From the NCBI RefSeq assembly GCF_016772475.1, contig NZ_CP068595.1, forward strand, positions 7,130,001 to 7,194,000: a stretch of 64,000 nucleotides of DNA. The letters run 5' to 3'. Every line of letters starts with the position of its first letter. Position 1 is the stretch's first letter. Below, one piece after another: positions 1 through 64,000 of this stretch. The DNA comes from Paenibacillus sonchi. Lineage in GTDB: Bacteria > Bacillota > Bacilli > Paenibacillales > Paenibacillaceae. The position numbers were made by a program, and so were the translations under genes. The notes beneath the pieces were generated by a model. That model made no database searches. It was not told where the DNA came from and saw only the letters and a list, made by a program, of their open reading frames with translations.

Positions 1-929
1 TATTTTGCACATACTAATGTTCTTATCATTGGCAAACAAGCAGCAGAAAACGGAATTGAAGAAATTCTGGACACTTATTACCGTAATCCTGACGCACGGG
101 AAACTGTTAAGGTCTTGGTAGCCAATGGCGAAGCCAGAGATTTTTTGAATAAGCTGATCCCCCGGAGAAGCTTCCCGGCAGAGCGTTATCCGATATCCTG
201 CAAAAAAATAAGCAGTTAAGTTCGTTTTATCCTTCGGCATCCGTACATGAACTGGCGCTCGGCATCAGTTCCGACAGCGGCGCAGCTGGAGTTCCAGAAG
301 TATCTATCACAGGCACTGACAGCTCCAATTTGGAATCAGCAAGTGTATACCAACAGACCTCGACCAGCAGTAAATTAAAAATTTCCGGGTTAAGCGTCTT
401 CCAGAAGGCAAAAATGGTTGGAACACTGGAGCAAAACGAGAGTATGGGAATCTCCTGGCTGACCAACCGTATACGTTTGACCATATTAAGTTATAAAAGT
501 AAGGATGATACCGATGTGTCCGCATTTCTGGTCCGCAACGCGAAGGTTAAAGTTACACCAGTAAAAAAAGCCCTGCATTATACATTAAAAGTCAAGGCTA
601 AAGTGGTTGTAGGTGAGTTTTTGGAGACCACTACACATGAAGATCTATTAAAAACGCAAGATGTTAAGAAGCTGGAGCAGCAGGCAGAGCAGATCATCCG
701 CACGCAAATCCTGGACGGCTGGAAAGCTGTACAGCACCTAAAAATAGACCTTGTGGGAATCGGCAATAAAATCCACCGCAAATCCCCCAAGGATTGGAAA
801 AGATTAAAAGAAAGCTGGCCCGATGAAATAGCAAACATGGACCTGGACGTCGATGTAAAAGTGAACCTGAAACGGCCCGGTTTATTTCAGAGTTCATTCA
901 GCCGGCTGCTCGAATCCGAAGATGATTAA
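1..929 (+). pseudogene. Ger(x)C-family spore germination lipoprotein, C-terminal part, frameshifted
   Basis: The reading frame enters from the left edge (YFAHTNVLIIGKQAAENG...) and runs in frame 1 to about 157, then continues in frame 3 as PPEKLPGRALSDILQ to the stop at 927-929. The join falls in a run of five C (159-163); six would restore one frame. The sequence resembles the C-terminal Ger(x)C domain of GerAC/GerBC/GerKC, the lipoprotein subunit of germinant receptors in the spore inner membrane. The N-terminus and lipobox lie outside the window. The GerAB-type permease follows after 30 bases with its own ribosome site, the usual order of a ger receptor operon. Family assignment is good; the exact receptor (A, B or K) cannot be told. 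Confidence 0.8.
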
Positions 930-959
930 GGATTACTCACACAAACAGGAGATGAAATA

Positions 960-2068
960 ATGAGCCAACGGAATACAATCCGGGTATCAGAACTGGCCAT
1001 AGCTATTTCATTATTCGAGGTAGGCAGTACAACCTTATTTTTTATAGGGGGGAAGCTAAGCAGGACGCCTGGTTAGCCATGCTGACAGGGGCGTTGGCCG
1101 GTCTGTTCATGCTCCTAATACACTTGAGTATTCATCACCAGGAGCCCCATTTAGATCTGTTCCTATTGTTCCGCCGTTATATGGGGAAATATGTGGGGAC
1201 ATTCGTGAACCTTTTGTTTGCGGGCTACTTCGCCTATGAAGCCTCACGGAATTTACGCGATTTTGGCGAAATCACGGTAATGACTTTGTTAAACCGGACA
1301 TCGCTATGGATTATCATGCTGATCGTCATCCTGGTTATTTCCAATTCAGTCCGTTATGGACATAGAGTATTGTTTCTGATGTGTGTCATTTTTTTCCCCA
1401 TTATGTTAGCTAGTTATGTCCTGATCAGTATTCTGATTCCTGTCACCGGCATCTTCCACTTCGAATTCATGCTTCCGGTTTTGGAAGCCGGGTGGAAGCC
1501 CGTTCTTAATGCGGCTTTACCGGAGATTATCTCTTTTCCGTTCGGACAGGTTGTATTATTTCTTGTGTTTTTCCCCTATGCCCGCACCGAAAAAAAACTC
1601 AACAAAACTGTGATTACCAGTTATGTCCTTACAGCACTCTCACTAACATTTATTAATCAATTGAACATTTTTGTCCTGGGTCCAAAGATTGCGCTATACA
1701 GCACTCTGCCACTTCTGGAAACCGTCCAATTGATTGACTTGGCGGAAGTGTTTGAGCGGATGGACGCTCTATTCACCATGCTGCTTTTTCTTGGATTGGG
1801 TGTTAAAATGGGAGCTTTTTTTAATGGTGCCGTAATCGGACTCGAAAAAATAACCGGTGTTGCTTATAAAAAATGGGTGGTGCCTGTAGCCATTCTAATT
1901 TACGGAATGGCCTTCCTATCTCCAAATTATACCCATCATATCGTAACAGGCCGGCAAGTTGTATTAAATTACCTTTTCCCTGTTTTCCAGATTGTTCTTC
2001 CCTTGCTGCTGTTTATATTGATCCTTATCAGAAAGCGGAAAAAGCGGAGCAAACCGTCCAGCTCATGA
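960..2068 (+). pseudogene. GerAB-type spore germination permease, frameshifted
   Basis: The start ATG at 960 has an AGGAG site eight bases upstream and begins MSQRNTIRVSELAIAISLFE. Frame 3 meets a stop after IGGKLSRTPG, while frame 2 continues naturally as GEAKQDAWLAMLTGALAG to 2068. The switch lies in a run of six G at 1047-1052, where seven would give IGGEAKQDAW. The joined product is about 369 residues with roughly ten membrane segments, the usual size of the GerAB/YndE amino-acid-permease-like germination subunit. The C-terminal tail is basic (RKRKKRSK). Two neighbouring ger genes both broken in homopolymers suggests read error rather than two independent mutations. Confidence 0.82.
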
Positions 2069-2227
2069 GAATACCTGAGGATTAGCGGTGGGTAGAGAAG
2101 ATCCCATGTCTTCTTCACTGGTTAATACTTCTTGGCTCAAAAGTCATCATCCAAACGAACGCGCACCGGTGAATACCGGCACGCGCAGGAGGTGCTGCTT
2201 AATATGCAGGTGGAGCAGCATTATGCA

Positions 2228-3244
2228 TTACACCAGCATCTTGCAGGAGCCGCGTTTCAGCAGCACCGCATCATACACAATATGCTGATTGCCTGAGCGT
2301 TCGGAAATGAGGTCAAACAGGACGCCTACGCTGGATAGGGCCATTTCTGTACCCGGCTGGCTGATGGTATCGAGGGATGGATGATAATATTCAGCCATCT
2401 CGATCCCGTCAAAGCCAAGAATGGAGATGTCATCCGGGATAGACAGCCCTGCGGTAAGCACGGCTTTGGCCGCGCCAATGGCAATCGTATCGGAGGCAGC
2501 AAAAATAGCCGTAAGTCCCTTATTCTTGTTGAGCAGTCTCCGCGCGGCATTGAATCCCGAGCTGGGACTGTATTCACAATCCTCAACCAGCCCGGCATCG
2601 TAGGGCAGACCATGCTCTTCCAGTGCTTTTTTGTAGCCCAAAAACCGCCGGTTGCCTGTGGTTTCATCCATTAAAGGAGACTTGGCCAGAAAACCGATAT
2701 TCTTATGCCCGAGGGAGATCAAATAATTGGTGGCCTTATAGGCTTCCTTCAATTCATTGATGATGACACTGGAGAAGATGGCGGGGTCCACCTCCTGTGT
2801 TGAAGTAATTGTCGTCAGCACAAAAGGAACCGTCAGCTGCTTGAACTTCTCTTCGGAATGATTATAGGTCCCGCCCATAAAAATAATCCCGCAAAGATTT
2901 TTCTCCTTGACCAGCTGAATCGCCGCATTGATTTCATCCGTACCATCCTCTACCTGCTGGATCAGAAACGGGTAACCCCGCAGATTGACCTGCCGCTCAA
3001 TTTCTTTGATCATGTTGGAGAAAAAAGGATTGGTAATTCCCTTGACCATGAGTGCAATGTTCTTGGACTGCGTAGTTTTCAAATTCCGGGCGTTGGAATT
3101 GGGAATATAATTGTATTCCTTAACCACACTCAGAACTTTTTCCCGTGTAGCTTTGCTCACCAGTCCCTTGTTGTTGATCACCCTGGAAACCGTGGAGATG
3201 CCGACACCTGAAATCCGCGCGATATCCTTGATATTTACGTCCAC
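2228..3244 (-). CDS. LacI-family transcriptional regulator
   Basis: The protein has 338 residues. An N-terminal helix-turn-helix and hinge helix (IKDIARISGVGISTVSRVIN, about residues 4-23) is followed by a periplasmic-binding-protein-like sensor domain (about 60-330), the full LacI architecture. It is the last gene of the minus-strand transporter operon, separated from the binding-protein gene by a strong hairpin. It probably controls its own importer and the divergent GH94/GH3 genes through the two AAACGTTT operators at 6871-6884 and 7070-7083. The effector is unknown; a sophorose-type sugar would fit the neighbours. Confidence 0.93.
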   Translation of the reverse strand: MDVNIKDIARISGVGISTVSRVINNKGLVSKATREKVLSVVKEYNYIPNSNARNLKTTQSKNIALMVKGITNPFFSNMIKEIERQVNLRGYPFLIQQVEDGTDEINAAIQLVKEKNLCGIIFMGGTYNHSEEKFKQLTVPFVLTTITSTQEVDPAIFSSVIINELKEAYKATNYLISLGHKNIGFLAKSPLMDETTGNRRFLGYKKALEEHGLPYDAGLVEDCEYSPSSGFNAARRLLNKNKGLTAIFAASDTIAIGAAKAVLTAGLSIPDDISILGFDGIEMAEYYHPSLDTISQPGTEMALSSVGVLFDLISERSGNQHIVYDAVLLKRGSCKMLV

Positions 3245-3268
3245 AATACTCCTCCATTTATGGGTAAA

Positions 3269-3292
3269 GGAGCTATATCGGACTATAGCTCC
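3269..3292 (-). terminator. Intercistronic hairpin between binding-protein gene and lacI
   Basis: A perfect nine-base inverted repeat (GGAGCTATA / TATAGCTCC) with a six-base loop lies between the binding-protein stop and the lacI start. It has only a short T tract on the minus side, so it is either a weak terminator or an mRNA-stabilising structure that lets the binding protein be made in excess over the regulator. Confidence 0.55.
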
Positions 3293-3313
3293 CCCACACC
3301 TGTTAACGTCCCC

Positions 3314-4888
3314 TTAATTGACAGGGACAAATTCAGCTAACTGCTTCTCTACTTCGGCAATGACCTTGTCAACTCCTGCTTTTTTCAGCTGTTCGCGGTA
3401 ATCTGCAACCGCTGCTTTGGGATCTTTGCTTGTTTTGCCGAGCATCAGCTGAATGCCAAGCTGTGAATTCACGTTGGAAATGGCGGCAATTTCCGTGCTT
3501 ACATTCGACGGATCAAAGCTGAAGCCATTGTAAGGGTCATCGATAGCGACTTTGTCCCACTCCGCATACAGGGAGTTGCGGATTGGATTTTCTGTATCGC
3601 TTGGAACCACAAATTTGTCATTCCGCAGGGACCAGGCCGAGAAGCCGCCGGCATCCGTTTTTTCGTTATAGCCCGGAGGGTTTTTTCTCACACCGTTGTC
3701 CATAACATATTGCTTGCCTTCGATTCCATATTGAATGAGATTGTAGTAGCTCTCATCGGTCATGAACTTCTCAATTACCATCAGGGAGCGTTCCGGATTG
3801 GCCGAGTTGGTGCTGATTACGGTCGAGTTGTCAACGCCCATCTTGCGTTTGATTTTTTTATTGGCTTCAGCAAATGTGAAGAAGTAAGGATCTGATTCCG
3901 GCTGCGCCTTCATATCCGCACCATACTGGCCGATCCAGTCCTGGGCATGCGTCAGATAACCTGCCGAATTTGCTGCGCGGAAGTTATCCTTGCCGCCAAG
4001 GGTGGCAGACAGCACATCTTTACTCCAATATCCTTTATCTGCCCATTCACGCATCTTCACGGCCCAATCCTCGAACTCCTGGGTGAAGGCCGGATGGAAG
4101 ACGGTTTTATAATCCTCGGGACTCTTGGTCACCAGGTTAAGCTCGGTTGAAGATATACCAGGTGCATTCAGCCACATATCTGTAGTATCGACCAGCATTC
4201 TGTACATATTCTGCGCATCTTCAGCTTTGCCGTTAATTGGAGGGAACGATTCATTGGCAACCACATTATCCATATATTTAACCATATCATCTATCGAGCT
4301 GATTTTATCCATACCGTATTTCTTCAGCAGGTCAGAACGGTAAGCATAGCCGGTAGGCGTGTATTCGCTGTACAGACTCGGAACGCCATAAATTCTGCCC
4401 TTGTACTTGGTATTTTCCCAGACACTGGCCGGGATTTCCGCCTTCAGCTTCGGAGCCACTTTGTCGAGCATATCTGTAATATCCACCAATGCGCCTTCAC
4501 TGGCCAATGTAAAATAGGACACGGGCGCTCCCGGAGAGGCATGCGACAGATCAAACTTTTCGCCGGAAGCAAACAGCAGCGGGTACTTGGTCGCCGTATC
4601 CGGCCAGTCGATATACTTTACTTCAATACTGGCATTGAGATCTGCCTTCAGTTTTTTGTTAATCTCGGCAAGAATAGCCTTATTGGCGACCCCTTCACTC
4701 CCCCACAGATAATACACCAGCTTGGCTTCCTTCGAAGTATCGACTCCACCGGTGTTAGCAGCCGTTCCGGGTGTTCCCGACGCTGCCGGTGCATTGCCGG
4801 ACTCATTGTTTTTGGATGAACAGGCTGCCAATACCCCGGTAAGCATGAGGACAGCGATTAAAGAAGACGCAAGTTTTTTACCTTTCAT
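3314..4888 (-). CDS. Lipoprotein solute-binding protein of an oligosaccharide ABC importer
   Basis: The protein has 524 residues with a lipoprotein signal (basic start, hydrophobic stretch, lipobox LAAC with Cys at about residue 23), then an Asn/Ser/Gly-rich linker and a large extracellular binding-protein domain of the LplA/YtcQ type. It would be anchored on the outer face of the membrane and hand sugar to the two permeases encoded just upstream in the same operon. No ATPase gene is linked, which is common for this importer class because a shared MsmX-type ATPase energises several systems. By synteny with Listeria the ligand may be beta-1,2-gluco-oligosaccharides; that is inference. Confidence 0.92.
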   Translation of the reverse strand: MKGKKLASSLIAVLMLTGVLAACSSKNNESGNAPAASGTPGTAANTGGVDTSKEAKLVYYLWGSEGVANKAILAEINKKLKADLNASIEVKYIDWPDTATKYPLLFASGEKFDLSHASPGAPVSYFTLASEGALVDITDMLDKVAPKLKAEIPASVWENTKYKGRIYGVPSLYSEYTPTGYAYRSDLLKKYGMDKISSIDDMVKYMDNVVANESFPPINGKAEDAQNMYRMLVDTTDMWLNAPGISSTELNLVTKSPEDYKTVFHPAFTQEFEDWAVKMREWADKGYWSKDVLSATLGGKDNFRAANSAGYLTHAQDWIGQYGADMKAQPESDPYFFTFAEANKKIKRKMGVDNSTVISTNSANPERSLMVIEKFMTDESYYNLIQYGIEGKQYVMDNGVRKNPPGYNEKTDAGGFSAWSLRNDKFVVPSDTENPIRNSLYAEWDKVAIDDPYNGFSFDPSNVSTEIAAISNVNSQLGIQLMLGKTSKDPKAAVADYREQLKKAGVDKVIAEVEKQLAEFVPVN

Positions 4889-4964
4889 TGAGTAAGCCTC
4901 CCTTTTCTCTTCTATTTATGAATTCCTTCATTTATAATAAACGCCTCTGATAAGATGACGTCCA

Positions 4965-5870
4965 TTAACCCTTTACCGCCCCGATCGTAAGGCCCGTTAC
5001 GAAATAACGCTGTACAAACGGATACAGGAGAATAATCGGCCCGGTGGCCAGCACCGCTGTCGCCATCTTGATGGATTGCGTTGGAAGATCAGCCGTATTA
5101 ATAACCGCCCCCGAGTTGATCAAAGCCCCAAGGTTCGTCTGGTTGACCATGCGCTGCAAAAAGTATTGAAGCGGAAATTTATCGGGGCTGTCCATGTACA
5201 GCATCCCGTTATACCACTCATTCCAAAAGCCCAGCGCCGAGAAAAGTCCAATCGTAGCCAGGGAAGGAACCGCAAGCGGAATGAAAATCCGCCAATAGAT
5301 ACGGAAATCGCCGGCACCGTCAATAGTTGCAGATTCATATAAGGAATCTGGAATCGCTTTCATGAAGTTGCGCATCAGGAAGATGGACCATGCGCCAACC
5401 ACACCCGGCAGAATCATAGCGAACAGGTTGTCCTTCAGGTGGAGGTGTTTGACCATGAGAATATAGGTTGGGATCAAGCCGCCGCTAAAGAGCGTCGTGA
5501 AGTAAATCAGGAAAGAAAAGAAGTTGCGGTATTTGAAGTCCTTGCGGTTGAGCACGAACCCGGCCATCGACATCATAAACAATCCAAGTACCGTACCCAC
5601 TACGGTAATAATAATAGTGACCTGATAAGCGTCCAGCAGCTGAGTAGAGTTGCCCAGCAGCATTTTGTAAGCCTTGAGGGAGACTTCCTTTGGCAGCAGC
5701 TTATAGCCCTCGCGGACAATTTCCTGCTCGTTCATGAACGAGGAGGAGATCATTAGGGCAAAAGGAAATAGGCATACCAGGGCAAAAAAGGTGATGCTGA
5801 CATAACTGACCCCTTTGACAATGAGGCTTCCGGAGTCCTGTTTGATGGTTGTTTTTTCCACGGATATCAC
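4965..5870 (-). CDS. ABC sugar importer permease, LplC type
   Basis: The protein has 301 residues and six predicted membrane segments. The cytoplasmic EAA loop (YESATIDGAGDFRIYWRIFI) contacts the ATPase, and the protein ends with the GAVKG tail typical of this permease class. It starts 19 bases after the stop of the partner permease and lies upstream of the binding-protein gene, so the order is permease, permease, binding protein, regulator. Confidence 0.93.
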   Translation of the reverse strand: MISVEKTTIKQDSGSLIVKGVSYVSITFFALVCLFPFALMISSSFMNEQEIVREGYKLLPKEVSLKAYKMLLGNSTQLLDAYQVTIIITVVGTVLGLFMMSMAGFVLNRKDFKYRNFFSFLIYFTTLFSGGLIPTYILMVKHLHLKDNLFAMILPGVVGAWSIFLMRNFMKAIPDSLYESATIDGAGDFRIYWRIFIPLAVPSLATIGLFSALGFWNEWYNGMLYMDSPDKFPLQYFLQRMVNQTNLGALINSGAVINTADLPTQSIKMATAVLATGPIILLYPFVQRYFVTGLTIGAVKG

Positions 5871-5889
5871 CCCTGTTTCGTATCTGAGC

Positions 5890-6825
5890 TTAGAACAACG
5901 CGCTGTCCGGTTCGATCTTGCGTACGATAAAGTTAACCACCAGCACCAGAATCAGGCCAAATAAGGATTGGTAGAAGCCCACCGCTGCACCCATAGAGAA
6001 GTTGAATTGCCCCACCAGCGAACGGAAGACATAGGTATCAATAATATCCGTCTGCGGATACAGCACGGAGTTGGTGCCAATCAGATTATAGAACAGGTCG
6101 AAGGAGCCTTTGAGAATGCCGCCCATCCCGAACAACAGGAGCAGAATGAAGGTAGGCTTCAGGATCGGCAGGGTCATGTAGCGAATCCGCTGCCAGGTGG
6201 TGGCCCCATCCATATATGCCGCCTCATACAAGTCATGATTAATCCCTGTGATCGTAGCCAGATAGACAATCATACCGTATCCGGTTCCGGCCCATATCTT
6301 GAAGGCCACGATAATATACTTCCAAATGCCCGGATCGGAATAGAACTCGTAACGGTCCAGCCCGGCGCCCGCAAGTATTGTATTGATAAAACCGGAGTTG
6401 AAGTTGAAGATATTGTAGGCGAACACGCCGACGATAACCATGGAAATGAAGTTGGGAAGGAGAATGACAGACTGGGAAACCTTCTTGAACCATCTGCCCG
6501 ATATTTCAGACAGCATAATGGCAAACACAATCTGAATGATATTCCCCAGGGCGAGGAAAACAATGTTGTAGAGCAGTGTATTTTTCGTAATATTCCAGAG
6601 ATCACCGTTCTGCACCAGGAACTCGAAGTTCTTCAGGCCAATAAAATCGCTTCCAAAAATCCCCTTATTGAGATTGTAATCCACGAATGCGACATAAGCG
6701 CCAGGCATGACAGCATAGTGAAAGATCAGGAAATACAGCAGTACAGGCAGCAGCATGAGGAAAAGAACCTTATTCTTCATCACTTCCCGGACAATATTCC
6801 GGCCCGCCAGCTTAACTCTTGTCAA
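5890..6825 (-). CDS. ABC sugar importer permease, LplB type
   Basis: The first gene of the minus-strand operon. An open frame reaches 6942, but the likely start is the TTG at 6825 (or 6828), because GGAGGTG lies four to seven bases upstream; this gives about 311 residues, the usual LplB size. It has about six membrane segments and an EAA loop (YEAAYMDGATTWQRIRYMTL). Expression probably comes from the promoter at 6913-6942 and is blocked by the LacI-type operator between that promoter and the start. Confidence 0.88.
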   Translation of the reverse strand: MTRVKLAGRNIVREVMKNKVLFLMLLPVLLYFLIFHYAVMPGAYVAFVDYNLNKGIFGSDFIGLKNFEFLVQNGDLWNITKNTLLYNIVFLALGNIIQIVFAIMLSEISGRWFKKVSQSVILLPNFISMVIVGVFAYNIFNFNSGFINTILAGAGLDRYEFYSDPGIWKYIIVAFKIWAGTGYGMIVYLATITGINHDLYEAAYMDGATTWQRIRYMTLPILKPTFILLLLFGMGGILKGSFDLFYNLIGTNSVLYPQTDIIDTYVFRSLVGQFNFSMGAAVGFYQSLFGLILVLVVNFIVRKIEPDSALF

Positions 6826-6870
6826 CAAGCCCACCTCCAATTTGAGCGATAAACAGCGCAGCGAATGACA

Positions 6871-6884
6871 TGGAAACGTTTCTA
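6871..6884. promoter_or_regulatory. LacI-type operator 1
   Basis: TGGAAACGTTTCTA contains the perfect palindrome GAAACGTTTC. It sits downstream of the minus-strand promoter and upstream of the first permease. A near-identical site lies at 7070-7083. One base differs from the cre consensus TGNAANCGNWNNCA, so it could also bind CcpA weakly. Confidence 0.65.
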
Positions 6885-6912
6885 TGTTCTTCTTGGAACT
6901 CCCCTTGCGAAG

Positions 6913-6942
6913 AGCATACTCCCGAAATGTATGCGCTGTCAA
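6913..6942 (-). promoter_or_regulatory. Sigma-A-type promoter of the importer operon
   Basis: On the minus strand TTGACA (6942-6937) is followed after 18 bases by TATGCT (6918-6913). The start point would be near 6906, leaving a leader of about 80 bases that contains operator 1. Confidence 0.6.
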
Positions 6943-7069
6943 TTGAATTATTTTTTATTTTTCAAGGACAAAAATTACTATTTTTGTGTCAAATTTTGTA
7001 ATTACGTCTTTTCTTTAAAGAAGATTGACTTTTTTCCATCTTGCCGCTAAGATCGAGGTGAATCAGTAA

Positions 7070-7083
7070 TGAAAACGTTTCTA
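7070..7083. promoter_or_regulatory. LacI-type operator 2
   Basis: TGAAAACGTTTCTA repeats 12 of 14 bases of operator 1, on the side facing the GH94/GH3 genes. The rest of the 6826-7149 gap is AT-rich and shows no other gene. The pair suggests one LacI protein controls both directions. Confidence 0.6.
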
Positions 7084-7149
7084 TATCGTTTTTTGTGAAA
7101 ACTGTCCTCCCCCCTTTTATATAATTTCTTGTGATGAATTCCCCGTTAG

Positions 7150-8375
7150 ATTCCATTTACAGGTCATATTGACGAACAGGTGGTGTATCACCATGCGGCA
7201 GATGCTCTGCCCAGCCAGGAAGCCGAATCTGTTCTGGAGCATGTAAAGGCGGCAGTAGACACAACCTGTAAGCGCTTCCTGAAGGGAACTGCCCTCATCT
7301 CCTATGCCGGCGGCGACTGGGATGATACTTTGCAGCCAGCCGATGAAGCGCTGAAGACTGAGCTGGTCAGCGCCTGGACGGTTGCTTTGGCGTTCCAGGT
7401 CATCCGCAACCTGGCGGAGGTTACGGCATTCGACCCGGAATTCTCGGCAAAGCTTGCGGACATGGCGGAGCGGATGAAGGCCTCCTTCCACTCGCTGCTG
7501 ATTAAGGATGGGGTCATCGCCGGCTTTGCTTACTTCAAGGAGGCCGGGGCCATCGAATATATGCTTCATCCGCAGGACCATCAGACCGGAATCCGTTACC
7601 GCCTGCTGCCCATGACACGCAGCATCATTGCTGAGCTGGTGGACCCGGCACAAGCCGCAGCCAATCTGCGCCTGATCGATGAGCATCTGCAGTTCCCGGA
7701 TGGCGTACGCCTGGTGGACCGACCGGCCCGGTATGCAGGCGGAGTAAGCACCATCTTCCGCCGTGCCGAGCAGGGGGCCAATGTCGGCCGTGAAATCAGC
7801 CTGCAGTATGTGCATGCCCATATCCGGTATCTTGAGGCGGCCGCCAAGCTCGGTGAAGCAGACCGCGCCTGGAAAGGGCTGTTCCAGATTAATCCGATCC
7901 TGATCCAAGAGAACGTGCCTAATGCGAAACGGCGCCAGAGCAATATGTATTTCAGCAGTTCAGACGGTGAATTCCCCGACCGCTACAGCTATCACGAGCA
8001 TTTTGATCAGCTGCGCACCGGCAGCGTGGAAGTCAAAGGCGGCTGGCGGCTGTATTCCAGCGGCCCCGGCATTTATCTGAACCAGCTCATTTCGGGCATT
8101 CTGGGCATCCGCTTCACGGCAGACCGCCTTATTATGGACCCGGTTCTGCCGGCCGGCCTGGACGGACTGCACTTCACCTACCAATGCTTCGGCTGCATCC
8201 TGACCTTTGTTTATCACATCGGTTCAGGTCCGTCCCGCACACCTGAGCTGCGGGCAGAAGGCGTGGCTGTTCCCGTCCAGAGCCTCTCCAACCCGTATCG
8301 TCCAGGGGTGCAAGCATTGCCAAACGAACGGTGCCTGAGCTTGCGGACAGGGAACTGCACATCTATCTAAGATGA
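7150..8375 (+). pseudogene. GH94 phosphorylase remnant, probable 1,2-beta-oligoglucan phosphorylase, 5'-truncated and frameshifted
   Basis: Homologous-looking sequence begins abruptly after an in-frame stop at 7147-7149 with IPFTGHIDEQVVYHHAADAL and runs about 400 residues. It has the GH94 catalytic-region motif GGDWDDTLQP and the block GVSTIFRRAEQGANVGREIS, which I associate with the long (about 1,100-residue) 1,2-beta-oligoglucan phosphorylases. Some 700 N-terminal residues are therefore absent, and no start codon with a ribosome site is seen. Near the end a run of four G (8305-8308) needs a fifth to restore the tail ASIAKRTVPELADRELHIYL, ending at 8375. The enzyme would phosphorolyse beta-1,2-gluco-oligosaccharides to glucose 1-phosphate, which fits the importer and GH3 neighbours. 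Confidence 0.75.
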
Positions 8376-8440
8376 ACTTGCAAAGTTCAACTTATCTATC
8401 ACAATAACTTTCCAATGTGCCAAGGAAGAAGGAGTTGACC

Positions 8441-10600
8441 ATGACCAAACCGTTTATCCAGGATCTTGTGAATGATATGACGCTGGACGAAAAGCTGGCT
8501 CAATTAACCCAGCTGGGTCCTCACTATTGGGGTCTGGACGATACCGTGGATTTAACGGGGCCGTTCAAGGAACTGAACATAGAGCCGCATGTAATGGAGA
8601 GTATCGGAAGCGTCCTGAATGGCATTGGAGCCAGGAATGTCATCGGGATGCAGGCCCAGCATTTGCAAAAAAGCCGCCAGAAGATCCCTCTGCTCTTCAT
8701 GGCGGACGTCATCCACGGCTACCGGACCATCCTGCCGATTCCGCTCGCCATGGGCTGCAGCTTTGATCTGGAGGCCTGTGAAAAATTCGCCGAGATCGCG
8801 GCCAGGGAAAGCGCGGCGGCCGGAATTCACGTCACTTTCTCGCCGATGACCGATCTCGTACGCGACCCGCGCTGGGGCCGCGTCATGGAAACCTCCGGCG
8901 AAGACCCTTATTTGAACGCCAGGGTTGCCGAAAGCATGGTCCGCGGCTATCAGGGGACGAACCTGAAGGAAAAAGGACGCATCGCCGCCTGTGTGAAGCA
9001 TTTCGCCGGTTACGGCGCGCCCGAAGGCGGCCGGGAATACAACACGGTGGATATGTCCTCCGGAATATTGCGTGAGTATTATCTGCCTGCTTATCAAGCA
9101 GCTGTAAATGCCGGAGTAGCTATGGTGATGGCGGCCTTCAATACGGTAGACCGCTTACCGGCAACCGGCAATCAGCAGCTTCTGCGCGGGATTCTGCGCG
9201 GGGAATGGGGCTTCAGCGGCGTTACCATCGCCGACTTCAATTCCGTCAATGAGCTGATTCCCCACGGGGCTGCGCAGGATGGCGGCGAAGCCGCAGAGAA
9301 CAGCCTTGCGGCCGGGCTGGATATGGAGATGATGTCCACCCACTATCTGAATCATGGCGCAGACCTGATACAGCAGGGCAGGCTTGATCCTGCCTGGATT
9401 GACGAAGCCGTTATCCGGGTTCTGGAGCTCAAGGATGCGCTGGGCCTGTTCGAGAATCCGTTCAAGGATGCCGATCCTGCGGTGGATGAAGCCGCTGAAC
9501 CCTGCAAGGAGCATCTGCAGGCTGCACGGGAGCTTGGAGCCCGCTCGGTTGTGCTGCTTAAAAATGACAATGAGACTCTGCCGCTGAAACGGGGGATGAA
9601 GATCGGCCTGGCCGGCCCCTTCGCTGCTTCTGTCCGCGTGCTGGGCGGCTGGGCCGGGAAGGAAAGGGATTCCGCCGTCTCGCTCTACTCCGGAATCAGG
9701 CAAAAAACCGCAGCCGGGGATATTCTCATGGCCATGACCGGCGAGCTGGGAAGTATGCTGGAGGGGTTCTTCGATGTGGAGGATGAAACGGAGGAAGCAT
9801 ATAACGTCTTGAAGGACTGCGATGTCATTCTGGCTGCCGTCGGCGAGAACCAGCAGGATACCGGGGAAGGCGGCAGCAAGTCCAATCTGCGCTTGTCGGC
9901 CAATCAGGAGAAGCTGATCTGGCGGCTGAAGGATACCGGCAAAAGGGTCGTCACCATTGTATTCAGCGGGCGGCCGCTGGAGCTGAACCCGATCCTTGCA
10001 GCCAGCGACGCCTTGCTGCAGGCCTGGTTTCTGGGTACAGAGTCGGGAAATTCACTCGCAGATGCGCTGTTCGGGGATTACAATCCGTCCGGGCGTTTAT
10101 CCATGAGCTTTCCCTACACGGTGGGGCAGATTCCGGTGTATTACAATGCTTTTCAGACAGGGCGCCCTTATGATCCCAAGTATCCGCAAGTGCGTTATGT
10201 AACCCGTTATCTGGATTGTCCCAATGATCCGCTCTTCTGCTTCGGGTATGGCTTGAGCTATTCCCATTTTACTTACAGCGGCTTTGCTGTTGAAACCGCT
10301 GACCGGATCACCGCCTCCATTGAGGTAGAAAATACATCGGACATCGCCGGCAAGGAAACCGTCCAGCTCTATATCCGCGATGTCAGCGCAAGTGTCGTGC
10401 GTCCGGTCAAAGAGCTGAAGGGCTTCCGCCAATTATCCCTGGCAGCGCATGAGAAACAAAGGGTCTCGTTCGAAATCACCAGAGAGATGCTGATGTTCTA
10501 CGGCAAGGATGACCAGCTTGTCTTCGAGCCCGGGGAATTCGATATTATGATCGGCAGAAACTCCGGCGACCACGAAACACAGCGGATCTGGATCGGTTGA
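8441..10600 (+). CDS. GH3 beta-glucosidase
   Basis: I chose the ATG at 8441 because GGAG lies six bases upstream; the open frame extends to 8417. The product is about 719 residues with no signal peptide, so it is cytoplasmic. It has the GH3 TIM-barrel domain with KHFAGYGAPEGGREYNTVDM (about 186-205) and the nucleophile Asp in GFSGVTIADFNSV (about D265), an alpha/beta sandwich domain, and a C-terminal fibronectin-III-like domain (NTSDIAGKETVQLYIRDVSA). It would split imported beta-linked oligosaccharides such as sophorose to glucose. It follows the GH94 remnant directly and is read the same way. Confidence 0.95.
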   Translation: MTKPFIQDLVNDMTLDEKLAQLTQLGPHYWGLDDTVDLTGPFKELNIEPHVMESIGSVLNGIGARNVIGMQAQHLQKSRQKIPLLFMADVIHGYRTILPIPLAMGCSFDLEACEKFAEIAARESAAAGIHVTFSPMTDLVRDPRWGRVMETSGEDPYLNARVAESMVRGYQGTNLKEKGRIAACVKHFAGYGAPEGGREYNTVDMSSGILREYYLPAYQAAVNAGVAMVMAAFNTVDRLPATGNQQLLRGILRGEWGFSGVTIADFNSVNELIPHGAAQDGGEAAENSLAAGLDMEMMSTHYLNHGADLIQQGRLDPAWIDEAVIRVLELKDALGLFENPFKDADPAVDEAAEPCKEHLQAARELGARSVVLLKNDNETLPLKRGMKIGLAGPFAASVRVLGGWAGKERDSAVSLYSGIRQKTAAGDILMAMTGELGSMLEGFFDVEDETEEAYNVLKDCDVILAAVGENQQDTGEGGSKSNLRLSANQEKLIWRLKDTGKRVVTIVFSGRPLELNPILAASDALLQAWFLGTESGNSLADALFGDYNPSGRLSMSFPYTVGQIPVYYNAFQTGRPYDPKYPQVRYVTRYLDCPNDPLFCFGYGLSYSHFTYSGFAVETADRITASIEVENTSDIAGKETVQLYIRDVSASVVRPVKELKGFRQLSLAAHEKQRVSFEITREMLMFYGKDDQLVFEPGEFDIMIGRNSGDHETQRIWIG

Positions 10601-10723
10601 CCTCCGTCTGGCTGCGGCTGCATGGCCGAAAGTGCCAGCACCATGTTGGCTAACTTTTAAATTTCAATAAACAGTAACATTTTTCTGTCAAAATCACTGG
10701 AGTTACTAAAAATTTTAGATTAA

Positions 10724-10729
10724 TATAAT
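10724..10729 (+). promoter_or_regulatory. Candidate -10 element for the small zincin-motif gene
   Basis: A TATAAT hexamer stands about 34 bases before the first possible start of the next gene. No convincing -35 is visible at the right spacing. Confidence 0.35.
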
Positions 10730-10762
10730 GCTATACTTTTTGATAAGGCAGGTTGAGGCAAG

Positions 10763-11218
10763 CTGGAAGACCAATTATTTAATCAGACTGTCAATGAGCT
10801 GCTGGCCCTCTCTAACAGCAAGGTGCAGGTAATACTGGAACCCAGGTTCCAAGAGAACCGGTTAGTTGGCGGCAAATATCATTTAGCCAGCCATACCATT
10901 TTCCTATATAAAGAAGAGATTGTCAGACAATGCTGTGAGCTGTTCGGTTCACCACTCCGGCTGAAGGAATACATTGCGGTTGTATTAGCCCACGAGCTTG
11001 GGCATTCCGAAGACCAGGAGCTGGAGCTGCTTGCGGCAGCACTGGACAGGCCTCTGACAGAAAGGCAAGAAGCCGAAATCAGATTAAGAATCGAGGAAAA
11101 TGCGTGGGCATATGCTGTTTCCTTGCTTACAGAGGCAGACCCCACCTTTCTGCGTTTCATTATGGATGAGTCCCTCTTCAGCTACAGGGATCGGCTGGAC
11201 CGGTCCCACATTGCCTAA
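10763..11218 (+). CDS. Small HELGH-motif metallopeptidase-like protein (ImmA/IrrE-like)
   Basis: The frame is open from just after a stop at 10754. Candidate starts are CTG at 10763 or GTG at 10823, neither with a strong ribosome site. The 131-151 residue product has a zinc-binding HELGH motif (VVLAHELGHSED) and a later Glu in EENAWAYAVSLL, the arrangement of ImmA/IrrE-like minimal zinc peptidases. No helix-turn-helix domain is attached and no toxin or prophage repressor is adjacent. Fold assignment is moderate; the role is unknown. Confidence 0.6.
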   Translation: MEDQLFNQTVNELLALSNSKVQVILEPRFQENRLVGGKYHLASHTIFLYKEEIVRQCCELFGSPLRLKEYIAVVLAHELGHSEDQELELLAAALDRPLTERQEAEIRLRIEENAWAYAVSLLTEADPTFLRFIMDESLFSYRDRLDRSHIA

Positions 11219-11227
11219 AACAGTAAA

Positions 11228-11261
11228 CAAGGCCAAGTCCTCCTGAGAGAACCTGGCCTTG
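11228..11261. terminator. Convergent terminator
   Basis: CAAGGCCA and TGGCCTTG form an eight-base stem around an 18-base loop, between the plus-strand zincin-motif gene and the minus-strand KGG gene. It probably serves both directions. Confidence 0.6.
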
Positions 11262-11291
11262 TACTTATAATATATGAATTGGGTTGCTTAC

Positions 11292-11525
11292 TTAATTGTC
11301 ACGTTGACGGGCCCGGGCTTCTCCGCCTTTACGTCCCGCTTCCTCACGGCTCATTTTGCCATCATTCCCGCTGCTGCCTGATTGGTTGCGGCTGCGGGCT
11401 TCTCCGCCCTTTTCTCCAATTTCCTGATAAAACTCACGGTCATGATTTTTTGCCGTGGCTTCGCCACCCTTACGTCCCGCTTCTTCGCGGCTCATCTTTT
11501 GATCATTCTGGTTGTTCTGTGCCAT
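11292..11525 (-). CDS. KGG-repeat general stress protein (GsiB/YciG-like)
   Basis: The protein has 77 residues and is very hydrophilic, with three KGG blocks: MSREEAGRKGGEATAKNHD, FYQEIGEKGGEARSRNQS and a second MSREEAGRKGGEAR. This is the con-10/GsiB repeat of glucose- and desiccation-stress proteins that are disordered in solution. The start has AAGGAG nine bases upstream. A sigma-B-like promoter lies just upstream, which matches GsiB regulation in Bacillus. Confidence 0.9.
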   Translation of the reverse strand: MAQNNQNDQKMSREEAGRKGGEATAKNHDREFYQEIGEKGGEARSRNQSGSSGNDGKMSREEAGRKGGEARARQRDN

Positions 11526-11575
11526 TTCGAATTCGCTCCTTTTCGGGTATTGAGTATTTTTGTTGCACTTTTAAT

Positions 11576-11600
11576 TTACCCGTCCCCCTGAGCATGAAAC
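11576..11600 (-). promoter_or_regulatory. Sigma-B-type promoter of the KGG stress gene
   Basis: On the minus strand GTTTCA (11600-11595) is followed after 13 bases by GGGTAA (11581-11576), close to the sigma-B consensus GTTTAA-N12-14-GGGWAW, about 50 bases before the start codon. Confidence 0.6.
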
Positions 11601-11924
11601 AATAATATATATATCCCCCTTGCTCTTGCCATCCAGTACACAAGTTCAAGCCAGCTATGAAAGCGCTATAAATTCTTCCATCATCCAAAACTTCTCCTAT
11701 AGCCTTCCCCTCTGTTTCTTGAATAATGAAGAAAGGCACTGCAAGCCGCTAATCCATGCACAGCAAAGGAGAAGATTCATGCCGCATCCTTTCACCACGA
11801 TAAGCGAGGCCCTGTCACAGTCAAGAAGCAGAACTTTCGGAGTTGTCTATAAGAACGGCAAGTTTACGGCAAATGATCCGCTGAGCTTTTTCGCTCCAAC
11901 AACGGCATGGGTTTCATTTATTTT
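11601..11924. other. Intergenic, no supported gene
   Basis: The only candidate is an ATG at 11779 with AAAGGAGA seven bases upstream, whose frame runs on through a terminator and into the antisense of lacI. I could not match the peptide to any family, so it is left unannotated. Confidence 0.4.
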
Positions 11925-11929
11925 TAGAA

Positions 11930-11957
11930 AAAGACTGCCGAAAACCTCTCGACAGCC
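11930..11957 (-). terminator. Rho-independent terminator of the fructan operon
   Basis: On the minus strand CTGTCGAGA pairs with TTTCGGCAG (nine pairs, two of them G-U), followed by TCTTTTTC. It lies 40 bases past the lacI stop. Confidence 0.7.
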
Positions 11958-11994
11958 TCTCCTCTCTATCCTCATGTATTTCTTGTATCCCTGC

Positions 11995-12987
11995 TCAGCT
12001 GGTATGCCTTGCCATCAGCTCAATGGGGAACATCCGGTCAACAGGCTGGACCGGCTCCCCCTTGGTTTCAACCGATTGAATTATCAGCTCCGAGGCATTC
12101 AGTGCCAGCTCGTTGATCGGATGCCGGATCGTTGACAGACTGAGCAGCTCCGATACAGTCGGCATGTCATCCACACCGAGCACAGCAAGGTTCTCCGGCA
12201 CGGACAGGTTCAGATCCTTGCAGGCCTTCAGCACCCCGATGGCAGAGATATCGTTCAGGCAGAACAATGCCTGCGGCAGTTGGCCATTGGTGTGCAGCTG
12301 CATCACCGTTTCATAACCGAAGCTTTCCGTCATATCTCCGGTAATGACTGTTGTGAGATTGCCCTTCTCCTGCATAGACTGGGAGGCGCCGTTCAACCGG
12401 TCGTCGAATCCGGGGACCTGCCCATGCGGATAGGTCAGAATAATAATTTTGTGATACCCCCGGGACATTAAATGGTCCACTCCCGTCTGGCCGCACTGAT
12501 AATCGTTCACCCGGACAATATGCGCCCCGTAGGATAAATTATGCCGGCCGATGGTGATGACCGGAACGTTGAGATCCATGAGCCTCGGCATGAACTTCTC
12601 CGTCTCCAGGGTTGCTTTTACAATAATTCCATCCACCATCTGGATATTCATGAAGATCTCATCAAAGTCCAGAAGGATCAGCTTGTAGCCCATAGTCTTC
12701 AGCTGCTGCTTCAGCACCTTGGCGAAGTGCAGGAAATATAAATCTTCGAAATATCCGTCATAAGTGCTGTTCGACAGAACGAGGCCGATGGTATACATTT
12801 TGCCCGTAATCAGGCTTTTGGCAACAGGGTTTGCCTGGTACCCGAGCTTCGTAATCGAGTCGCTTATTTTCTCCCGGGTTTCCGGTCTCATCCGGTGAAA
12901 ATTGCCGTTCATGAAATGGGAGACCGTTGCCGGCGACACGCCTGCATCTTTGGCGACCTGTACTAAAGTAACTCTTTGTTTTGCCAT
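11995..12987 (-). CDS. LacI-family regulator of the fructan locus
   Basis: About 330 residues from the ATG at 12987, which has GAGGTG six bases upstream. The N-terminal helix-turn-helix (VTLVQVAKDAGVSPATVSHF) leads into a sugar-sensing periplasmic-binding fold. It is the last gene of the minus-strand operon that starts with the GH32 gene. Two matching AAAACGTTT operators at the GH32/ROK divergent promoter are its likely targets. Confidence 0.93.
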   Translation of the reverse strand: MAKQRVTLVQVAKDAGVSPATVSHFMNGNFHRMRPETREKISDSITKLGYQANPVAKSLITGKMYTIGLVLSNSTYDGYFEDLYFLHFAKVLKQQLKTMGYKLILLDFDEIFMNIQMVDGIIVKATLETEKFMPRLMDLNVPVITIGRHNLSYGAHIVRVNDYQCGQTGVDHLMSRGYHKIIILTYPHGQVPGFDDRLNGASQSMQEKGNLTTVITGDMTESFGYETVMQLHTNGQLPQALFCLNDISAIGVLKACKDLNLSVPENLAVLGVDDMPTVSELLSLSTIRHPINELALNASELIIQSVETKGEPVQPVDRMFPIELMARHTS

Positions 12988-13030
12988 GTGCTGCACCTCT
13001 GCGAATTTACTTGGAAACCTGCCTCAGCGC

Positions 13031-14119
13031 TTACCGCGGACGTCTGTCCATCACTGCCGGAAATTCCGGAAATGCCTGATGCGGCTCCGTCTGATACCAG
13101 TAGCTGACCGAGCTGATATCGTCACTGCGTTCAAATAAGGCTTGGCCGTCATGTCCTATCTGCTGTACGGTCACCCGCAGGTCCTCTTCGAACAGAATCG
13201 GATCAAGAATATGCCAGCGGTAGAACCCCCGCATCGGGCAAGCCGCACCGTCATAAATGTGTGACCGGGTATCATCCCGCGTTGCAAAATACGGGAAACC
13301 CATAAACGGGGTGGAATACGTCTGCTCCTGCACCGGGTTTCCGTTGTCATATTTCACAAAACCCCAGGCACCGCCGAAATAATCCTCTGCCCCGGTACCG
13401 CAAATCGTCGGCCAGTCCCGGTCACCGTCGATATAGAATTTCACTTCACCTTCACCATACCAATAACGGGATAGAGAAGTCCAGGACATATAGGTGCCGA
13501 TAAATTTGCCTCTTCCTTTAATTCCATCAATCAGGGTATAATCCTGCCTCAGGACCGTGGGATTTTCTCTGCGGTACTGGGCGTGAAAATACTCGGTATC
13601 CTTATCCAATTCATCCACCAGCATATAGTCAAACTGATAGAAAAACGCCTCAATGCTCTGGGGATGCTCATTTGTAATGGTCACTTTGGCCGCCTGGCGG
13701 AAGGGCATGGCGAAGTAGCTGTTCATGCCGCCGACCGGATTCACCACTACCGGCAGTGAATTGACAACCGCCCGCGCTCCAAATCCGTTGCAGAAGAAAT
13801 CGCCCAGCGGCACTTCAACGGATGGTTGTTCTTCATTGTCCCAGTACATGCGCAGCACCAGGTCGCGGAGGACGAACCAGCCGGATTCAGTCTTATCGGT
13901 AACGGTCATCCAGATATGCTGAATGATTCCGGGTCCTTCAATATCAACAAGCGTTGCGGTTTCTCCCTGTGCGAGCGAAATGAACGCCTTGCCTTTGCGG
14001 GCAACACCCAGAGGGCCTTCCGCCTGGCCGCCTTGCCCCTTCAGACCCCGCGGATTCTCCGCTGTAATTGCTCTGCTCTTGCCTTTCATTCGGCCAAACA
14101 GCTGATTCATCGATTGCAT
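13031..14119 (-). CDS. GH172 (DUF2961) glycoside hydrolase
   Basis: The protein has 362 residues without a signal peptide. It shows the DUF2961 signature regions: the N-terminal ENPRGLKGQGGQAEG, IQHIWMTVTD, a DFFCNGFG block and the GTGAEDYFGGAWGF block. DUF2961 was reclassified as GH172, whose characterised members include enzymes acting on alpha-fructofuranosidic bonds such as those of difructose anhydride I. With GH32, an importer, LacI and a ROK fructokinase in the same locus, intracellular cleavage of an imported fructan fragment fits. The start has AAGGAG ten bases upstream; an in-frame ATG at 14110 is a possible alternative. Confidence 0.87.
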   Translation of the reverse strand: MQSMNQLFGRMKGKSRAITAENPRGLKGQGGQAEGPLGVARKGKAFISLAQGETATLVDIEGPGIIQHIWMTVTDKTESGWFVLRDLVLRMYWDNEEQPSVEVPLGDFFCNGFGARAVVNSLPVVVNPVGGMNSYFAMPFRQAAKVTITNEHPQSIEAFFYQFDYMLVDELDKDTEYFHAQYRRENPTVLRQDYTLIDGIKGRGKFIGTYMSWTSLSRYWYGEGEVKFYIDGDRDWPTICGTGAEDYFGGAWGFVKYDNGNPVQEQTYSTPFMGFPYFATRDDTRSHIYDGAACPMRGFYRWHILDPILFEEDLRVTVQQIGHDGQALFERSDDISSVSYWYQTEPHQAFPEFPAVMDRRPR

Positions 14120-14126
14120 GGTTTAT

Positions 14127-14160
14127 CTTCTCCTTATCCTTATCTTTATCCTTATCCTTT
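14127..14160. repeat. Hexanucleotide tandem repeat between permease stop and GH172 ribosome site
   Basis: On the plus strand CTTATC occurs at 14133, 14139 and 14151 with TTTATC at 14145, plus degenerate flanks. On the coding strand this is a GATAAG array that contains the permease stop codon (14152-14154) and leads directly into the AAGGAG site of the GH172 gene. Confidence 0.8.
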
Positions 14161-14994
14161 GACTGCACCGTCTGACACACCGGCCATCACATATTTATTC
14201 AGGAACAAGTAAGTAACAATAATGGGAATAATGCTGATGCTGATCGCCGCGAAGGTCTGGCCCCAATCTGTAGCCCCAAAGGCGCCGATGAATTCCTGCA
14301 GCCCGACGGCAATCGTCTTGTACGCTTTATCATTGGTGAACGTATTGGAGAACACGAAATCATTCCAGATAAAAATAAAGTTAATCGATGCCACCGTAAT
14401 GGTTGTATTGATGGTAAGCGGCGAAATAATCCGGAAAAAAACCTGATAGATGTTGCAGCCGTCGATTACCGCAGCCTCAATAAGCTCGCCCGGCACATAC
14501 CGGTAGAAGCTGGTGAAGATCAGAATGGACAAAGGCAGCGCGAAACCCACCTGCGGCAGGATCAGTGCCGGATACGAGTTCAGCAGGCCGTAATCTTTGT
14601 ACATAATAAAGAGCGGAATCAGGGTAACCTGAATCGGAATCATAATGCCGATCGTAAAAAACAGCAGCAGCTTCGAATTCAGCCGGTTGATCATTTTGAC
14701 CAGGGCAAAACCTGCGGTCGCGCTCAGGAAGATGATCAATGCCAGGCAGACAAAGGTCACAATAGCGGTATTTTTGATATACAGCAGCAGGCTGCTCTCC
14801 CGGAATACACTGGCATAGTTCTCAAACGACCAGGACGAAGGCATTGCAAACGGTTGTGTCGTCAGCTCGATGCTTGATTTGAAGCTGGACAGCATCAGCC
14901 AGACTACGGGGTAGATTTGAACCAGCAGAATCGCAATGACCAGGATATACAGCAGAGAAGAGGAGAGCTTTTTCTTCGCCAGCATGTCAGGCAT
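14152..14994 (-). CDS. ABC sugar importer permease, MalG type
   Basis: The protein has 280 residues, six predicted membrane segments and the EAA loop LIEAAVIDGCNIYQVFFRII. It overlaps the upstream permease by eight bases, indicating translational coupling. It belongs to the fructan operon between the partner permease and GH172. Confidence 0.93.
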   Translation of the reverse strand: MPDMLAKKKLSSSLLYILVIAILLVQIYPVVWLMLSSFKSSIELTTQPFAMPSSWSFENYASVFRESSLLLYIKNTAIVTFVCLALIIFLSATAGFALVKMINRLNSKLLLFFTIGIMIPIQVTLIPLFIMYKDYGLLNSYPALILPQVGFALPLSILIFTSFYRYVPGELIEAAVIDGCNIYQVFFRIISPLTINTTITVASINFIFIWNDFVFSNTFTNDKAYKTIAVGLQEFIGAFGATDWGQTFAAISISIIPIIVTYLFLNKYVMAGVSDGAVKG

Positions 14995-15862
14995 CTCCTT
15001 TCCTTGAATTAAAAACAGCCCGGATGATCAGTACCGCGAGCAGACTTTCGATAACGATGAACACGGCAATCGCACTTCCGTATCCATACTGGATGGTCGA
15101 GAACGCTTGCTTATACATGTAGGTGGTAACCAGCTCTGTGGCCGATCCCGGCACACCGATGATATAAGGAATATCGAAGCCACGCAGAGCCCCTGTGGTA
15201 CACATAATCAAAGACAGGCTCAGCACATGCATGATGCTCGGAAGCTTAATATAACGAATCAGCTGCCAGCCGCTTACACCGTCAATCGTAGCCGCTTCTT
15301 CAATTTCTTTGGGGATCGCAATCAGCGCCGCATAAAAGATAACCATATACATCCCGATAAACCGCCACCCCTCAGGGATCGACACCGCGATCAATGCCGT
15401 ATGGGGATTGGAGAGCCAGGCGGACTGAAGATGGCTGAGTCCCACCCAGTCCAGGAACATATTCAGCAGACCGAGAGGCTGAAGGGAATAGAAATTACGG
15501 AACATTTGCGCAATAGCTACGGTTACAACAACCGCCGGCAGATAATACAGTGTTCTGAAGATTCCTGCGCCTTTGGTGACATAGGAGAGCATCAGGGCAA
15601 AAAACAAGCCGATGAACACCTGCATAAATACCACAATCACTACGTAGACCAGATTGTTCTGCACAGAATTCCAGAAATACGAATCTTTGAACATCGCGAT
15701 ATAATTATCAAGGCCGATGTAGCGCGGCTCCTGAATGCCGTTCCACTGCTGAAACCCGTATTTCAAGGACTGGATAATCGGGACAAAGACTGTTCCCAGA
15801 TAAAATATCAAAGCCGGCAGGATGAAAATCAGCCATGCCTTTTTGTCTTTTAGCACATTCAT
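14987..15862 (-). CDS. ABC sugar importer permease, MalF type
   Basis: The protein has 291 residues with six membrane segments and the EAA loop IEEAATIDGVSGWQLIRYIK. It follows the binding-protein gene after 91 bases that contain a very stable hairpin, and overlaps the next permease. The two form the membrane channel of the importer; no ATPase gene is linked. Confidence 0.93.
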   Translation of the reverse strand: MNVLKDKKAWLIFILPALIFYLGTVFVPIIQSLKYGFQQWNGIQEPRYIGLDNYIAMFKDSYFWNSVQNNLVYVVIVVFMQVFIGLFFALMLSYVTKGAGIFRTLYYLPAVVVTVAIAQMFRNFYSLQPLGLLNMFLDWVGLSHLQSAWLSNPHTALIAVSIPEGWRFIGMYMVIFYAALIAIPKEIEEAATIDGVSGWQLIRYIKLPSIMHVLSLSLIMCTTGALRGFDIPYIIGVPGSATELVTTYMYKQAFSTIQYGYGSAIAVFIVIESLLAVLIIRAVFNSRKGDA

Positions 15863-15905
15863 ATAGGGTCACCCCGCATCTGTAATCACGCTATTCGTTG
15901 AAGGT

Positions 15906-15935
15906 CTCCGCCCGGTCCTTAAGGGCCGGGCGGAG
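15906..15935 (-). terminator. Strong intercistronic hairpin after the binding-protein gene
   Basis: A 13-pair GC-rich stem (CTCCGCCCGGTCC / GGGCCGGGCGGAG) closes on a TTAA loop between the binding-protein stop and the first permease. There is no clear T tract, so it more likely stabilises the binding-protein mRNA or partly attenuates the permeases than ends transcription. Confidence 0.6.
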
Positions 15936-15953
15936 GTTTGTCAGGCCCGGATT

Positions 15954-17288
15954 TTATTTGCCGGCTGTGTTTTTGGCAATGGCCTCATCAATCTGTTTGG
16001 CAAAATCCTCTGGAGTAATAAAGCCCATTGTCAATTTAGTAATCAGATCGCTCATCACCGAGTTGGTATTCGGATCAAGCAGCGTATCCCAAGGCTTGGC
16101 GAACTCGGAGCCATAGTTGTCCATATCCTTTTTGATCCGCAGGAACAGCGGGGAGAATTTGGACTCGTCATCAATGGTGAATTTCAGCGGAGACATTTGT
16201 TGTTTGGCCACATAGACGTCGCTGTAATTTTTCAGCACATAGCTGAGGAATTCCTTAGGCAGTCCATCGAACGTTTTCGCCGAAGCTCCAAGTCCGATCC
16301 CGCTGTTGCCGAAAAATTCATTATCCGGTGTGACCGCATTGCTTGTTGTCGGCAGGTAGAAATAATCCACATTGCCCTTGAGTCCTTCCGGCAGGCTTTC
16401 TTCCACGAAGGACGGTATTTCCCAAGTGCCCATGTTGTACATGGCAGCCTGTCCGTTCAGGAACAGATTTTTGGCTGTCGTATAATCGGTTGTAGCGAAG
16501 CCATCCTGAAAGTATTTCCCGATTTGCGAAGCGAAGTTAGCCGCCTGCATGCCTGCCGCATCGGACATGTTGGCTTTGCCCTGGCTCAAATCCCGGATGA
16601 ACTGATTGCCTGTGGTCCGGAACGGGTACATTGCCGCATAACGCAATACCGGCCATACATCAACGCCGTCTACAGCGATAGGTGTAATCCCCTTGTCTTT
16701 GAGCGTTTTGCTGACTGCAAGCAGATCATCAAGGGTTTTGGGCACCGTAAGGTTGTTGTCGGCAAATATTTTTTTGTTATACCAGGTCATTTCCATGTGG
16801 TATTCCATCGGCAGGAGATACAGGCTTCCATCCGGCAGCGCCTGGTATTTCAGCGCAGGTTCATAAAACTTATCATACATTCCCTCGTCCTTCAGGAATT
16901 TCTCCATGTCCACCAGCAACCCCCCATTGACGAGCTCCTGGGCAAAAGGGTCGGCATCGCTGTCAATGAAATCCGGCATCTGTCCTGAAGCGACCAGCGT
17001 TCTGAGCTTGGTCAGGTAAGAAGGTCTGTCCGCTGTTACCTGAAGGTCCAGCTTGAAGCCGGGATGATCGGCGGCGAACCGGTCCGCAAGCTCCTTAACC
17101 GTCTGGACAATGGCCCCGTTCTCCGGTCTGGCCGAGAGCCAGGTGACAGTTTGCTCCTTAGGCGCATTCGAAGCACCGGCCTGGTCCGGGCTATTGTTGC
17201 CTGCGGAGCTGCCGCAGCCCGCCAGAGCGGCCCCGGCCAAGGAGAAAACTGCAAGCCCAGTGAACGCTTTTGACATTTTCTTTGTCAT
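15954..17288 (-). CDS. Lipoprotein sugar-binding protein of the fructan importer
   Basis: The protein has 444 residues with a lipoprotein signal (lipobox LAGC, Cys at about residue 25) and a family-1 extracellular binding-protein fold (MalE-like). It would capture oligosaccharide outside the cell for the two permeases that follow. It lies downstream of GH32 in the same direction; the ligand is inferred, not seen. Confidence 0.93.
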   Translation of the reverse strand: MTKKMSKAFTGLAVFSLAGAALAGCGSSAGNNSPDQAGASNAPKEQTVTWLSARPENGAIVQTVKELADRFAADHPGFKLDLQVTADRPSYLTKLRTLVASGQMPDFIDSDADPFAQELVNGGLLVDMEKFLKDEGMYDKFYEPALKYQALPDGSLYLLPMEYHMEMTWYNKKIFADNNLTVPKTLDDLLAVSKTLKDKGITPIAVDGVDVWPVLRYAAMYPFRTTGNQFIRDLSQGKANMSDAAGMQAANFASQIGKYFQDGFATTDYTTAKNLFLNGQAAMYNMGTWEIPSFVEESLPEGLKGNVDYFYLPTTSNAVTPDNEFFGNSGIGLGASAKTFDGLPKEFLSYVLKNYSDVYVAKQQMSPLKFTIDDESKFSPLFLRIKKDMDNYGSEFAKPWDTLLDPNTNSVMSDLITKLTMGFITPEDFAKQIDEAIAKNTAGK

Positions 17289-17340
17289 TTTTACCCCTCC
17301 AACATATTTATCTTATAAATGCTGTGAAACCATCCTGTGA

Positions 17341-18801
17341 TCAAAGCTCTGCAGCCGTTTTTAGGGTAATGTCCTGAACGCTTACAGCACCCTCATTGGC
17401 AAAAAATCCAAAATGGCCGTCTTTGAAGTTATAGATCCGTGTAGTCATCGCAACTTCATTATTGACATAGAGGCATAAAATATCTTCTTCCAGTATCAGC
17501 TGGAAATGAATCCGGCTGCGGCTTCCAAAATCAAACGGACGCTCCAGCTCAATCATTTGCGGCTTGTCCCCGGCAATTTGCCATTGAAAAAATCCCGGCT
17601 CTCTTCTCGGCCACATATCAAAGGTTATCCGGTTATGAAAAGGATCAAATTTGATGAAATAACCATTGTCCAGCGACTTGTCTGTGCGAACCGCGATCCC
17701 AAAGTCCTTCACCTGCTGCCAATCCGCAAAGGATGCTTCAAGCATCACCTGGGCAGGCAACGGGTTAAGCACACTATAAGCCAGCCCGTCCGGGAAGAGA
17801 GCTGCAGGCCATTTTCCTGCTGAAGGCAATTTTTTTCCGCTTGCGGCAGAATTTGTTCTTCCCTATTAAAATGTCCATAGATGGAAGACGGCATTCTCAC
17901 CAGCAGCTCTCCCTGTTCGTTCTGGTGCAGCTCATGGACAACGAGAGTGCCTGCCCATTCCCAATCCCCGTAATCATTCGAGCCCTTCTTCGATGGAACC
18001 CAGCCAAAAGCATACCGCTTCCCGCCGTCCGAGGCTGTTTTGGCCGCATAAAATCCCCTGCCGTCAAAAGTGTCCAGCACCGGTGAGGTGTACAGGCCAT
18101 CGATTGTTTTGCTCTTTTTATAATGGGTGACGAACTTCTCACTGAAGGTGGAGTAGACCAGGTAGTGCCATTCCCCCATCTTGAAATAATCGGGACATTC
18201 CATCGTGATGTACTTGTCCGGGCTGTAGAAGGGTTCACGGTATTTCCAGTTCAGCAGGTCATCCGAAGTCAGAAGGGCGATGCACCCGCCTCTTTTCTCG
18301 GAAGAATTCATTTCCCTGGCCGTGACCAGCATCCAGTACTCCTGCTTCTCTTCGTTGAAGAACACAAAGGGATCACGCCAATCATACTGCTCGTAGATCA
18401 CTTCATCCCCGTAAAGCTTGAAGCTGTGGTCCTTAGTCCAATGAATCCCGTCGGTGCCCGTCGCCCGCAGCACAACCTGCAAAGGCTTACCCTCCTTGCA
18501 AAATGCAGCGCCCGGGTTATGTCCCGTGTAGAAAAGGTGGTACATGCCTTCCTTGTCCCTGATCACAGAGCCGGTATATGCGTTCCGGTCTAAAGCGGTT
18601 TCATCACCGTTCGGCAGAACCTCTCCGTAATCCTCAAAGTCAAACCCGTTTCTGGTGGCCAGCAAATTCCATGAGGTATGGTTGCCATAGTCCCCCCACT
18701 CTCTCATCGTGAAGATAGTACAGCTTGTACTCCCCTTGGTCATACAACGGAATTACGTCACCGACCCAGCCATTTGCAGGTCTGTAGAATACCTTTCTCA
18801 T
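17341..18801 (-). pseudogene. GH32 family beta-fructosidase, two frameshifts as sequenced
   Basis: The start ATG at 18801 opens MRKVFYRPANGWVGDVIPLY, placing the Asp nucleophile in WVGDVIP rather than the classical WMNDPNG. The RDP motif (DWRDPFVFFNEE) and EC motif (YITMECPDYF) follow, then the C-terminal beta-sandwich. The frame changes at a run of six G (complement of 18692-18697), and again at a run of seven A (complement of 17830-17836) where eight would give EKKLPSAGKWPAALF. Joined, the product is about 487 residues, a normal GH32 length. There is no signal peptide, so it acts on imported fructo-oligosaccharide or sucrose. It is first in the minus-strand operon. Confidence 0.83.
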
Positions 18802-18817
18802 TTGCATCATCTCCATT

Positions 18818-18831
18818 AGTCAAACGTTTTA
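18818..18831. promoter_or_regulatory. LacI-type operator at the GH32 promoter
   Basis: On the minus strand this reads GTAAAACGTTTGAC, matching GTAAAACGTTTAC at 18930-18942. It lies between the GH32 -10 and the start codon. Confidence 0.6.
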
Positions 18832-18838
18832 CAAACAT

Positions 18839-18866
18839 ATAGTAACATAATTTTTATTCTTGTCAA
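18839..18866 (-). promoter_or_regulatory. Promoter of the GH32-led fructan operon
   Basis: On the minus strand TTGACA (18866-18861) is followed after 16 bases by TACTAT (18844-18839). The operator lies immediately downstream, a repressing position. Confidence 0.6.
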
Positions 18867-18929
18867 CGGTTACATTTATTTGTATAGTGGGATTAAAGAT
18901 ATATATCATTCAGAGTAAAATATAATTTT

Positions 18930-18942
18930 GTAAAACGTTTAC
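18930..18942. promoter_or_regulatory. LacI-type operator at the ROK kinase promoter
   Basis: GTAAAACGTTTAC is a near-palindrome and repeats the element at 18818-18831 in the opposite orientation, about 50 bases before the fructokinase start. The pair would let one LacI protein control both transcripts. Confidence 0.6.
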
Positions 18943-18994
18943 CAATAACTGAAAAGGGGAAGGCCATCCTTTCCCGGCAGGAGGAGAACATCAT

Positions 18995-19884
18995 ATGATC
19001 ATTGGGGCGATTGAAGCAGGCGGTACAAAATTCATCTGCGGAGTGGGCAATGAGGACGGCAAAATTCTGGACCGGATCAGCTTTCCGACGGAGACACCGG
19101 GGAAGACCATGCAGCAGGCGGTTGCTTATTTTAAGGATACTGGGGTGGAGGCTATCGGGATCGGGTCGTTCGGGCCATTGAATATGGATCTTCCAGCCCC
19201 TTGTACGGGCATGTGACCACCACGCCCAAGCGGGGCTGGGGAGGCTTCGGCTTCGTCGGGTATATGAAACGGCATTTCCCTGTGCCGATCGGATTCGATA
19301 CGGATGTGAATGCTGCTGCTTTTGGCGAGGTGAAGTGGGGAGCGGCTCAAGGATTAGACAGCTGCGTCTATTATACAATCGGGACAGGCGTCGGAGTGGG
19401 TGTGTATGCAGAGGGCAGGCTGATCCACGGGCTGGTGCATCCTGAAGGCGGACATGTACTGACCCGGCGGCATGCAGAGGATGTCTTCGAAGGCTTGTGT
19501 CCCTACCATGGCGACTGCCTGGAAGGTTTGGCGGCAGGACCGGCCATCGAGAAGCGCTGGGGCGTCAAAGGTTCTGCGCTGCCGGCGGATCATCCGGCCT
19601 GGGAAATGGAGGCCTATTATTTGGGCCAAGCCATCGCGGGCGTGGTCCTTCTGTTGTCTCCGAAGCGTGTGATCCTGGGCGGAGGCGTAATGCACCAGGA
19701 GCAGCTCTTTCCGCTGATTCGTAAGGAAGTCCGCCAGGCTCTGAACGGCTATGTGGCAGCACCGGAAATCCTGGAGGCCATGGATACTTACATTGTTCCG
19801 CCTGGCCTCGGTGACCATGCGGGCTTGTGCGGTGCTCTGGCGCTGGGGATCAAGGCTCTGCAAGATCCTGCGCAGAACATCTAG
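18995..19884 (+). pseudogene. ROK-family fructokinase, frameshifted
   Basis: The ATG at 18995 has AGGAGGAG upstream. The first frame encodes MIIGAIEAGGTKFICGVGNE, with the ROK phosphate-binding motif, through FGPLNMD. The frame then shifts near 19190, where one missing base would join it to PSSPLYGHVTTTPKRGW, and continues to 19884. The C-terminal part keeps the phosphotransfer Asp region (GFDTDVNAAAFGE), the GTGVGVGVY loop and the zinc-binding His/Cys cluster (HVLTRR...CPYHGDC) of YdhR/ScrK-type fructokinases. Full length would be about 296 residues, normal for the family. It would phosphorylate fructose released by GH32/GH172. Confidence 0.85.
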
Positions 19885-20070
19885 ATTTTATTGTTGTTCA
19901 CGATTTCCACTATTGGTTGGTTCAAAACCGATCCTAGCAAAATATGCTAAATGTGATAGTGAAGCTGCTTTAATTTGAGGGATACAACTTAAAGCGGCTT
20001 CTTATCCCACTATCCAATCTATGAGATAGAAACTATATTCATCAATCTAACTTTCATGGGGTGTGGGAAA

Positions 20071-20802
20071 ATGTCCTATTATTTTTTTGGAACTGCTGAT
20101 GTATACGTTACTGGGAAAGGTTATATCCGCTTAAGATATATTAAAACATCGCCCAAAAATATTAAGCTCACTCATATTTCAGGCACCGTACCGGTGTCGG
20201 GATTACTGGGAATAAACGCAGGATATTTCGACGACAATTCACAAGATGTCTATTCCATTTGTATTCAAAATTCAAGCACCGTAACTAGCGGGCACACTTA
20301 CAACGGCTATTATAATGTAACCTCGGCCGGTACCAAAGCCCGGGGTACTTTAGTATGGGATGACCCCTGGAGAACATACCGGCTGCAAACCATAGAAGCT
20401 GCGGACGAAGTAACGATCGGTGATCCGGATAATTACTGGGCACAAGGCGGAGTCAATCTGTTCCTTAAGAACGACACTTCTTGGAACAACCTGATCAACT
20501 CCCCTACCAAAGGTGAATATATCAGTGATCAATCTCCAAATACTCCCTATAATCGTTCTGCTCTTCTGTATGGAACCTCGCTGAATATTTATCTTGTCAT
20601 TTCCGAAACGAAATGCTCATTGGACCAGTTCCGGACCGCAATCAAATTAGGCATAGACACCACCAATGGAATTGAGGGAATTATTCTGGACGGTGCCAAT
20701 GCCACTCAGATGAACGTTCCGGATTCCAGCTATTCATTTATGGGCGGAACAAGCCGGAAACTGCCTGCCATGATTCAGGTCGTTAATAATGTTCCGCTCT
20801 AA
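20071..20802 (+). CDS. Phosphodiester glycosidase (NAGPA)-like protein
   Basis: About 243 residues from the ATG at 20071; an in-frame ATG at 20056 is possible, and neither has a strong ribosome site. The core motifs resemble the NAGPA/DUF2233 fold: LLGINAGYFDDN, a GGVNLFL block, RSALLYG, and GIEGIILDGANATQM. Typical members cut phosphodiester-linked N-acetylglucosamine or related groups. Unusually, no signal peptide is seen. It stands alone between the ROK gene and the repeat-rich accessory stretch. Family call is moderate; substrate unknown. Confidence 0.65.
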   Translation: MSYYFFGTADVYVTGKGYIRLRYIKTSPKNIKLTHISGTVPVSGLLGINAGYFDDNSQDVYSICIQNSSTVTSGHTYNGYYNVTSAGTKARGTLVWDDPWRTYRLQTIEAADEVTIGDPDNYWAQGGVNLFLKNDTSWNNLINSPTKGEYISDQSPNTPYNRSALLYGTSLNIYLVISETKCSLDQFRTAIKLGIDTTNGIEGIILDGANATQMNVPDSSYSFMGGTSRKLPAMIQVVNNVPL

Positions 20803-20851
20803 TCAAAAGCACAATGGTCAAATTCATAAGAGCTTCAACCCGTCCTGTCCA

Positions 20852-21040
20852 TCTGCTGCACTTTCTGCAATAGAATTAGGCCCATCACCGGGAAATTTCA
20901 CTTCTATTGCACTTTATACACTCAAAAAGTTCAAATTCGTCAATTTGCTGCATCTGAGCGAAAATCTGTTGTACAAACTACAACAGAACGCATTTTGGGA
21001 GGGGTGATGGCGGCATTCTGCTGTATCAAGTGCAACAGAA
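20852..21040. repeat. Array of four degenerate 25-base repeats, copy 1
   Basis: Four related elements begin near 20852, 20902, 20965 and 21014, spaced 50, 63 and 49 bases. They share the words CTGCTGTA / TACAGCAG and GTGCAATAG / CTATTGCAC. The third contains the perfect inverted repeat TCTGTTGTA / TACAACAGA (20965-20987). A similar array in the opposite orientation is at 36967-37156. The rest of 20803-21182 shows no gene. Confidence 0.6.
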
Positions 21041-21182
21041 CCAAACCAATTGGAATCACTCCCCAGTGTTTGATACGGAACAGCAATAGCAGCAGGGGGC
21101 AGCTCCCCCCGAAACCGGAGCTAGCGTTAACCATTGCTGCATGTGGCGCACAAAAAAACCGCTTCACAAGAAGCGGCACATG

Positions 21183-21368
21183 TTACTGTATCTGCTTACG
21201 CAATTGTTCAACTTTTTTCAAGGAGAAGCCTGTGATCTTGGCAATCAATTGATCATCCATACCCTCTGCAATCATGCGGCCAGCTATTTTCTCTTTACCT
21301 AATTCGATGCCTTTGCGTTCAATATCATCCAAGGTTTTTTCCAGACCCATAATGAATACTCCCGCCAC
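21183..21368 (-). pseudogene. C-terminal remnant of an Rpn-family (PD-(D/E)XK) transposase/nuclease
   Basis: The frame encodes about 55 family residues, with GKEKIAGRMIAEGMDDQLIA and KITGFSLKKVEQLRKQIQ, the C-terminal helical tail common in Rpn/PD-(D/E)XK transposase-family proteins. The catalytic domain is missing. The remnant starts where the right end of the tnpB element lies, and no N-terminal half is seen on the other side of that element, so the gene was probably already truncated. Confidence 0.6.
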
Positions 21369-21369
21369 T

Positions 21370-21440
21370 TACCGATGCTACCGCTTCGGCTGAAGTGGGG
21401 GTTTCTGATGTCTCAACCTGAATTATTTCAGGATACTTAA
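21370..21440 (-). ncRNA. Omega-RNA (reRNA) region at the right end of the tnpB element
   Basis: Two hairpins follow the end of tnpB: CCTGAA/TTCAGG (21417-21422 with 21427-21432), whose loop holds the tnpB stop codon, and a seven-pair stem at 21381-21398 with loop GGCT. TnpB guide RNAs are made from this place, with the guide read from the flank beyond the right end. The 5' limit of the RNA probably lies inside tnpB and was not defined. Confidence 0.55.
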
Positions 21441-22892
21441 CACCAGGGGAGTTGACACGTTGACGGACTGGTTACCGTCCAACTCCTCTATCCCATCCGT
21501 ACTCTTGGCAACTACGTTTGGGAATACTTTGCGCATAATGTTGGGAGCGCCGTTTACATCGGCATGGATGAACCCTTTATTACTTCGATAAAGCCCGCGA
21601 TGAATTCGCTTGCCGGAAAACGTCCATGTCCCCTCTTCGCCATAACGCGGCAAGGGATCGTGATCCAGAAAGCTGGCTTTCGACGTGTATGCTTCTTCCG
21701 TCAGTATGACCGCTATTCCCTGTTCAGCCGCCTTATACTGGATCATGCGGATCAGCATCTGGTGTGGGATGTGGCAGAACGACTGATTGTTTCGCCGTCC
21801 GATCGCCGATGATTGCTTCCATCTATCGTTATGCCCGATGACGATCGTGCCGATGCGTTTTTCCACGGCCAACCTAACCAGGCGATGACTGGCTTTGTGA
21901 AACAAGTCTTTGATCCGGAGGTAGCGTTTCCGATGCAGACGTTCCATCCGTTTGGAGGTGTGTAACCCTTCTCTCGGTTCCTTGCCTTGACGAAGAATTC
22001 CGGTATAGTGCGCTTTCATCTTGTTGTAATACTGGTTGATCGCTTTGACGATCTTGCCCTTCACGATCATCGGCTTCGAACCCGTTGTCGTGACGATGGT
22101 TGCAAGATTGTCTACACCCAAATCAATGGCCATAAGGTAATCAGAACGATTCACGTCCACAAGTAAATCAGAAGGTTTGACGTCTAGCACGTTTTCTTGC
22201 GCGGCTTCCTTCTCTTCCATTGGACAAGCGAAGATCAATTCGACGACATAGTGTCCATGGCTGGGCACTACACGTACCTGTTTCAGTTGTCCGTGGGCAC
22301 GGCCCAGCTTGCCGATGTTAAGCTGTAGCCTGGTCTTGGGAAGCTTAAGAAACTTCCGTTCTTTGATCACGCAATCCTGATTGGAGAACACCACTTCTTT
22401 CACCGGACTGCGAGCGTAACCCGGTATATTCGGTTTGCCGGTGTACTTCTCCGGATGTTTACGATAATCCTTCATGCTCGCGAAGAAGCCGTTCCAGTTT
22501 TGAAACACCACCTTCATGATGCTTTGACTGCTCTGCGTAGGAAGTGCGCGATAATCGGGTTGATCCATCACTTTGAACAACGCGTCCAGAAAGGGGTAGG
22601 ACACAAAGGGATTCTCCTGTGAAGGCAGCTCGAACAGGCGGGAACGATTTTGAAAGCTCCGTCTTTCATTCATTGCTTCGAGCCTTGTTTCCAGTGTGTT
22701 CATCACTTGTTGTTGCAATGGCTGAAGGGGCTCATTTCGTCCAAAAGAAGTAAACACTTGCCGGATGTAAAAGTTGGTCGTATTGTACAGATTTCTGGCG
22801 TTCTGACACGCTTCATTTAGGTACGTAAACAACCGATGGCCCGGTTTGATCCATACTTGATGGGTCCTGTACATCATCGTTGAATCCGACAT
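21423..22892 (-). CDS. tnpB: TnpB RNA-guided endonuclease homologue with rearranged RuvC active site
   Basis: 489 residues from the ATG at 22892, which has GGAGGTG six bases upstream. RuvC-I is MAIDLGVDNLATI (D257). At the usual RuvC-II position the sequence is GTIVIGHNDRWKQ, with Gly (about 353) where Glu is expected. A Glu pair occurs later in ILTEEAYTSKASFLD (E399/E400), matching the relocated-Glu arrangement reported for some TnpB and Fanzor proteins. RuvC-III is FIHADVNGAPNIM (D445). The CxxC zinc-finger pairs usual between these motifs are absent. The N-terminal region is a long wedge-like domain. It probably acts as an omega-RNA-guided DNA nuclease; activity is not certain. Confidence 0.92.
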   Translation of the reverse strand: MSDSTMMYRTHQVWIKPGHRLFTYLNEACQNARNLYNTTNFYIRQVFTSFGRNEPLQPLQQQVMNTLETRLEAMNERRSFQNRSRLFELPSQENPFVSYPFLDALFKVMDQPDYRALPTQSSQSIMKVVFQNWNGFFASMKDYRKHPEKYTGKPNIPGYARSPVKEVVFSNQDCVIKERKFLKLPKTRLQLNIGKLGRAHGQLKQVRVVPSHGHYVVELIFACPMEEKEAAQENVLDVKPSDLLVDVNRSDYLMAIDLGVDNLATIVTTTGSKPMIVKGKIVKAINQYYNKMKAHYTGILRQGKEPREGLHTSKRMERLHRKRYLRIKDLFHKASHRLVRLAVEKRIGTIVIGHNDRWKQSSAIGRRNNQSFCHIPHQMLIRMIQYKAAEQGIAVILTEEAYTSKASFLDHDPLPRYGEEGTWTFSGKRIHRGLYRSNKGFIHADVNGAPNIMRKVFPNVVAKSTDGIEELDGNQSVNVSTPLVLSILK

Positions 22893-23169
22893 GACTTCAC
22901 CTCCTTCCAATCACGGAATACGAATGTATGTTCCATTTTTATTATACCGCTAATAGAGATGGAAGGAAAGAACATCTTGCGGGCAAGTTCAGGAGGTCGC
23001 CGATTCACCTCACCGCTTGCAGAAGCGGGAGTCCTCTCGGCGAGTGCTGATAGAAACTTTCATATTTTGAATTAGCTATTACTTCTAAATCTGACGACTC
23101 TATAGCATTTGTCCCAAAGTATATTCCTAGAAGCACAACCACCACTATCCCCCGTATAGATTTTTTGCT

Positions 23170-24120
23170 CTAATGCTTTTTACTCTCTGAGTTTTTTCTC
23201 CGCTGTTTCCTCCTTTTTGACAACATCCGTGGGGTACTTAAATACTTTCGGCTATTTCTTTGAACATATCTGATCTTTCTTACTGTAGTTTGTTCACCTT
23301 TTGTATTACTGGTTTTCCTGTGTTCTTTTTTAAACTTTATATAATCAGCGGTTATCTCTTTCAATATTCTATCGAGTGCTATGTATAAGACCCCGGATCC
23401 AGTCATCAAGAGAATCCAGAAATTAAAATTCGATTTAATCTCATAGAGAAAACTTTCATATTTAGTAAACAATTCATATGTAGCCACTACCATCATTGAA
23501 ACATATAAACAAACTCTTCTGATAAAAACTTCTTCTAAATTCTCGTTAACAGTAAATACTCTATTATAATAAACCCAGTAATTTGCATATAAAGGAACAA
23601 AAAGGAATCCCAAGAAATAATACTCATCTGACCATGGGAGTATTGTCAAGAATACTAAAGAAATGTACAGTATCATAATCGATTTCAAAAGATCAGGGAA
23701 TTGAGAAAACAAAAGCCCAATTCTATTGAATATATAAATTCTTTTTAGTCGATAGAAGATTCTCTCAACTCTTTTCCCAAACCAATTTATAAATGGAAAC
23801 TTGTATCCAGAATGTATTGTCTTATACTCAACAATTAGCGCTGTAGTAGCAAACACCCAAACTAAAAAAAGCAAAGTGAGTATAACCCAGTAAAGAGAGA
23901 AGTACCCCTTTCCTAAATTTGTAGTGAAGTACAGATAAAAGTTTCCAATTATATATGCAAAGGGAATTACTAATACTAAAACCTCTAAGATCAGAATGAT
24001 TCTCTCAGTAATCTTACTGGCAAAAAATTTTCCAACTGACTCAAAAAACGGTATAAACCATTTGCTAAAAATAAAATTCATAACAAACCATAATAGTACC
24101 ATTACAGCTATAGAAGACAA
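23170..24120 (-). CDS. Uncharacterised multi-pass membrane protein
   Basis: I do not recognise this protein. It has about 316 residues with six or seven hydrophobic stretches, and a very basic hydrophilic tail (RKIRYVQRNSRKYLSTPRML, then RKQRRKNSESKKH) that could bind RNA, DNA or lipid head groups. The frame opens upstream of 24120 without a clear ribosome site; TTG 24120 or ATG 24102 are possible starts. The DNA here is much more AT-rich than the surrounding metabolic genes, suggesting acquired DNA, and the gene lies next to a transposable element and a decayed VWA gene. Confidence 0.6.
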   Translation of the reverse strand: MSSIAVMVLLWFVMNFIFSKWFIPFFESVGKFFASKITERIILILEVLVLVIPFAYIIGNFYLYFTTNLGKGYFSLYWVILTLLFLVWVFATTALIVEYKTIHSGYKFPFINWFGKRVERIFYRLKRIYIFNRIGLLFSQFPDLLKSIMILYISLVFLTILPWSDEYYFLGFLFVPLYANYWVYYNRVFTVNENLEEVFIRRVCLYVSMMVVATYELFTKYESFLYEIKSNFNFWILLMTGSGVLYIALDRILKEITADYIKFKKEHRKTSNTKGEQTTVRKIRYVQRNSRKYLSTPRMLSKRRKQRRKNSESKKH

Positions 24121-24342
24121 TATAACAGCGATATTTCCCCATATATTCAGTTTACATTCTCCGTTCTACTATTATTATTGAATGAGACAAAAAGCAGTCG
24201 TAGATCTACAGTTTTATACTTGACAGTATCCAATCATACCTTTAAGGAGTCATACTTCCCTTTCAGGATCTCTTAAATATCTTCAGAGATAAATAATGGA
24301 TACCCTAATAAATCATTAACCCTAGTTCTCTTGGAATCTGTA

Positions 24343-24579
24343 CTAAATTGCTCCCAGACTTATTAATTTATCTATTGGATGATCAAGGTTACTCCTACCA
24401 AATCTTTCGCTCCTTGCATGTAAAATAGTCTTTAATATTGGCCTTCCTTCAAGGTAATTAACAATTGATTGAAGAGCAGAACAACCTGACCTCATAAATG
24501 TATATCCATAATTATCTAACCACATGGGTGTTAAATATAAAAAGGTGCCTTTAAAGCTATATTCATCTGTATTATTCAT
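24343..24579 (-). CDS. Short hypothetical protein
   Basis: A 78-residue frame beginning MNNTDEYSFKGTFLYLTPMW, starting four bases after the end of the VWA remnant on the same strand. I do not recognise it. It has no clear ribosome site and could be part of the same decayed gene. It shares the AT-rich composition of this patch. Confidence 0.3.
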   Translation of the reverse strand: MNNTDEYSFKGTFLYLTPMWLDNYGYTFMRSGCSALQSIVNYLEGRPILKTILHARSERFGRSNLDHPIDKLISLGAI

Positions 24580-24583
24580 GATT

Positions 24584-24890
24584 TCATCTGGAGAGAATAT
24601 TTAATCCTTTAATCTCTTTAAAAGAATCTTCAGGGTAAAAATTATCTACCGTCATAAAATCGGTATGAACTTCAACTGGTCCAATTATCACTATAGCCAG
24701 TTCTACTCTTTTCGTCGCCATAGAGTCGGATAATAATTCTTCTTTGAATATCTTGAGTCTTCAGCTCTTTTATTCCTTCACCTTGCATTGAATAAGACGT
24801 GTCTAGTAGTAGAATACAAGGACATCTAGGCTCTGGATTTTCAGCAAACTCAACCGCAAAAGGAATTTGTTTAAAATTAAAATCCGACAT
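24584..24890 (-). pseudogene. Decayed von Willebrand A (TerY-like) gene
   Basis: The N-terminus [20 protein letters not shown], then [20 protein letters not shown], matches TerY-like VWA proteins and keeps the DxSxS metal site (DTSYS). After about 50 residues the frame breaks. In the next frame [20 protein letters not shown] and VDNFYPEDSF continue the VWA fold until a stop at 24584. The remaining half, including the usual TPMG region, is missing. Such proteins often accompany tellurite- or defence-type gene sets; only this fragment remains. Confidence 0.65.
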
Positions 24891-24974
24891 TTCTTCAACT
24901 ACCTTATGTAGAATATATGAAAATATTACTATATCTAATTTCTACCTTTTGTGATATTTTTCCTGTTTTAGAAA

Positions 24975-24998
24975 CAAAAAAACACCTTTTTATAGGTG
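24975..24998 (-). terminator. Short hairpin with T tract on the minus strand
   Basis: On the minus strand CACCT-ATAAA-AGGTG is followed by seven T. No gene upstream on that strand is supported, so it may be left over from lost DNA. Confidence 0.4.
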
Positions 24999-25165
24999 CT
25001 ATAGATTATCTGATTATTCATTAAACCGAAAAAATATCCCATTCTGTAGAGTATACTCCGTGGATTTCATGATGGAGATTGCCGGATAATTAATTTAAGA
25101 AAACACCCCCTTGGATTTTCCCGGTTTTTTCCAACAAACCTTCTTTACAGAAAGGATGAACAGAA

Positions 25166-25471
25166 ATGGCGAGCCTGTTAGACCAGCTATATCACGGCAA
25201 TCTGCGTCCTGATGAAAAGGCTGTACCCAATGATCCGCAGTACCGCCATATAAGCCGCAAAACATCCGAAACCTTGGAGGCATGGAGGAAGCGGCATTCC
25301 GAAGAGGAGTTCAATGAGCTTGAGGTATTGTTGGAGTTATATAGTCAAACCCATGGAATGGAGCTGGCCTCCTCTTTTACCTATGGATTTCGCTTGGGGG
25401 CAGGCCTCATGGTCGAGGTCTTAATTAGAAAAGAAGAGCTTGCCGACAAGCTGAGCAGCTTTCCCGACTAA
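25166..25471 (+). CDS. DUF6809-like small protein
   Basis: 101 residues, MASLLDQLYHGNLRPDEKAV onward, with AAAGGA nine bases before the ATG. The pattern of an N-terminal LYxGxxxPxE block, a helical middle with W and E/K-rich segments, and a C-terminal SFTYGFRLGAGLMVEVL amphipathic helix matches the DUF6809 family of small, often duplicated Firmicute proteins of unknown role. It stands alone. Confidence 0.6.
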   Translation: MASLLDQLYHGNLRPDEKAVPNDPQYRHISRKTSETLEAWRKRHSEEEFNELEVLLELYSQTHGMELASSFTYGFRLGAGLMVEVLIRKEELADKLSSFPD

Positions 25472-25612
25472 ACATTATTTTTGGCACCAAAAAAGACCTA
25501 ACCGCCTCCACACAAAACCGAATAGTGCCCGCGGCTGTGCATGAAACCACTTAGGTCATGCCTGTTCGAATCCGTCAACTTCAGATACAGCGTCGATACC
25601 GACGTAATGAGA

Positions 25613-26035
25613 TTATAAATGTTTTTTAATCTCCGCGATCATTTCAGCATATTCTTCATCACTTAAATACGTCAGACCCGGGTTCATTTCGAAGGTGGAG
25701 CCCCAGTCCTTTTGATCGGCATATTTAGGGACGATGTGCATGTGAAGGTGATGCAGTTTGTCTCCGTAAGCTCCATAATTCAGTTTATCAGGCCCAAAAG
25801 CCTTGTTCATAGCAGCGGCCACTTTTTGGACATCATTCATGAATGCGGATAATTCCGCTGAGGTAAGCTGAAATAACTCTTTTACGTGATCTTTATACAC
25901 GACATTACATCTGCCTTTATACGATTGCTCTTTGAACAGAAACACGGTTGAATCCTCCAGCTGAGCCACCTCAATCATAAGGTTGTCCCGTCTTTCATCC
26001 TCCATACAATACATACACTCGTTATTTTTCTCCAT
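25613..26035 (-). CDS. HIT-family nucleotide-binding hydrolase
   Basis: 140 residues. The histidine triad is HHLHMHIVPKY near residue 95, preceded by LNYGAYGDKLHH; an N-terminal CMYC pair could bind zinc. HIT proteins cleave AMP from nucleotide adducts or dinucleotide polyphosphates in the cytoplasm. Single-gene unit; substrate cannot be read from sequence. Confidence 0.93.
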   Translation of the reverse strand: MEKNNECMYCMEDERRDNLMIEVAQLEDSTVFLFKEQSYKGRCNVVYKDHVKELFQLTSAELSAFMNDVQKVAAAMNKAFGPDKLNYGAYGDKLHHLHMHIVPKYADQKDWGSTFEMNPGLTYLSDEEYAEMIAEIKKHL

Positions 26036-26129
26036 GTCCTACTTCCTTTCTCCCTGTGATTATATACAGCTCTATCCTGCTCCTAAGTTCTGCTGTCTAC
26101 AATTAAAAGAGTTACACGCAACCTCCTTC

Positions 26130-26210
26130 TTCTGTTCTGGTAAACGGGAACTCAGGACCGAAACTAAGGAGTGGCGCCCGAAGAATAGGAGCAATAGTTC
26201 AGTACAAAAA
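26130..26210. repeat. Degraded partial copy of the YhgE-type transporter gene
   Basis: The segment around 26155-26195 (CCGAAACTAAGGAG ... CGAAGAATAGGAGCA) repeats, with small changes, 31447-31483 inside the YhgE-type gene, and flanks such as GGTAAACGG also match. It lies in the same orientation, is too short to encode anything, and is about 5.3 kb from its parent. Confidence 0.7.
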
Positions 26211-26252
26211 AGAGCTACCCCCTAAGCCATAAAATGGCTGCGGGGATAGCCC
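26206..26252 (-). terminator. Terminator of the SLH metallophosphatase gene
   Basis: On the minus strand GGGCTATCCCC pairs with GGGGGTAGCTC, with an inner AGCCAT/ATGGCT stem, followed by TTTTTTG. It lies about 70 bases past the stop codon. Confidence 0.75.
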
Positions 26253-26319
26253 TGTTATTTTATGCAGGATACTGGGGTAAACCGCTAGTAGCGGTTGATA
26301 TCTGTGAACAACGGAAAGT

Positions 26320-29300
26320 TTATTCTATCGGATTCTCCAGCAGATTTACGATTAAGGTCACCGCTTCCGCCCGCGTGGCAACCCGGTGGGGGGCAAACTT
26401 GTTCTGGCCGGTGCCATTTACCAGAGATTTATCTACGGCGGCTGCTATATAAGGGGCTGCCCATTTAGGGACATCGCCGGCATCAGTAAAGGTTAGCTTG
26501 GCTTGCGTATCTACCTTTATTCCCAGAGCCCTTACAATCATCACAGTCAATTCTGAACGGGTCAGCTTCTGCTCCGGCCGGAAGGTTCCGTCAGCATATC
26601 CGCTGACAATTCCAGCTGAGACGGCTTGTGCCGCATAGGGTCTGGCCCACACCGGGATTTTATCCATATCTTTAAAAGCTCCAGTGCTGCTATTATCCGG
26701 AAGCTTCAGCGCACGGGCAAGCATCGTGATGAATTCAGCCCGGTTCACCTCCCGGTTCGGACGGAAGGTATTGTCGGCATACCCGTTGACAAAGCCGGCT
26801 TCAAGCGCTTTTTGAATAGCCGAAGCCGCCCAATGAGTGCCTATATCCGTTAGTACTGGATTCGTCGACGGACGGTCTACGCTGCCGGCTGGTGAAGACG
26901 ATGGGACAGCAGCTGTCGGTGCCGGTGTTGGAGAAGCAGACGGTGTCGGTGTAGGTGTAGGTGTCGGCGCCGGTGTGGAAACCGGTGTCCATCCAGTTGA
27001 ACCGCCAGGTACCGGTGTTGCCGTCGGCGTTGGTGTTGGCGCAGCAGGAGCAGGCGTCGGTGTAGCCGGTGCCGGAGTTGGTACCTCCGGTGTCGGTGTC
27101 CCTCCCCCGTCGCTCTTCTTCTTGATGATGCCGAACTGCTCAATAATGTAAGGTTTTGCATCGTTCTTGTTCTGGTCTATTTCATAGGACACTGCAGTCA
27201 GCTTGTCACCATTGACCGTAATGCCCACGAAGTTCTGGATCTGTCCACGCTTCGGACGCGAGCTGTCGCTCGGGTCCGGCCCGTACGGTGCAGCATGGTT
27301 TTCGTCAGCAGCTTCAAAGAGATCGTAATAGGCTTTTCCCAGCTCTGGTTTCTGGTTCTTGTAATACACCTTTGCCCCGGCTGTGGCTGGAATCAGATAG
27401 ATCGAGCCATCCGGATTCACCGTGTATTCCACGGTTGAACCATTCAAGGTCTCGGTGATTTTCTGCGTGGCTGCAGCGGTTCCATCTGCTTTGATTGGTT
27501 TGGTACGTGCATAGATATGATCATGTCCCTGCAATACAAAATCGATGCCAAGCTCCGCCATAAGCGGCGCAATTTTCGTTCTTACCCCGTTGGCGCCGAT
27601 AATATCTTTGTCGGTAGCGTGATTGGAGGTTGTATAAGGACCTTTATGAATGTTGACAATAATCCAGCGGGCACCGGCTTTTTGGGCCGACTGCACATCT
27701 GCTTTGAGCCATTCTACCTGGTCTGCACTGAAATTGGCATACAAATCGGAATCTTCGTTGCTGTTCAGTACTACGAAATGGGCATTGCTGTAATCATAAG
27801 AATAATAGGCTCCGGTTTCGGTCGCCGATCCTGGTGCCTCCTGAATATTAAAATGCTCATAGAACGCATTGGCTTCATCCTCATGATTGCCCGCAGAAGG
27901 GGCTATTGTGGTATGGAGCAGACTGTTCTGAGAATGACCCAGCAGCCAGTCCCATTGCGTTTCTTTGGTTCCAGTATCTACAATATCTCCGTTATGAACT
28001 ACAAAATGTGCGTCCGGCACCGTTGCCAGAGCTTTGGCAAGGGTCTGTGACGACAAAATCGCTTCATCCTCAGACTTCGCCTGTGTATCCGCAAGGTCAA
28101 CGAATGTAAATGCCCCCGATTCAGGTGCTGTTCGGAAGGTGCCAGCCGCGCTCCAGATTCCCAGCGACTTGTCGCCCACGCGGAAATAATAGGAGGTGTC
28201 GGCCTTCAGCCCCGTAGCTTCCGCCTTGTGCACCATCTCTTCCTTGGCATTGGTAGAAACGGCAGAACGACCGCTGAATGATTTTGCGTTGGTAAAATCA
28301 GGTGTATCCTGGGTTAACTCTACCACTTGCAAGTCGCTTTTCTTCGAGATCAGTGGTGTATACCAAGTGAAGCCCTTTGAACTGAGGGGATCCCCATGGA
28401 AGGTAACGGTCACTTTACTCACGGCTGGCTGGCCGGCAATAACCGCTTCTGAATGATTTCGGCCGCTTACCGCTTTAATAACAAATTGGTAATTCTGTGC
28501 AGGATCTGAGTTGTCTACCGTATAGCTGTAGGCGGTTTTCCCGGATTCAGTAGACACTAACGTATTCCAGTTGGCTCCAAGGAGATCATTCTGCTCATAG
28601 ACACGGTAACCCGATACCGGCAGCTCCGTATCAGGGGCCTCCCAGGTCAATGTGATCTTGCCGTCTGCGCCTGCAACCATCTGCGCATTCCGGACGCCGG
28701 GAACGGCTGCATCCGATTTATGAATGCTGTATTCGTCGTAGAGGTCTGTAGTTCCTCCGGTTGTTGTAGTATAAGCCTTATAGCTTAATTCGTTCTCTGT
28801 AACGGTGAACCCTGTGAACATTTCCTTGCCGGGCTGCCCGTATTTAGCTGCAAAAGGGAAAGGTCCCGAAGCAACGTTATATTTCTTGTTGCCTGCGGCA
28901 TTGGTAATCAGATAGAGCGTCCCATCAGGGTCTGTAACCTTACCTGCTGAATCCGGAACAACGTCTGTTAAAGGTACATTGTTCAGCATCTGATAGCTTC
29001 TGGCGTACGTATGATCATGTCCGCCAATAACCATATCGATGCCAAGCTCATCGAAGACTTTCGTCAATTCAGAACGATAGAATAGAACATCCTTATCATT
29101 GGTGTGATTGGCTACTGAATATGGGGATTTATGCAGCAGCACAATTTTCCATTTCTTATCTGACTTTGCCACCTCACTGCGCAGCCACTCCACTTGCTTA
29201 TAATAGATTTCATTATTCAAGGCATTGGAGCTTGTTCCGTAATACTCTGTGTTCAGAACCATGAAGTGCGCCGGGCCATAATTGAATGAATATACCGAAC

Positions 29301-30669
29301 CATCCGGTTTAGCACCGGTATTGGAAACATTGGGCAGATTGAAATGTCCGGTATAATTACTGTAGTTTTTGCTCTCATGATTGCCAACCAGAGGAACCAG
29401 CGGTATGTTCTCCAGAATATCCTTCGGCTTCCCGAAGAACCAGCCCCACTGCTCTTCCAAATCCCCGTTATCTACCAAATCTCCTGAATTCAGAATAAAC
29501 TCCGCCTCAGGGAACTTGCTGACCCCCTCTTGCAGGGTGTGGTTCCAGATGTCAAAATCCGGTTCGGTGGTACCCTGGGAATCTGTAGTGTAAATAAACT
29601 GATAGGAAGAGTTGTCCGCAGCTTCTGTTGTGAAGGTTCCAATCCCACTCCAGTTGCCGTCTTGCCCATCACCGGCCCGGTAAGCATATTTTGTGCCCGG
29701 GCGAAGATTGTCCGCAATTACTTTATGGCTGGATATGGCTGAAGCGTCCCCGGCAGACTTGTCCGCTTTGGACTGATAGACGCTGGCAACAACCGAAGTT
29801 CCTTCAAAGGTCAGCAGTCCATCCGCAGGAAACCCGCTGTCAGTCACTTTGGAGGCTTCCACCACTTCCAGCTTCGTGCCTGTCACCGTCTCCGGGGTAT
29901 ACCAGGCAAACCCCATGCTGGTCTGCGGATTCCCGTTAAAGGTCAGTGCGATGGATTCCGGCTTGCCTTTGCCAGGCTGCACAGGATCAGCCGCCGGATA
30001 GGCTGTCAGGCTCATATCCCAATACAGATCCGAACTGGTTGCATTTGCTTGATGAACCTCGGCTGCAAATTCGTTGTTGCCATCCTTGAGATTCGCCTTC
30101 ACAAGGTCAGTCAGATTAACCTTGGAGACATTGGGATCTCCATTGGCGTAAGTGCTCTGGGTTAAGTAATCAATCGCTCCCGCAGGCATGCCTTCACGGT
30201 AGATTTCAGTACCGTTCAAATACAAGACGATACCGTCATCAAATGCAATCGTTCCTTCGAACTTCTGAAAATCTTTTAATTGCTCCAAGTTCACATTGAT
30301 ATTCGTACGAAAATACGAAGTCCTGTACTTATCCGATTTATTGCTGCCATAGCTTATATTGGTCTTCAGACCACCAAATACGGTGGTACTGACTCCAGTG
30401 CCATTATCCTTGTATCCCAAAGGAGCCTGTCCCGTATTCCAGTTGGAATCGTCATAGACTGCCTGCCACACTGTGCCTTGATCGGTTCCATCATCAGCAT
30501 ACTTCCATACTGAATTTCCTTCCAGCAATGTAAAAGGCTGATTTGCCTGACTCTGCAGCATTTCCCCGTTGGTATTCTCTGCCAAAGCCTGCACTCCATT
30601 GGTCGCAAAGCCCAATACCATGATCAAAACCAGCGCCATTGAAAGTGACTTGTTAATAAGTTTCCTCAA
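26320..30669 (-). CDS. Surface-anchored SLH protein with two tandem metallophosphatase domains
   Basis: 1449 residues. A signal peptide (to about residue 30) precedes a beta-rich N-terminal module. Two units follow, each a purple-acid-phosphatase-like fibronectin domain plus a calcineurin-type metallophosphoesterase. Unit 1 has SGDLVDNGDLEEQW, VGNHES, HKSPYS and GGHDHTYARS. Unit 2 has HNGDIVDTGTKETQWDW, AGNHED, HKGPYT and QGHDHIYAR. Both keep the Asn, His and Asp metal ligands. A fibronectin-like domain lies between them. A Pro/Thr/Ala-rich spacer (about 1190-1270) leads to three SLH repeats (about 1275-1449) that bind secondary cell-wall polymer. It probably releases phosphate from extracellular phosphoesters. 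It is monocistronic. Confidence 0.93.
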   Translation of the reverse strand: MRKLINKSLSMALVLIMVLGFATNGVQALAENTNGEMLQSQANQPFTLLEGNSVWKYADDGTDQGTVWQAVYDDSNWNTGQAPLGYKDNGTGVSTTVFGGLKTNISYGSNKSDKYRTSYFRTNINVNLEQLKDFQKFEGTIAFDDGIVLYLNGTEIYREGMPAGAIDYLTQSTYANGDPNVSKVNLTDLVKANLKDGNNEFAAEVHQANATSSDLYWDMSLTAYPAADPVQPGKGKPESIALTFNGNPQTSMGFAWYTPETVTGTKLEVVEASKVTDSGFPADGLLTFEGTSVVASVYQSKADKSAGDASAISSHKVIADNLRPGTKYAYRAGDGQDGNWSGIGTFTTEAADNSSYQFIYTTDSQGTTEPDFDIWNHTLQEGVSKFPEAEFILNSGDLVDNGDLEEQWGWFFGKPKDILENIPLVPLVGNHESKNYSNYTGHFNLPNVSNTGAKPDGSVYSFNYGPAHFMVLNTEYYGTSSNALNNEIYYKQVEWLRSEVAKSDKKWKIVLLHKSPYSVANHTNDKDVLFYRSELTKVFDELGIDMVIGGHDHTYARSYQMLNNVPLTDVVPDSAGKVTDPDGTLYLITNAAGNKKYNVASGPFPFAAKYGQPGKEMFTGFTVTENELSYKAYTTTTGGTTDLYDEYSIHKSDAAVPGVRNAQMVAGADGKITLTWEAPDTELPVSGYRVYEQNDLLGANWNTLVSTESGKTAYSYTVDNSDPAQNYQFVIKAVSGRNHSEAVIAGQPAVSKVTVTFHGDPLSSKGFTWYTPLISKKSDLQVVELTQDTPDFTNAKSFSGRSAVSTNAKEEMVHKAEATGLKADTSYYFRVGDKSLGIWSAAGTFRTAPESGAFTFVDLADTQAKSEDEAILSSQTLAKALATVPDAHFVVHNGDIVDTGTKETQWDWLLGHSQNSLLHTTIAPSAGNHEDEANAFYEHFNIQEAPGSATETGAYYSYDYSNAHFVVLNSNEDSDLYANFSADQVEWLKADVQSAQKAGARWIIVNIHKGPYTTSNHATDKDIIGANGVRTKIAPLMAELGIDFVLQGHDHIYARTKPIKADGTAAATQKITETLNGSTVEYTVNPDGSIYLIPATAGAKVYYKNQKPELGKAYYDLFEAADENHAAPYGPDPSDSSRPKRGQIQNFVGITVNGDKLTAVSYEIDQNKNDAKPYIIEQFGIIKKKSDGGGTPTPEVPTPAPATPTPAPAAPTPTPTATPVPGGSTGWTPVSTPAPTPTPTPTPSASPTPAPTAAVPSSSPAGSVDRPSTNPVLTDIGTHWAASAIQKALEAGFVNGYADNTFRPNREVNRAEFITMLARALKLPDNSSTGAFKDMDKIPVWARPYAAQAVSAGIVSGYADGTFRPEQKLTRSELTVMIVRALGIKVDTQAKLTFTDAGDVPKWAAPYIAAAVDKSLVNGTGQNKFAPHRVATRAEAVTLIVNLLENPIE

Positions 30670-30844
30670 TTCATTGCCTCCTTATTCGTAAACATTATTA
30701 TTTGCATACCGGTTTATTCTAGCTGGCAAATGTTTTCATTATGTTCACACAAGAATAGCTTTTCGTAAAAATCTCCCAAGAGAATAAAGAAACTACCAAA
30801 TTAGGTGTTAAAATAACTATTTTACGTGGGCCTTATAAACCTGA

Positions 30845-31165
30845 ATCTCTACAAATCCAATATTTAAAGAAGCGTTTGGAAGAGGACAAGCTTATGGAGC
30901 AAAGGGAGGCACATTACAGCATCAATATATTACTGAATTAAGCGAGGCCGGCTTTAGCGACATTCAGTCATTTGAATCTAATGTTATCGAATATTACCAA
31001 ACCGCTGAAGACCTGATTTTTTTATTAAAACACACTCCTATTATTCCCGACTTTGGACGGACAGAGGCCGATTTCAAAATACTCCAACAATTTATTAAGG
31101 AAAATCAAACGGAGAAGGGGATTCGGACCAATTCGGAACGCTTTATGATCACTGCTAAGCTATAG
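30845..31165 (+). pseudogene. C-terminal remnant of a class I SAM methyltransferase
   Basis: An open frame without any start codon, from a stop at 30842 to TAG at 31163-31165. It reads GRGQAYGAKGGTLQHQYITE, then LSEAGFSDIQSFESNVIEYY, then AEDLIFLLKHTPIIPDFGRT and finally RFMITAKL. The LxExGF and terminal RxxMxxxK patterns are those of small-molecule methyltransferases. The N-terminal SAM-binding half is missing. The rest of 30670-31245 has only an unidentified short frame before it and a terminator after it. Confidence 0.6.
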
Positions 31166-31179
31166 AGATTGTACACAAA

Positions 31180-31206
31180 AAGGATACTCGTTAATCGAGT
31201 ATCCTT
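31180..31206. terminator. Bidirectional terminator
   Basis: AAGGATACTCG and CGAGTATCCTT form a perfect 11-base stem with a TTAAT loop; A- and T-rich flanks occur on both sides. It lies just past the YhgE-type gene on the minus strand. Confidence 0.75.
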
Positions 31207-31245
31207 CTTATTTATAATGCTTTTATAAAATAGAGAGTCTTATCG

Positions 31246-32376
31246 TTAAGGTGTACTGGAACGTCTGAAGGCAGAGGCAAGCAAGACCAACAGGCCGCCA
31301 GTGCCGATCCAGATTAGGATAATTGTCGGATGATTCATACGCAGCCTTTGCCCAAAGAAAAGCAACTCACGCAGCCCATCTACCATGTAACGCATCGGCA
31401 GCCACGATAGTATCCAATCGCGGTAAAACGGAGATAAAAACTCTGAACCGAAACTAAGGAGAGGCGCGCCGAAGAATAGGAGCAGCACAAAAATAATCAT
31501 GCCTTTTAATCCAATCCAAGCGAAAACAGCAGCTATCATGAGGAAAAATGCTAAATAAGCAATTGCCAGAAATATAGCGGTATCCGTGAAATGAGAAATG
31601 TGTACCCCCAAGCTCCCGGCGAACCAAGTGAAGCTAAATCCAGCCGCCAAAGCGATGACCGTTCCCCAAATGATCTGGATTATATTCGCCCGGACCCGCT
31701 CTTTACGATTCACGTAATTTTGTTTATTTTTGACAAGCAAGAAAACCACGTTTCCGATTAGACTCGCCATCCACAAAGGTTGTAGCATCAAAACCGGTGA
31801 ATTCCCGTTTCCATTATGCGTACCGGTTTCATTCACATTAATGGTTTCGCTAACGATGGGTGAAGCTAATGCAGCGGCTTGTTTTGTCGAGAGCATACCG
31901 CCCTGTTGACCAATAGCCGCTAATAGCTCGGCACGCAGCTTCTCATTCATGCCATGAACCGCCTGATTCAGCATTTGCCCAGCCATACTAGATGCTGATG
32001 CATTCATACCTTGGTTGATGTAAATCTGCACCCGGGGTGAAGAAGGGTCCGGCGTCATAAGCGATGCCTGCTTCTCGCTGAACCCCTTGGAAATCACCAA
32101 TGCAGCATAATATTTTTGGTTATCAAGTCCCGCTTTTACTTCTGCTTCACTGCCCACTTCGATCCATTTAACCGCTGGCTCTCCATCCGGATTAGCCCAG
32201 GTTTCTGACTGAATTACTTCTGGAGTTGCCAAGCCTTGATCCTCATTCACAATGGCAATGGGCAAGTTCCGGGGAGCCGGATTGAGGCTAGGAATCATAG
32301 CCAGACTAAAAATGAAGATGACTGCAATAACGATAACAGGTAAAGTAACAATTAATTTGCTTTTTAATAAACTCAT
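31246..32376 (-). CDS. YhgE/Pip-type ABC-2 membrane transporter
   Basis: 376 residues. There is one N-terminal membrane anchor, a large extracellular domain (about 40-200) with the NLPIAIVNEDQG motif of YhgE/Pip-like proteins, then about five membrane segments of the ABC-2 permease type. These proteins are thought to export small or lipid-like compounds, often under a TetR regulator, and one is divergent here. The start lies 10 bases inside the broken end of a SnoaL-like gene. Confidence 0.85.
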   Translation of the reverse strand: MSLLKSKLIVTLPVIVIAVIFIFSLAMIPSLNPAPRNLPIAIVNEDQGLATPEVIQSETWANPDGEPAVKWIEVGSEAEVKAGLDNQKYYAALVISKGFSEKQASLMTPDPSSPRVQIYINQGMNASASSMAGQMLNQAVHGMNEKLRAELLAAIGQQGGMLSTKQAAALASPIVSETINVNETGTHNGNGNSPVLMLQPLWMASLIGNVVFLLVKNKQNYVNRKERVRANIIQIIWGTVIALAAGFSFTWFAGSLGVHISHFTDTAIFLAIAYLAFFLMIAAVFAWIGLKGMIIFVLLLFFGAPLLSFGSEFLSPFYRDWILSWLPMRYMVDGLRELLFFGQRLRMNHPTIILIWIGTGGLLVLLASAFRRSSTP

Positions 32377-32581
32377 AGGTTTTCAACACCTTTGTACCGA
32401 TTTCCTGTAAATGATTAAGTGCACCCAGCATAGCCGCACGGCCATCGGGTAAAGCCTGGTTGTGCTGAATATATTGATCCGGATGAATGTAATTCGTAAT
32501 CGCTCCGGGATCACCGCTCGCTAAACTTTCCAGCACAGCGGTTGCCTTAAGTACAAGCTCATTTTGATTGTTTACTGCCAT
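32306..32581 (-). pseudogene. SnoaL-like (NTF2-fold) protein, 3'-truncated
   Basis: The first about 65 residues (MAVNNQNELVLKATAVLESL, then IHPDQYIQHNQALPDG) match the N-terminal half of SnoaL-like polyketide-cyclase/aldol-condensation proteins of about 130 residues. After GTKV the frame runs into the start region of the YhgE-type gene and makes an unrelated tail to 32306. A deletion has probably joined the two genes near 32385. Confidence 0.6.
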
Positions 32582-32776
32582 TAGAATATCCTCCTTATTT
32601 TCTCAACTGTTGTAAAGATAAATAATGAACGGTTTGTTGTTTATTTATCATGCGCTCATTATAATAGAGATGAATATGACGCTCAATATTCAATATTTTT
32701 GAATTTGAAAGATAACATACAGTCCAGATCACTTTGTCGCTTAACGACTCAAATTTAAGCAAGGAGAGCGAAAACA

Positions 32777-33382
32777 ATGAGCAAAAAAACTGATTTAAGG
32801 ATACTCCGCACTAAACAATCGATTCGAACGGCGTTTATTGCGCTTATTCAGGAAAAAGGCTATGAAGCGATAACGATTCAGGATATTGCCGATCGGGCTA
32901 TGATCAATCGAAATACGTTTTATCTCCACTACGAAAACAAACCTGACTTATTAAATACATATATGGATGAGTTGTTGGGCGAATTAAAAAATGCAGTGGT
33001 TCTTTGTCCAATCAGCATGAATCCTTACAGTATTGCTATACTCGAGACAGTTATGCAAACTGTACTGGAACATATTTCACGCAACACTTCTTTTTACTAT
33101 GCCATGTTAATTGAAGAGAATAGAATCTATCAGTTCCGGGCGAAAATGGAGAATATCATTAAAGATAAACTAAATGAGGGGTGGAATCCTGCAGCGGGAA
33201 ATTCCCCTTTAGCGATATCTAAGGAATTGCTGCTCGAATACCTTGTATCGTCTTTCATGGGGATCATCATTTGGTGGGTTAAAAACGAACAACCTCTTCC
33301 TGCGGGTGAAGTATCGTCTCAGTTCAGCAGACTCGTGGCCTACGGGCATTTGAAAGCTGCCGGCATCGCTTATGAGGAATAA
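32777..33382 (+). CDS. TetR-family regulator
   Basis: 201 residues with the N-terminal TetR helix-turn-helix (AITIQDIADRAMINRNTFYL, about 36-55) and a C-terminal domain of the type found in TetR proteins of efflux systems (SSFMGIIIWWVKNEQPL). GGAGAG lies nine bases before the ATG. It is divergent from the SnoaL/YhgE genes across about 195 bases and probably represses them. The gap contains AATATTCAATATT as a possible operator core. Confidence 0.92.
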   Translation: MSKKTDLRILRTKQSIRTAFIALIQEKGYEAITIQDIADRAMINRNTFYLHYENKPDLLNTYMDELLGELKNAVVLCPISMNPYSIAILETVMQTVLEHISRNTSFYYAMLIEENRIYQFRAKMENIIKDKLNEGWNPAAGNSPLAISKELLLEYLVSSFMGIIIWWVKNEQPLPAGEVSSQFSRLVAYGHLKAAGIAYEE

Positions 33383-33436
33383 AAATCAGCGGTGGTGAAA
33401 TAAAAAACTTAAATATGTATTGGTTAACCTCAAATC

Positions 33437-33464
33437 AGGCCATCTTTTGGAGATGGCCTCTTTT
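33437..33464 (+). terminator. Terminator of the tetR gene
   Basis: AGGCCATCT and AGATGGCCT form a nine-base stem with loop TTTGG, followed by CTTTT. Confidence 0.75.
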
Positions 33465-33504
33465 AGGAACTAAGCATCAAAGCTTGGATCTGCTCCGGAT
33501 GAGG

Positions 33505-33969
33505 TTATCGTCCAGATAGAGATACTCCACTGGAGGCATTCATCTGTAGTTTTCTTGTCAGCTCCGGGTAGATACGGCCATACAGCTTCCGCCGCAGCAC
33601 CGAATGAAACACGGCCAGCACCAGGGTCACTACGATCAGCGCGGCGGGTACCAGATACAAGACGGGATGGTCCATGAAAAATCCGAAAACATCGTAGTCC
33701 CGGTCGATATAGCGTCCATAGATAAATGCAGCGGCCACAATCAGCAGCACTGGCAGGGCGAACAAACCGGACAGGATATTAACCCTGTTCATTTTCTTGT
33801 AAGTAGTTTGAAAAGTATTTTCGCCGAGATATTGTTCGAGCAGCATGCACTGCTTGTCGAAGGAATCGCTTTTTTGCACCGGCAGCTCGCTGTACGTAAT
33901 ATGCTTGTGCAGCAAATCCAACTGCTGGCTGAACTCCATCGTCCGCAGGAGAGTTCTTCCCACATTCAT
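33505..33969 (-). CDS. Hypothetical two-pass membrane protein
   Basis: About 154 residues from the ATG at 33969, six bases after GGAGGTG. It has a soluble N-terminal helix region of about 70 residues, two membrane segments (LSGLFALPVLLIVAAAFIYG and LYLVPAALIVVTLVLAVFHS) and a basic C-terminus. I do not recognise a family. It is transcribed alone, convergent with tetR. Confidence 0.7.
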   Translation of the reverse strand: MNVGRTLLRTMEFSQQLDLLHKHITYSELPVQKSDSFDKQCMLLEQYLGENTFQTTYKKMNRVNILSGLFALPVLLIVAAAFIYGRYIDRDYDVFGFFMDHPVLYLVPAALIVVTLVLAVFHSVLRRKLYGRIYPELTRKLQMNASSGVSLSGR

Positions 33970-34223
33970 TGTCGTCACCTCCCATCGTTTACAGATTCCG
34001 GCGGCATCATTCGGACATCAGATCCACGATTCTCCGGTCAACTATTGTATTATAACGCGCAGGAACAGTCCCGACAATGAAATTGGCTTGAACCGCGGGG
34101 CGTTTCTGGATTATCGTTTATACTATAAATGACGGGCGCTGCGGCCTAGTTCGTAAGCAAGGCGAAGCCGGGACGAATGAATCGCCATGTCATCCAATCC
34201 TGCCAGAATCGGAGAGATGTGAG

Positions 34224-35306
34224 ATGGAACTTGATGCCCTGTACCACAATTACCTTAACCTCAAATTCGAACGCGGGCTGCCGTTACTGAAAACAGGCCG
34301 CTTTGAGTATGCGTTGTGCGAAGACGGAAGCACGGAGCTGTTCCTGGCCGGCCGCGAGAACGAGTCGTTTACCGACTGGACAAGCGACCTTCGTCCCGCC
34401 GACCCGCATTATACGGATACCACGGGCAGAGCGCCCGTCTTAGCGTCCCGTTTCGGTCAGTTGGACGTGTACGGCGAACAGGTGCTGGACTATCTGCTGC
34501 TGACGATCAACGCAACTACCTCCATCGTTCCAATTCACCCCTACAACGTGATGAATGACCGAATGAAGCACTACTGCTTCTTCCAACTGGCTCAGTGGGC
34601 GTATCTCTCTATGCTGTCCGATGAGCAGAAAGCCGGACTGCGGGACTTTTTCTTCTGGTTCTACCTGTACGCCCACCCGGTCAACGGGGAGACGCTGGAT
34701 GCTTTTTCTTTTCGCGGCCCGGACTTAATCCATACGATGACCGGCATCCGCGTTCAGGATTATTTCGCAGCGTACCACGATCATTACGCCCACCATCATA
34801 CAGCATATAACGATTGCCTGACTCTCTCGCCGCAAGAGATTGAAGCCTGCTGCGGGCTTACCCTGCAAATGCTGGAAGTGGTCGAAGGACGTTCCTCCAG
34901 GCTGAAGCTTCCACCCGAAGCCGGCCTGGAACCAGCCCTGCGTCTGATTAACCAAGCGGACGAATTTCTTGCCGCTTATGCCCGCAATAGGTCTGAAGTG
35001 TTCGGATGCCTGCAGGATACGCTTACGGGTGTGCCCTCCACACCTTACCGCGAACACATTATCAGCATGCTGCTGCACAATTACGTATGCTACATTTTAT
35101 ATTTTGACTTTGACCAGATTGTCGAACTGGTGGAGTTTTTCCAGGACGATCTAGCCCTGTGCAGGGTAATTGTGAACCGGATGTTTACCGAGACAATCTT
35201 TATCCAGAAAATCCTGTGGCAGAACCGGATTGATCTCCACAACTATGCGAACGTCACGGCTCTGTTCGATGAGAACGCCCGGGAAATATATCGGGAATTT
35301 CTTTGA
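34224..35306 (+). CDS. Hypothetical protein, 360 residues
   Basis: I do not recognise this protein. It starts MELDALYHNYLNLKFERGLP with GGAGAG ahead of the ATG, and is soluble, acidic and helical, rich in aromatic residues and His/Tyr (YHDHYAHHHTAYND near residue 190), with no signal peptide or membrane segment. Good codon pattern and clean start and stop argue that it is real. It is a single gene with no informative neighbours. Confidence 0.75.
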   Translation: MELDALYHNYLNLKFERGLPLLKTGRFEYALCEDGSTELFLAGRENESFTDWTSDLRPADPHYTDTTGRAPVLASRFGQLDVYGEQVLDYLLLTINATTSIVPIHPYNVMNDRMKHYCFFQLAQWAYLSMLSDEQKAGLRDFFFWFYLYAHPVNGETLDAFSFRGPDLIHTMTGIRVQDYFAAYHDHYAHHHTAYNDCLTLSPQEIEACCGLTLQMLEVVEGRSSRLKLPPEAGLEPALRLINQADEFLAAYARNRSEVFGCLQDTLTGVPSTPYREHIISMLLHNYVCYILYFDFDQIVELVEFFQDDLALCRVIVNRMFTETIFIQKILWQNRIDLHNYANVTALFDENAREIYREFL

Positions 35307-35352
35307 TGGTTAGCTAAGCAATACCTACTGAAGTTCTATGAGATGATTAAAT

Positions 35353-35550
35353 ATGTTAGAACAAAGGGAAATCATCCAAATAAACAAAAGTGGCTGGGAT
35401 TAAGTCGTTGACCAGTTTTTCGCAGGTTCGTTTGATGTACTGAAATACGGTTCATATGCTCCGGCAGAGGAAGAGTTACACTTACTTGGTCAAATTGAAG
35501 ATAGCGTTATTCTAGAGGCCTACACCATTTATCACAAATCAAATCTTTAA
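35353..35550 (+). pseudogene. N-terminal remnant of a class I SAM methyltransferase
   Basis: The frame reads INKSGWD, an in-frame TAA, then VVDQFFAGSFDVLKYGSYAP and EEELHLLGQIEDSVILE, the lead-in to the SAM-binding motif of small methyltransferases. It then degenerates to a stop at 35548 before the GxGxG loop. The 35307-35630 gap holds nothing else I can identify. The fragment complements in coverage, but does not join in order, the C-terminal remnant at 30845-31165. Confidence 0.55.
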
Positions 35551-35630
35551 TCTATTTTGAGAAAAGCAGATTGAAAAATGACCGGATGTGCAGTGAATGA
35601 CCAAAAATAGAATAAGGAGGATATTATAAC

Positions 35631-36548
35631 ATGGAAAAGCATTTGAAAACGAGCGTCATCGGATGGCTCACCGCGTCCCTGCTGATCGCAGGAAGTGCCC
35701 TACCTACAGGAACGGCTTCCGCAGCTTCCTCAGCCATCGAAATTAGGATAAATAATCGTTTCGCGGATACGGATGTAGCTCCGTATATTACCAATGGAAC
35801 AACCATGGTTCCTTTGCAGGTGACCCAACAAATACCCGGCAGCTCGGTACAATGGAATAACGCGTCCAAGACCGTCACTCTTACCCGGGACGGGGAAACC
35901 ATCACCTTAGTGGCGGGTCAGGAAACAGCAAAGATCGGGAATAAAGAAGTGAAATTGGAAGCGGCCTCTACCCTAAAACAAGGCCGTGTTATGGTTCCCT
36001 TGCGCTTTATCGCGGAATCGACGGGGGCGTATGTCCTGTGGAATCCTAAACAGCGGATCGTGTTCGTCGCCAAATCCAGTGAGGAACTAAAGAAACAATT
36101 TGCATCGTCCAATCTGGCCGAAGCCCGAACCGCAGCGCTGAAATTTCCTGTGGTTAGCTCGTTGAAAGCCTTGGACATTACTCCTAGCGAAGTAGGAGGT
36201 AATCAAGGTTATTATTTCCCGGAAGGAAAAGCGGACCAATTTTTCTTGACTGGAGGCAACAGCATTTCATATTACGAAGTTGTGGGAAACCACAGCGAGG
36301 AAAAATGGACGGCCACCTTTGATTCGGTTAAAGCGTCCAGCGGCCTGTTCTTTTTGCCTCTAAAAATCACCAACCAGGACGGCGAACTTCCAAAAATCAC
36401 GAGTCGTGTAGTTTTTTTTGAATTCATGGGTCATGTCGGACAAGCCAAATACGGGTTCGTTGAGCCTAACGGAGAAGTCAAGACCCTGGGGACAAAGGAA
36501 ATGAATTTAAATCAGTTTTTTGACATACCGGAAGAGAACAAATCTTAA
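35631..36548 (+). CDS. Secreted protein with copper-amine-oxidase-like stalk domain
   Basis: 305 residues with a signal peptide (hydrophobic stretch to about residue 33, ending TASAASS). A stalk domain follows (about 40-150) with the repeated FVPLR-type motifs, here GTTMVPLQVTQQIPGSSVQW and GRVMVPLRFIAESTGAYVLW. The C-terminal 150 residues are of no family I know. Such stalk domains are abundant in Paenibacillus exported proteins and probably act as wall-associated spacers. AAGGAGG lies upstream of the ATG. Confidence 0.88.
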   Translation: MEKHLKTSVIGWLTASLLIAGSALPTGTASAASSAIEIRINNRFADTDVAPYITNGTTMVPLQVTQQIPGSSVQWNNASKTVTLTRDGETITLVAGQETAKIGNKEVKLEAASTLKQGRVMVPLRFIAESTGAYVLWNPKQRIVFVAKSSEELKKQFASSNLAEARTAALKFPVVSSLKALDITPSEVGGNQGYYFPEGKADQFFLTGGNSISYYEVVGNHSEEKWTATFDSVKASSGLFFLPLKITNQDGELPKITSRVVFFEFMGHVGQAKYGFVEPNGEVKTLGTKEMNLNQFFDIPEENKS

Positions 36549-36564
36549 ACCATTTCCACACACA

Positions 36565-36602
36565 AAGCGGGCGGCGCCACTTCAGTAGGGCGTTGCCCGC
36601 TT
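36565..36602 (+). terminator. Hairpin after the stalk-domain gene
   Basis: AAGCGGGC..CGCC pairs with GGCG..GCCCGCTT around a ten-base loop, 17 bases past the stop; the T tract is short. Confidence 0.6.
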
Positions 36603-36966
36603 CTTCAGGATGTGTCTTCGACTTGAATGTAGGCTAAAAGCTCAGTCACAATATGGGAAACCGCATCCTCCCGCGGGATGCGTATACGTTGACTCATGGT
36701 TTCAATATCCTCTTGAAACAGCTCGACCTGTTTGTCTCGTATAGGTGCCGCCGAGGCTACTCTGATTGCTTTGGAACAGGCCCGCCTTATCAGTTCTTTG
36801 CAACACCCGCTACGACAGGTTACATTCGGCGCTGGTAATGAACCTCTAGTCAAATAATATGAAAAATCAGAATAGTCAGTGGTTCATATGTCCAAAGAAA
36901 ATAAAGTATTATAGCCCTTCTCCGAAATTTCATCGTCTGAAGTGCCGCCAATGGGCGGCATGTATG

Positions 36967-37156
36967 TCTATTGCATTCTCTACAGCAGAATATCCCGTAA
37001 ATCAGTCGAAAAGCTCCATCAATTGCACTCTGTACATTTGAATCCGCTGGAAAGGTTGTTTTGGGCGCGATATCCGAAAATCTATTGCACAAAATACAGC
37101 AGAATGCGGTTCAACGCAGAACAATAAGAATTCTATTGCACGAAGTGCAGTCATGC
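36967..37156. repeat. Array of four degenerate 25-base repeats, copy 2
   Basis: Elements begin near 36967, 37021, 37081 and 37131, spaced 54, 60 and 50 bases. The best copies read TCTATTGCAC or TCTATTGCAT, a short gap, then TACAGCAGAAT. The array is inverted relative to 20852-21040. The whole 36603-37743 stretch has no supported gene and is made of this array, hairpins and the long repeat at 37393. Confidence 0.6.
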
Positions 37157-37165
37157 AAAGAATCC

Positions 37166-37200
37166 AAGTAGAAACGGCTACGTCGTCCTTATAAGGAGCC
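37166..37200. repeat. Member of an AAGTAGAAACGGCT hairpin repeat family
   Basis: AAGTAGAAACGGCT, then CGTCGTCCTT and AAGGAG. It is related to elements at 45957-45998 and 57097-57143 that share the start and the CGTCC core. Confidence 0.5.
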
Positions 37201-37214
37201 AATGCTTCCGAAGC

Positions 37215-37233
37215 AGCGATACAGAGTATCGCT
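37215..37233. other. Perfect hairpin
   Basis: AGCGATAC-AGA-GTATCGCT, an eight-base perfect stem with a three-base loop, in gene-free DNA and without a T tract. Its role is unknown. Confidence 0.5.
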
Positions 37234-37392
37234 TTCAGGTACCCGTTTCAGCGAGAAATAGAAGGATAATTTACAGCGTGAAACATATAAATTATATTTG
37301 AACAAAATCACCCTGGCGGGTGAATAGCAACACGGGGCCTATGGCCGCAGGAATTCCCAACCGCTCCAAAAATCAATGGGGGCATGCTGAAG

Positions 37393-37697
37393 ACGGATGC
37401 CCTATTCCTTCGCGATCTATCCGTACCCGTTACGGACAGGAAAGCCGTTATGGATAGAAAATTCGTCTATTCCGCAGGACAGCGGACTGAGATGCCTTTA
37501 TTTGTCCTTTTCCCCTTTATTCCAGGCTCCATTGAACGATATAACGGCTCCTGAGTCCGTAACTACTGAAAAACTAAGATTTTTTGCAAAATAAGGGCTC
37601 CTCAGTCCGCTTCCGTCCTCGGATGGAGCCCCATCCTCCTGCATCGCTTATATCCTCTGAGGCTGCCAAGATATCCACACTTTTTTACACTATATAA
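37393..37697. repeat. Long dispersed intergenic repeat, copy A
   Basis: About 305 bases with close similarity along their whole length to 57407-57728, for example CCTATTCCTTCGCGAT, TTACGGACAGGAAAGCCGTT and GAGGCTGCCAAGATATCCAC. Inside are inverted repeats AGCGGACTGAG (37481-37491) and CTCAGTCCGCT (37601-37611) about 110 bases apart. No ribosome site is linked to the frames it contains. Confidence 0.85.
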
Positions 37698-37743
37698 TTT
37701 CCTATACAACGAGAAAAAGGCCATCGCCAAAAGATGATCTTAT

Positions 37744-38541
37744 TTAAGGTTCACCGCACTGCTTCTGCCCGCAATTCAGATTAGCCAAGCGCCGGATCTC
37801 ATCGCTTAACCGCCGATTGACCGGGTACACCTCTTCTAAGAAATTTAAAATGCGGAGTGCCGATTCGGGAACATGGTTGTATCCCTGGATCATGTCTCCG
37901 ATGATTTCCGCAAAACGGGGGTATCGCTTCTCTAACCGTCTCTCATTCCCGAATGGGTCGGGAAAGTAATCCTCCTCATGTTCCAGTAGATGGAGCACGG
38001 ATAGAATCCGGTCTATAGCGTAACCTTGAACAAACCGCGTAGCGGATAGGCGTTCTCCCCTGGCATAGCGGCAGAGCCCTACGTATAGATTGGTTAAGGC
38101 TTCGTTCAAAGGAAAGTCCAAGGAATCATTTTTGGGGCTGGGGATTCGGATTTACCGGTTTGGCGATTGCCGTATTGCTATACGCCGGGTCCTTCCATAT
38201 GACCCGGCCTTCCGTATAGGCGGCATCCGCCAGCTCCCATTCCTCAAAGACAGCATATTCCCCGAAAATTCCGTCCTCGAACAATACCTTGTACCCGTCA
38301 TCCGTATTCTTAAATGAATAGGCAAGAGGGTGTACCCCTTCGAGCCAATCCAGCCGGCCGATAAATCTGCTTTTCTCCCCGGTTTCACAATAACAAAGAA
38401 ATCCAAATCCGAATATTCATCCAACCGTTCTGTCTCGGCTCCAACGGAACCAACGCCTAATAATAAAAGAGCTCCCCCCATACGTTCGAGCGACTGGCCG
38501 ATCTCATCCAGCCGCTGTAGCAGCAGTTCTGTTCTCAGCAT
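37744..38541 (-). pseudogene. Nucleotidyltransferase-domain protein, two compensating frameshifts
   Basis: The start MLRTELLLQRLDEIGQSLER leads to the nucleotidyltransferase metal site GVGSVGAETERLDEYSDLDF (GS...DLDFFV pattern). The frame shifts at a run of four G (complement of 38377-38380), where five would give VKPGEKSRFIGRLDWLEGVH. It then runs through EDGIFGEYAVFEEWELADAA and shifts back near the A5/C4 runs at 38129-38137 into SLDFPLNEALTNLYVGLCRY, ending at 37744. Joined length is about 265 residues, as in stand-alone aminoglycoside-type nucleotidyltransferases. Substrate unknown. Confidence 0.75.
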
Positions 38542-38567
38542 ATGAATCCTCCCCTGGCATTAAATGC

Positions 38568-38605
38568 AAAAAGGGCCCAACCCACTTCTCAGCGAGGTTG
38601 AACCC
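38568..38605 (-). terminator. Terminator of the yceI-like gene
   Basis: On the minus strand GGGTTCAACC pairs with GGTTGGGCCC (two G-U pairs), followed by TTTTTGC. Confidence 0.7.
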
Positions 38606-38671
38606 AAAGGTTGCATTGCCTTTATTTTCAATGGTAAAGTTACCACATCTTAATTGTAGCTGTCAATCGTA

Positions 38672-39205
38672 TTATTCTATTTTTATTGCCTCGATATAAA
38701 GCTCAATCCTCACCTCATTTCCGACGATCATGCCGCCAGTTTCCAGCGGCGAGTTAAAGGTCAAACCAAATTCATTGCGTTCAATACTAGCTGTTGAATA
38801 CAATCCTGCACGTTCCCGGCCGCGAGGATCTTTGTTTAGTCCTTCAAAAACGGTATGAAAAGTGACCGGCTTCGTTACTCCATGCAGCGTCAAATTGCCT
38901 TCAAGTTCATATTGCCGTTCTCCAGCAGGGATGCAGCCGGTGGTTTGAAACGCAATGGTTGGATACCTGGCTGCATCCAGGAAGTCGCCGCTCCTCAGGT
39001 GCTCATCCCGCTGCGGCTGGCGGGTTGTGATACTATTGGCATCTATGGACGCCTGTATACCCATCGTTGTTAGATCATTGGGGTCAAAGCTCAAGCTTGC
39101 TTGAAATTGCCCGAATACGCCTTTGATTCGATTAATCATTAAATGCGCCACCGAAAATTCGACGGAGCTGTGGTCCTGATCCACTTCCCAATTGACATTG
39201 CTCAC
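38672..39205 (-). CDS. YceI-family lipid-binding protein
   Basis: 177 residues, a complete YceI lipocalin-like beta-barrel: WEVDQDHSSVEFSVAHLM at the start, IKGVFGQF, the LRSGDFLDAARYPTIAFQTT block, LTLHGVTKPVTF and the C-terminal GGMIVGNEVRIELYIEA. Members bind polyisoprenoid or amphiphilic ligands. There is no signal peptide, as in many Firmicute versions. Single gene. Confidence 0.95.
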   Translation of the reverse strand: MSNVNWEVDQDHSSVEFSVAHLMINRIKGVFGQFQASLSFDPNDLTTMGIQASIDANSITTRQPQRDEHLRSGDFLDAARYPTIAFQTTGCIPAGERQYELEGNLTLHGVTKPVTFHTVFEGLNKDPRGRERAGLYSTASIERNEFGLTFNSPLETGGMIVGNEVRIELYIEAIKIE

Positions 39206-39292
39206 GATTAATTTCCACCTCTACGATAAGATTGTAAGAAAGGTTGCCCCATCTCCTAAGCACTGCGATCTTCGCATACCCTGACTATACAA

Positions 39293-39326
39293 AAACGCTA
39301 CTGACAACGTAATGTCAGCAGCGTTT
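39293..39326 (-). terminator. Terminator of the MATE gene
   Basis: AAACGCT-A-CTGACA and TGTCAG-C-AGCGTTT form a 14-position stem with one mismatch; on the minus strand it is followed by TTTTTG. Confidence 0.8.
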
Positions 39327-39379
39327 CAACATTTTTCTTTCGGGCCGTACCGGAAACTTCAATAGATTCACTCAATGGC

Positions 39380-40741
39380 TTATGCAGAGATTTCAGCGAC
39401 CAGATTTTTCATCCATTTCCTGGAGTGAATTCGCGCCAATCCGATGCTAAGCCTAACCACTTCTTCCAATGACAAAATCATATATACCAGAAACACAGGC
39501 TGCTTCCAGACAAATGACATTAATAATCCGGAAGGAACACCAATCAGCCATGTTGCAGCGGCTTCCATTGCAAATACGAACTTGCTGTCACCGCCGCTGT
39601 TGAGAATGCCGCCCGCCAGGATCATGTTGGCAACCTTTACCCACAGAAACCCGGCGAAAACCCATACTAGACGGGTGCCCATGTGATGCGCTTCCTCTGA
39701 CACCTGAAAGATGGATACATACAAAGGTGCAATTGCGGCGATCAATACACCTATCCCAAGGGATACAAAAATCCCCAGCTTAATGAACCTCTTCGAAAAA
39801 TCCAGTGCTGCGTCCTGTTCGTCGGCCCCTAGCTTGTTTCCAATCATAATGCCGGCTGCACTGGAGAGCCCGGATAATAATCCGATACTTAAGCTTTGAA
39901 GCGGATAGGTTATCGTCATTGCGGTTATTTCTACAGTTCCCATCCGGCTGTAAATAATCGCATATACCGTTTCACCGAGTACCCAAATCAGCTCGGTCAA
40001 TACGATCGGATAGGTGGTGCGGAGGAACTTTGACAGCAAGGCTGTGGAAGCCCCGAACCAGTCACGGATATGGGTTACTCCAGGCAGACGAAGCTTATAG
40101 GCAGCCGCAATAATGAAGCAGCATTCAAATAAACGGGCGATCAGTGTAGAAGTTGCTGCTCCTTTTATCCCCCATTCCGGAAAGCCGAAGTTCCCGAAGA
40201 TGAGCAGATAGTTAAGTACAATGTTAATACATACAGCTACGATGCTGGTCATCATTGGGAGCTTCACATGTCCTGTAGCGCGCAATATTGCGGAAAATAT
40301 CATCGTCAGCATGACAGGAATATAGCTCAGGGAGGTGACTTCCAGAAAAATATCCCCCTCTGTGATCAGCCGCTGGTCCTTCGTAAACAAGCCGAGACAG
40401 AATTGCGGGAAGAAATGAACAGGCAGCGTAAAAATAATGGAGATTCCCAGACCAAAAAACAATCCCAATCCCAGCAGTTGGCCAGTGCTTTTCTCATCTT
40501 TCTTTCCCCAGAACTGCGCGGCATAAATGGATACTCCTGTAGCCAGCCCTGCCAATACTACAGTTATGATCCCGTATATTTTAATGGAAATCCCTACTGA
40601 TGCAACAGCCACATCGCCGAGTTGTCCGACCATCAGCTGATCGGTTAAGGTTAGCAGTGCCATAATCAGGCTTTGCAGTGTTACAGGAATTGCAATGGTA
40701 TAGATTTTACTATAAAAATCCGCCTTTGAATCTTTTAACAT
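39380..40741 (-). CDS. MATE-family efflux transporter
   Basis: 453 residues with about twelve membrane segments in two homologous halves. It begins FYSKIYTIAIPVTLQSLIMA and has the TLTDQLMVGQLGDVAVASVG segment typical of MATE proteins (Na+ or H+ coupled drug or metabolite exporters). It lies 21 bases downstream of the RibD-like reductase gene on the same strand, so the two may be co-transcribed. Confidence 0.94.
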   Translation of the reverse strand: MLKDSKADFYSKIYTIAIPVTLQSLIMALLTLTDQLMVGQLGDVAVASVGISIKIYGIITVVLAGLATGVSIYAAQFWGKKDEKSTGQLLGLGLFFGLGISIIFTLPVHFFPQFCLGLFTKDQRLITEGDIFLEVTSLSYIPVMLTMIFSAILRATGHVKLPMMTSIVAVCINIVLNYLLIFGNFGFPEWGIKGAATSTLIARLFECCFIIAAAYKLRLPGVTHIRDWFGASTALLSKFLRTTYPIVLTELIWVLGETVYAIIYSRMGTVEITAMTITYPLQSLSIGLLSGLSSAAGIMIGNKLGADEQDAALDFSKRFIKLGIFVSLGIGVLIAAIAPLYVSIFQVSEEAHHMGTRLVWVFAGFLWVKVANMILAGGILNSGGDSKFVFAMEAAATWLIGVPSGLLMSFVWKQPVFLVYMILSLEEVVRLSIGLARIHSRKWMKNLVAEISA

Positions 40742-40762
40742 TAGCAGGGCCTCCCATAGCTG

Positions 40763-41422
40763 TTAGACAGCCTTCTGATAACGAAGCAGTGTATAGTTTT
40801 TGTTCGGGAGAACTTCGACAACCTTGAATTTCTTCACGAAATTCAGGTCGGTATATCCCGTGCCGTCAACCAGTGTGATATTGGTCCCGCCCCCGATAAT
40901 AATCGGCAGCTGCATGATGATGATCTCATCAACTAAATCCTGGTCCAGTACATTCCAGTTCAGAAATCCGCCGCCTTCGATCATAATGCTGTGTACGTTA
41001 TAGTTCTCTTCCAATTCACGGAACAGATTCACAAAATCCACTTTGTCCTTCCCGCAGATTAACACATCCTTATTCCTATCCTTCAAAATATTAATCATTT
41101 CAGGATTTTTGCCGTTTTCGGTGGTAACAATCAGCGTCCGACCGTCGTCAGCAAGGACATGGCTGTCCAACGAAATATCCATATGTGTTGTCGGGATAAT
41201 CCGCAGCGGGTTCTTATTCTCCTCATACCGGTTTGTCAGCATCGGATCATCATATTGAATTGTATTTTTACCTACCATGATAGCGTCAATCAAACCTCTG
41301 AATTGATGAATGTATTTAATATCGGGTTCCTCGAACATACTGAACAACTGTTTACTGGACTTCCCCGCGCCCAAAGTAAGCTTGCCGTCGATTGAAACTT
41401 GGCTAAAAATAGTTGTTTTCAT
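40763..41422 (-). CDS. RibD C-terminal/dihydrofolate-reductase-fold protein
   Basis: 219 residues. Features are the N-terminal FSQVSIDGKLTLG, DAIMVGKNTIQYDDPMLTNR, a GGGFLNWNVLDQDLVDE block and PIIIGGG, which together define the riboflavin-specific reductase domain without the deaminase domain. It uses NADPH to reduce a pyrimidine-type or similar substrate. It lies 15 bases before the solute-binding-fold gene stop on the same strand, so it may belong to the dehydrogenase/GH13 transcript. Confidence 0.9.
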   Translation of the reverse strand: MKTTIFSQVSIDGKLTLGAGKSSKQLFSMFEEPDIKYIHQFRGLIDAIMVGKNTIQYDDPMLTNRYEENKNPLRIIPTTHMDISLDSHVLADDGRTLIVTTENGKNPEMINILKDRNKDVLICGKDKVDFVNLFRELEENYNVHSIMIEGGGFLNWNVLDQDLVDEIIIMQLPIIIGGGTNITLVDGTGYTDLNFVKKFKVVEVLPNKNYTLLRYQKAV

Positions 41423-41437
41423 CGTTCTCCCTCTTCT

Positions 41438-42583
41438 CTATAAAGTTTGTTGAATGAGGCTGCTGTTCACATGCTCATTCATTAACCTCATCATTCTTGC
41501 GGCATCTTCATCTGCTAAATGTTGCAGGCCAACAGCCATGGCATCCCAGATATTCCGCATAATCGGCTCAATGGGCATGTTCCGCGCATTTTCAAGGCAG
41601 GTAATTAGTTTAGCCCTGGCCGGTGAGGCGGCTGCCTTGATGTTATCCAATACGCGGGAATGCACGGGAATCCGCTGCACCCGCTCCGCCCATTCCAGCT
41701 GGCTGCTTTCATTCAGCAGATACGCCGCGAAAGACAGAAGCTCGTCCGCCTGCTCCGATTCTAACGAATGCTGCGGAAAGACCAGACCGATAGATGAAGA
41801 CATCGAGGCCGCCGGATTGCCATTAATCGACGGCAGCGCACCTACAAGCAATCTGTCTCTCATTTGAAGGTCCAAATAATTGTAAATCCATTCCCCGCAA
41901 ATGATTGCTCCAATCTCACCGGCGATAAAACGGTCCAGGAGTTCAGTTGGACCATGAAAACTGCCGAGTACCTTGTGGGCAATTTGCCGCTGAACGAACC
42001 GCAGAGCCGCATCCATTTCAAAAGACGCCAGATCGGGATTCCCCTCCTTCAGCGGCCAGCCTCCAAATGCGGTCAGGAACGGAATGAAGCAATACGGGTC
42101 CGCCAGATCGGCAGCGGCCGGAACAATTCCTTTAGCCGTTAACGCTTCGGCCTGTTGTTCAATCGCCTCCCAGGAAGCGGGAGCCTCCGGGTAGATTTCC
42201 GGATTGTAATATAGAACCAGATGATTGCCTTTTAAAATAGGAATACCGTACTGCCGGCCGTTGGACTGCATGGAGCTACGGATATCCACATCGGGGAGGC
42301 CGGACATTGACCAGAATTTCTCAGGAATCTCTGAATACATGGCGCCTTCCGCGTAACCGGCCATATCGGCCGGAACCAGCGCCATTTGCGGACCCGCCCC
42401 GCCGGCTTTTATCTGCTGCAAGCGGGCGGTCAGTACGGTGATATTCATGACCTCGGGAATAACGGAAACTCCGGATTCAGAGGTGTAAGCACGGCAGAGC
42501 TGCTCCAGCACCTCTATGGATGTATCTCCCTTCCCGTCGAATTCATGCCAGATATTCAGCTGCTGTGCAACTTGTTTGTTCAT
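41438..42583 (-). CDS. Solute-binding-protein fold without export signal
   Basis: 381 residues, clearly family-1 (MalE-like) solute-binding protein by its body: YGIPILKGNHLVLYYNPEIY, AFGGWPLKEGNPDLASF, IAGEIGAIICGEWIYNY and GLVFPQHS. The start ATG at 42583 has AAGGAGG eight bases upstream, and the protein begins MNKQVAQQLNIWHEFDGKGD with no signal peptide or lipobox, so the mature-type sequence starts at residue 8. It should stay in the cytoplasm. No permease is linked; it follows a GH13 enzyme and a dehydrogenase in one operon. It may be a cytosolic sugar sensor or chaperone. Confidence 0.85.
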   Translation of the reverse strand: MNKQVAQQLNIWHEFDGKGDTSIEVLEQLCRAYTSESGVSVIPEVMNITVLTARLQQIKAGGAGPQMALVPADMAGYAEGAMYSEIPEKFWSMSGLPDVDIRSSMQSNGRQYGIPILKGNHLVLYYNPEIYPEAPASWEAIEQQAEALTAKGIVPAAADLADPYCFIPFLTAFGGWPLKEGNPDLASFEMDAALRFVQRQIAHKVLGSFHGPTELLDRFIAGEIGAIICGEWIYNYLDLQMRDRLLVGALPSINGNPAASMSSSIGLVFPQHSLESEQADELLSFAAYLLNESSQLEWAERVQRIPVHSRVLDNIKAAASPARAKLITCLENARNMPIEPIMRNIWDAMAVGLQHLADEDAARMMRLMNEHVNSSLIQQTL

Positions 42584-42601
42584 AGCTGTCTTCCTCCTTC
42601 G

Positions 42602-44539
42602 TCATTTGATGAGTTCCGTATACAGCACCAAAGCCTGATATGGCCGCATTTCATAGGTTCCTTCACTGCTGAGCCGGTTCCAGCCGCCCTGTTCGCTTTC
42701 CAGCAGCAGGCTTGTCTGTTTGTGGCCCGGATAGATCAGCTCAGTCCGCAAGGTTTGCTCTTGATCCGGGTTCAAATTAAAACAGGCACTGAACAGTTCA
42801 TCTTTCAAATAGTATGAGTAAATCAAAATATCGCCCTGCGAGTCGGAAAGATAGAAGTTCGCAGGCTTCAGCAGATTAGCATGCTGTCTCTTCATCTGCT
42901 GCAATTGCTCCAGAAGCGGGAGTAATGTTGATTCACTGGCCCAGTTGATGGCCATGGTATTGAAAAAAGCTTTTGGAATATCCGCACCGCCGGTATTATC
43001 CCCGAGACCGCAATTGAGGGGCTGCTCCTCATAAACTTCCATTCCTGTAGTCAGATAGGGAATCCCATTCGGCAGGAAATAATTGAACACCGTCATAAGC
43101 CGGGCTAGTTCTGTCCCGCCACGGCTTGTAATGCGCGGGGTATCCGCCGTCTCCGAGCAGGCAAACACATGAATCTGCAGTTCCGGAAGCTCCCGCAAGT
43201 AATCCTGCAAACGTTCGACACGGATATCGGTCATAATATTCCAGCCGCTGCCTAACATCACATTGTATCCGGTTTTTGCCGCTTCCCGGTGATTGCGGTT
43301 GAATAAATCCTCGCTGATCAGAATCGCTGCCGGCTTCATATCTTTGATCATCTTAAACATAGATTGCAGCAAGGGGACGGGGAGCGTATGTCCGATATCC
43401 ACCCGGAAACCATCAATATTATAAGTTTTTAGCTGGAAGCTGGCAGCCTCTATCAGCGTGTCCCATAATTCCTGATTCGGCTCTTCCCCCGGATAAATAT
43501 TGCACTTGATCGTATCGAAGAGCACATATGGGGGCTGACCCTCAGGCAAATAAGGCCGGACCAATGGCGAGGGGTCCTTGTACAGGCGGAAAAAGGCAAT
43601 GTCCGTCCAGATCGGCTGAACATCATTAATCCAATCCGAATGGGCGGGAGCCGGCGTAATACCCATCTCCTGTTCGATCAATGGCAATAGGGGCTCGCCG
43701 GACTCAAGCGCGCGTTTTTTGAGGTCGTTCCAGCGGTCCGGGTCCAGTTCATCCGGCGGCAGACGGAACTGATTCAGGAAAGTTAAGGTATCCTTGCTGC
43801 GGTAAATGGTTTCCAGCTTGTCCGGTGTGCACTCTGTGAAGAATTCCAATCCGGCAATGTGCGGGGGCTGGAATCCAGGCAGCGCGTTCAGATCAATCCA
43901 ATAAAACCAGTCCGGGTGTTCGGCTAAAAATACATTGTCCCGTGCACCCACCCGGGGGATTAAATCCAGCACAACTTTGATATCCAGCAGATGGCAGGCC
44001 TCGACCAAGGTCGCCAGCTCATCGTGGATGGTCAGGTTCTCCATGCCGTCCAGCAACGGATCATGTAAATTCTCATCCAAATCAAACAGGCTGTACACTG
44101 CATACGGTGAACCAATATCCCCCTTGAGATTCAAATTGCTGTACCGGGTGACAGGCAGCAGATACAGGATATTGACATTCATTTTTTTCAGCATAGGCAG
44201 CAGAATCATAAATTTCAGGAATGTTCCGGATTGGATATTCCCGGTATGAGTATAATCCCAGGCCGAGGAATAACGCAGCAAGGAGCAATAAATGACACTA
44301 TCATCTAAATCTGCCTGGCCGAGATGAGCATAATCAGAAGACAACTCAAGCAAGTACTGCAGATGTTTAACCATAAATCTTGCCGGTTCAACAAGAATTT
44401 CGCCATCCTTGCTATCCAATGTCGATACATAGCCGCACTCGTTCCACAACGCAGGTATCCAGATGGGTGCTGTGTCGTGAAACCGGCAGTCTGCAAAATA
44501 GTCAAGCATCCGGTTTACTCTATGATTATGTCTGATCAT
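42602..44539 (-). CDS. GH13 alpha-amylase-family enzyme, cytoplasmic
   Basis: About 645 residues from ATG 44539 (AGGAG nine bases upstream), without a signal peptide. GH13 motifs appear in order: VVLDLIPRVGARDN (region I, usual DxVxNH altered), YNIDGFRVDIGHTLP with nucleophile Asp (region II), AAILISEDLFNR with acid/base Glu (region III), and ACSETADTPR (region IV, transition-state Asp). A long N-terminal extension of about 100 residues and a C-terminal beta domain are present. The altered region I makes the substrate hard to predict. It is the middle gene of the dehydrogenase-GH13-binding fold operon. Confidence 0.85.
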   Translation of the reverse strand: MIRHNHRVNRMLDYFADCRFHDTAPIWIPALWNECGYVSTLDSKDGEILVEPARFMVKHLQYLLELSSDYAHLGQADLDDSVIYCSLLRYSSAWDYTHTGNIQSGTFLKFMILLPMLKKMNVNILYLLPVTRYSNLNLKGDIGSPYAVYSLFDLDENLHDPLLDGMENLTIHDELATLVEACHLLDIKVVLDLIPRVGARDNVFLAEHPDWFYWIDLNALPGFQPPHIAGLEFFTECTPDKLETIYRSKDTLTFLNQFRLPPDELDPDRWNDLKKRALESGEPLLPLIEQEMGITPAPAHSDWINDVQPIWTDIAFFRLYKDPSPLVRPYLPEGQPPYVLFDTIKCNIYPGEEPNQELWDTLIEAASFQLKTYNIDGFRVDIGHTLPVPLLQSMFKMIKDMKPAAILISEDLFNRNHREAAKTGYNVMLGSGWNIMTDIRVERLQDYLRELPELQIHVFACSETADTPRITSRGGTELARLMTVFNYFLPNGIPYLTTGMEVYEEQPLNCGLGDNTGGADIPKAFFNTMAINWASESTLLPLLEQLQQMKRQHANLLKPANFYLSDSQGDILIYSYYLKDELFSACFNLNPDQEQTLRTELIYPGHKQTSLLLESEQGGWNRLSSEGTYEMRPYQALVLYTELIK

Positions 44540-44594
44540 CAAGTAGATCTCCTCTATACAGGAATTATATTTTTTCAGAAAATAAATGCCGATT

Positions 44595-45650
44595 TCAAAA
44601 CGGGGGCTCCGCAGAAACCGCAGGATTCCCGCTCTTCCCCAGCAGCTCCTGAATTGCAGTCTCGAATTGATCCAAACTGTACTTGCGTGTGATCAGGGAA
44701 GCTACCTCCGGAACGTCTTTTGCAAACTGCAGGGCATCCTCAAAGGTGTTCAGATATTCACCGGCCCCCAGCAGCCGTACTGCGTTCTGGGTATAATAAG
44801 TTGGTGAGATGGTGTACTTATATCGTCCGTTTATCCCGAAGGGAATGATCGTGCCGCCGCGCTCCACCCACTGCTCCGCCATCTCCATCTGTGTGCCCAC
44901 CGCATCAATTACGATGTCAAATTTCTTATCACCCAGAATGCGGAACACCCGCTCTGCGGTCAGCTCCTCCGGCGGGCAGGCATAGTCTGAGATTTGCTGT
45001 GCCTTTGCCAGTCGTCCTTCATTAATTTCTATTGAAACAGTGGTGCACCCTATGCGTTTAGCAACAAATTGACACAGTAATCCCATCGGACCCGAACCAA
45101 GGATTAATACCGCATCTCCTTTTTTAGCTCTGGCTTCCCGGAAGTTATGGAGAACACAGGCGAGGGGTTCAGTGGCCAATGCCGCTTCCCAGCTCATCTG
45201 CTCAGGTAATTTGTGTAAAAATTTTTCTTCTGAAACGAACCATGGAGCAAAAGTTCCATTTTTATTCAACCCGGCAATCGGCATACCTTGTCCATCCGTT
45301 CCTGTGCAGAGATGCAGTTTGCCTTGAAGGCAGAACCTGCATTTGCCGCAGCTGTGATTGGGATCAACAACGACTCTGTCGCCTGCTTTTAAGCTTGTTA
45401 CTTTGCTGCCGGTTTCAATAACAGTACCTACGGCTTCATGACCGCGTATCACTCCGGGAACACCAGGCTCCTTACCTGTGATGACTGCCAGATCAGTTCC
45501 GCAGATGCCCGTCATATGGATCTTCACTTTGACATCAGTAGCAAGCGTGATCACCGGGATGTCCTGTTCGGACAGATTCAGCCTCTGAGAATTCCATACC
45601 AACGCCGGCATCTTACGCGATTCTGCATATTCAGCATTTTCTGATTTCAT
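44595..45650 (-). CDS. Zinc-type medium-chain dehydrogenase
   Basis: 351 residues. GHEAVGTVIETGS and ICGTDL give the catalytic zinc region; CGKCRFCLQGKLHLC gives the four Cys of the structural zinc lobe. The Rossmann motif is LILGSGPMGLL, followed by an acidic SIEINEGR that suggests NAD preference. It resembles sorbitol/threonine dehydrogenases and would oxidise a polyol or sugar alcohol. First gene of the operon; a palindromic operator lies about 145 bases upstream. Confidence 0.92.
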   Translation of the reverse strand: MKSENAEYAESRKMPALVWNSQRLNLSEQDIPVITLATDVKVKIHMTGICGTDLAVITGKEPGVPGVIRGHEAVGTVIETGSKVTSLKAGDRVVVDPNHSCGKCRFCLQGKLHLCTGTDGQGMPIAGLNKNGTFAPWFVSEEKFLHKLPEQMSWEAALATEPLACVLHNFREARAKKGDAVLILGSGPMGLLCQFVAKRIGCTTVSIEINEGRLAKAQQISDYACPPEELTAERVFRILGDKKFDIVIDAVGTQMEMAEQWVERGGTIIPFGINGRYKYTISPTYYTQNAVRLLGAGEYLNTFEDALQFAKDVPEVASLITRKYSLDQFETAIQELLGKSGNPAVSAEPPF

Positions 45651-45794
45651 TGCTCCATATCCTTTCTTTTTTCACATCCGCTTTTCTATTACATTTAATT
45701 GCATTTCTTTACAATTTCTTACTTTCCCTTTCTTTTCTTTTCATTTAGTTGCAAAACATCTCCTTCAGCTCCGGATAACGAAACTTTTGATCTC

Positions 45795-45810
45795 GTGCAA
45801 ACGTTTGTGC
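45795..45810. promoter_or_regulatory. LacI-type operator upstream of the dehydrogenase operon
   Basis: GTGCAAACGTTTGTGC contains the perfect palindrome CAAACGTTTG. The regulator gene is not in the neighbourhood; CcpA is possible but two cre positions do not fit. Confidence 0.6.
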
Positions 45811-45956
45811 AATTGCTTTTTTATCCTAGCACACTTTTTTTAAAAAGTAAGGGAAATTTTGTCGAATTTTAGCAATACTCGTATTTTTTACAATCCAACT
45901 CATAAAATGCGATCCTGCCCTCTTCCTGAACTGAAGAATCCGGGCCAGCATAACAA

Positions 45957-45998
45957 GTGGAAACGCTGTACCGTCCTTGAATAAGGACAGCACCGTTT
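45957..45998. repeat. AAACGCTG..CGTCC hairpin repeat
   Basis: GTGGAAACGCTGTACCGTCC then TTGAATAAGGACAGCACC. It resembles 37166-37200 and 57097-57143. The remainder of 45651-46574 holds the operator, a hexamer array and a repeat cluster, with no supported gene. Confidence 0.5.
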
Positions 45999-46099
45999 GT
46001 TTAGCCCTCGGACAAGTAACCGAGCCAGCTAGCGCTGGCGGATAAGTAATGCCTCTTATCGTACCGGCTGCGTTGCGGGCAGGACAGGCTAAGGCAATT

Positions 46100-46165
46100 G
46101 CGTCTGCGTCTGCGTCTGCGTCTGCGTTTGCGTCTGCGTTTGCGTCTGCGTTTGCGTCTGCGTTT
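46100..46165. repeat. Hexanucleotide tandem repeat TGCGTC/T
   Basis: Eleven consecutive hexamers, alternating TGCGTC and TGCGTT in the second half, decaying into GTTTGTG. It would encode an Arg-Leu repeat in one frame but has no ribosome site. Confidence 0.9.
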
Positions 46166-46199
46166 GGTTTGTGTTTGTGTGCTGCCTGCCTGTTTGTTT

Positions 46200-46390
46200 G
46201 TTAGCGGACTGAGCAGTCCTTATTCCTTGCCAAAATCAACTTTAGGCAAGCTAACGGACACCAGTGCTCTTATGTGCTGATATTTGTCCCATTTCAGCCT
46301 GCTGGAGAGAAAATAAGCGCGCTCTGGTCCGTTAGCCCTGCGCCAAGTCCCCCTACCGCTAAAATAACGGCGTTACAGTCCGTATGGATC
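46200..46390. repeat. Cluster of GCGGAC...GTCCG intergenic repeat elements
   Basis: TAGCGGACTGAGCAGTCC, CTAACGGACACCAGTGCTC, CTGGTCCGTTAGCC and AATAACGGCGTTACAGTCCG follow each other in both orientations, and share the core words of the long repeat at 37393 and 57407. Confidence 0.5.
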
Positions 46391-46431
46391 AGGAATAGTG
46401 GCTCTTCGATGATTACTCTGGTGCTTTCCCG

Positions 46432-46457
46432 CAAAAAAAACGGCCCTTTCGGACCGT
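46432..46457 (-). terminator. Terminator of aldA
   Basis: On the minus strand ACGGTCC-GAAA-GGGCCGT is followed by eight T; it lies 118 bases past the aldA stop. Confidence 0.8.
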
Positions 46458-46574
46458 ATCGGATAAGTTCATTATTCATTTTCTATATATATACTTAACT
46501 TCCAGATAATGTTTGTACCTCCGGCCGCTGCCCATCTGCAGATTTCTTGATTGTATACCGCTGTAATACAAATT

Positions 46575-48020
46575 TCAGTTGACCGATTGATCATACTGCA
46601 AATATACCACGTGGGTCTGCAGGTATTCGTTCAAGCCGTGTTTGCCGTCCGCGCCGCCGATGCCGGATTTTCTCCAGCCCGCATGGAAGCCTTGCATTGC
46701 TTCAAAGTTCTCGCGGTTAATATAGGTTTCTCCGTATTTGAGACGCTTGATGACTTTCATGGCGACGTTCAGATTCCGGGTATACAGGGAAGAGGTCAGC
46801 CCAAACTCACTGTCATTGGCAAGCGCAATCGCTTCATCCAGGTTCGAGAAGGATATGACCGGGATGACCGGCCCGAAGATTTCTTCCTGGACGATCTCCA
46901 TCTCATTGGTGGCACCAGTTATAACCGTAGGCTCAAAAAAGCTGCCTGCCCCCTCCACTTTTTTACCGCCAAGGGCGATTTGGGCCCCCTCCTGTACCGC
47001 GCGGTCAACCTTTTGCTGCACCGATTCTTGGGCTGCCTTATTAATCAGCGGACCCATCTGAATATCCGTGTCTTTCAGCGGATCGCCATACTTCACCGCT
47101 TTCATCGCCTCAACCAGACGGCTGGTGAATTCGTCCTTGATCTTTTCATGCACATAGACCCGCTCCGCACAGTTGCAGACCTGCCCGGTATTAATCACCC
47201 GGGAATCCACAATCGCTTTGATCGCCAGGTCCAGATCGGCGTCGTCCATTACAATGGCCGGTGCCTTGCCGCCAAGCTCCAGACTGACCTTGATGATATT
47301 TTCGGCTGCGGCCTCCATCACCTTTTGTCCGGCCGGCACGCTGCCCGTCAGACTGACCATCCCAACCTTAGGGTTGCTCGCTAATTCATTGCCTACTTCT
47401 CCGCCTTTGCCTGTAACCAGGTTGAACACCCCTTGGGGAAGACCGGCTTTGTCAACAATTTGGGCAAACGCCACTGCATTGTTTGGAGATTCAGCACTGG
47501 GCTTGACGACAATTGTATTTCCGGTAATCAGCGCCGGCGCCATTTTTCTGGCAATCAAAAAGAATGGAAAATTCCAAGGGAGGATGCCGGTAGTGACCCC
47601 AATCGCCCGTTTGAACACAAAAATATTCTCATTATCCCGGTCACTCTGAACAATCTCACCTTCATACCGGCGTGCCCATTCTGCCATATAGTCCATATAA
47701 TCCGCTGTAAAGTTAACCTCGACCGTGGACAGTTCCAATGTCTTGCCTACCTCTTCGGAGATCAGTCTGGCCAGGCTGTCCGCCTCCGCCCGAATCCCTT
47801 CGGCAATGGCATGAAGATACTTCCCTCTCTCCACCGCAGGCGTTTCTTCCCAGGCAGTCTGGGCCTTATCCGCTGCATGGATGGCACGGACCACGTCATT
47901 CCTTGTAGCTTTGGGGACCTGTGAAATGACTTCATCTGTTGCCGGATTGGTGACATCCATCCACTCTTTGCCTTCTGACTCGGTAAACTGGCCGTCGATA
48001 TACATCAAATGTTTTTCCAC
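46575..48020 (-). CDS. aldA: Lactaldehyde/glycolaldehyde dehydrogenase
   Basis: 481 residues from a GTG start at 48020 with GGGGGAG upstream. The aldehyde dehydrogenase motifs are GILPWNFPFFLIARKMAPAL, the NAD loop LTGSVPAGQKV, the Glu region LELGGKAPAIV and the nucleophile Cys in NTGQVCNCAERV. The C-terminal run INRENFEAMQGFHAGWRKSG, then GADGKHGLNEYLQTHVVYLQ, is nearly that of E. coli AldA. It oxidises L-lactaldehyde (from fucose or rhamnose breakdown) to L-lactate with NAD+. It is divergent from lutABC, which uses that lactate, and a cre site lies between them. Confidence 0.93.
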   Translation of the reverse strand: MEKHLMYIDGQFTESEGKEWMDVTNPATDEVISQVPKATRNDVVRAIHAADKAQTAWEETPAVERGKYLHAIAEGIRAEADSLARLISEEVGKTLELSTVEVNFTADYMDYMAEWARRYEGEIVQSDRDNENIFVFKRAIGVTTGILPWNFPFFLIARKMAPALITGNTIVVKPSAESPNNAVAFAQIVDKAGLPQGVFNLVTGKGGEVGNELASNPKVGMVSLTGSVPAGQKVMEAAAENIIKVSLELGGKAPAIVMDDADLDLAIKAIVDSRVINTGQVCNCAERVYVHEKIKDEFTSRLVEAMKAVKYGDPLKDTDIQMGPLINKAAQESVQQKVDRAVQEGAQIALGGKKVEGAGSFFEPTVITGATNEMEIVQEEIFGPVIPVISFSNLDEAIALANDSEFGLTSSLYTRNLNVAMKVIKRLKYGETYINRENFEAMQGFHAGWRKSGIGGADGKHGLNEYLQTHVVYLQYDQSVN

Positions 48021-48065
48021 TGTTTCTCCCCCTTAAGGTAGATCATTCCATTTACTCTTCCACAG

Positions 48066-48079
48066 TGTAAACGTTATCA
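48066..48079. promoter_or_regulatory. cre site (CcpA box) between aldA and lutA
   Basis: TGTAAACGTTATCA matches the Bacillus cre consensus TGNAANCGNWNNCA at every fixed position. It lies 46 bases upstream of aldA and 109 bases upstream of lutA, so glucose repression of one or both is likely. Confidence 0.8.
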
Positions 48080-48187
48080 ATATTTTTTGTCAACAAGATT
48101 CACATTTATTATTTGTTTTTGTGTTGTTTTTTATTGACTTTTTGAGTTAAGCTATTGTTGTGAAGGCTGCGATTGGAGGGATAGGAA

Positions 48188-48952
48188 ATGAAAGTCAGTA
48201 TTTTTTCGACCTGTGTAGTGGACCTTATGACCCCGAATGTCGGGATTGCTATGGTTCAGGTTCTCGAAAGGCTGGGCTGTGAAATCGATTTTCCCGCTTC
48301 GCAGGTGTGCTGCGGCCAACCCACCTACAACAGCGGTTATCTGGAAGATTCCAAGCTTGCTATGAAAAATATGATGCGGGCCTTTGAGCATTCCGATTAT
48401 GTTGTAGGTCCGTCCGGCTCCTGCATCGCCATGTTCCATGAATACCCGAAAATTTTCAAGGGAGATCCCCAATGGGAGTTGAAAGCGGTTGCGTTAAAGG
48501 AGAAAGCGTATGAGTTCACACAATTCATCGTCCGGGTGCTCGGCATTACCGATGTGGGTGCAAGTCTGGAGGGGACCGCAACCTACCACCGCTCCTGCCA
48601 TATGACAAGACTGCTGGGCGAAAGGGAAACCCCGTTCCAATTGCTTGAGCAGGTGCAGGGACTGCAAATGGAGCCGCTGAAGAACAGCGATAATTGCTGC
48701 GGCTTTGGAGGAACCTTTTCGGTAAAAATGCCGGACATCTCTGAGCAGATGGTCAATGAAAAATGCGGTTGTGTAACCGAAACCGGAGCGGACATCCTGA
48801 TCAGTGCGGATATGGGCTGCTTGCTGAACATCGGGGGCCGCCTGTCCCGTAAGGGAGAACCCGTAAAAATCATGCACATTGCAGAAGTGCTGAATCATCA
48901 CAACCCTGCTGCTAAAAAGGAGGAAGCCGGACATGAGCCTGCAAACGGATAG
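48188..48952 (+). CDS. lutA: L-lactate utilisation protein LutA
   Basis: 254 residues. Two cysteine-rich CCG motifs are present ([12 protein letters not shown] and [16 protein letters not shown]), characteristic of LutA/GlcF-type redox subunits. GGAGGG lies eight bases before the ATG. It overlaps lutB by 20 bases. LutABC is the iron-sulfur L-lactate oxidising complex that converts lactate to pyruvate. Confidence 0.96.
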
Positions 48953-50360
48953 GCGGGAATTCAACGAACGGACTACAGACGGCATCGGCAATCCTTTTAT
49001 GAGAAACGCTGTAAGCTCAGCCCAGGACAGCCTGAAGACCAGGCGCCTGTCCGCCGCAACCGCTCTTGGAGACTGGGAACAGTGGCGTACTCTAGGCCAG
49101 CAAATCCGCCAGCACACGCTGAAGCATCTAGATTATTACCTGGGGCAGTTAGCGGATAACATTGAGAAAAAGGGCGGACATATTTATTTTGCCAAAACCA
49201 AAGAAGAAGCGAGCGGCTATATCCGGGATATCATCGTCCAGAAAAAAGCTAAAAAAATCGTCAAATCCAAATCGATGGTCACCGAGGAAATTGAAATGAA
49301 CCATGTCCTGATGGAAGCCGGCTGTGAATTGACCGAGACGGATCTGGGTGAATACATCCTCCAGATGGATGATTGGGACCCGCCTTCGCATATTGTGGCC
49401 CCTGCGCTGCATAAGGACCGGAGGCAAATTCGAAAAGTGTTCACGGAGAAGCTTGGATACACCGGCGACGAGAGTCCCGTGAATCTTGCCCGTTATGCCC
49501 GGACGGTGCTGCGGCAGAAGTTCCTGGAAGCGGATGTCGGGATCACCGGCTGTAATTTCGCCGTCGCCAACCTGGGCGCGATCAATCTGGTGACCAATGA
49601 AGGCAACGGTGACCTCACCGCCGCCATACCGAAAACGCATATCGCGGTGATGGGCATGGAGCGCATTGTGCCGACGCTTGAAGAGATGGAAGTGCTGGAC
49701 AATCTGCTCTGCCGCAGTGCGGTCGGGCAAAAATTGACCAGCTATATCTCAGTCATCGGGCCCTCTGCGTCCGGGGAGACGGATGGTCCTGAGGACTTCC
49801 ATCTGGTGGTTGTGGACAACGGCCGCTCCGGGATTCTCGGCAGCGAATTCAACGAAGCCCTGCAATGCATCCGCTGCGGCGCCTGTCTTAATGTCTGCCC
49901 GGTCTACCGCCATATCGGCGGCCATGCCTACGGGTCCATTTATCCGGGTCCGATCGGAGCGGTAATCACCCCGCTGCTGGGCGGCTACGATGACTATAAA
50001 GAGCTGCCTTTTGCCTCCAGCCTGTGCGCCGCTTGTACGGATGTCTGTCCGGTCAAAATCCCGCTGCATGAGCAGCTGATTCTGCACCGCCAGAATATTG
50101 TACAGGAAAAACGCACCAGTGCTGCAGAAAGGCTCCAGATGAAGACAGCCGGAAGGCTGCTGGCCTCCCAGGCTTTGTTCGGCAAAGCCCTGCGGTTTGC
50201 CAACCCGGCCAGCCGGCTGATCAGCAGGCATGGACGAATTGCAAGAGGACCGCAGCTGGTCCGCGGCTGGATCAACGCCCGTGATCTCAGCCAGCCGGTC
50301 AGGCAGCAGGACAGCTTCCGGGCCTGGTTTGACAAACGCAAAGGGAGGGAGGGTCAATGA
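48933..50360 (+). CDS. lutB: L-lactate utilisation iron-sulfur protein LutB
   Basis: 475 residues. An N-terminal LUD domain (about 60-290) is followed by two 4Fe-4S motifs, [19 protein letters not shown] and [14 protein letters not shown], and a C-terminal DUF3390-type tail. AAGGAGG precedes the ATG inside lutA. The stop overlaps the lutC start by four bases (ATGA), showing coupled translation of the three subunits. Confidence 0.96.
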
Positions 50361-51027
50361 CGGCATCCAACAAGGATTCATTCTTAAACACAATTGCCTC
50401 CAAGCTGGGGCGGGAGCGTATCTACGACGTTCAGCGGCCGGACTTGCAGGCCATGGCTCCGGACAGCTACGGCAGTTTAACAGCCGGTGAGCTGATAGAG
50501 ATTCTGAAGGAGCAGTGCTTTTTCATTCACACGCAGGTGATTGAATCAAACGCGGAAATCTTGCAGAAAACATTGGATGATCTGATCGCTGCGAATGGCG
50601 GAGGCAGTGTAATCACTTCCGGAGATGCCCGGTTTGCCGAATATGGGCTGGAATTCGCAAATGCTTCCGTCTGGGAGGAAGCGGCAGGAAGGGAGCAGAA
50701 TATTCTGCGCTCCGCAGCGGCCAATACGGCGATTGTCTTTGCCGACTATGCGCTGGCCGAGTCGGGTACGATTGTTGTCGAGAGCCGCCCGGATCAAGGG
50801 CGCGCCCTGCATTTTCTGCCTGCCCATTATATTGCGGTGATTGAAAAAAGCGGCTCATGCTCCGCTCGACCCAGGCTGCAGCAGATCTGAACCGGCGGAT
50901 TCAGGCGGGGGAGCCGCTGGGTTCCTCGATCAATTTCATTTCCGGGCCTTCGAATTCGGCCGATATTGAAATGCAGCTCGTTGTCGGGGTGCATGGTCCG
51001 CTGCGGGCGGCCTATGTGCTTATCTAG
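50357..51027 (+). pseudogene. lutC: L-lactate utilisation protein LutC, frameshifted
   Basis: The ATG at 50357 overlaps the lutB stop. The LUD-domain sequence ([35 protein letters not shown]) runs to about 50850, where one missing base, probably a C in AGCCGGCTC, breaks the frame. The next frame continues as [16 protein letters not shown], then [20 protein letters not shown] and [14 protein letters not shown] to the stop at 51025-51027. Joined length is about 223 residues, normal for LutC. The intact operon partners make a sequencing error more likely than loss of function. Confidence 0.9.
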
Positions 51028-51043
51028 CGATTCATTTAGCAGA

Positions 51044-51799
51044 TCACTCCTTTTTAGCGATAATCATAAACCGGTTCACATTCTCATAACCATATTTCAG
51101 GTAATTAAGCGGCAGCTTGCGGGCAGGAATGAAATTCCGGCGGGTATCGAATATGCGGAACCCTGCGTGCAATAGAGCCTGTTCATCTGCTTCAGGCCGG
51201 AGTACATTTACAAACGGCAGTTCACTGAGCAGGCTTTTTTCCCTGCTGCTGCGCTGCCGGATTCTTTTTTCCGTAATCAGAATCAGCATCCAGGATAAAG
51301 CGTACCAGAGCCTGCGGAATAATGACTTGTTCTCCTTATACATATAGTTGCCGTCAAAAACAATCAGAGTCCCGCCCGGCTTCAGAATGCGGTGCCACTC
51401 CGCATAGGCCTTCTGCGGATCGGGCAGCGTCCACACCATATCACGGCAGACGACTGCGTCGAAGCTGTTATCCGGCTCGGCAGTTAAATCCGCTGCATCG
51501 CCCACATATGCCTGGACTTTGCATCCATAGCGGTCAAAGTTTCGCGAAGCCCGTTCAATCATTCCCCGTGAAGCATCCACTGCTGTTGCCTGATGCCCCA
51601 TCTGTGACAAGAGGATAGAGAAAAATCCCGGACCTGTTCCTACATCAAGTACTTTTTGCCGGGATTTGAGGCCCATTCCCTGAATAAGCAGCTGCTTCCA
51701 CAGTCTGACGGTTTTCCTGCTGCGGAATTGAGTCTGGATCACCTTGTCATAACCAACCGAGCTGGAGGTCCAATATTTAGAGATTTCTTTTAGCATCAT
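51044..51799 (-). CDS. Class I SAM-dependent methyltransferase, last gene of the Zur-box ABC operon
   Basis: 251 residues. The SAM motif I is VLDVGTGPGFFSILL, motif II region ATAVDASRGMIERA, then DSFDAVV-type motif (NSFDAVVCRDMVWTLPDP) and ILKPGGTLIVFDGNY. Its ATG overlaps the stop of the binding-protein gene by four bases, so it is translationally coupled to the importer. A methyltransferase in this place suggests that it modifies the imported ligand or metal complex, or a precursor of a metallophore. Substrate unknown. Confidence 0.92.
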   Translation of the reverse strand: MMLKEISKYWTSSSVGYDKVIQTQFRSRKTVRLWKQLLIQGMGLKSRQKVLDVGTGPGFFSILLSQMGHQATAVDASRGMIERASRNFDRYGCKVQAYVGDAADLTAEPDNSFDAVVCRDMVWTLPDPQKAYAEWHRILKPGGTLIVFDGNYMYKENKSLFRRLWYALSWMLILITEKRIRQRSSREKSLLSELPFVNVLRPEADEQALLHAGFRIFDTRRNFIPARKLPLNYLKYGYENVNRFMIIAKKE

Positions 51800-53475
51800 T
51801 CTTCACCTATGTCCAGCTGATTCCAGAAAACCGGTGTGAAGGTGGTGTACCCGGGCTTGAAACCCTTCACCCGCTTGTTCACCGCCATGACCTCTTCCGG
51901 AAAGTATAGGGCTCCAAACATGGCTTCCCCATACAGCCTGCCAAAGATCGAGTCATAAGCCTTTTGCCTCACCAGCAGATCCGTACTTCCTACCGCTGTA
52001 TCAATGAATGATTCCAATTCAGCGTCCGACCAAGCAACAGCCGGTGCCTCCGCAGTCCTATGGAACAGGGACAGGAGAAAGGCATGCGGATTATAAGCAT
52101 CGTCGTAGGTACGGTACATAATAAGGTCGTATGCCTTGGTGGTCCATAATGCATCATAATACGCGTTAGGCTCAAGGATCTGAAGATTCACGGCAATACC
52201 TATCGCCTTCAGCTCGGACTGGACCAGCTCACTGACGGATTTCCATTCCGGAAACTCGGCTTGCTGCAGTACAAAACTAAACTCCAGCGCCGCGCCGTCC
52301 TTTTCAACGATTCCATCCCCATTAGAATCGCTATAACCGGCTTCTGCAAGAAGCTGTTTTGCTTCATCCGGGTCGAAGCCATACCAGGTATTATTCTGAT
52401 CTGTCACATAGGGTACGGTTAAGGGGAATAGACCTTTGGCTTCGCTGCCGATACCATCCAGCAGATCATCGATAATGCTTTTTTTGTTGATGGCTAAATT
52501 AATGGCTTTGCGCACGTTCAGGTCCTGCAGAGCCGGAGTGTTGTAATTAAAAATCAGGAAATGCGAATTTGTTCCTGGTGCTTTTTGCAGACTCAAACTG
52601 GAGTCGCCTTCGATAACCGGTACGCTTTCTACCGGAAGCTTGCCGGGCTGGCCTCCTGCAATATCTACAGCCCCGCTTTGCAGCGCCAGCACTCTGGATT
52701 GCGGATCAGGAATAACCTTGAGAATAATCTTGGACAGCTTGGGGGCCTCTCCCCAGTAATAAGGATTTCTGACGAGCACTGCCTCCTGATCCGTCTTATA
52801 GCTCTCCGCCATCCATGCCCCGGTGCCGACCGCTTTGACAAATTTCCCGGTAACCTCTCCGGCAGGTTCTACGGCAGAAGGGCTAATGATTCGAACCGGT
52901 CTTGCAAAAGACAACTCCGTAAGGAACGGATAATAGGTTTTGTTGAAGGTCATGGTGAGGGTATGGTCGTCTACAACATCCATAGACTGCAACGCTGCAG
53001 CTACATTCAACGAATTAGCCGGATCGTTCATCCAGCGTTCAAAAGAGAATTTAACCGCGGCGGCATTAAAATCAGTGCCATCCGAGAACTTCACCCCATG
53101 GCGAAGATGAAAAGTATACACTTTTCCGTCTTCGGATATGTCCCAGGACTCTGCCAATGCCGGCAGAATGCTGCCTTTTTCCCCATACTCCACTAATCCG
53201 TCATAGATCATCGCATGTACACTCATCGCACCTTTATAGGCACCGGCATCGAGCTGATCTATACCAGGGTCTGCCGATATGGCTACAGTGACCGCTTTCT
53301 CCCGCCCTTCGGAGGGTTGGCCTGTTGCATCGCTGTTATTGCTGTTGCTGCTGCACCCCGCAATCATTATGAATGCAGCCAGTATGATCATTATCAAAGA
53401 TTGGGTTAAGCCTCTGATTCGCTTTGAATTTCTTGCCATCTCTAATGTAACTCTCCTTCTTCTAATTTCGGTCAT
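51796..53475 (-). CDS. Nickel/peptide-class (family 5) binding lipoprotein of the Zur-box importer
   Basis: Up to 559 residues. A start at 53475 overlaps nikE by 14 bases; the internal ATG at 53439 gives a better lipoprotein signal (MARNSKRIRGLTQS, then lipobox IAGC). The mature part is a family-5 binding protein of the NikA/OppA/CntA type: GLVEYGEKGSILPALAESWD, LRHGVKFSDGTDFNAAAVKF and NVRKAINLAINKKSI. With the Zur box ahead of the operon, the cargo is more likely zinc or a zinc-metallophore complex than nickel or peptide. Confidence 0.88.
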   Translation of the reverse strand: MTEIRRRRVTLEMARNSKRIRGLTQSLIMIILAAFIMIAGCSSNSNNSDATGQPSEGREKAVTVAISADPGIDQLDAGAYKGAMSVHAMIYDGLVEYGEKGSILPALAESWDISEDGKVYTFHLRHGVKFSDGTDFNAAAVKFSFERWMNDPANSLNVAAALQSMDVVDDHTLTMTFNKTYYPFLTELSFARPVRIISPSAVEPAGEVTGKFVKAVGTGAWMAESYKTDQEAVLVRNPYYWGEAPKLSKIILKVIPDPQSRVLALQSGAVDIAGGQPGKLPVESVPVIEGDSSLSLQKAPGTNSHFLIFNYNTPALQDLNVRKAINLAINKKSIIDDLLDGIGSEAKGLFPLTVPYVTDQNNTWYGFDPDEAKQLLAEAGYSDSNGDGIVEKDGAALEFSFVLQQAEFPEWKSVSELVQSELKAIGIAVNLQILEPNAYYDALWTTKAYDLIMYRTYDDAYNPHAFLLSLFHRTAEAPAVAWSDAELESFIDTAVGSTDLLVRQKAYDSIFGRLYGEAMFGALYFPEEVMAVNKRVKGFKPGYTTFTPVFWNQLDIGEE

Positions 53476-54276
53476 CTGACCTTCTTAGCCGGGGGTCCTG
53501 TACAGGCACCGAAGCTATAAGTTTTTGGGTATACGGATGGACCGCCTGCTTCATCAGTCCGCCGCCCGATTGCTCCTCCACAATCTGCCCCTGATGCATT
53601 ACAGCTGCCCTGTCACAGAAACGGCTGACGACTGACAGATCATGTGTAATAAAAATATAAGCCAGCCCCAGCTGAGCCTTCAGCTCCTGCAACAAATTCA
53701 TCATTTGCCTCCGCAGGCTGGCATCGAGACTGGAGAACGGCTCATCACAGATAATCAGCTCCGGGCGAAGCGCAATCGCTCTGGCAATGCCGATTCTTTG
53801 CTGCTGGCCCCCGCTGAGTTCATGCGGATAACGGTACATGTACCGCCCTTCGAGACCCACCAGCTCCAGCGTTTCTGCAATCCGGTCCCTGCGTGCCCCT
53901 GCATTTCCCATCCCGTAATTCCTTAACGGCTCGCCGATGATTTGCTCCACTGTAAACAGCGGGTTGAACGAAGCGAGGCTGTTCTGAAATACGACCTGCA
54001 GCTTGCCCCGAATTCTCCGCATTTTGCTTAAGCTCCAATCTGTGAAATCTGTACCCTGGTAGAGAACCCTTCCGGAGGACGGCCGTTCCAATCCAAGCAA
54101 TAAACGGGCCAGCGTGCTTTTACCACTGCCGCTTCCCCCACAAGTCCCAGATTTTCATGCGGCTTCAGCCGGAGCGACAGATGATTTACAGCCGCTACCT
54201 TTTGGATATCCGGCGTGAACCACCTCCCTTCCCGGCCATACACTTTACTCAGTTCTACAGCTTCGAGCAGATACAT
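53462..54276 (-). pseudogene. NikE/OppF-type ABC ATPase, frameshifted in Walker A
   Basis: The start ATG at 54276 (MYLLEAVELSKVYGREG) has AGGAGGGG five bases upstream. The frame breaks in the Walker A loop, where a run of five G (complement of 54135-54139) needs a sixth to give NLGLVGGSGSGKSTLARLLL. Downstream the protein is normal: signature ELSGGQQQRIGIARAIA, Walker B LIICDEPFSSLD and the switch His in FITHDLSVV. About 271 residues when joined. It is one of the two ATPases of the importer. Confidence 0.9.
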
Positions 54277-54313
54277 GTCTCCCCTCCTGAACAGATATAT
54301 ACTATTATGGTTG

Positions 54314-55099
54314 TTATCTGCTGCCAAGAAGCTGTCTTGTATAGGGATGCACCGGATTGGCAAAGAGGGTGTACACATTTCCGGCCTCCACAATCTTTCC
54401 TGACTGCATGACATACACATAATCCGCAAGCTCTGCGACAACGCCAAAATCATGTGTGATTAACAGGATGCCCATGCCCTCCGCATGTCTGATCCGATCC
54501 AGCTCCTTCAGAATCCGGGCTTGAGCCATAACATCAAGTGCTGTTGTCGGTTCATCGGCAATCAGAAGGCGCGCACCTGAGATTAGAGCGATGGCAATCA
54601 TCACCCGCTGGCACATCCCGCCGCTGATCTGAAAAGGATATTTAGTGTACAGCAGCTCAGGATCGCTTAGGCCTGCCCGGTGCATCTGCTCCAAAGCCAG
54701 AGCTTTTGCCTCTTTTCTGGATACCTTTCTATGCAGCATCACCGTCTCCCTGATCTGCTTGCCAATGGGGAGCAGCGGATGAAGTGCGTTCATGGGGTCC
54801 TGAAAGATAACGGCTATTTCTTTGCTCCGCAGCATCCTTAGCTCACGTTTTGAGTATTCGCGGAGATTATTGCCACCCAGCCAGACTTCTCCCTTCTCCA
54901 CCCTGCCCGGCGGGTCCAGCAGCCCCAGAACAGACATGGCTGTTACGCTTTTTCCACAGCCGCTTTCACCGACAAGCGCAACAATCTGCCGGGGCCTCAC
55001 TTCCATGCTCACATCATCTACAGCCGTGACTGCCTGATCCTTGGTACAGAAGCTGGTCCGCAGATGGTCGATTCTCAGCAGCGGGGTCTCAGTTAACAT
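54314..55099 (-). CDS. NikD/OppD-type ABC ATPase
   Basis: 261 residues: Walker [17 protein letters not shown], signature [16 protein letters not shown] (a variant of LSGGQ), Walker [13 protein letters not shown] and switch His LITHDFGVV. Starts three bases after the stop of the second permease. Confidence 0.95.
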
Positions 55100-55102
55100 G
55101 TT

Positions 55103-55930
55103 CTACAATTCCTCCTTCTGCCCCGGTTTGCGCAGCCCCTCTCCCAGCAGATTGAAGCCCAGGACCGAAAGCATAATGGCCAGTCCCGGATATAACAGCA
55201 GCCGGGGCTCCGTTTGGATGTAGGGGCGGCTATCGTTCAGCATGACTCCCCACTCCGGTGTCGGAGGCTGAGCACCCAGGCCCAGAAAAGACAGACCGGC
55301 GATCGAGAGCATCAGTGTACCGATTTCGATGGAAGCCAGCACCAGGATGGGACGGGTGGCATTCAAGAGAATATGCCGCAGAATAATCTGCAGATGCGTG
55401 GAGCCTCCAGCCTTCGCTGCCATAATGTAATCACTTTCCTTTATTTGCAGGACCATACTGCGGATCACTCTTGCATAGCCCGCCCACCACACTGCTGCAA
55501 AAGAGATAAGCAGGTTTTTCATGCTGGGGCCAAGCACCGCTGTAACGGCCAGAGAGAGAATGAGACTGGGAAAAGCCAGCAGGATGTCAATCACCCGCAT
55601 GATCAAATGATCGATTATTCCCCCAACATAGCCAGCGAGCAGGCCAACCGGAATACTAATAGAAAAAACCGCCGCCAGTACCATCAGTGAATAATATAGT
55701 GAAGTCCGCGTCCCGTAGATCAGACGGGATAAAACGCAGCGCCCCAAATGGTCCGTACCCAGAGGATACTCCCATGACGGCATACTTAGCTTGTGTTCCA
55801 TATGAATCTGAAGCGGATCGGATGGAGCAAGCCAAGGGGCAAATATTCCAATACATACGAACAGAAGCACAATCATCCCGCCGGCTTTGGCCCCGTTACT
55901 CTTGAACATATGAAGGCGGTTCAAAACCAA
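55103..55930 (-). CDS. NikC/OppC-type ABC permease
   Basis: 275 residues, with the OppC N-terminal segment (a single membrane helix), then five membrane segments. The PLGTDHLGRCVLSRLIYGTR block and the EAA-like YIMAAKAGGSTHLQIILRHI loop are typical of dipeptide/nickel permeases. It lies 18 bases after the first permease. Confidence 0.95.
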   Translation of the reverse strand: MVLNRLHMFKSNGAKAGGMIVLLFVCIGIFAPWLAPSDPLQIHMEHKLSMPSWEYPLGTDHLGRCVLSRLIYGTRTSLYYSLMVLAAVFSISIPVGLLAGYVGGIIDHLIMRVIDILLAFPSLILSLAVTAVLGPSMKNLLISFAAVWWAGYARVIRSMVLQIKESDYIMAAKAGGSTHLQIILRHILLNATRPILVLASIEIGTLMLSIAGLSFLGLGAQPPTPEWGVMLNDSRPYIQTEPRLLLYPGLAIMLSVLGFNLLGEGLRKPGQKEEL

Positions 55931-55948
55931 CGCCCCCTTTCTGCCGTT

Positions 55949-56893
55949 TCACCGCATCCTGATTCGCGGGTTCAGCAGCAGATGGAGCAAGTCCACCGCA
56001 ACGTTAATCAGGACAACGACAACAGCCATTATTAATACATAGCCTTGAATGACCGTGTAGTCTTTGGCAAAAATAGCTTCCACTGCATATTTGCCGATAC
56101 CGGGCCAGGAAAAGATGCTCTCCACAATCACCGAACCGCCCAGCAGCCCCCCTATGTGAATCCCCAGCAAGGTGAGGCTGGGAAGAAGTGCATTGCGAAG
56201 CGCATGTCCGCTTATCACCTTCCATTCCTGCAGCCCCTTAGCCCTCGCCGCCTTGATATAGAGCTTGCCGAGAACTTCCAGCAGACTGGAACGGATCAGA
56301 CGGATATAGATTCCCGCCATGCCAAAGCCGAGAGTACATGCAGGCAGAATCACACTCGGCCATCCCTCCATGCCCATCACAGGGAACCACTTCAGCTTCA
56401 CCGCACCATAATAAATCAGCAGCAGGCCAAGCCAGTAACCCGGCACGGAAACACTGAACAGCGCACAGACTCTTCCCAGACGATCCAGCAGGCTTCCCGG
56501 ATAAAGGGCAGAGCCGATGCCAAGCGGCAAGGCAATCAGAATTGCCGTCAACAAGGAGCAGCCGCTAAGCAGCGCTGTAGCCGGGAAACGGGTCATAAGT
56601 TCTTCCCGCACCGGCAAGCCGCTGCTGTAGGATATTCCCAAATCCAGATGAAACACGCGGTACAGCCAGTGCACAAATTGCATATGTATCGGCCCATCCA
56701 GGCCAAGAGCATGTCTGGTGGCCTGGATGGCCTCCAGTGTAGGCTTGATGCCGTCTGCACGCAGCATAATCTCAGCCGGATCTCCCGGCGTTATTTGCAT
56801 CAGTGCAAAGGTTATTATGGAGATGCCAAACAGCACGGGAATGATCTGCAGCAGCCGCTGCACCAGATACCGTAAAATGATGTTCAACCCCAA
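55949..56893 (-). CDS. NikB/OppB-type ABC permease, first gene of the Zur-box operon
   Basis: 314 residues from TTG 56893 (or TTG 56887). It has the family hallmark ITPGDPAEIMLRADG, six membrane segments, and the EAA-type loop YIKAARAKGLQEWKVISGHA. There is no Shine-Dalgarno site; the putative -10 at 56915-56920 would leave a leader of only about 15-20 bases. Order of the operon is permease, permease, ATPase, ATPase, binding protein, methyltransferase. Confidence 0.93.
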   Translation of the reverse strand: MGLNIILRYLVQRLLQIIPVLFGISIITFALMQITPGDPAEIMLRADGIKPTLEAIQATRHALGLDGPIHMQFVHWLYRVFHLDLGISYSSGLPVREELMTRFPATALLSGCSLLTAILIALPLGIGSALYPGSLLDRLGRVCALFSVSVPGYWLGLLLIYYGAVKLKWFPVMGMEGWPSVILPACTLGFGMAGIYIRLIRSSLLEVLGKLYIKAARAKGLQEWKVISGHALRNALLPSLTLLGIHIGGLLGGSVIVESIFSWPGIGKYAVEAIFAKDYTVIQGYVLIMAVVVVLINVAVDLLHLLLNPRIRMR

Positions 56894-56900
56894 TGTTTAT

Positions 56901-56915
56901 TCGTAATAATTACGA
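56901..56915. promoter_or_regulatory. Zur box
   Basis: TCGTAATAATTACGA is a perfect 7-1-7 palindrome and matches the Bacillus Zur operator consensus TCGTAATNATTACGA at all positions. It abuts a TATAAT -10 on the minus strand (56920-56915) and lies eight bases upstream of the first permease start, a position that would block transcription when zinc is plentiful. Fur and PerR boxes differ (GATAATNATTATC and TTATAATNATTATAA). Confidence 0.9.
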
Positions 56916-56920
56916 TTATA
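56915..56920 (-). promoter_or_regulatory. -10 element of the Zur-box operon
   Basis: A consensus TATAAT on the minus strand, sharing its last base with the Zur box. No good -35 is visible at 17 bases. Confidence 0.6.
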
Positions 56921-56969
56921 ACATAAACTTTTAAAATTAATAGTCTAAATTTGACGTTCATATAAAACA

Positions 56970-56993
56970 TGGCCGCTCCAGGCGGAGCGGCCA
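56970..56993. other. Perfect GC-rich hairpin
   Basis: TGGCCGCTCC-AGGC-GGAGCGGCCA, a ten-base perfect stem, upstream of the Zur-box promoter; a short TTTTATAT follows on the minus strand. It could insulate the operon from read-through. Confidence 0.5.
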
Positions 56994-57096
56994 ACGAATA
57001 ACCAAAGGGGCTTACTGCAACAAGTAATATGTTTTGTATCCACTTGATTTGAGTAGAGGTAGAGATTCATTCTGATTTTAGGGGATAAGGGTTGCA

Positions 57097-57143
57097 CAAG
57101 TAGAAACGGCTGTGCCGTCCTCCACGGGACAGCGCAGCCGCCT
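57097..57143. repeat. AAGTAGAAACGGCT hairpin repeat
   Basis: AAGTAGAAACGGCTGTGCCG, then CGGCTGTGCCGTCC pairs with GGGACAGCGCAGCCG. Third member of the family seen at 37166 and 45957. Confidence 0.55.
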
Positions 57144-57198
57144 TTGTTCTAGCGTTACCTGGAGAACGATTCCTCATGAATCTAACGGCAACTCTTTA

Positions 57199-57385
57199 AG
57201 TGGAAAAAGGGACACTAATTTGCTGGAGTACCCTACCCTCGGGCAGATGAAGTGGAAAAAGGGACACTAATTCGGCTCATTTCGCCACTTTTCAAGAAAA
57301 GTGGCCCAATTAAGTTTACTTTTTCCACTTCAATCCCATGATTACTTAATTTTCGAAAAAATAAGTTCCCTTTTTCCAACTAGCA
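57199..57385. repeat. Direct and inverted repeats of AGTGGAAAAAGGGACACTAA
   Basis: AGTGGAAAAAGGGACACTAA occurs near 57199 and 57250. Partly inverted versions CTTTTTCCACTT and CCCTTTTTCC follow at about 57320 and 57368. The 57144-57406 stretch has no supported gene. Confidence 0.75.
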
Positions 57386-57406
57386 CCTGCGAAGAAGCCG
57401 GTAAAA

Positions 57407-57728
57407 ACGGATCGCCCTATTCCTTCGCGATCGATCCGCAGCCGTTACGGACAGGAAAGCCGTTATGGATAGAAGATTCGGCTATTCCGCAGGACAGCGG
57501 ACTCAGATGCCTTTATTTGTCCCTTTCCCCTTCATTCCAGGCTCGATCGAACGTTATAACGGCTCCTGAGTCCGCAACTGCTGAAAAAGCAAGGTTTTTG
57601 ACTAAATAAGGGCTCCTCAGTCCGCTCAGTCTGAGGATGGAGCTCCAGCCCACCTGGAGCCCTATCCTTCTGCATCGCTTATATCCTTTGAGGCTGCCAA
57701 GATATCCACATTTTTTTGCACTGTATAC
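57407..57728. repeat. Long dispersed intergenic repeat, copy B
   Basis: About 322 bases, closely similar over nearly the whole length to 37393-37697 and in the same orientation. Copy B has an insertion near 57640-57660 (CCAGCCCACCTGGAGCCC). The internal inverted repeats are at 57496-57506 and 57616-57626 with one mismatch. Confidence 0.85.
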
Positions 57729-57785
57729 CAATCATTAGTATCCTCGAAATCATGCGAAACCTGAACCCGAGTTACAAAATTCCGG

Positions 57786-59156
57786 TTACTCCTGTTTCAC
57801 TTTCATCTGATTTTTCCGGTATTGCTGCGGTGTGACGCCGTATTGCTCTTTAAATAGCTTGATGAAATATTGGGACTTTTTATAGCCCACCATATGGGAG
57901 ATATCCGCCACATGCAGATTGGAACCGGTCAACAACCTGGAGGCCCGTTCAAGCCGCTTGGACGAAATATAGCTTGAAAGGTTCTCCCCCGTTTCTTGCT
58001 TGTAGAATTTGGAGAGATAGACCGGGTGAAGATGGACGATGCGCCCCAAATCCTCCAGGCTGAGCGCTTCATCGAGATGTCCGGTGATATAGGTCCGGAT
58101 GTTGTCGATCATATCCTCATTGGACAGGTCTGCTTCCCTCCCAAGCCGAGAGATCGCCAGGATGATGAATTCATAGGCGTCAGCCGGGTGTTCAAGCCGG
58201 TGAAACAGCCAATCGGGAACTTCCTCCGCGCTTACTTGGTCATGGGTAAGATATAAATACCGGACAGCCTCCACAAGATAAATCATCTTCTGTTTTTTAA
58301 CAGTCAAATGAGTGAACCGTTTTTGAATTTTTTGGCGGGCACATTCCCACTCCCGGGACTCCAGTTTCGGGAATTCGTCCGCATTTTGCAGCAGGGCAAA
58401 GTCAGCAGGCTCCACTTTTTCCTGATAAAAGAACTGATAGAACGAATGCCGGACCGAATGCTTGTGTATAAACTGAAACGGCTCAGACCAGACGATGGTA
58501 GGGATGGCAGACTCAAGCTGCCCAGTCTTGGTGTCGGGGACTATCCCGACCCAAGCAGGCGGGGCTTCCCAAATGAACACACCAGCCTCTTCCAGGCTGC
58601 CCCGGAGCTTCTTTTCCTCCTGCCCGTCCGCCGGGGTAACCTTGAAGAACCGCATAAGTTTTTGTTCAAAGCCGCTATGCGCCGGTATTAATTCCCGCTT
58701 CGGCGAACCGTTCACGCTGAGGGCCGATAAAAGATAGCCAAGACCGTCCTGCGACTTCCCTGAATGACCGTTTTCGGGCCGGTTATCCCCAATTGTTTTG
58801 GTGACGTTCCGTATGGCTTTTTCCATATCCTCTTTATCCACCGGCTTCAACAAATAATCAAACGCTCCCAGGCGGACCGCCTTCTGCGCATATTCGAATT
58901 CCGAATAACCGGACAGAAAAATCACTTTGGTCTTCAGCTCCAGGGCCTTCACATGCTCCAGCAGATCGATCCCCGATACCTCAGGCATACGGATGTCAGT
59001 GATCAGGATATCTACAGGCGACTGTTCCAGCATTCCTTTGGCTTCAATGGAATTCGTTGTAGTCTCAACCTGCTCCACGCCGAATGTTCGCCAGTCCAGC
59101 AAATGCTTCAAATACTCCACGATGTAATGCCCGTCATCCACGATCAGTACCTTCAC
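57786..59156 (-). CDS. YesN-type response regulator with AraC output domain
   Basis: About 456 residues from GTG 59156 (AAGGGG upstream; a longer open frame to 59291 only overlaps the kinase gene). The REC domain begins MKVLIVDDGHYIVEYLKHLL, with phosphoacceptor Asp in DILITDIRMPEVSG (about D54) and Lys in DYLLKPVDKE. A long linker leads to a C-terminal AraC/XylS double helix-turn-helix (SLEDLGRIVHLHPVYLSKFY ... ADISHMVGYKKSQYFIKLFK). It starts one base after the kinase stop and probably activates the divergent sugar importer. Confidence 0.94.
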   Translation of the reverse strand: MKVLIVDDGHYIVEYLKHLLDWRTFGVEQVETTTNSIEAKGMLEQSPVDILITDIRMPEVSGIDLLEHVKALELKTKVIFLSGYSEFEYAQKAVRLGAFDYLLKPVDKEDMEKAIRNVTKTIGDNRPENGHSGKSQDGLGYLLSALSVNGSPKRELIPAHSGFEQKLMRFFKVTPADGQEEKKLRGSLEEAGVFIWEAPPAWVGIVPDTKTGQLESAIPTIVWSEPFQFIHKHSVRHSFYQFFYQEKVEPADFALLQNADEFPKLESREWECARQKIQKRFTHLTVKKQKMIYLVEAVRYLYLTHDQVSAEEVPDWLFHRLEHPADAYEFIILAISRLGREADLSNEDMIDNIRTYITGHLDEALSLEDLGRIVHLHPVYLSKFYKQETGENLSSYISSKRLERASRLLTGSNLHVADISHMVGYKKSQYFIKLFKEQYGVTPQQYRKNQMKVKQE

Positions 59157-59157
59157 A

Positions 59158-60873
59158 CTATTCCCCTTCTTCCAGTTGAAAATCGATGAGCAGGCACACA
59201 GAAAGCCCTCCCCATTCATTGGTATAAAAGTGCAAACCGCTGCTTTCCCCGTACGAATTTTTGAGACGCTTGTTAATGTTCCACAGCCCAATGCCTTTCG
59301 TTCCTTCCGGTGCCTCTTCCTTTCCGATATGGTCCATGAGCTGTGATATTTGTTCCGGTGAAAGCCCCTTTCCGTCGTTCGCTACCGTAATTTTAAGACC
59401 TCCACCCCATTCTTCGGCGCTGATGGAGACACGATGAGCCCCCTGATGCTCTTCAATGCCGTGCTGAATTGCATTTTCCACAATGGGCTGAATCATCAAA
59501 GGCATGATCCGCCGTGTTCCGATGCCTTGCGGCAGTCCGATCCGGTAGTCGATTTGTTTACATAGCGCCATGATCGCCAAATAATGGCCGGACAACTCCA
59601 GTTCCGAAGCAACGGTTACATCGCGGGAGTCCAGCTTCGTCATATAGCGGTAATATTCAGCCAGATGCTTGCTCATCCGCATGACTGCATCAGGTGACGC
59701 CTTGGCCATAGACATAATAAAGAACAGGCTGTTATACAAAAAATGCGGGTTGATCTGCGCTTGCAGCTCCTTCAATTCCGCGTTCTGCCTAAGCTCCGTC
59801 TCCGTCGCCAGCGAAACGAACAGCGCCTGAATCTGCTCAACCATGTGGTTGAAGCTTTTGAACAGGCTGTCAAATTCATTGCCGGGATTCTCTTTGATCC
59901 GCGTGCTGTATTCACCATGCTCCACCTGATAAAAACGCTTGTGCAGCAAATATACATTGCGGTAAAAATTGCGGTAGAACATCGTGATCACGAACAGACC
60001 GATAATCAGGATAACCAGAATGCTGATGAAGAACACCTGATGATTCCGGTTAAGCGGATTCAGGAAATCGTTCATGCGCGTGTAGGTCACCAGATAAGCA
60101 TCAATCGAATCAATGTATTGGGACAATATCACGTAATCTCCGTCAGCCGCCTTATAGTGATATTCCAGCACTTGGTCCGGATCGGCGTTAATCATTCCTT
60201 TGGCCGCTTGGACGATACCGGAATCCACGGACTTGTCACTGACCAGCAACTCCTTGTTGAGCAGGAAAAAAGCGTCCGCATTGTCACTGTTCAACGCCTT
60301 ATCCAGCAGTCCCACCAAATACTCTGTTTTGAGCTTGACCCCTACAATGTATTGAATATCCGAGGGGCTGCTGGGCTGCTTGATATACGGATAGACTGAA
60401 AAATAGTACAAACTTCCGTCCACAGTTTTCCACCCCTGACGGGTCACCTGCTTGAACGGCCCGGCTACGGACCGGCCGCTTGCGGTAGAGATAAAGGTTC
60501 CGTCCGATCTCCAGAAAATCCCCACCATCTCCACAGATTGGCTGGATACCAGCGTATTGCTGATCATGGCCTTTATATCATTTTTTTTCATCTGGGAATC
60601 ATAGACGCCCAGGACACGCTTCTGGCTCTCATAATACCGGACCGAACTGTCCGTCGTATATTGTATGGCATACATCCGGGCTTCGGAGAGAACACCATCC
60701 AGCATACTGTCCGTATAGATTACCTGGTTCTTGGAGGAATGGATCAGGCTTTGTTGAAGGGTCCGCGCACTCAGCGTTTCCATCACATAAAACAAAACCA
60801 GTGTAAGCGTTAGAAAAAAGACAAAAAAATAAATAAAGCGTTTCATATTTATTTTTCTAAGCAGTGAAGCCAC
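59158..60873 (-). CDS. YesM-type sensor histidine kinase
   Basis: 571 residues. Two membrane segments (about 12-32 and 285-305) flank a large extracellular sensor (dCache-like), followed by HAMP. The phosphoacceptor motif is LQAQINPHFLYNSLFFI, with the ATP-binding N box QPIVENAIQHGIEE and G boxes NDGKGLSP and GTKGIGLWNINKRL. GTG 60873 abuts an AAGGGG site; ATG 60846 is an alternative. Forms a two-component pair with the next gene and is divergent from the importer it likely controls. Confidence 0.95.
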   Translation of the reverse strand: MASLLRKINMKRFIYFFVFFLTLTLVLFYVMETLSARTLQQSLIHSSKNQVIYTDSMLDGVLSEARMYAIQYTTDSSVRYYESQKRVLGVYDSQMKKNDIKAMISNTLVSSQSVEMVGIFWRSDGTFISTASGRSVAGPFKQVTRQGWKTVDGSLYYFSVYPYIKQPSSPSDIQYIVGVKLKTEYLVGLLDKALNSDNADAFFLLNKELLVSDKSVDSGIVQAAKGMINADPDQVLEYHYKAADGDYVILSQYIDSIDAYLVTYTRMNDFLNPLNRNHQVFFISILVILIIGLFVITMFYRNFYRNVYLLHKRFYQVEHGEYSTRIKENPGNEFDSLFKSFNHMVEQIQALFVSLATETELRQNAELKELQAQINPHFLYNSLFFIMSMAKASPDAVMRMSKHLAEYYRYMTKLDSRDVTVASELELSGHYLAIMALCKQIDYRIGLPQGIGTRRIMPLMIQPIVENAIQHGIEEHQGAHRVSISAEEWGGGLKITVANDGKGLSPEQISQLMDHIGKEEAPEGTKGIGLWNINKRLKNSYGESSGLHFYTNEWGGLSVCLLIDFQLEEGE

Positions 60874-60988
60874 CCCCTTTTTGCCGCCATGGCTGGCCGC
60901 TCCCCCATAATAGCTTAATCTTCACCAAAGAAAAAGAGTTCCGTTTTCCCCGTCCAGGCTATTTTGTTAACCTCATTAAGATCGGGGC

Positions 60989-60994
60989 TATAAT
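60989..60994 (+). promoter_or_regulatory. Candidate -10 of the right-hand importer operon
   Basis: TATAAT on the plus strand, with TTGTTA 19 bases upstream (60964-60969). A cre-like TGTAAGCGCTTTTG at 61019-61032 lies downstream but misses the last two cre positions. Confidence 0.4.
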
Positions 60995-61115
60995 ATTTAT
61001 TTTCTGGCATTTCACGATGTAAGCGCTTTTGTTAGTCTGAAAATAGGCAATACAGAGAAATCAATCATGAAAAAAAGGGGGGGGGACGACCATCGCACAG
61101 GCACTTAACACTCAG

Positions 61116-62060
61116 GTGAACCGGGTGAAGCCGGAGAAGATTCACGGAACCAGAAAAAAACCATGGAAGAAGGAGCTCAGACATAACTGGCCGCTTTATG
61201 TGCTGTGTTTGCCGGCTTTGATCTTTGTCTTGATTTTCGCCTATGGTCCTATGGCCGGTCTGGTCATGGCATTTCAGAATTATAAGCCTTGGCAGGGGAT
61301 CACGGGTTCTGAATGGATTGGGCTGGACAATTTCGCACGGATTTTTCAATATGAAGAGTCTACGCAGGCTATTATGAACACGCTAATTATAGCCGTCATC
61401 AAAATTGTGGTCGGGATTATCGTACCGATTATTATGGCAATACTGCTGAGCGAGATCCGGAACGTCGGACTTAAGAAGAGCATTCAGACGCTGGTCTATC
61501 TGCCGCACTTCCTGTCGTGGGTTACGGTGGCTGGCATTATGATCGATATTCTGGGTCTTGACGGGGGGATTAACCATTTTCTCTTCAGCGTCTTTGGAAC
61601 AAAGCCGGTTTTTTTCCTGGGTGATCCCGCCTACTTCCGGCCGACCGTTATTATCAGTGATCTTTGGAAAAACTTCGGGTTCGGCATGATCGTCTATTTG
61701 GCAACGATTACAGGCATCGACCCTTCGTATTACGAAGCGGCCGAGATCGACGGGGCAACACGCAGACAGCAAATCCGCCATGTCACCTTGCCCAGCATGC
61801 TGCCCATGATTATCGTTATTTCCACGCTGAGTCTTGGGAGCGTCCTGGATGCAGGCTTTGACCAGATTTTTAACCTCTATAATCCGCTGGTCTACAGCAC
61901 CGGTGATATAATTGACACCTATGTATACCGCTCCTCATTGCTTAACGGACAATACGGCTTCGGTACGGCGGTCGGTTTGTTCAAATCCGGGATCAGTTTT
62001 ATCCTGATTGTCATTTCCTACCGGATCGCTTACAAACTGGCGAATTATAAAATTTTCTAG
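61116..62060 (+). CDS. ABC sugar importer permease, LplB type
   Basis: At least 314 residues from GTG 61116, with six membrane segments and the EAA loop YYEAAEIDGATRRQQIRHVT. The true start is unclear. The frame stays open back to about 61086 (TTIAQALNTQVNRV), and an ATG at 61067 is out of frame across a run of seven A and nine G, where losing one base would join it. The partner permease follows after 14 bases. Confidence 0.9.
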   Translation: MNRVKPEKIHGTRKKPWKKELRHNWPLYVLCLPALIFVLIFAYGPMAGLVMAFQNYKPWQGITGSEWIGLDNFARIFQYEESTQAIMNTLIIAVIKIVVGIIVPIIMAILLSEIRNVGLKKSIQTLVYLPHFLSWVTVAGIMIDILGLDGGINHFLFSVFGTKPVFFLGDPAYFRPTVIISDLWKNFGFGMIVYLATITGIDPSYYEAAEIDGATRRQQIRHVTLPSMLPMIIVISTLSLGSVLDAGFDQIFNLYNPLVYSTGDIIDTYVYRSSLLNGQYGFGTAVGLFKSGISFILIVISYRIAYKLANYKIF

Positions 62061-62074
62061 AAAGGAGCGTAGGC

Positions 62075-62944
62075 ATGTACCACAAGTCTAAGGGATATAA
62101 GCTGTTTTCAATCTTCAACCACATCCTGCTCATTCTGGTTGCGCTGACCTGTCTGCTGCCTCTGCTGCATCTGTTCGCCCAGTCATTCAGCAGCAAAGCG
62201 GCCGTCAACGGCAATCTGGTCTCCTTCTGGCCGGTTGAGTTTACCGCAGACGCCTATGAAAAAACCTTCAAAAACTCGAACTTTACCGGTTCTATGCTGA
62301 TTTCGATAGTGCGCACCGTGCTTGGAACCCTGATTGGCATGTTCGTGATCACAACGGCCGGATATGCGTTATCCAAAGACTTCCGCGGGCGCAATGCCCT
62401 CATGTGGATCTTCGTGTTCACCATGCTGTTCTCGGGCGGGCTGATCCCCTCCTACATTCTGGTGACCAGTCTTGGCATGAAAGACACGATCTGGGCGCTG
62501 GTGCTGCCGGGCGCTTTCGGCGCCTACAACCTGATCCTGATTATGAACTTCTTCAAGACGATCCCGAAGGCGCTGGAAGAAGCGGCTTTTATCGACGGAG
62601 CTTCATTCTTCGGTATTTTCGTCAAAATCTTTCTTCCGCTATCGCTTCCCGGACTGGCAACCGTCGGCCTGTTCATCATGGTAGGACACTGGAATTCCTG
62701 GTTTGACGGAATCTTGTATATGTCCAACACCACCAACTATCCGCTGGCGTCTTTTCTGCAGACGGTTGTCGTGCAGAGTTCTGCGCAGAGCATGGCGCTC
62801 AGCCAATCGGAAGCAGCGGCCTTGTCAGAGCAGAGCATCAAAGCTGCCCAAATCTTTATCAGCACCCTGCCCATTATCCTCGTGTATCCGTTCCTTCAGC
62901 GGTATTTTGTCAAGGGAATCGTCCTGGGCGCGGTAAAGGAATAA
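62075..62944 (+). CDS. ABC sugar importer permease, LplC type
   Basis: 289 residues, ATG 62075 with GAAAGGAG ahead. Six membrane segments, the EAA loop LEEAAFIDGASFFGIFVKIF and the GAVKE end of the class. Second gene of the plus-strand operon. Confidence 0.95.
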   Translation: MYHKSKGYKLFSIFNHILLILVALTCLLPLLHLFAQSFSSKAAVNGNLVSFWPVEFTADAYEKTFKNSNFTGSMLISIVRTVLGTLIGMFVITTAGYALSKDFRGRNALMWIFVFTMLFSGGLIPSYILVTSLGMKDTIWALVLPGAFGAYNLILIMNFFKTIPKALEEAAFIDGASFFGIFVKIFLPLSLPGLATVGLFIMVGHWNSWFDGILYMSNTTNYPLASFLQTVVVQSSAQSMALSQSEAAALSEQSIKAAQIFISTLPIILVYPFLQRYFVKGIVLGAVKE

Positions 62945-62986
62945 AATTGAGGTAACACCCAGAATACATTTAAAGGAGCCAAATCG

Positions 62987-64000
62987 ATGAAAATGAAAAA
63001 AACCTGTGCTGCCGCTGCATCCGCTCTAGTGATGGCCGGGATGCTTGCCGGCTGCGTATCCAAAGACAACGGTCCCGGCACCGCCGCACCGGAAGCGGCT
63101 CTGAAAGACGGGAAGTATGACCCTGTACTAACCATTACCACGGCCAAGCAGCAGGATGAGAATGCAGGTAAATATATCAACGGCGAGAGTCTGAACGACA
63201 ATGTGATGACCCGCTGGGGTGTGGATCACCTGGGCATCAAGATCGAAACAACGCTGCTCGGCGGCGACGCCGCGAATTACAATACCAAGCTGCGGCTCGC
63301 GCTCACCGGCTCCGAGAAGCTGCCGGATATTATCCCTGTATATGATACTTCGCTGGAGAATGATCTCATTCAATCCGGGCAGGTGAAGGAGATCACCGGG
63401 GATATCCAAAAATACATGCCGGACCGTTTAAAAGAAATCTACAAGCAGTACCCGACGACTTTCAATCCCGTCATCCAGGACGGCAAAGTATACGGCATGG
63501 CCATCTCGCCCAACCTGACCGAAGGTGAAGTTATGCTGGTCCGGCAGGATTGGCTGGATAAACTGAATCTAGAAGTGCCGACAACTATCGATGAATTCGA
63601 AAAAGTCATTGCCGCCTTCACGAACGACGACCCGGACGGCAATGGTAAAAAGGATACCTATGGGTTCGATTTCTCCGGCAAGGATTCCTACAACACCGGC
63701 TGGGTCAGCGATCCGGTGATGATCTTCAGCACCTATACCGGCAAGCATCTCCCCGGCCAGTGGTACAATGACAACGGGAAGCTCACTTACGGATCAGTGG
63801 CCGACGGCAACAAGGAAGCACTCGCCAAGCTTCGCGACTGGTATTCCAAAGGCTATTTGAACAAGGAATTGGCTACTCAAGGGGCCTGGGATGCGCTCGC
63901 CGATTTCACGGAAGGCAAAGCCGGCATCATCATCGGGCGCCCCTGGCTGTATGGCAGCGTAAAGGACGTCGAGAAGAATATCAAGGGTGCCAAGATTTCT
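62987..64000 (+). CDS. Lipoprotein sugar-binding protein, cut by the window edge
   Basis: 338 codons are visible from ATG 62987 (AAAGGAG upstream), open to the last base. It begins MKMKKTCAAAASALVMAGML with lipobox LAGC (Cys about 23), then a LplA/YtcQ-type binding domain: LRLALTGSEKLPDIIPVYDT, GKVYGMAISPNLTEGEVMLV, RQDWLDKLNLEVPTTIDEF, then DPDGNGKKDTYGF, a Ca-binding-like loop common in this group. It supplies the two upstream permeases and is likely controlled by the divergent YesMN pair. Confidence 0.93.
   Translation, partial: MKMKKTCAAAASALVMAGMLAGCVSKDNGPGTAAPEAALKDGKYDPVLTITTAKQQDENAGKYINGESLNDNVMTRWGVDHLGIKIETTLLGGDAANYNTKLRLALTGSEKLPDIIPVYDTSLENDLIQSGQVKEITGDIQKYMPDRLKEIYKQYPTTFNPVIQDGKVYGMAISPNLTEGEVMLVRQDWLDKLNLEVPTTIDEFEKVIAAFTNDDPDGNGKKDTYGFDFSGKDSYNTGWVSDPVMIFSTYTGKHLPGQWYNDNGKLTYGSVADGNKEALAKLRDWYSKGYLNKELATQGAWDALADFTEGKAGIIIGRPWLYGSVKDVEKNIKGAKIS

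Follow-up and report, generated by a model that had tools for sequence, protein, structure and literature searches.

Which metal is taken up by an importer whose genes resemble those for nickel or peptide transport, and why should a methyltransferase gene accompany it? The question is raised by an operon of the soil bacterium Paenibacillus sonchi located in the window, here meaning the whole stretch of 64,000 nucleotides that was analysed, wherein a Zur operator precedes five Nik-type genes and a gene for a class I SAM-dependent methyltransferase (MT) (Table 1).

Table 1. Features of the importer operon and its promoter
Feature	Positions	Strand	Remarks
Zur operator, perfect 7-1-7 palindrome TCGTAATAATTACGA	56901..56915	.	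Exact match; one of three exact in the genome
Extended -10 promoter element TGTTATAAT	56915..56923	-	Read from the sequence; one base in common with the Zur box
Permease, NikB/Opp2B type	55949..56893	-	NCBIfam Opp2B 418.2 bits, cut-off 350
Permease, NikC/Opp2C type	55103..55930	-	NCBIfam Opp2C 317.7 bits, cut-off 300
ATPase, NikD type	54314..55099	-	TIGR02770 291.2 bits, below cut-off 318.7
ATPase, NikE type	53462..~54276	-	Frame change between ~54148 and 54067 in the assembly
Substrate-binding protein, SBP_bac_5, NikA-like	51796..53475	-	PF00496 336.2 bits; TIGR02294 362.2 bits, cut-off 393
Class I SAM-dependent methyltransferase (MT), type 1 of the importer-linked family	51044..51799	-	PF08241 87.1 bits

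The operon and its Zur box

An earlier note on this DNA had described a six-gene operon; its gene order, its box and the four-base overlap of the MT start with the binding-protein stop (ATGA, 51796-51799) are as described, but NikE changes frame in the assembly. The frame change lies near the ATP-binding loop; the first five close orthologues retrieved have an uninterrupted reading frame. As a lutC-like neighbour gene is likewise split, assembly indels are the likely cause.

The 15-base palindrome, read in the earlier note as an exact Zur box, is indeed one and is situated at the promoter. The motif TGnTATAAT is also present in all five tandem-type operons compared with it, and inspection of the promoter ahead of the importer operon found no good -35. 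A scan of the window returned this one exact box and three further matches, each with three mismatches. Exact boxes number three in the 7.78-Mb genome, against 0.017-0.033 expected by chance, and the other two both lie within one zinc-gene cluster, one in front of a ZigA-like GTPase gene (533.9 bits against a cut-off of 600), the other ahead of a ZnuCBA-like operon after which comes the gene for ribosomal S14. The same palindrome is the Zur operator of the B. subtilis Zur regulon, which is not known to include an MT-importer operon. With up to two mismatches the genome holds 27 matches, compared with 26 for a reversed-pattern control, which equals chance; near-matches are therefore meaningful only at a conserved position, and were used by position only. 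Among the five Fur-family proteins of the genome, one (at C1:6948533) falls below every Fur, PerR and Zur cut-off, and is a putative Zur by exclusion and by a sequence motif.

Conservation was followed in 100 genomes of the genus, 18 of which have an orthologue of the binding protein. A Zur box with no more than one mismatch precedes the first gene in 17 of these 18 operons, and divergent-type operons in the genus carry a box with zero to two mismatches in 6/6 cases. An MT gene adjoins the binding-protein gene at all 18 loci; its type varies (type 1 only in five, types 1 and 2 in seven, type 2 only in six), yet none of the 18 operons is without an MT. A Zur-type box is also found in 13 of 15 tandem-type Paenibacillaceae loci of the collection, the exceptions being L074 and L082; the genus set and the loci retrieved by MT similarity overlap in part. 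At L086 the gene that follows the box was called as an ORF of 304 aa in the position of NikB. One genome (G004) has an MT-importer operon without any Zur box, and in several others of the genus an MT without a box lies beside FecB. Internal stops affect 6 of 21 rows of binding-protein matches, with an ORF of 543-558 aa open in five of the six and the gene divided between two ORFs in G087. Control of the operon by Zur, as the earlier note had predicted, is supported at the level of sequence by the exact box, its conservation in orthologues and its presence before zinc genes of the same genome.

The binding protein and its predicted cargo

The earlier note had made its reading depend on where the binding protein falls in a phylogeny. 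In the tree the protein forms its own clade beside the NikA/Cnt-type proteins, outside the sampled E. coli NikA, Cnt-type and dipeptide clades; E. coli DppA is far away, on a long branch whose placement is unsure. The protein remains below the cut-offs of the NikA equivalog (Table 1), the CntA model NF047575 (279.6 bits, cut-off 800) and the DppA-like model NF043070 (158.7 bits, cut-off 1005). By eye it is lipoprotein-like. Its model has a pLDDT of 91.4, and its best solved-structure relatives are NikA proteins. Among the residues that we take to form the metal-ligand pocket of NikA, the equivalents of Arg137, Tyr22, Tyr382 and Tyr402 are kept; those of Arg97, Trp100, Trp398 and His416 are not, phmmer aligning a nearby His to His416.

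These residues bear on whether the operon encodes an ordinary nickel or peptide importer in which the Zur box or the MT is incidental. All transporter parts are NikABCDE-like and the 'nickel' Opp2B and Opp2C models pass their cut-offs, but the missed NikA equivalog, the position outside the NikA/Cnt group, the four pocket positions not kept, and the box in 17/18 and MT in 18/18 operons make such an importer very improbable. E. coli NikABCDE shares the five-part architecture and Arg137; the window operon differs in its Zur-type box, its order BCDEA and its added MT. NikR is seen beside E. coli nik, an operon that is presumably under its control. The zinc importer of the earlier note stands as a likely zinc-chelate importer, with zinc proposed as the cargo from its regulation.

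Another known counterpart is the Cnt (staphylopine/bacillopaline) zincophore system, CntKLM-CntABCDF. It likewise has an Opp-family metal-chelate importer, and similar boxes, with two mismatches at most, occur in five of the eight opine-type regions that were examined in the same order. The window system, in contrast, is without CntL and CntM, its binding protein belongs to a different clade, and none of the eight opine-type regions has an MT of the window's family. CntL and CntM, sought with the models PF10100 and PF03059 as the cntKLM-like synthesis genes suggested in the earlier note, had no match in the genome, nor did opine-synthesis genes in the 108 stretches searched. In 15 genomes of the genus that bear CntM, it is never beside this MT, and 2 of the 18 operon-bearing genomes have CntM, unlinked. 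An opine-type metallophore made by the host, as the earlier note had envisaged, thus finds no support.

The methyltransferase and its relatives

The MT belongs to the class I SAM methyltransferases by its Methyltransf_11 domain (PF08241) and its glycine-rich SAM motif, in which Gly54, Gly56 and Gly58 occur in 80 of 80 homologues and Asp52 in 79. Outside the motif, Trp10, Arg119, Trp123 and Trp135 are present in all 80 and Arg201 in 79. Its two cysteines are common to 8/80 and 33/80 homologues, so that it has no conserved cysteine. ArsM, by comparison, binds its metalloid through conserved cysteines, and ArsM models score far below cut-off for the MT; direct methylation of the metal in the manner of ArsM was rejected because the MT lacks conserved cysteines. 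In a Foldseek search with the model (pLDDT 92.6), N-, O-, C- and S-methyltransferases matched about equally, TmtA and GtmA among them; the matches are unspecific and, among the families listed, give no hint of substrate.

TmtA and GtmA are S-methyltransferases with a protective role, and the MT might similarly inactivate chelators that come in through the importer and are toxic or bind too tightly. Protection would also fit the linkage to importers of several metals described below. The fold matches are unspecific, however, and regulation according to metal demand, through a Zur box or a cobalamin riboswitch, argues for nutrition and not poison, which leaves this role rather improbable.

A similarity search with the MT matched 595 stretches and gave 465 relatives, the best 80 of which represent 77 distinct loci; these are nearest relatives and include near-duplicates (Proteus, P. 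tyrfis). Three of the 77, and two of 19 control loci, have no called MT, leaving 74 and 17 for comparison. Among the 74, Nik-type importer genes lie within 6 kb of the MT in 61, FecB/FecCD only in six more, and no importer within the limits used in seven. The immediate neighbour is Nik-type in 56/74 loci against 0/17 for other MTs, the only fair comparison since control loci span about 1.5 kb per side.

In both bacteria and archaea, relatives of the MT are found with importers linked to zinc, nickel or cobalt, and the regulators differ by metal. As nothing consistent emerged in the way of other DNA operators among 14 non-Paenibacillus loci inspected, riboswitches were sought. The RNA-family scan, covering 51 of the 77 loci, found a cobalamin riboswitch ahead of an MT-holding operon in seven. 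The gap is 75-274 bases in six; at L104 the distance from the end of the riboswitch to the first importer gene is 792 bases and includes an ORF of 68 aa. Riboswitches at L100, L135 and L108 are not ahead of an MT-holding operon. In Orbus, urease genes lie upstream at the MT locus.

The riboswitches might suggest that a cobalt, corrinoid or mixed-metal ligand is what the importer takes up, Zur serving as the switch since in soil this ligand would be loaded mainly with zinc. Against this stands the Zur-type box in 17/18 genus and 13/15 collection tandem-type Paenibacillaceae operons, and little probability attaches to such a ligand here. MT copies linked to FecCD or to a cobalamin riboswitch could belong to the uptake of corrinoids and not of cobalt chelates. 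From the occurrence of relatives under cobalamin riboswitches or beside urease genes, near Nik/Opp-type importers, it follows that the MT probably acts on the ligand and not the metal; that the wider family pairs with importers linked to Zn, Ni and Co favours an imported ligand as the substrate. The importer may, as the earlier note suggested, handle a methylated zinc chelator.

The MT could instead be a biosynthetic or decorating enzyme, methylating an exported metallophore of the cell's own that the importer retrieves. According to PMC7438024, some opine zincophore clusters hold extra methyltransferases beside an Opp or FecCD importer, and its authors hypothesise product modification; those enzymes, compared with the MT by gene context, lie inside synthesis clusters, and the window's MT does not. 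MATE exporters, confirmed by Pfam and co-directional with importer or MT, occur in 5/77 loci of the best 80 of 465 relatives; a sixth locus, L137, joined the MATE ORF cluster, Pfam confirmation being for the five others. Synthesis genes would be expected next to an MT of biosynthetic function; here the genome check covered the opine pathway, with the negative results for CntL, CntM and linkage given above. Clustering of 495 nearby ORFs, judged by eye, revealed no biosynthetic family recurring in at least four loci, and a biosynthetic role is accordingly considered unlikely. Of the clusters found in at least four loci, some reflect synteny in Proteus or P. tyrfis/elgii; the others are a sugar-kinase-like protein, the MATE exporter, a LysR-like regulator at scattered places in six loci and a histidine-kinase-like or unknown protein, likewise scattered, in four. 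A third recurrent partner of MT and importer, sought among these clusters, was rejected. The literature searched, which covered few subscription papers so that absence is weak evidence, contained no report of MT-importer pairing outside opine clusters.

A possible metal-release step

The best explanation of the locus as a whole, to which we give about an even chance, is Zur-controlled import of a zinc chelate, with the MT methylating the ligand to free zinc. Here, zinc-loaded Zur on the box over the -10 would block the operon, and zinc starvation would release Zur and switch it on. The binding protein would capture zinc on a small carboxylate-bearing chelator, be it a metallophore of other organisms or an environmental ligand, and NikBC-DE would import the complex. 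The co-transcribed cytosolic MT would then methylate the imported ligand with SAM, which most simply would weaken its grip on zinc, setting the metal free and allowing the used ligand to exit. At the sequence level this account builds on the box and its conservation, the coupling of the genes and the family-wide MT-importer linkage; that zinc is the cargo and the imported ligand the substrate is what we infer, and methylation as a release step is speculative, the boldest reading. The retained Arg137 equivalent, the co-directional MATE exporters, the negative search for opine-synthesis genes in 108 stretches, and an MT with no conserved cysteine but with conserved Trp and Arg residues outside its SAM motif speak for the account; the unspecific MT fold, the corrinoid role that some MT copies could have, the rarity of the MATE link, the split NikE, the divided binding-protein gene of G087, the seven of 74 loci without an importer within the limits used, the boxless operon of G004 and the boxless MT copies beside FecB speak against it.

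A broader and more tentative possibility is a previously unrecognised metal-import module common to bacteria and archaea, in which a Nik/Opp or FecCD chelate importer is combined with a cytosolic SAM methyltransferase, or two of them, and in some cases with a MATE exporter. Methylation of the chelator would free zinc, nickel and cobalt alike, the regulator alone changing. To our knowledge, how metal is extracted from tight chelators after import is settled for few metallophores besides those of iron. An MT kept beside importers across metal-linked regulators, transporter types and domains of life may be a missing extraction step, one that is testable through a single deletable gene, and importers annotated as 'nickel' or 'peptide' may in fact take up chelates of other metals.

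Linkage of the methyltransferase to the importer

The six genes of the operon in the earlier note run on the minus strand in the order NikB-NikC-NikD-NikE-binding protein-methyltransferase, and the terminal class I methyltransferase (MT) begins with the four-base overlap of the binding-protein stop described there, an overlap repeated in four other genus genomes (G028, G015, G031, G001) and replaced by a short gap in G026. Among 100 genus genomes, 18 carry an orthologue of the binding protein (identity 74% or higher), with weaker matches of 42-43% in three more; an MT lies directly downstream of the orthologue in all 18. Five of these, this genome included, have only the type 1 subtype of the MT, seven have types 1 and 2 in tandem, and six have type 2 only; type 1 (at least 72% identity) is listed in none of the other 82.

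A collection scan picked loci by MT similarity alone. The best 80 among 465 relatives amount to 77 distinct loci, which come from Firmicutes, Proteobacteria, Spirochaetes and archaea. Of these 77, 74 have a called MT, and a Nik-type binding protein or permease lies within 6 kb of it in 61 (five of them also with FecB/FecCD), FecB/FecCD only in six, and neither kind of importer in seven. A Nik-type component stands right next to the MT in 56/74 loci, versus 0/17 for other class I MTs, the controls being short stretches from related genomes. In a tree of the MTs the 93 family rows cluster together, separate from the 17 control sequences, with a support of 93/93 that falls short of the strict star; the branches of the controls are long. 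Operons of the form MT-BCDEA-MT, with an MT at either end, occur in Clostridia-type genomes and Methanosarcina; at three loci (L090, L091, L092) the paired MTs are well separated in the tree, at L147 they are close together. Judged by linkage, the MT is part of the importer system.

In this assembly the NikE-type gene changes frame near the ATP-binding loop, while five close orthologues have an uninterrupted reading frame, and a lutC-like neighbour is split relative to G028; two such breaks in 3.3 kb point to indels in the assembly. The NikB reading frame opens with a TTG at a distance of 8 bases from the Zur box. This leaves hardly any space for a ribosome site, so the true start may sit a few codons downstream, perhaps at a non-standard codon (read by eye).

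Features of the window and of other loci discussed in the text
Feature	Coordinates	Strand	Remark
Zur box, palindrome TCGTAATAATTACGA	56901-56915		exact match
NikB TTG start	56880-56893	-
NikE frame change	54067-54148	-
lutC-like gene, frame change	about 50845-50848
One-mismatch Zur box, this genome	L041:7719		near MFS-type transporter (by eye)
One-mismatch Zur box, this genome	L042:5967		ahead of 133-aa small protein
Likely Zur, this genome	C1:6948533
Second Zur-like box, G009	L153:16136-16288		behind Cnt-type operon
MT-importer operon near CbiM/CbiQ	L135:10986-13307

The Zur box and its conservation

The exact 15-base Zur operator that had been placed at the -10 is indeed there, sharing one base with the extended -10 TGTTATAAT, whose last base is the first minus-strand base of the box. 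TGnTATAAT occupies the same position in all five tandem-type orthologues (MT behind the importer genes) set beside the window operon; no good -35 element was found. Three exact boxes occur in the whole genome against 0.017-0.033 expected. The second precedes a ZigA-like zinc GTPase gene (ZigA model below cut-off), divergent from a gene that is CobW-like by eye and is followed by two permease-like genes, and the third precedes a ZnuCBA-like operon and then ribosomal S14 (ZnuA-type model below cut-off, S14 above). With two mismatches allowed there are 27 sites versus 26 for the reversed pattern, so weaker matches count only at a conserved position. The genome encodes five Fur-family proteins, one of which is by exclusion taken as the likely Zur, no Fur, PerR or Zur cut-off being reached by it.

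NikB is preceded by a box with at most one mismatch in 17 of the 18 orthologue-bearing genomes, and in the remaining one (G084) the operon front is missing at that place. Where the MT faces away from a Nik-like operon of a more distant kind, 6/6 genus genomes examined (G014, G016, G104, G073, G100, G105) have a box between the two, with 0-2 mismatches. In the genome collection, a separate but partly overlapping sample, a box with up to two mismatches occupies that place in 13/15 tandem-type and 4/4 divergent Paenibacillaceae loci. Against this counts the MT-importer operon of G004, which has no box. At five loci of other genus genomes (L177, L178, L179, L051, L052) a family MT stands beside a FecB-type binding protein, and no box with up to two mismatches is present there.

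Metals, regulators and the binding protein

The switch of the Paenibacillaceae operon is a Zur-type box, but outside this family the switch is another: of 51 loci scanned, seven (L101, L103, L104, L107, L109, L121, L149), belonging to Clostridia-type genomes and Spirochaetes, have a cobalamin riboswitch ahead of an operon with both MT and importer. In Orbus the operon lies downstream of ureC-E-F-G-D and a urea transporter, which suggests a link to nickel. Another MT-importer operon (L135) is found near a CbiM/CbiQ cobalt transporter preceded by a cobalamin riboswitch. Should the metal differ between systems that keep the MT, the most likely target of the MT is the partner that binds the metal.

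The comparison with NikA and Cnt proteins proposed in the earlier note sets the binding protein in a group of its own (28 rows, all sampled through the MT; support 100/99), outside the groups with opine-locus proteins. Next to it is a group made up of E. coli NikA, the protein of G004, three opine-locus proteins and the gammaproteobacterial MT-linked proteins; three other opine-locus proteins belong to a third. The closest solved folds include NikA and CntA. Equivalents of NikA Arg137, Tyr22, Tyr382 and Tyr402 are kept, whereas those of Arg97, Trp100, Trp398 and His416 are not; these are residues of the metal-ligand pocket. His416 is essential for nickel uptake according to the title of PDB entry 3qim; one alignment places a neighbouring His at position 416, making its loss less certain.

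The ligand and a proposed mechanism

The idea of an own opine-type metallophore is not supported: neither CntM nor CntL has a match in this genome or in 108 stretches, its zinc cluster included, so the ligand is probably not the cell's own opine. CntM matches occur in 15/100 genus genomes (one partial), among them two of the 18 operon-bearing ones (G087, G088) and the divergent-type G100, always unlinked. None of the eight opine-type regions examined (seven with CntM, all with CntL) showed an MT of the window family, and five have a box with up to two mismatches. In G009 a second Zur-like box lies just behind a Cnt-type operon and before another Nik-type binding protein, which groups near gammaproteobacterial MT-linked ones; no MT of the window family was found in G009 at the cut-off used.

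It is possible that the MT decorates a self-made metallophore. Morey and Kehl-Fie reportedly described methyltransferases in opine zincophore clusters. Some such clusters contain extra methyltransferases, for which product modification is suggested (PMC7438024). Detoxification of chelators is likewise possible.

The MT sequence gives no hint of metal contact: of its two Cys, one is shared by 8/80 and the other by 33/80 homologues, and His69 by 56/80. Trp10, Trp123, Trp135 and Arg119 are present in 80/80 and Arg201 in 79/80, and these conserved residues would fit a carboxylate-bearing ligand. The structure model (pLDDT 92.6) matches small-molecule methyltransferases of many kinds.

In the mechanism proposed here, zinc-loaded Zur would block the operon promoter and starvation would open it. 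The importer would take up zinc together with a ligand that other organisms produce or that is present in the soil, and the MT, from the same message, would methylate the imported ligand, metal release being the simplest use. Spent ligand could leave via a MATE exporter, such as the co-directional one at 5/77 MT loci (among the best 80 of 465 relatives). No report was found of an MT as importer partner without synthesis genes, in a literature search with poor coverage of subscription journals; on this basis, the parts of the system being of known kinds, the MT-importer pairing, its breadth and the change of metal-linked regulator appear to be new.
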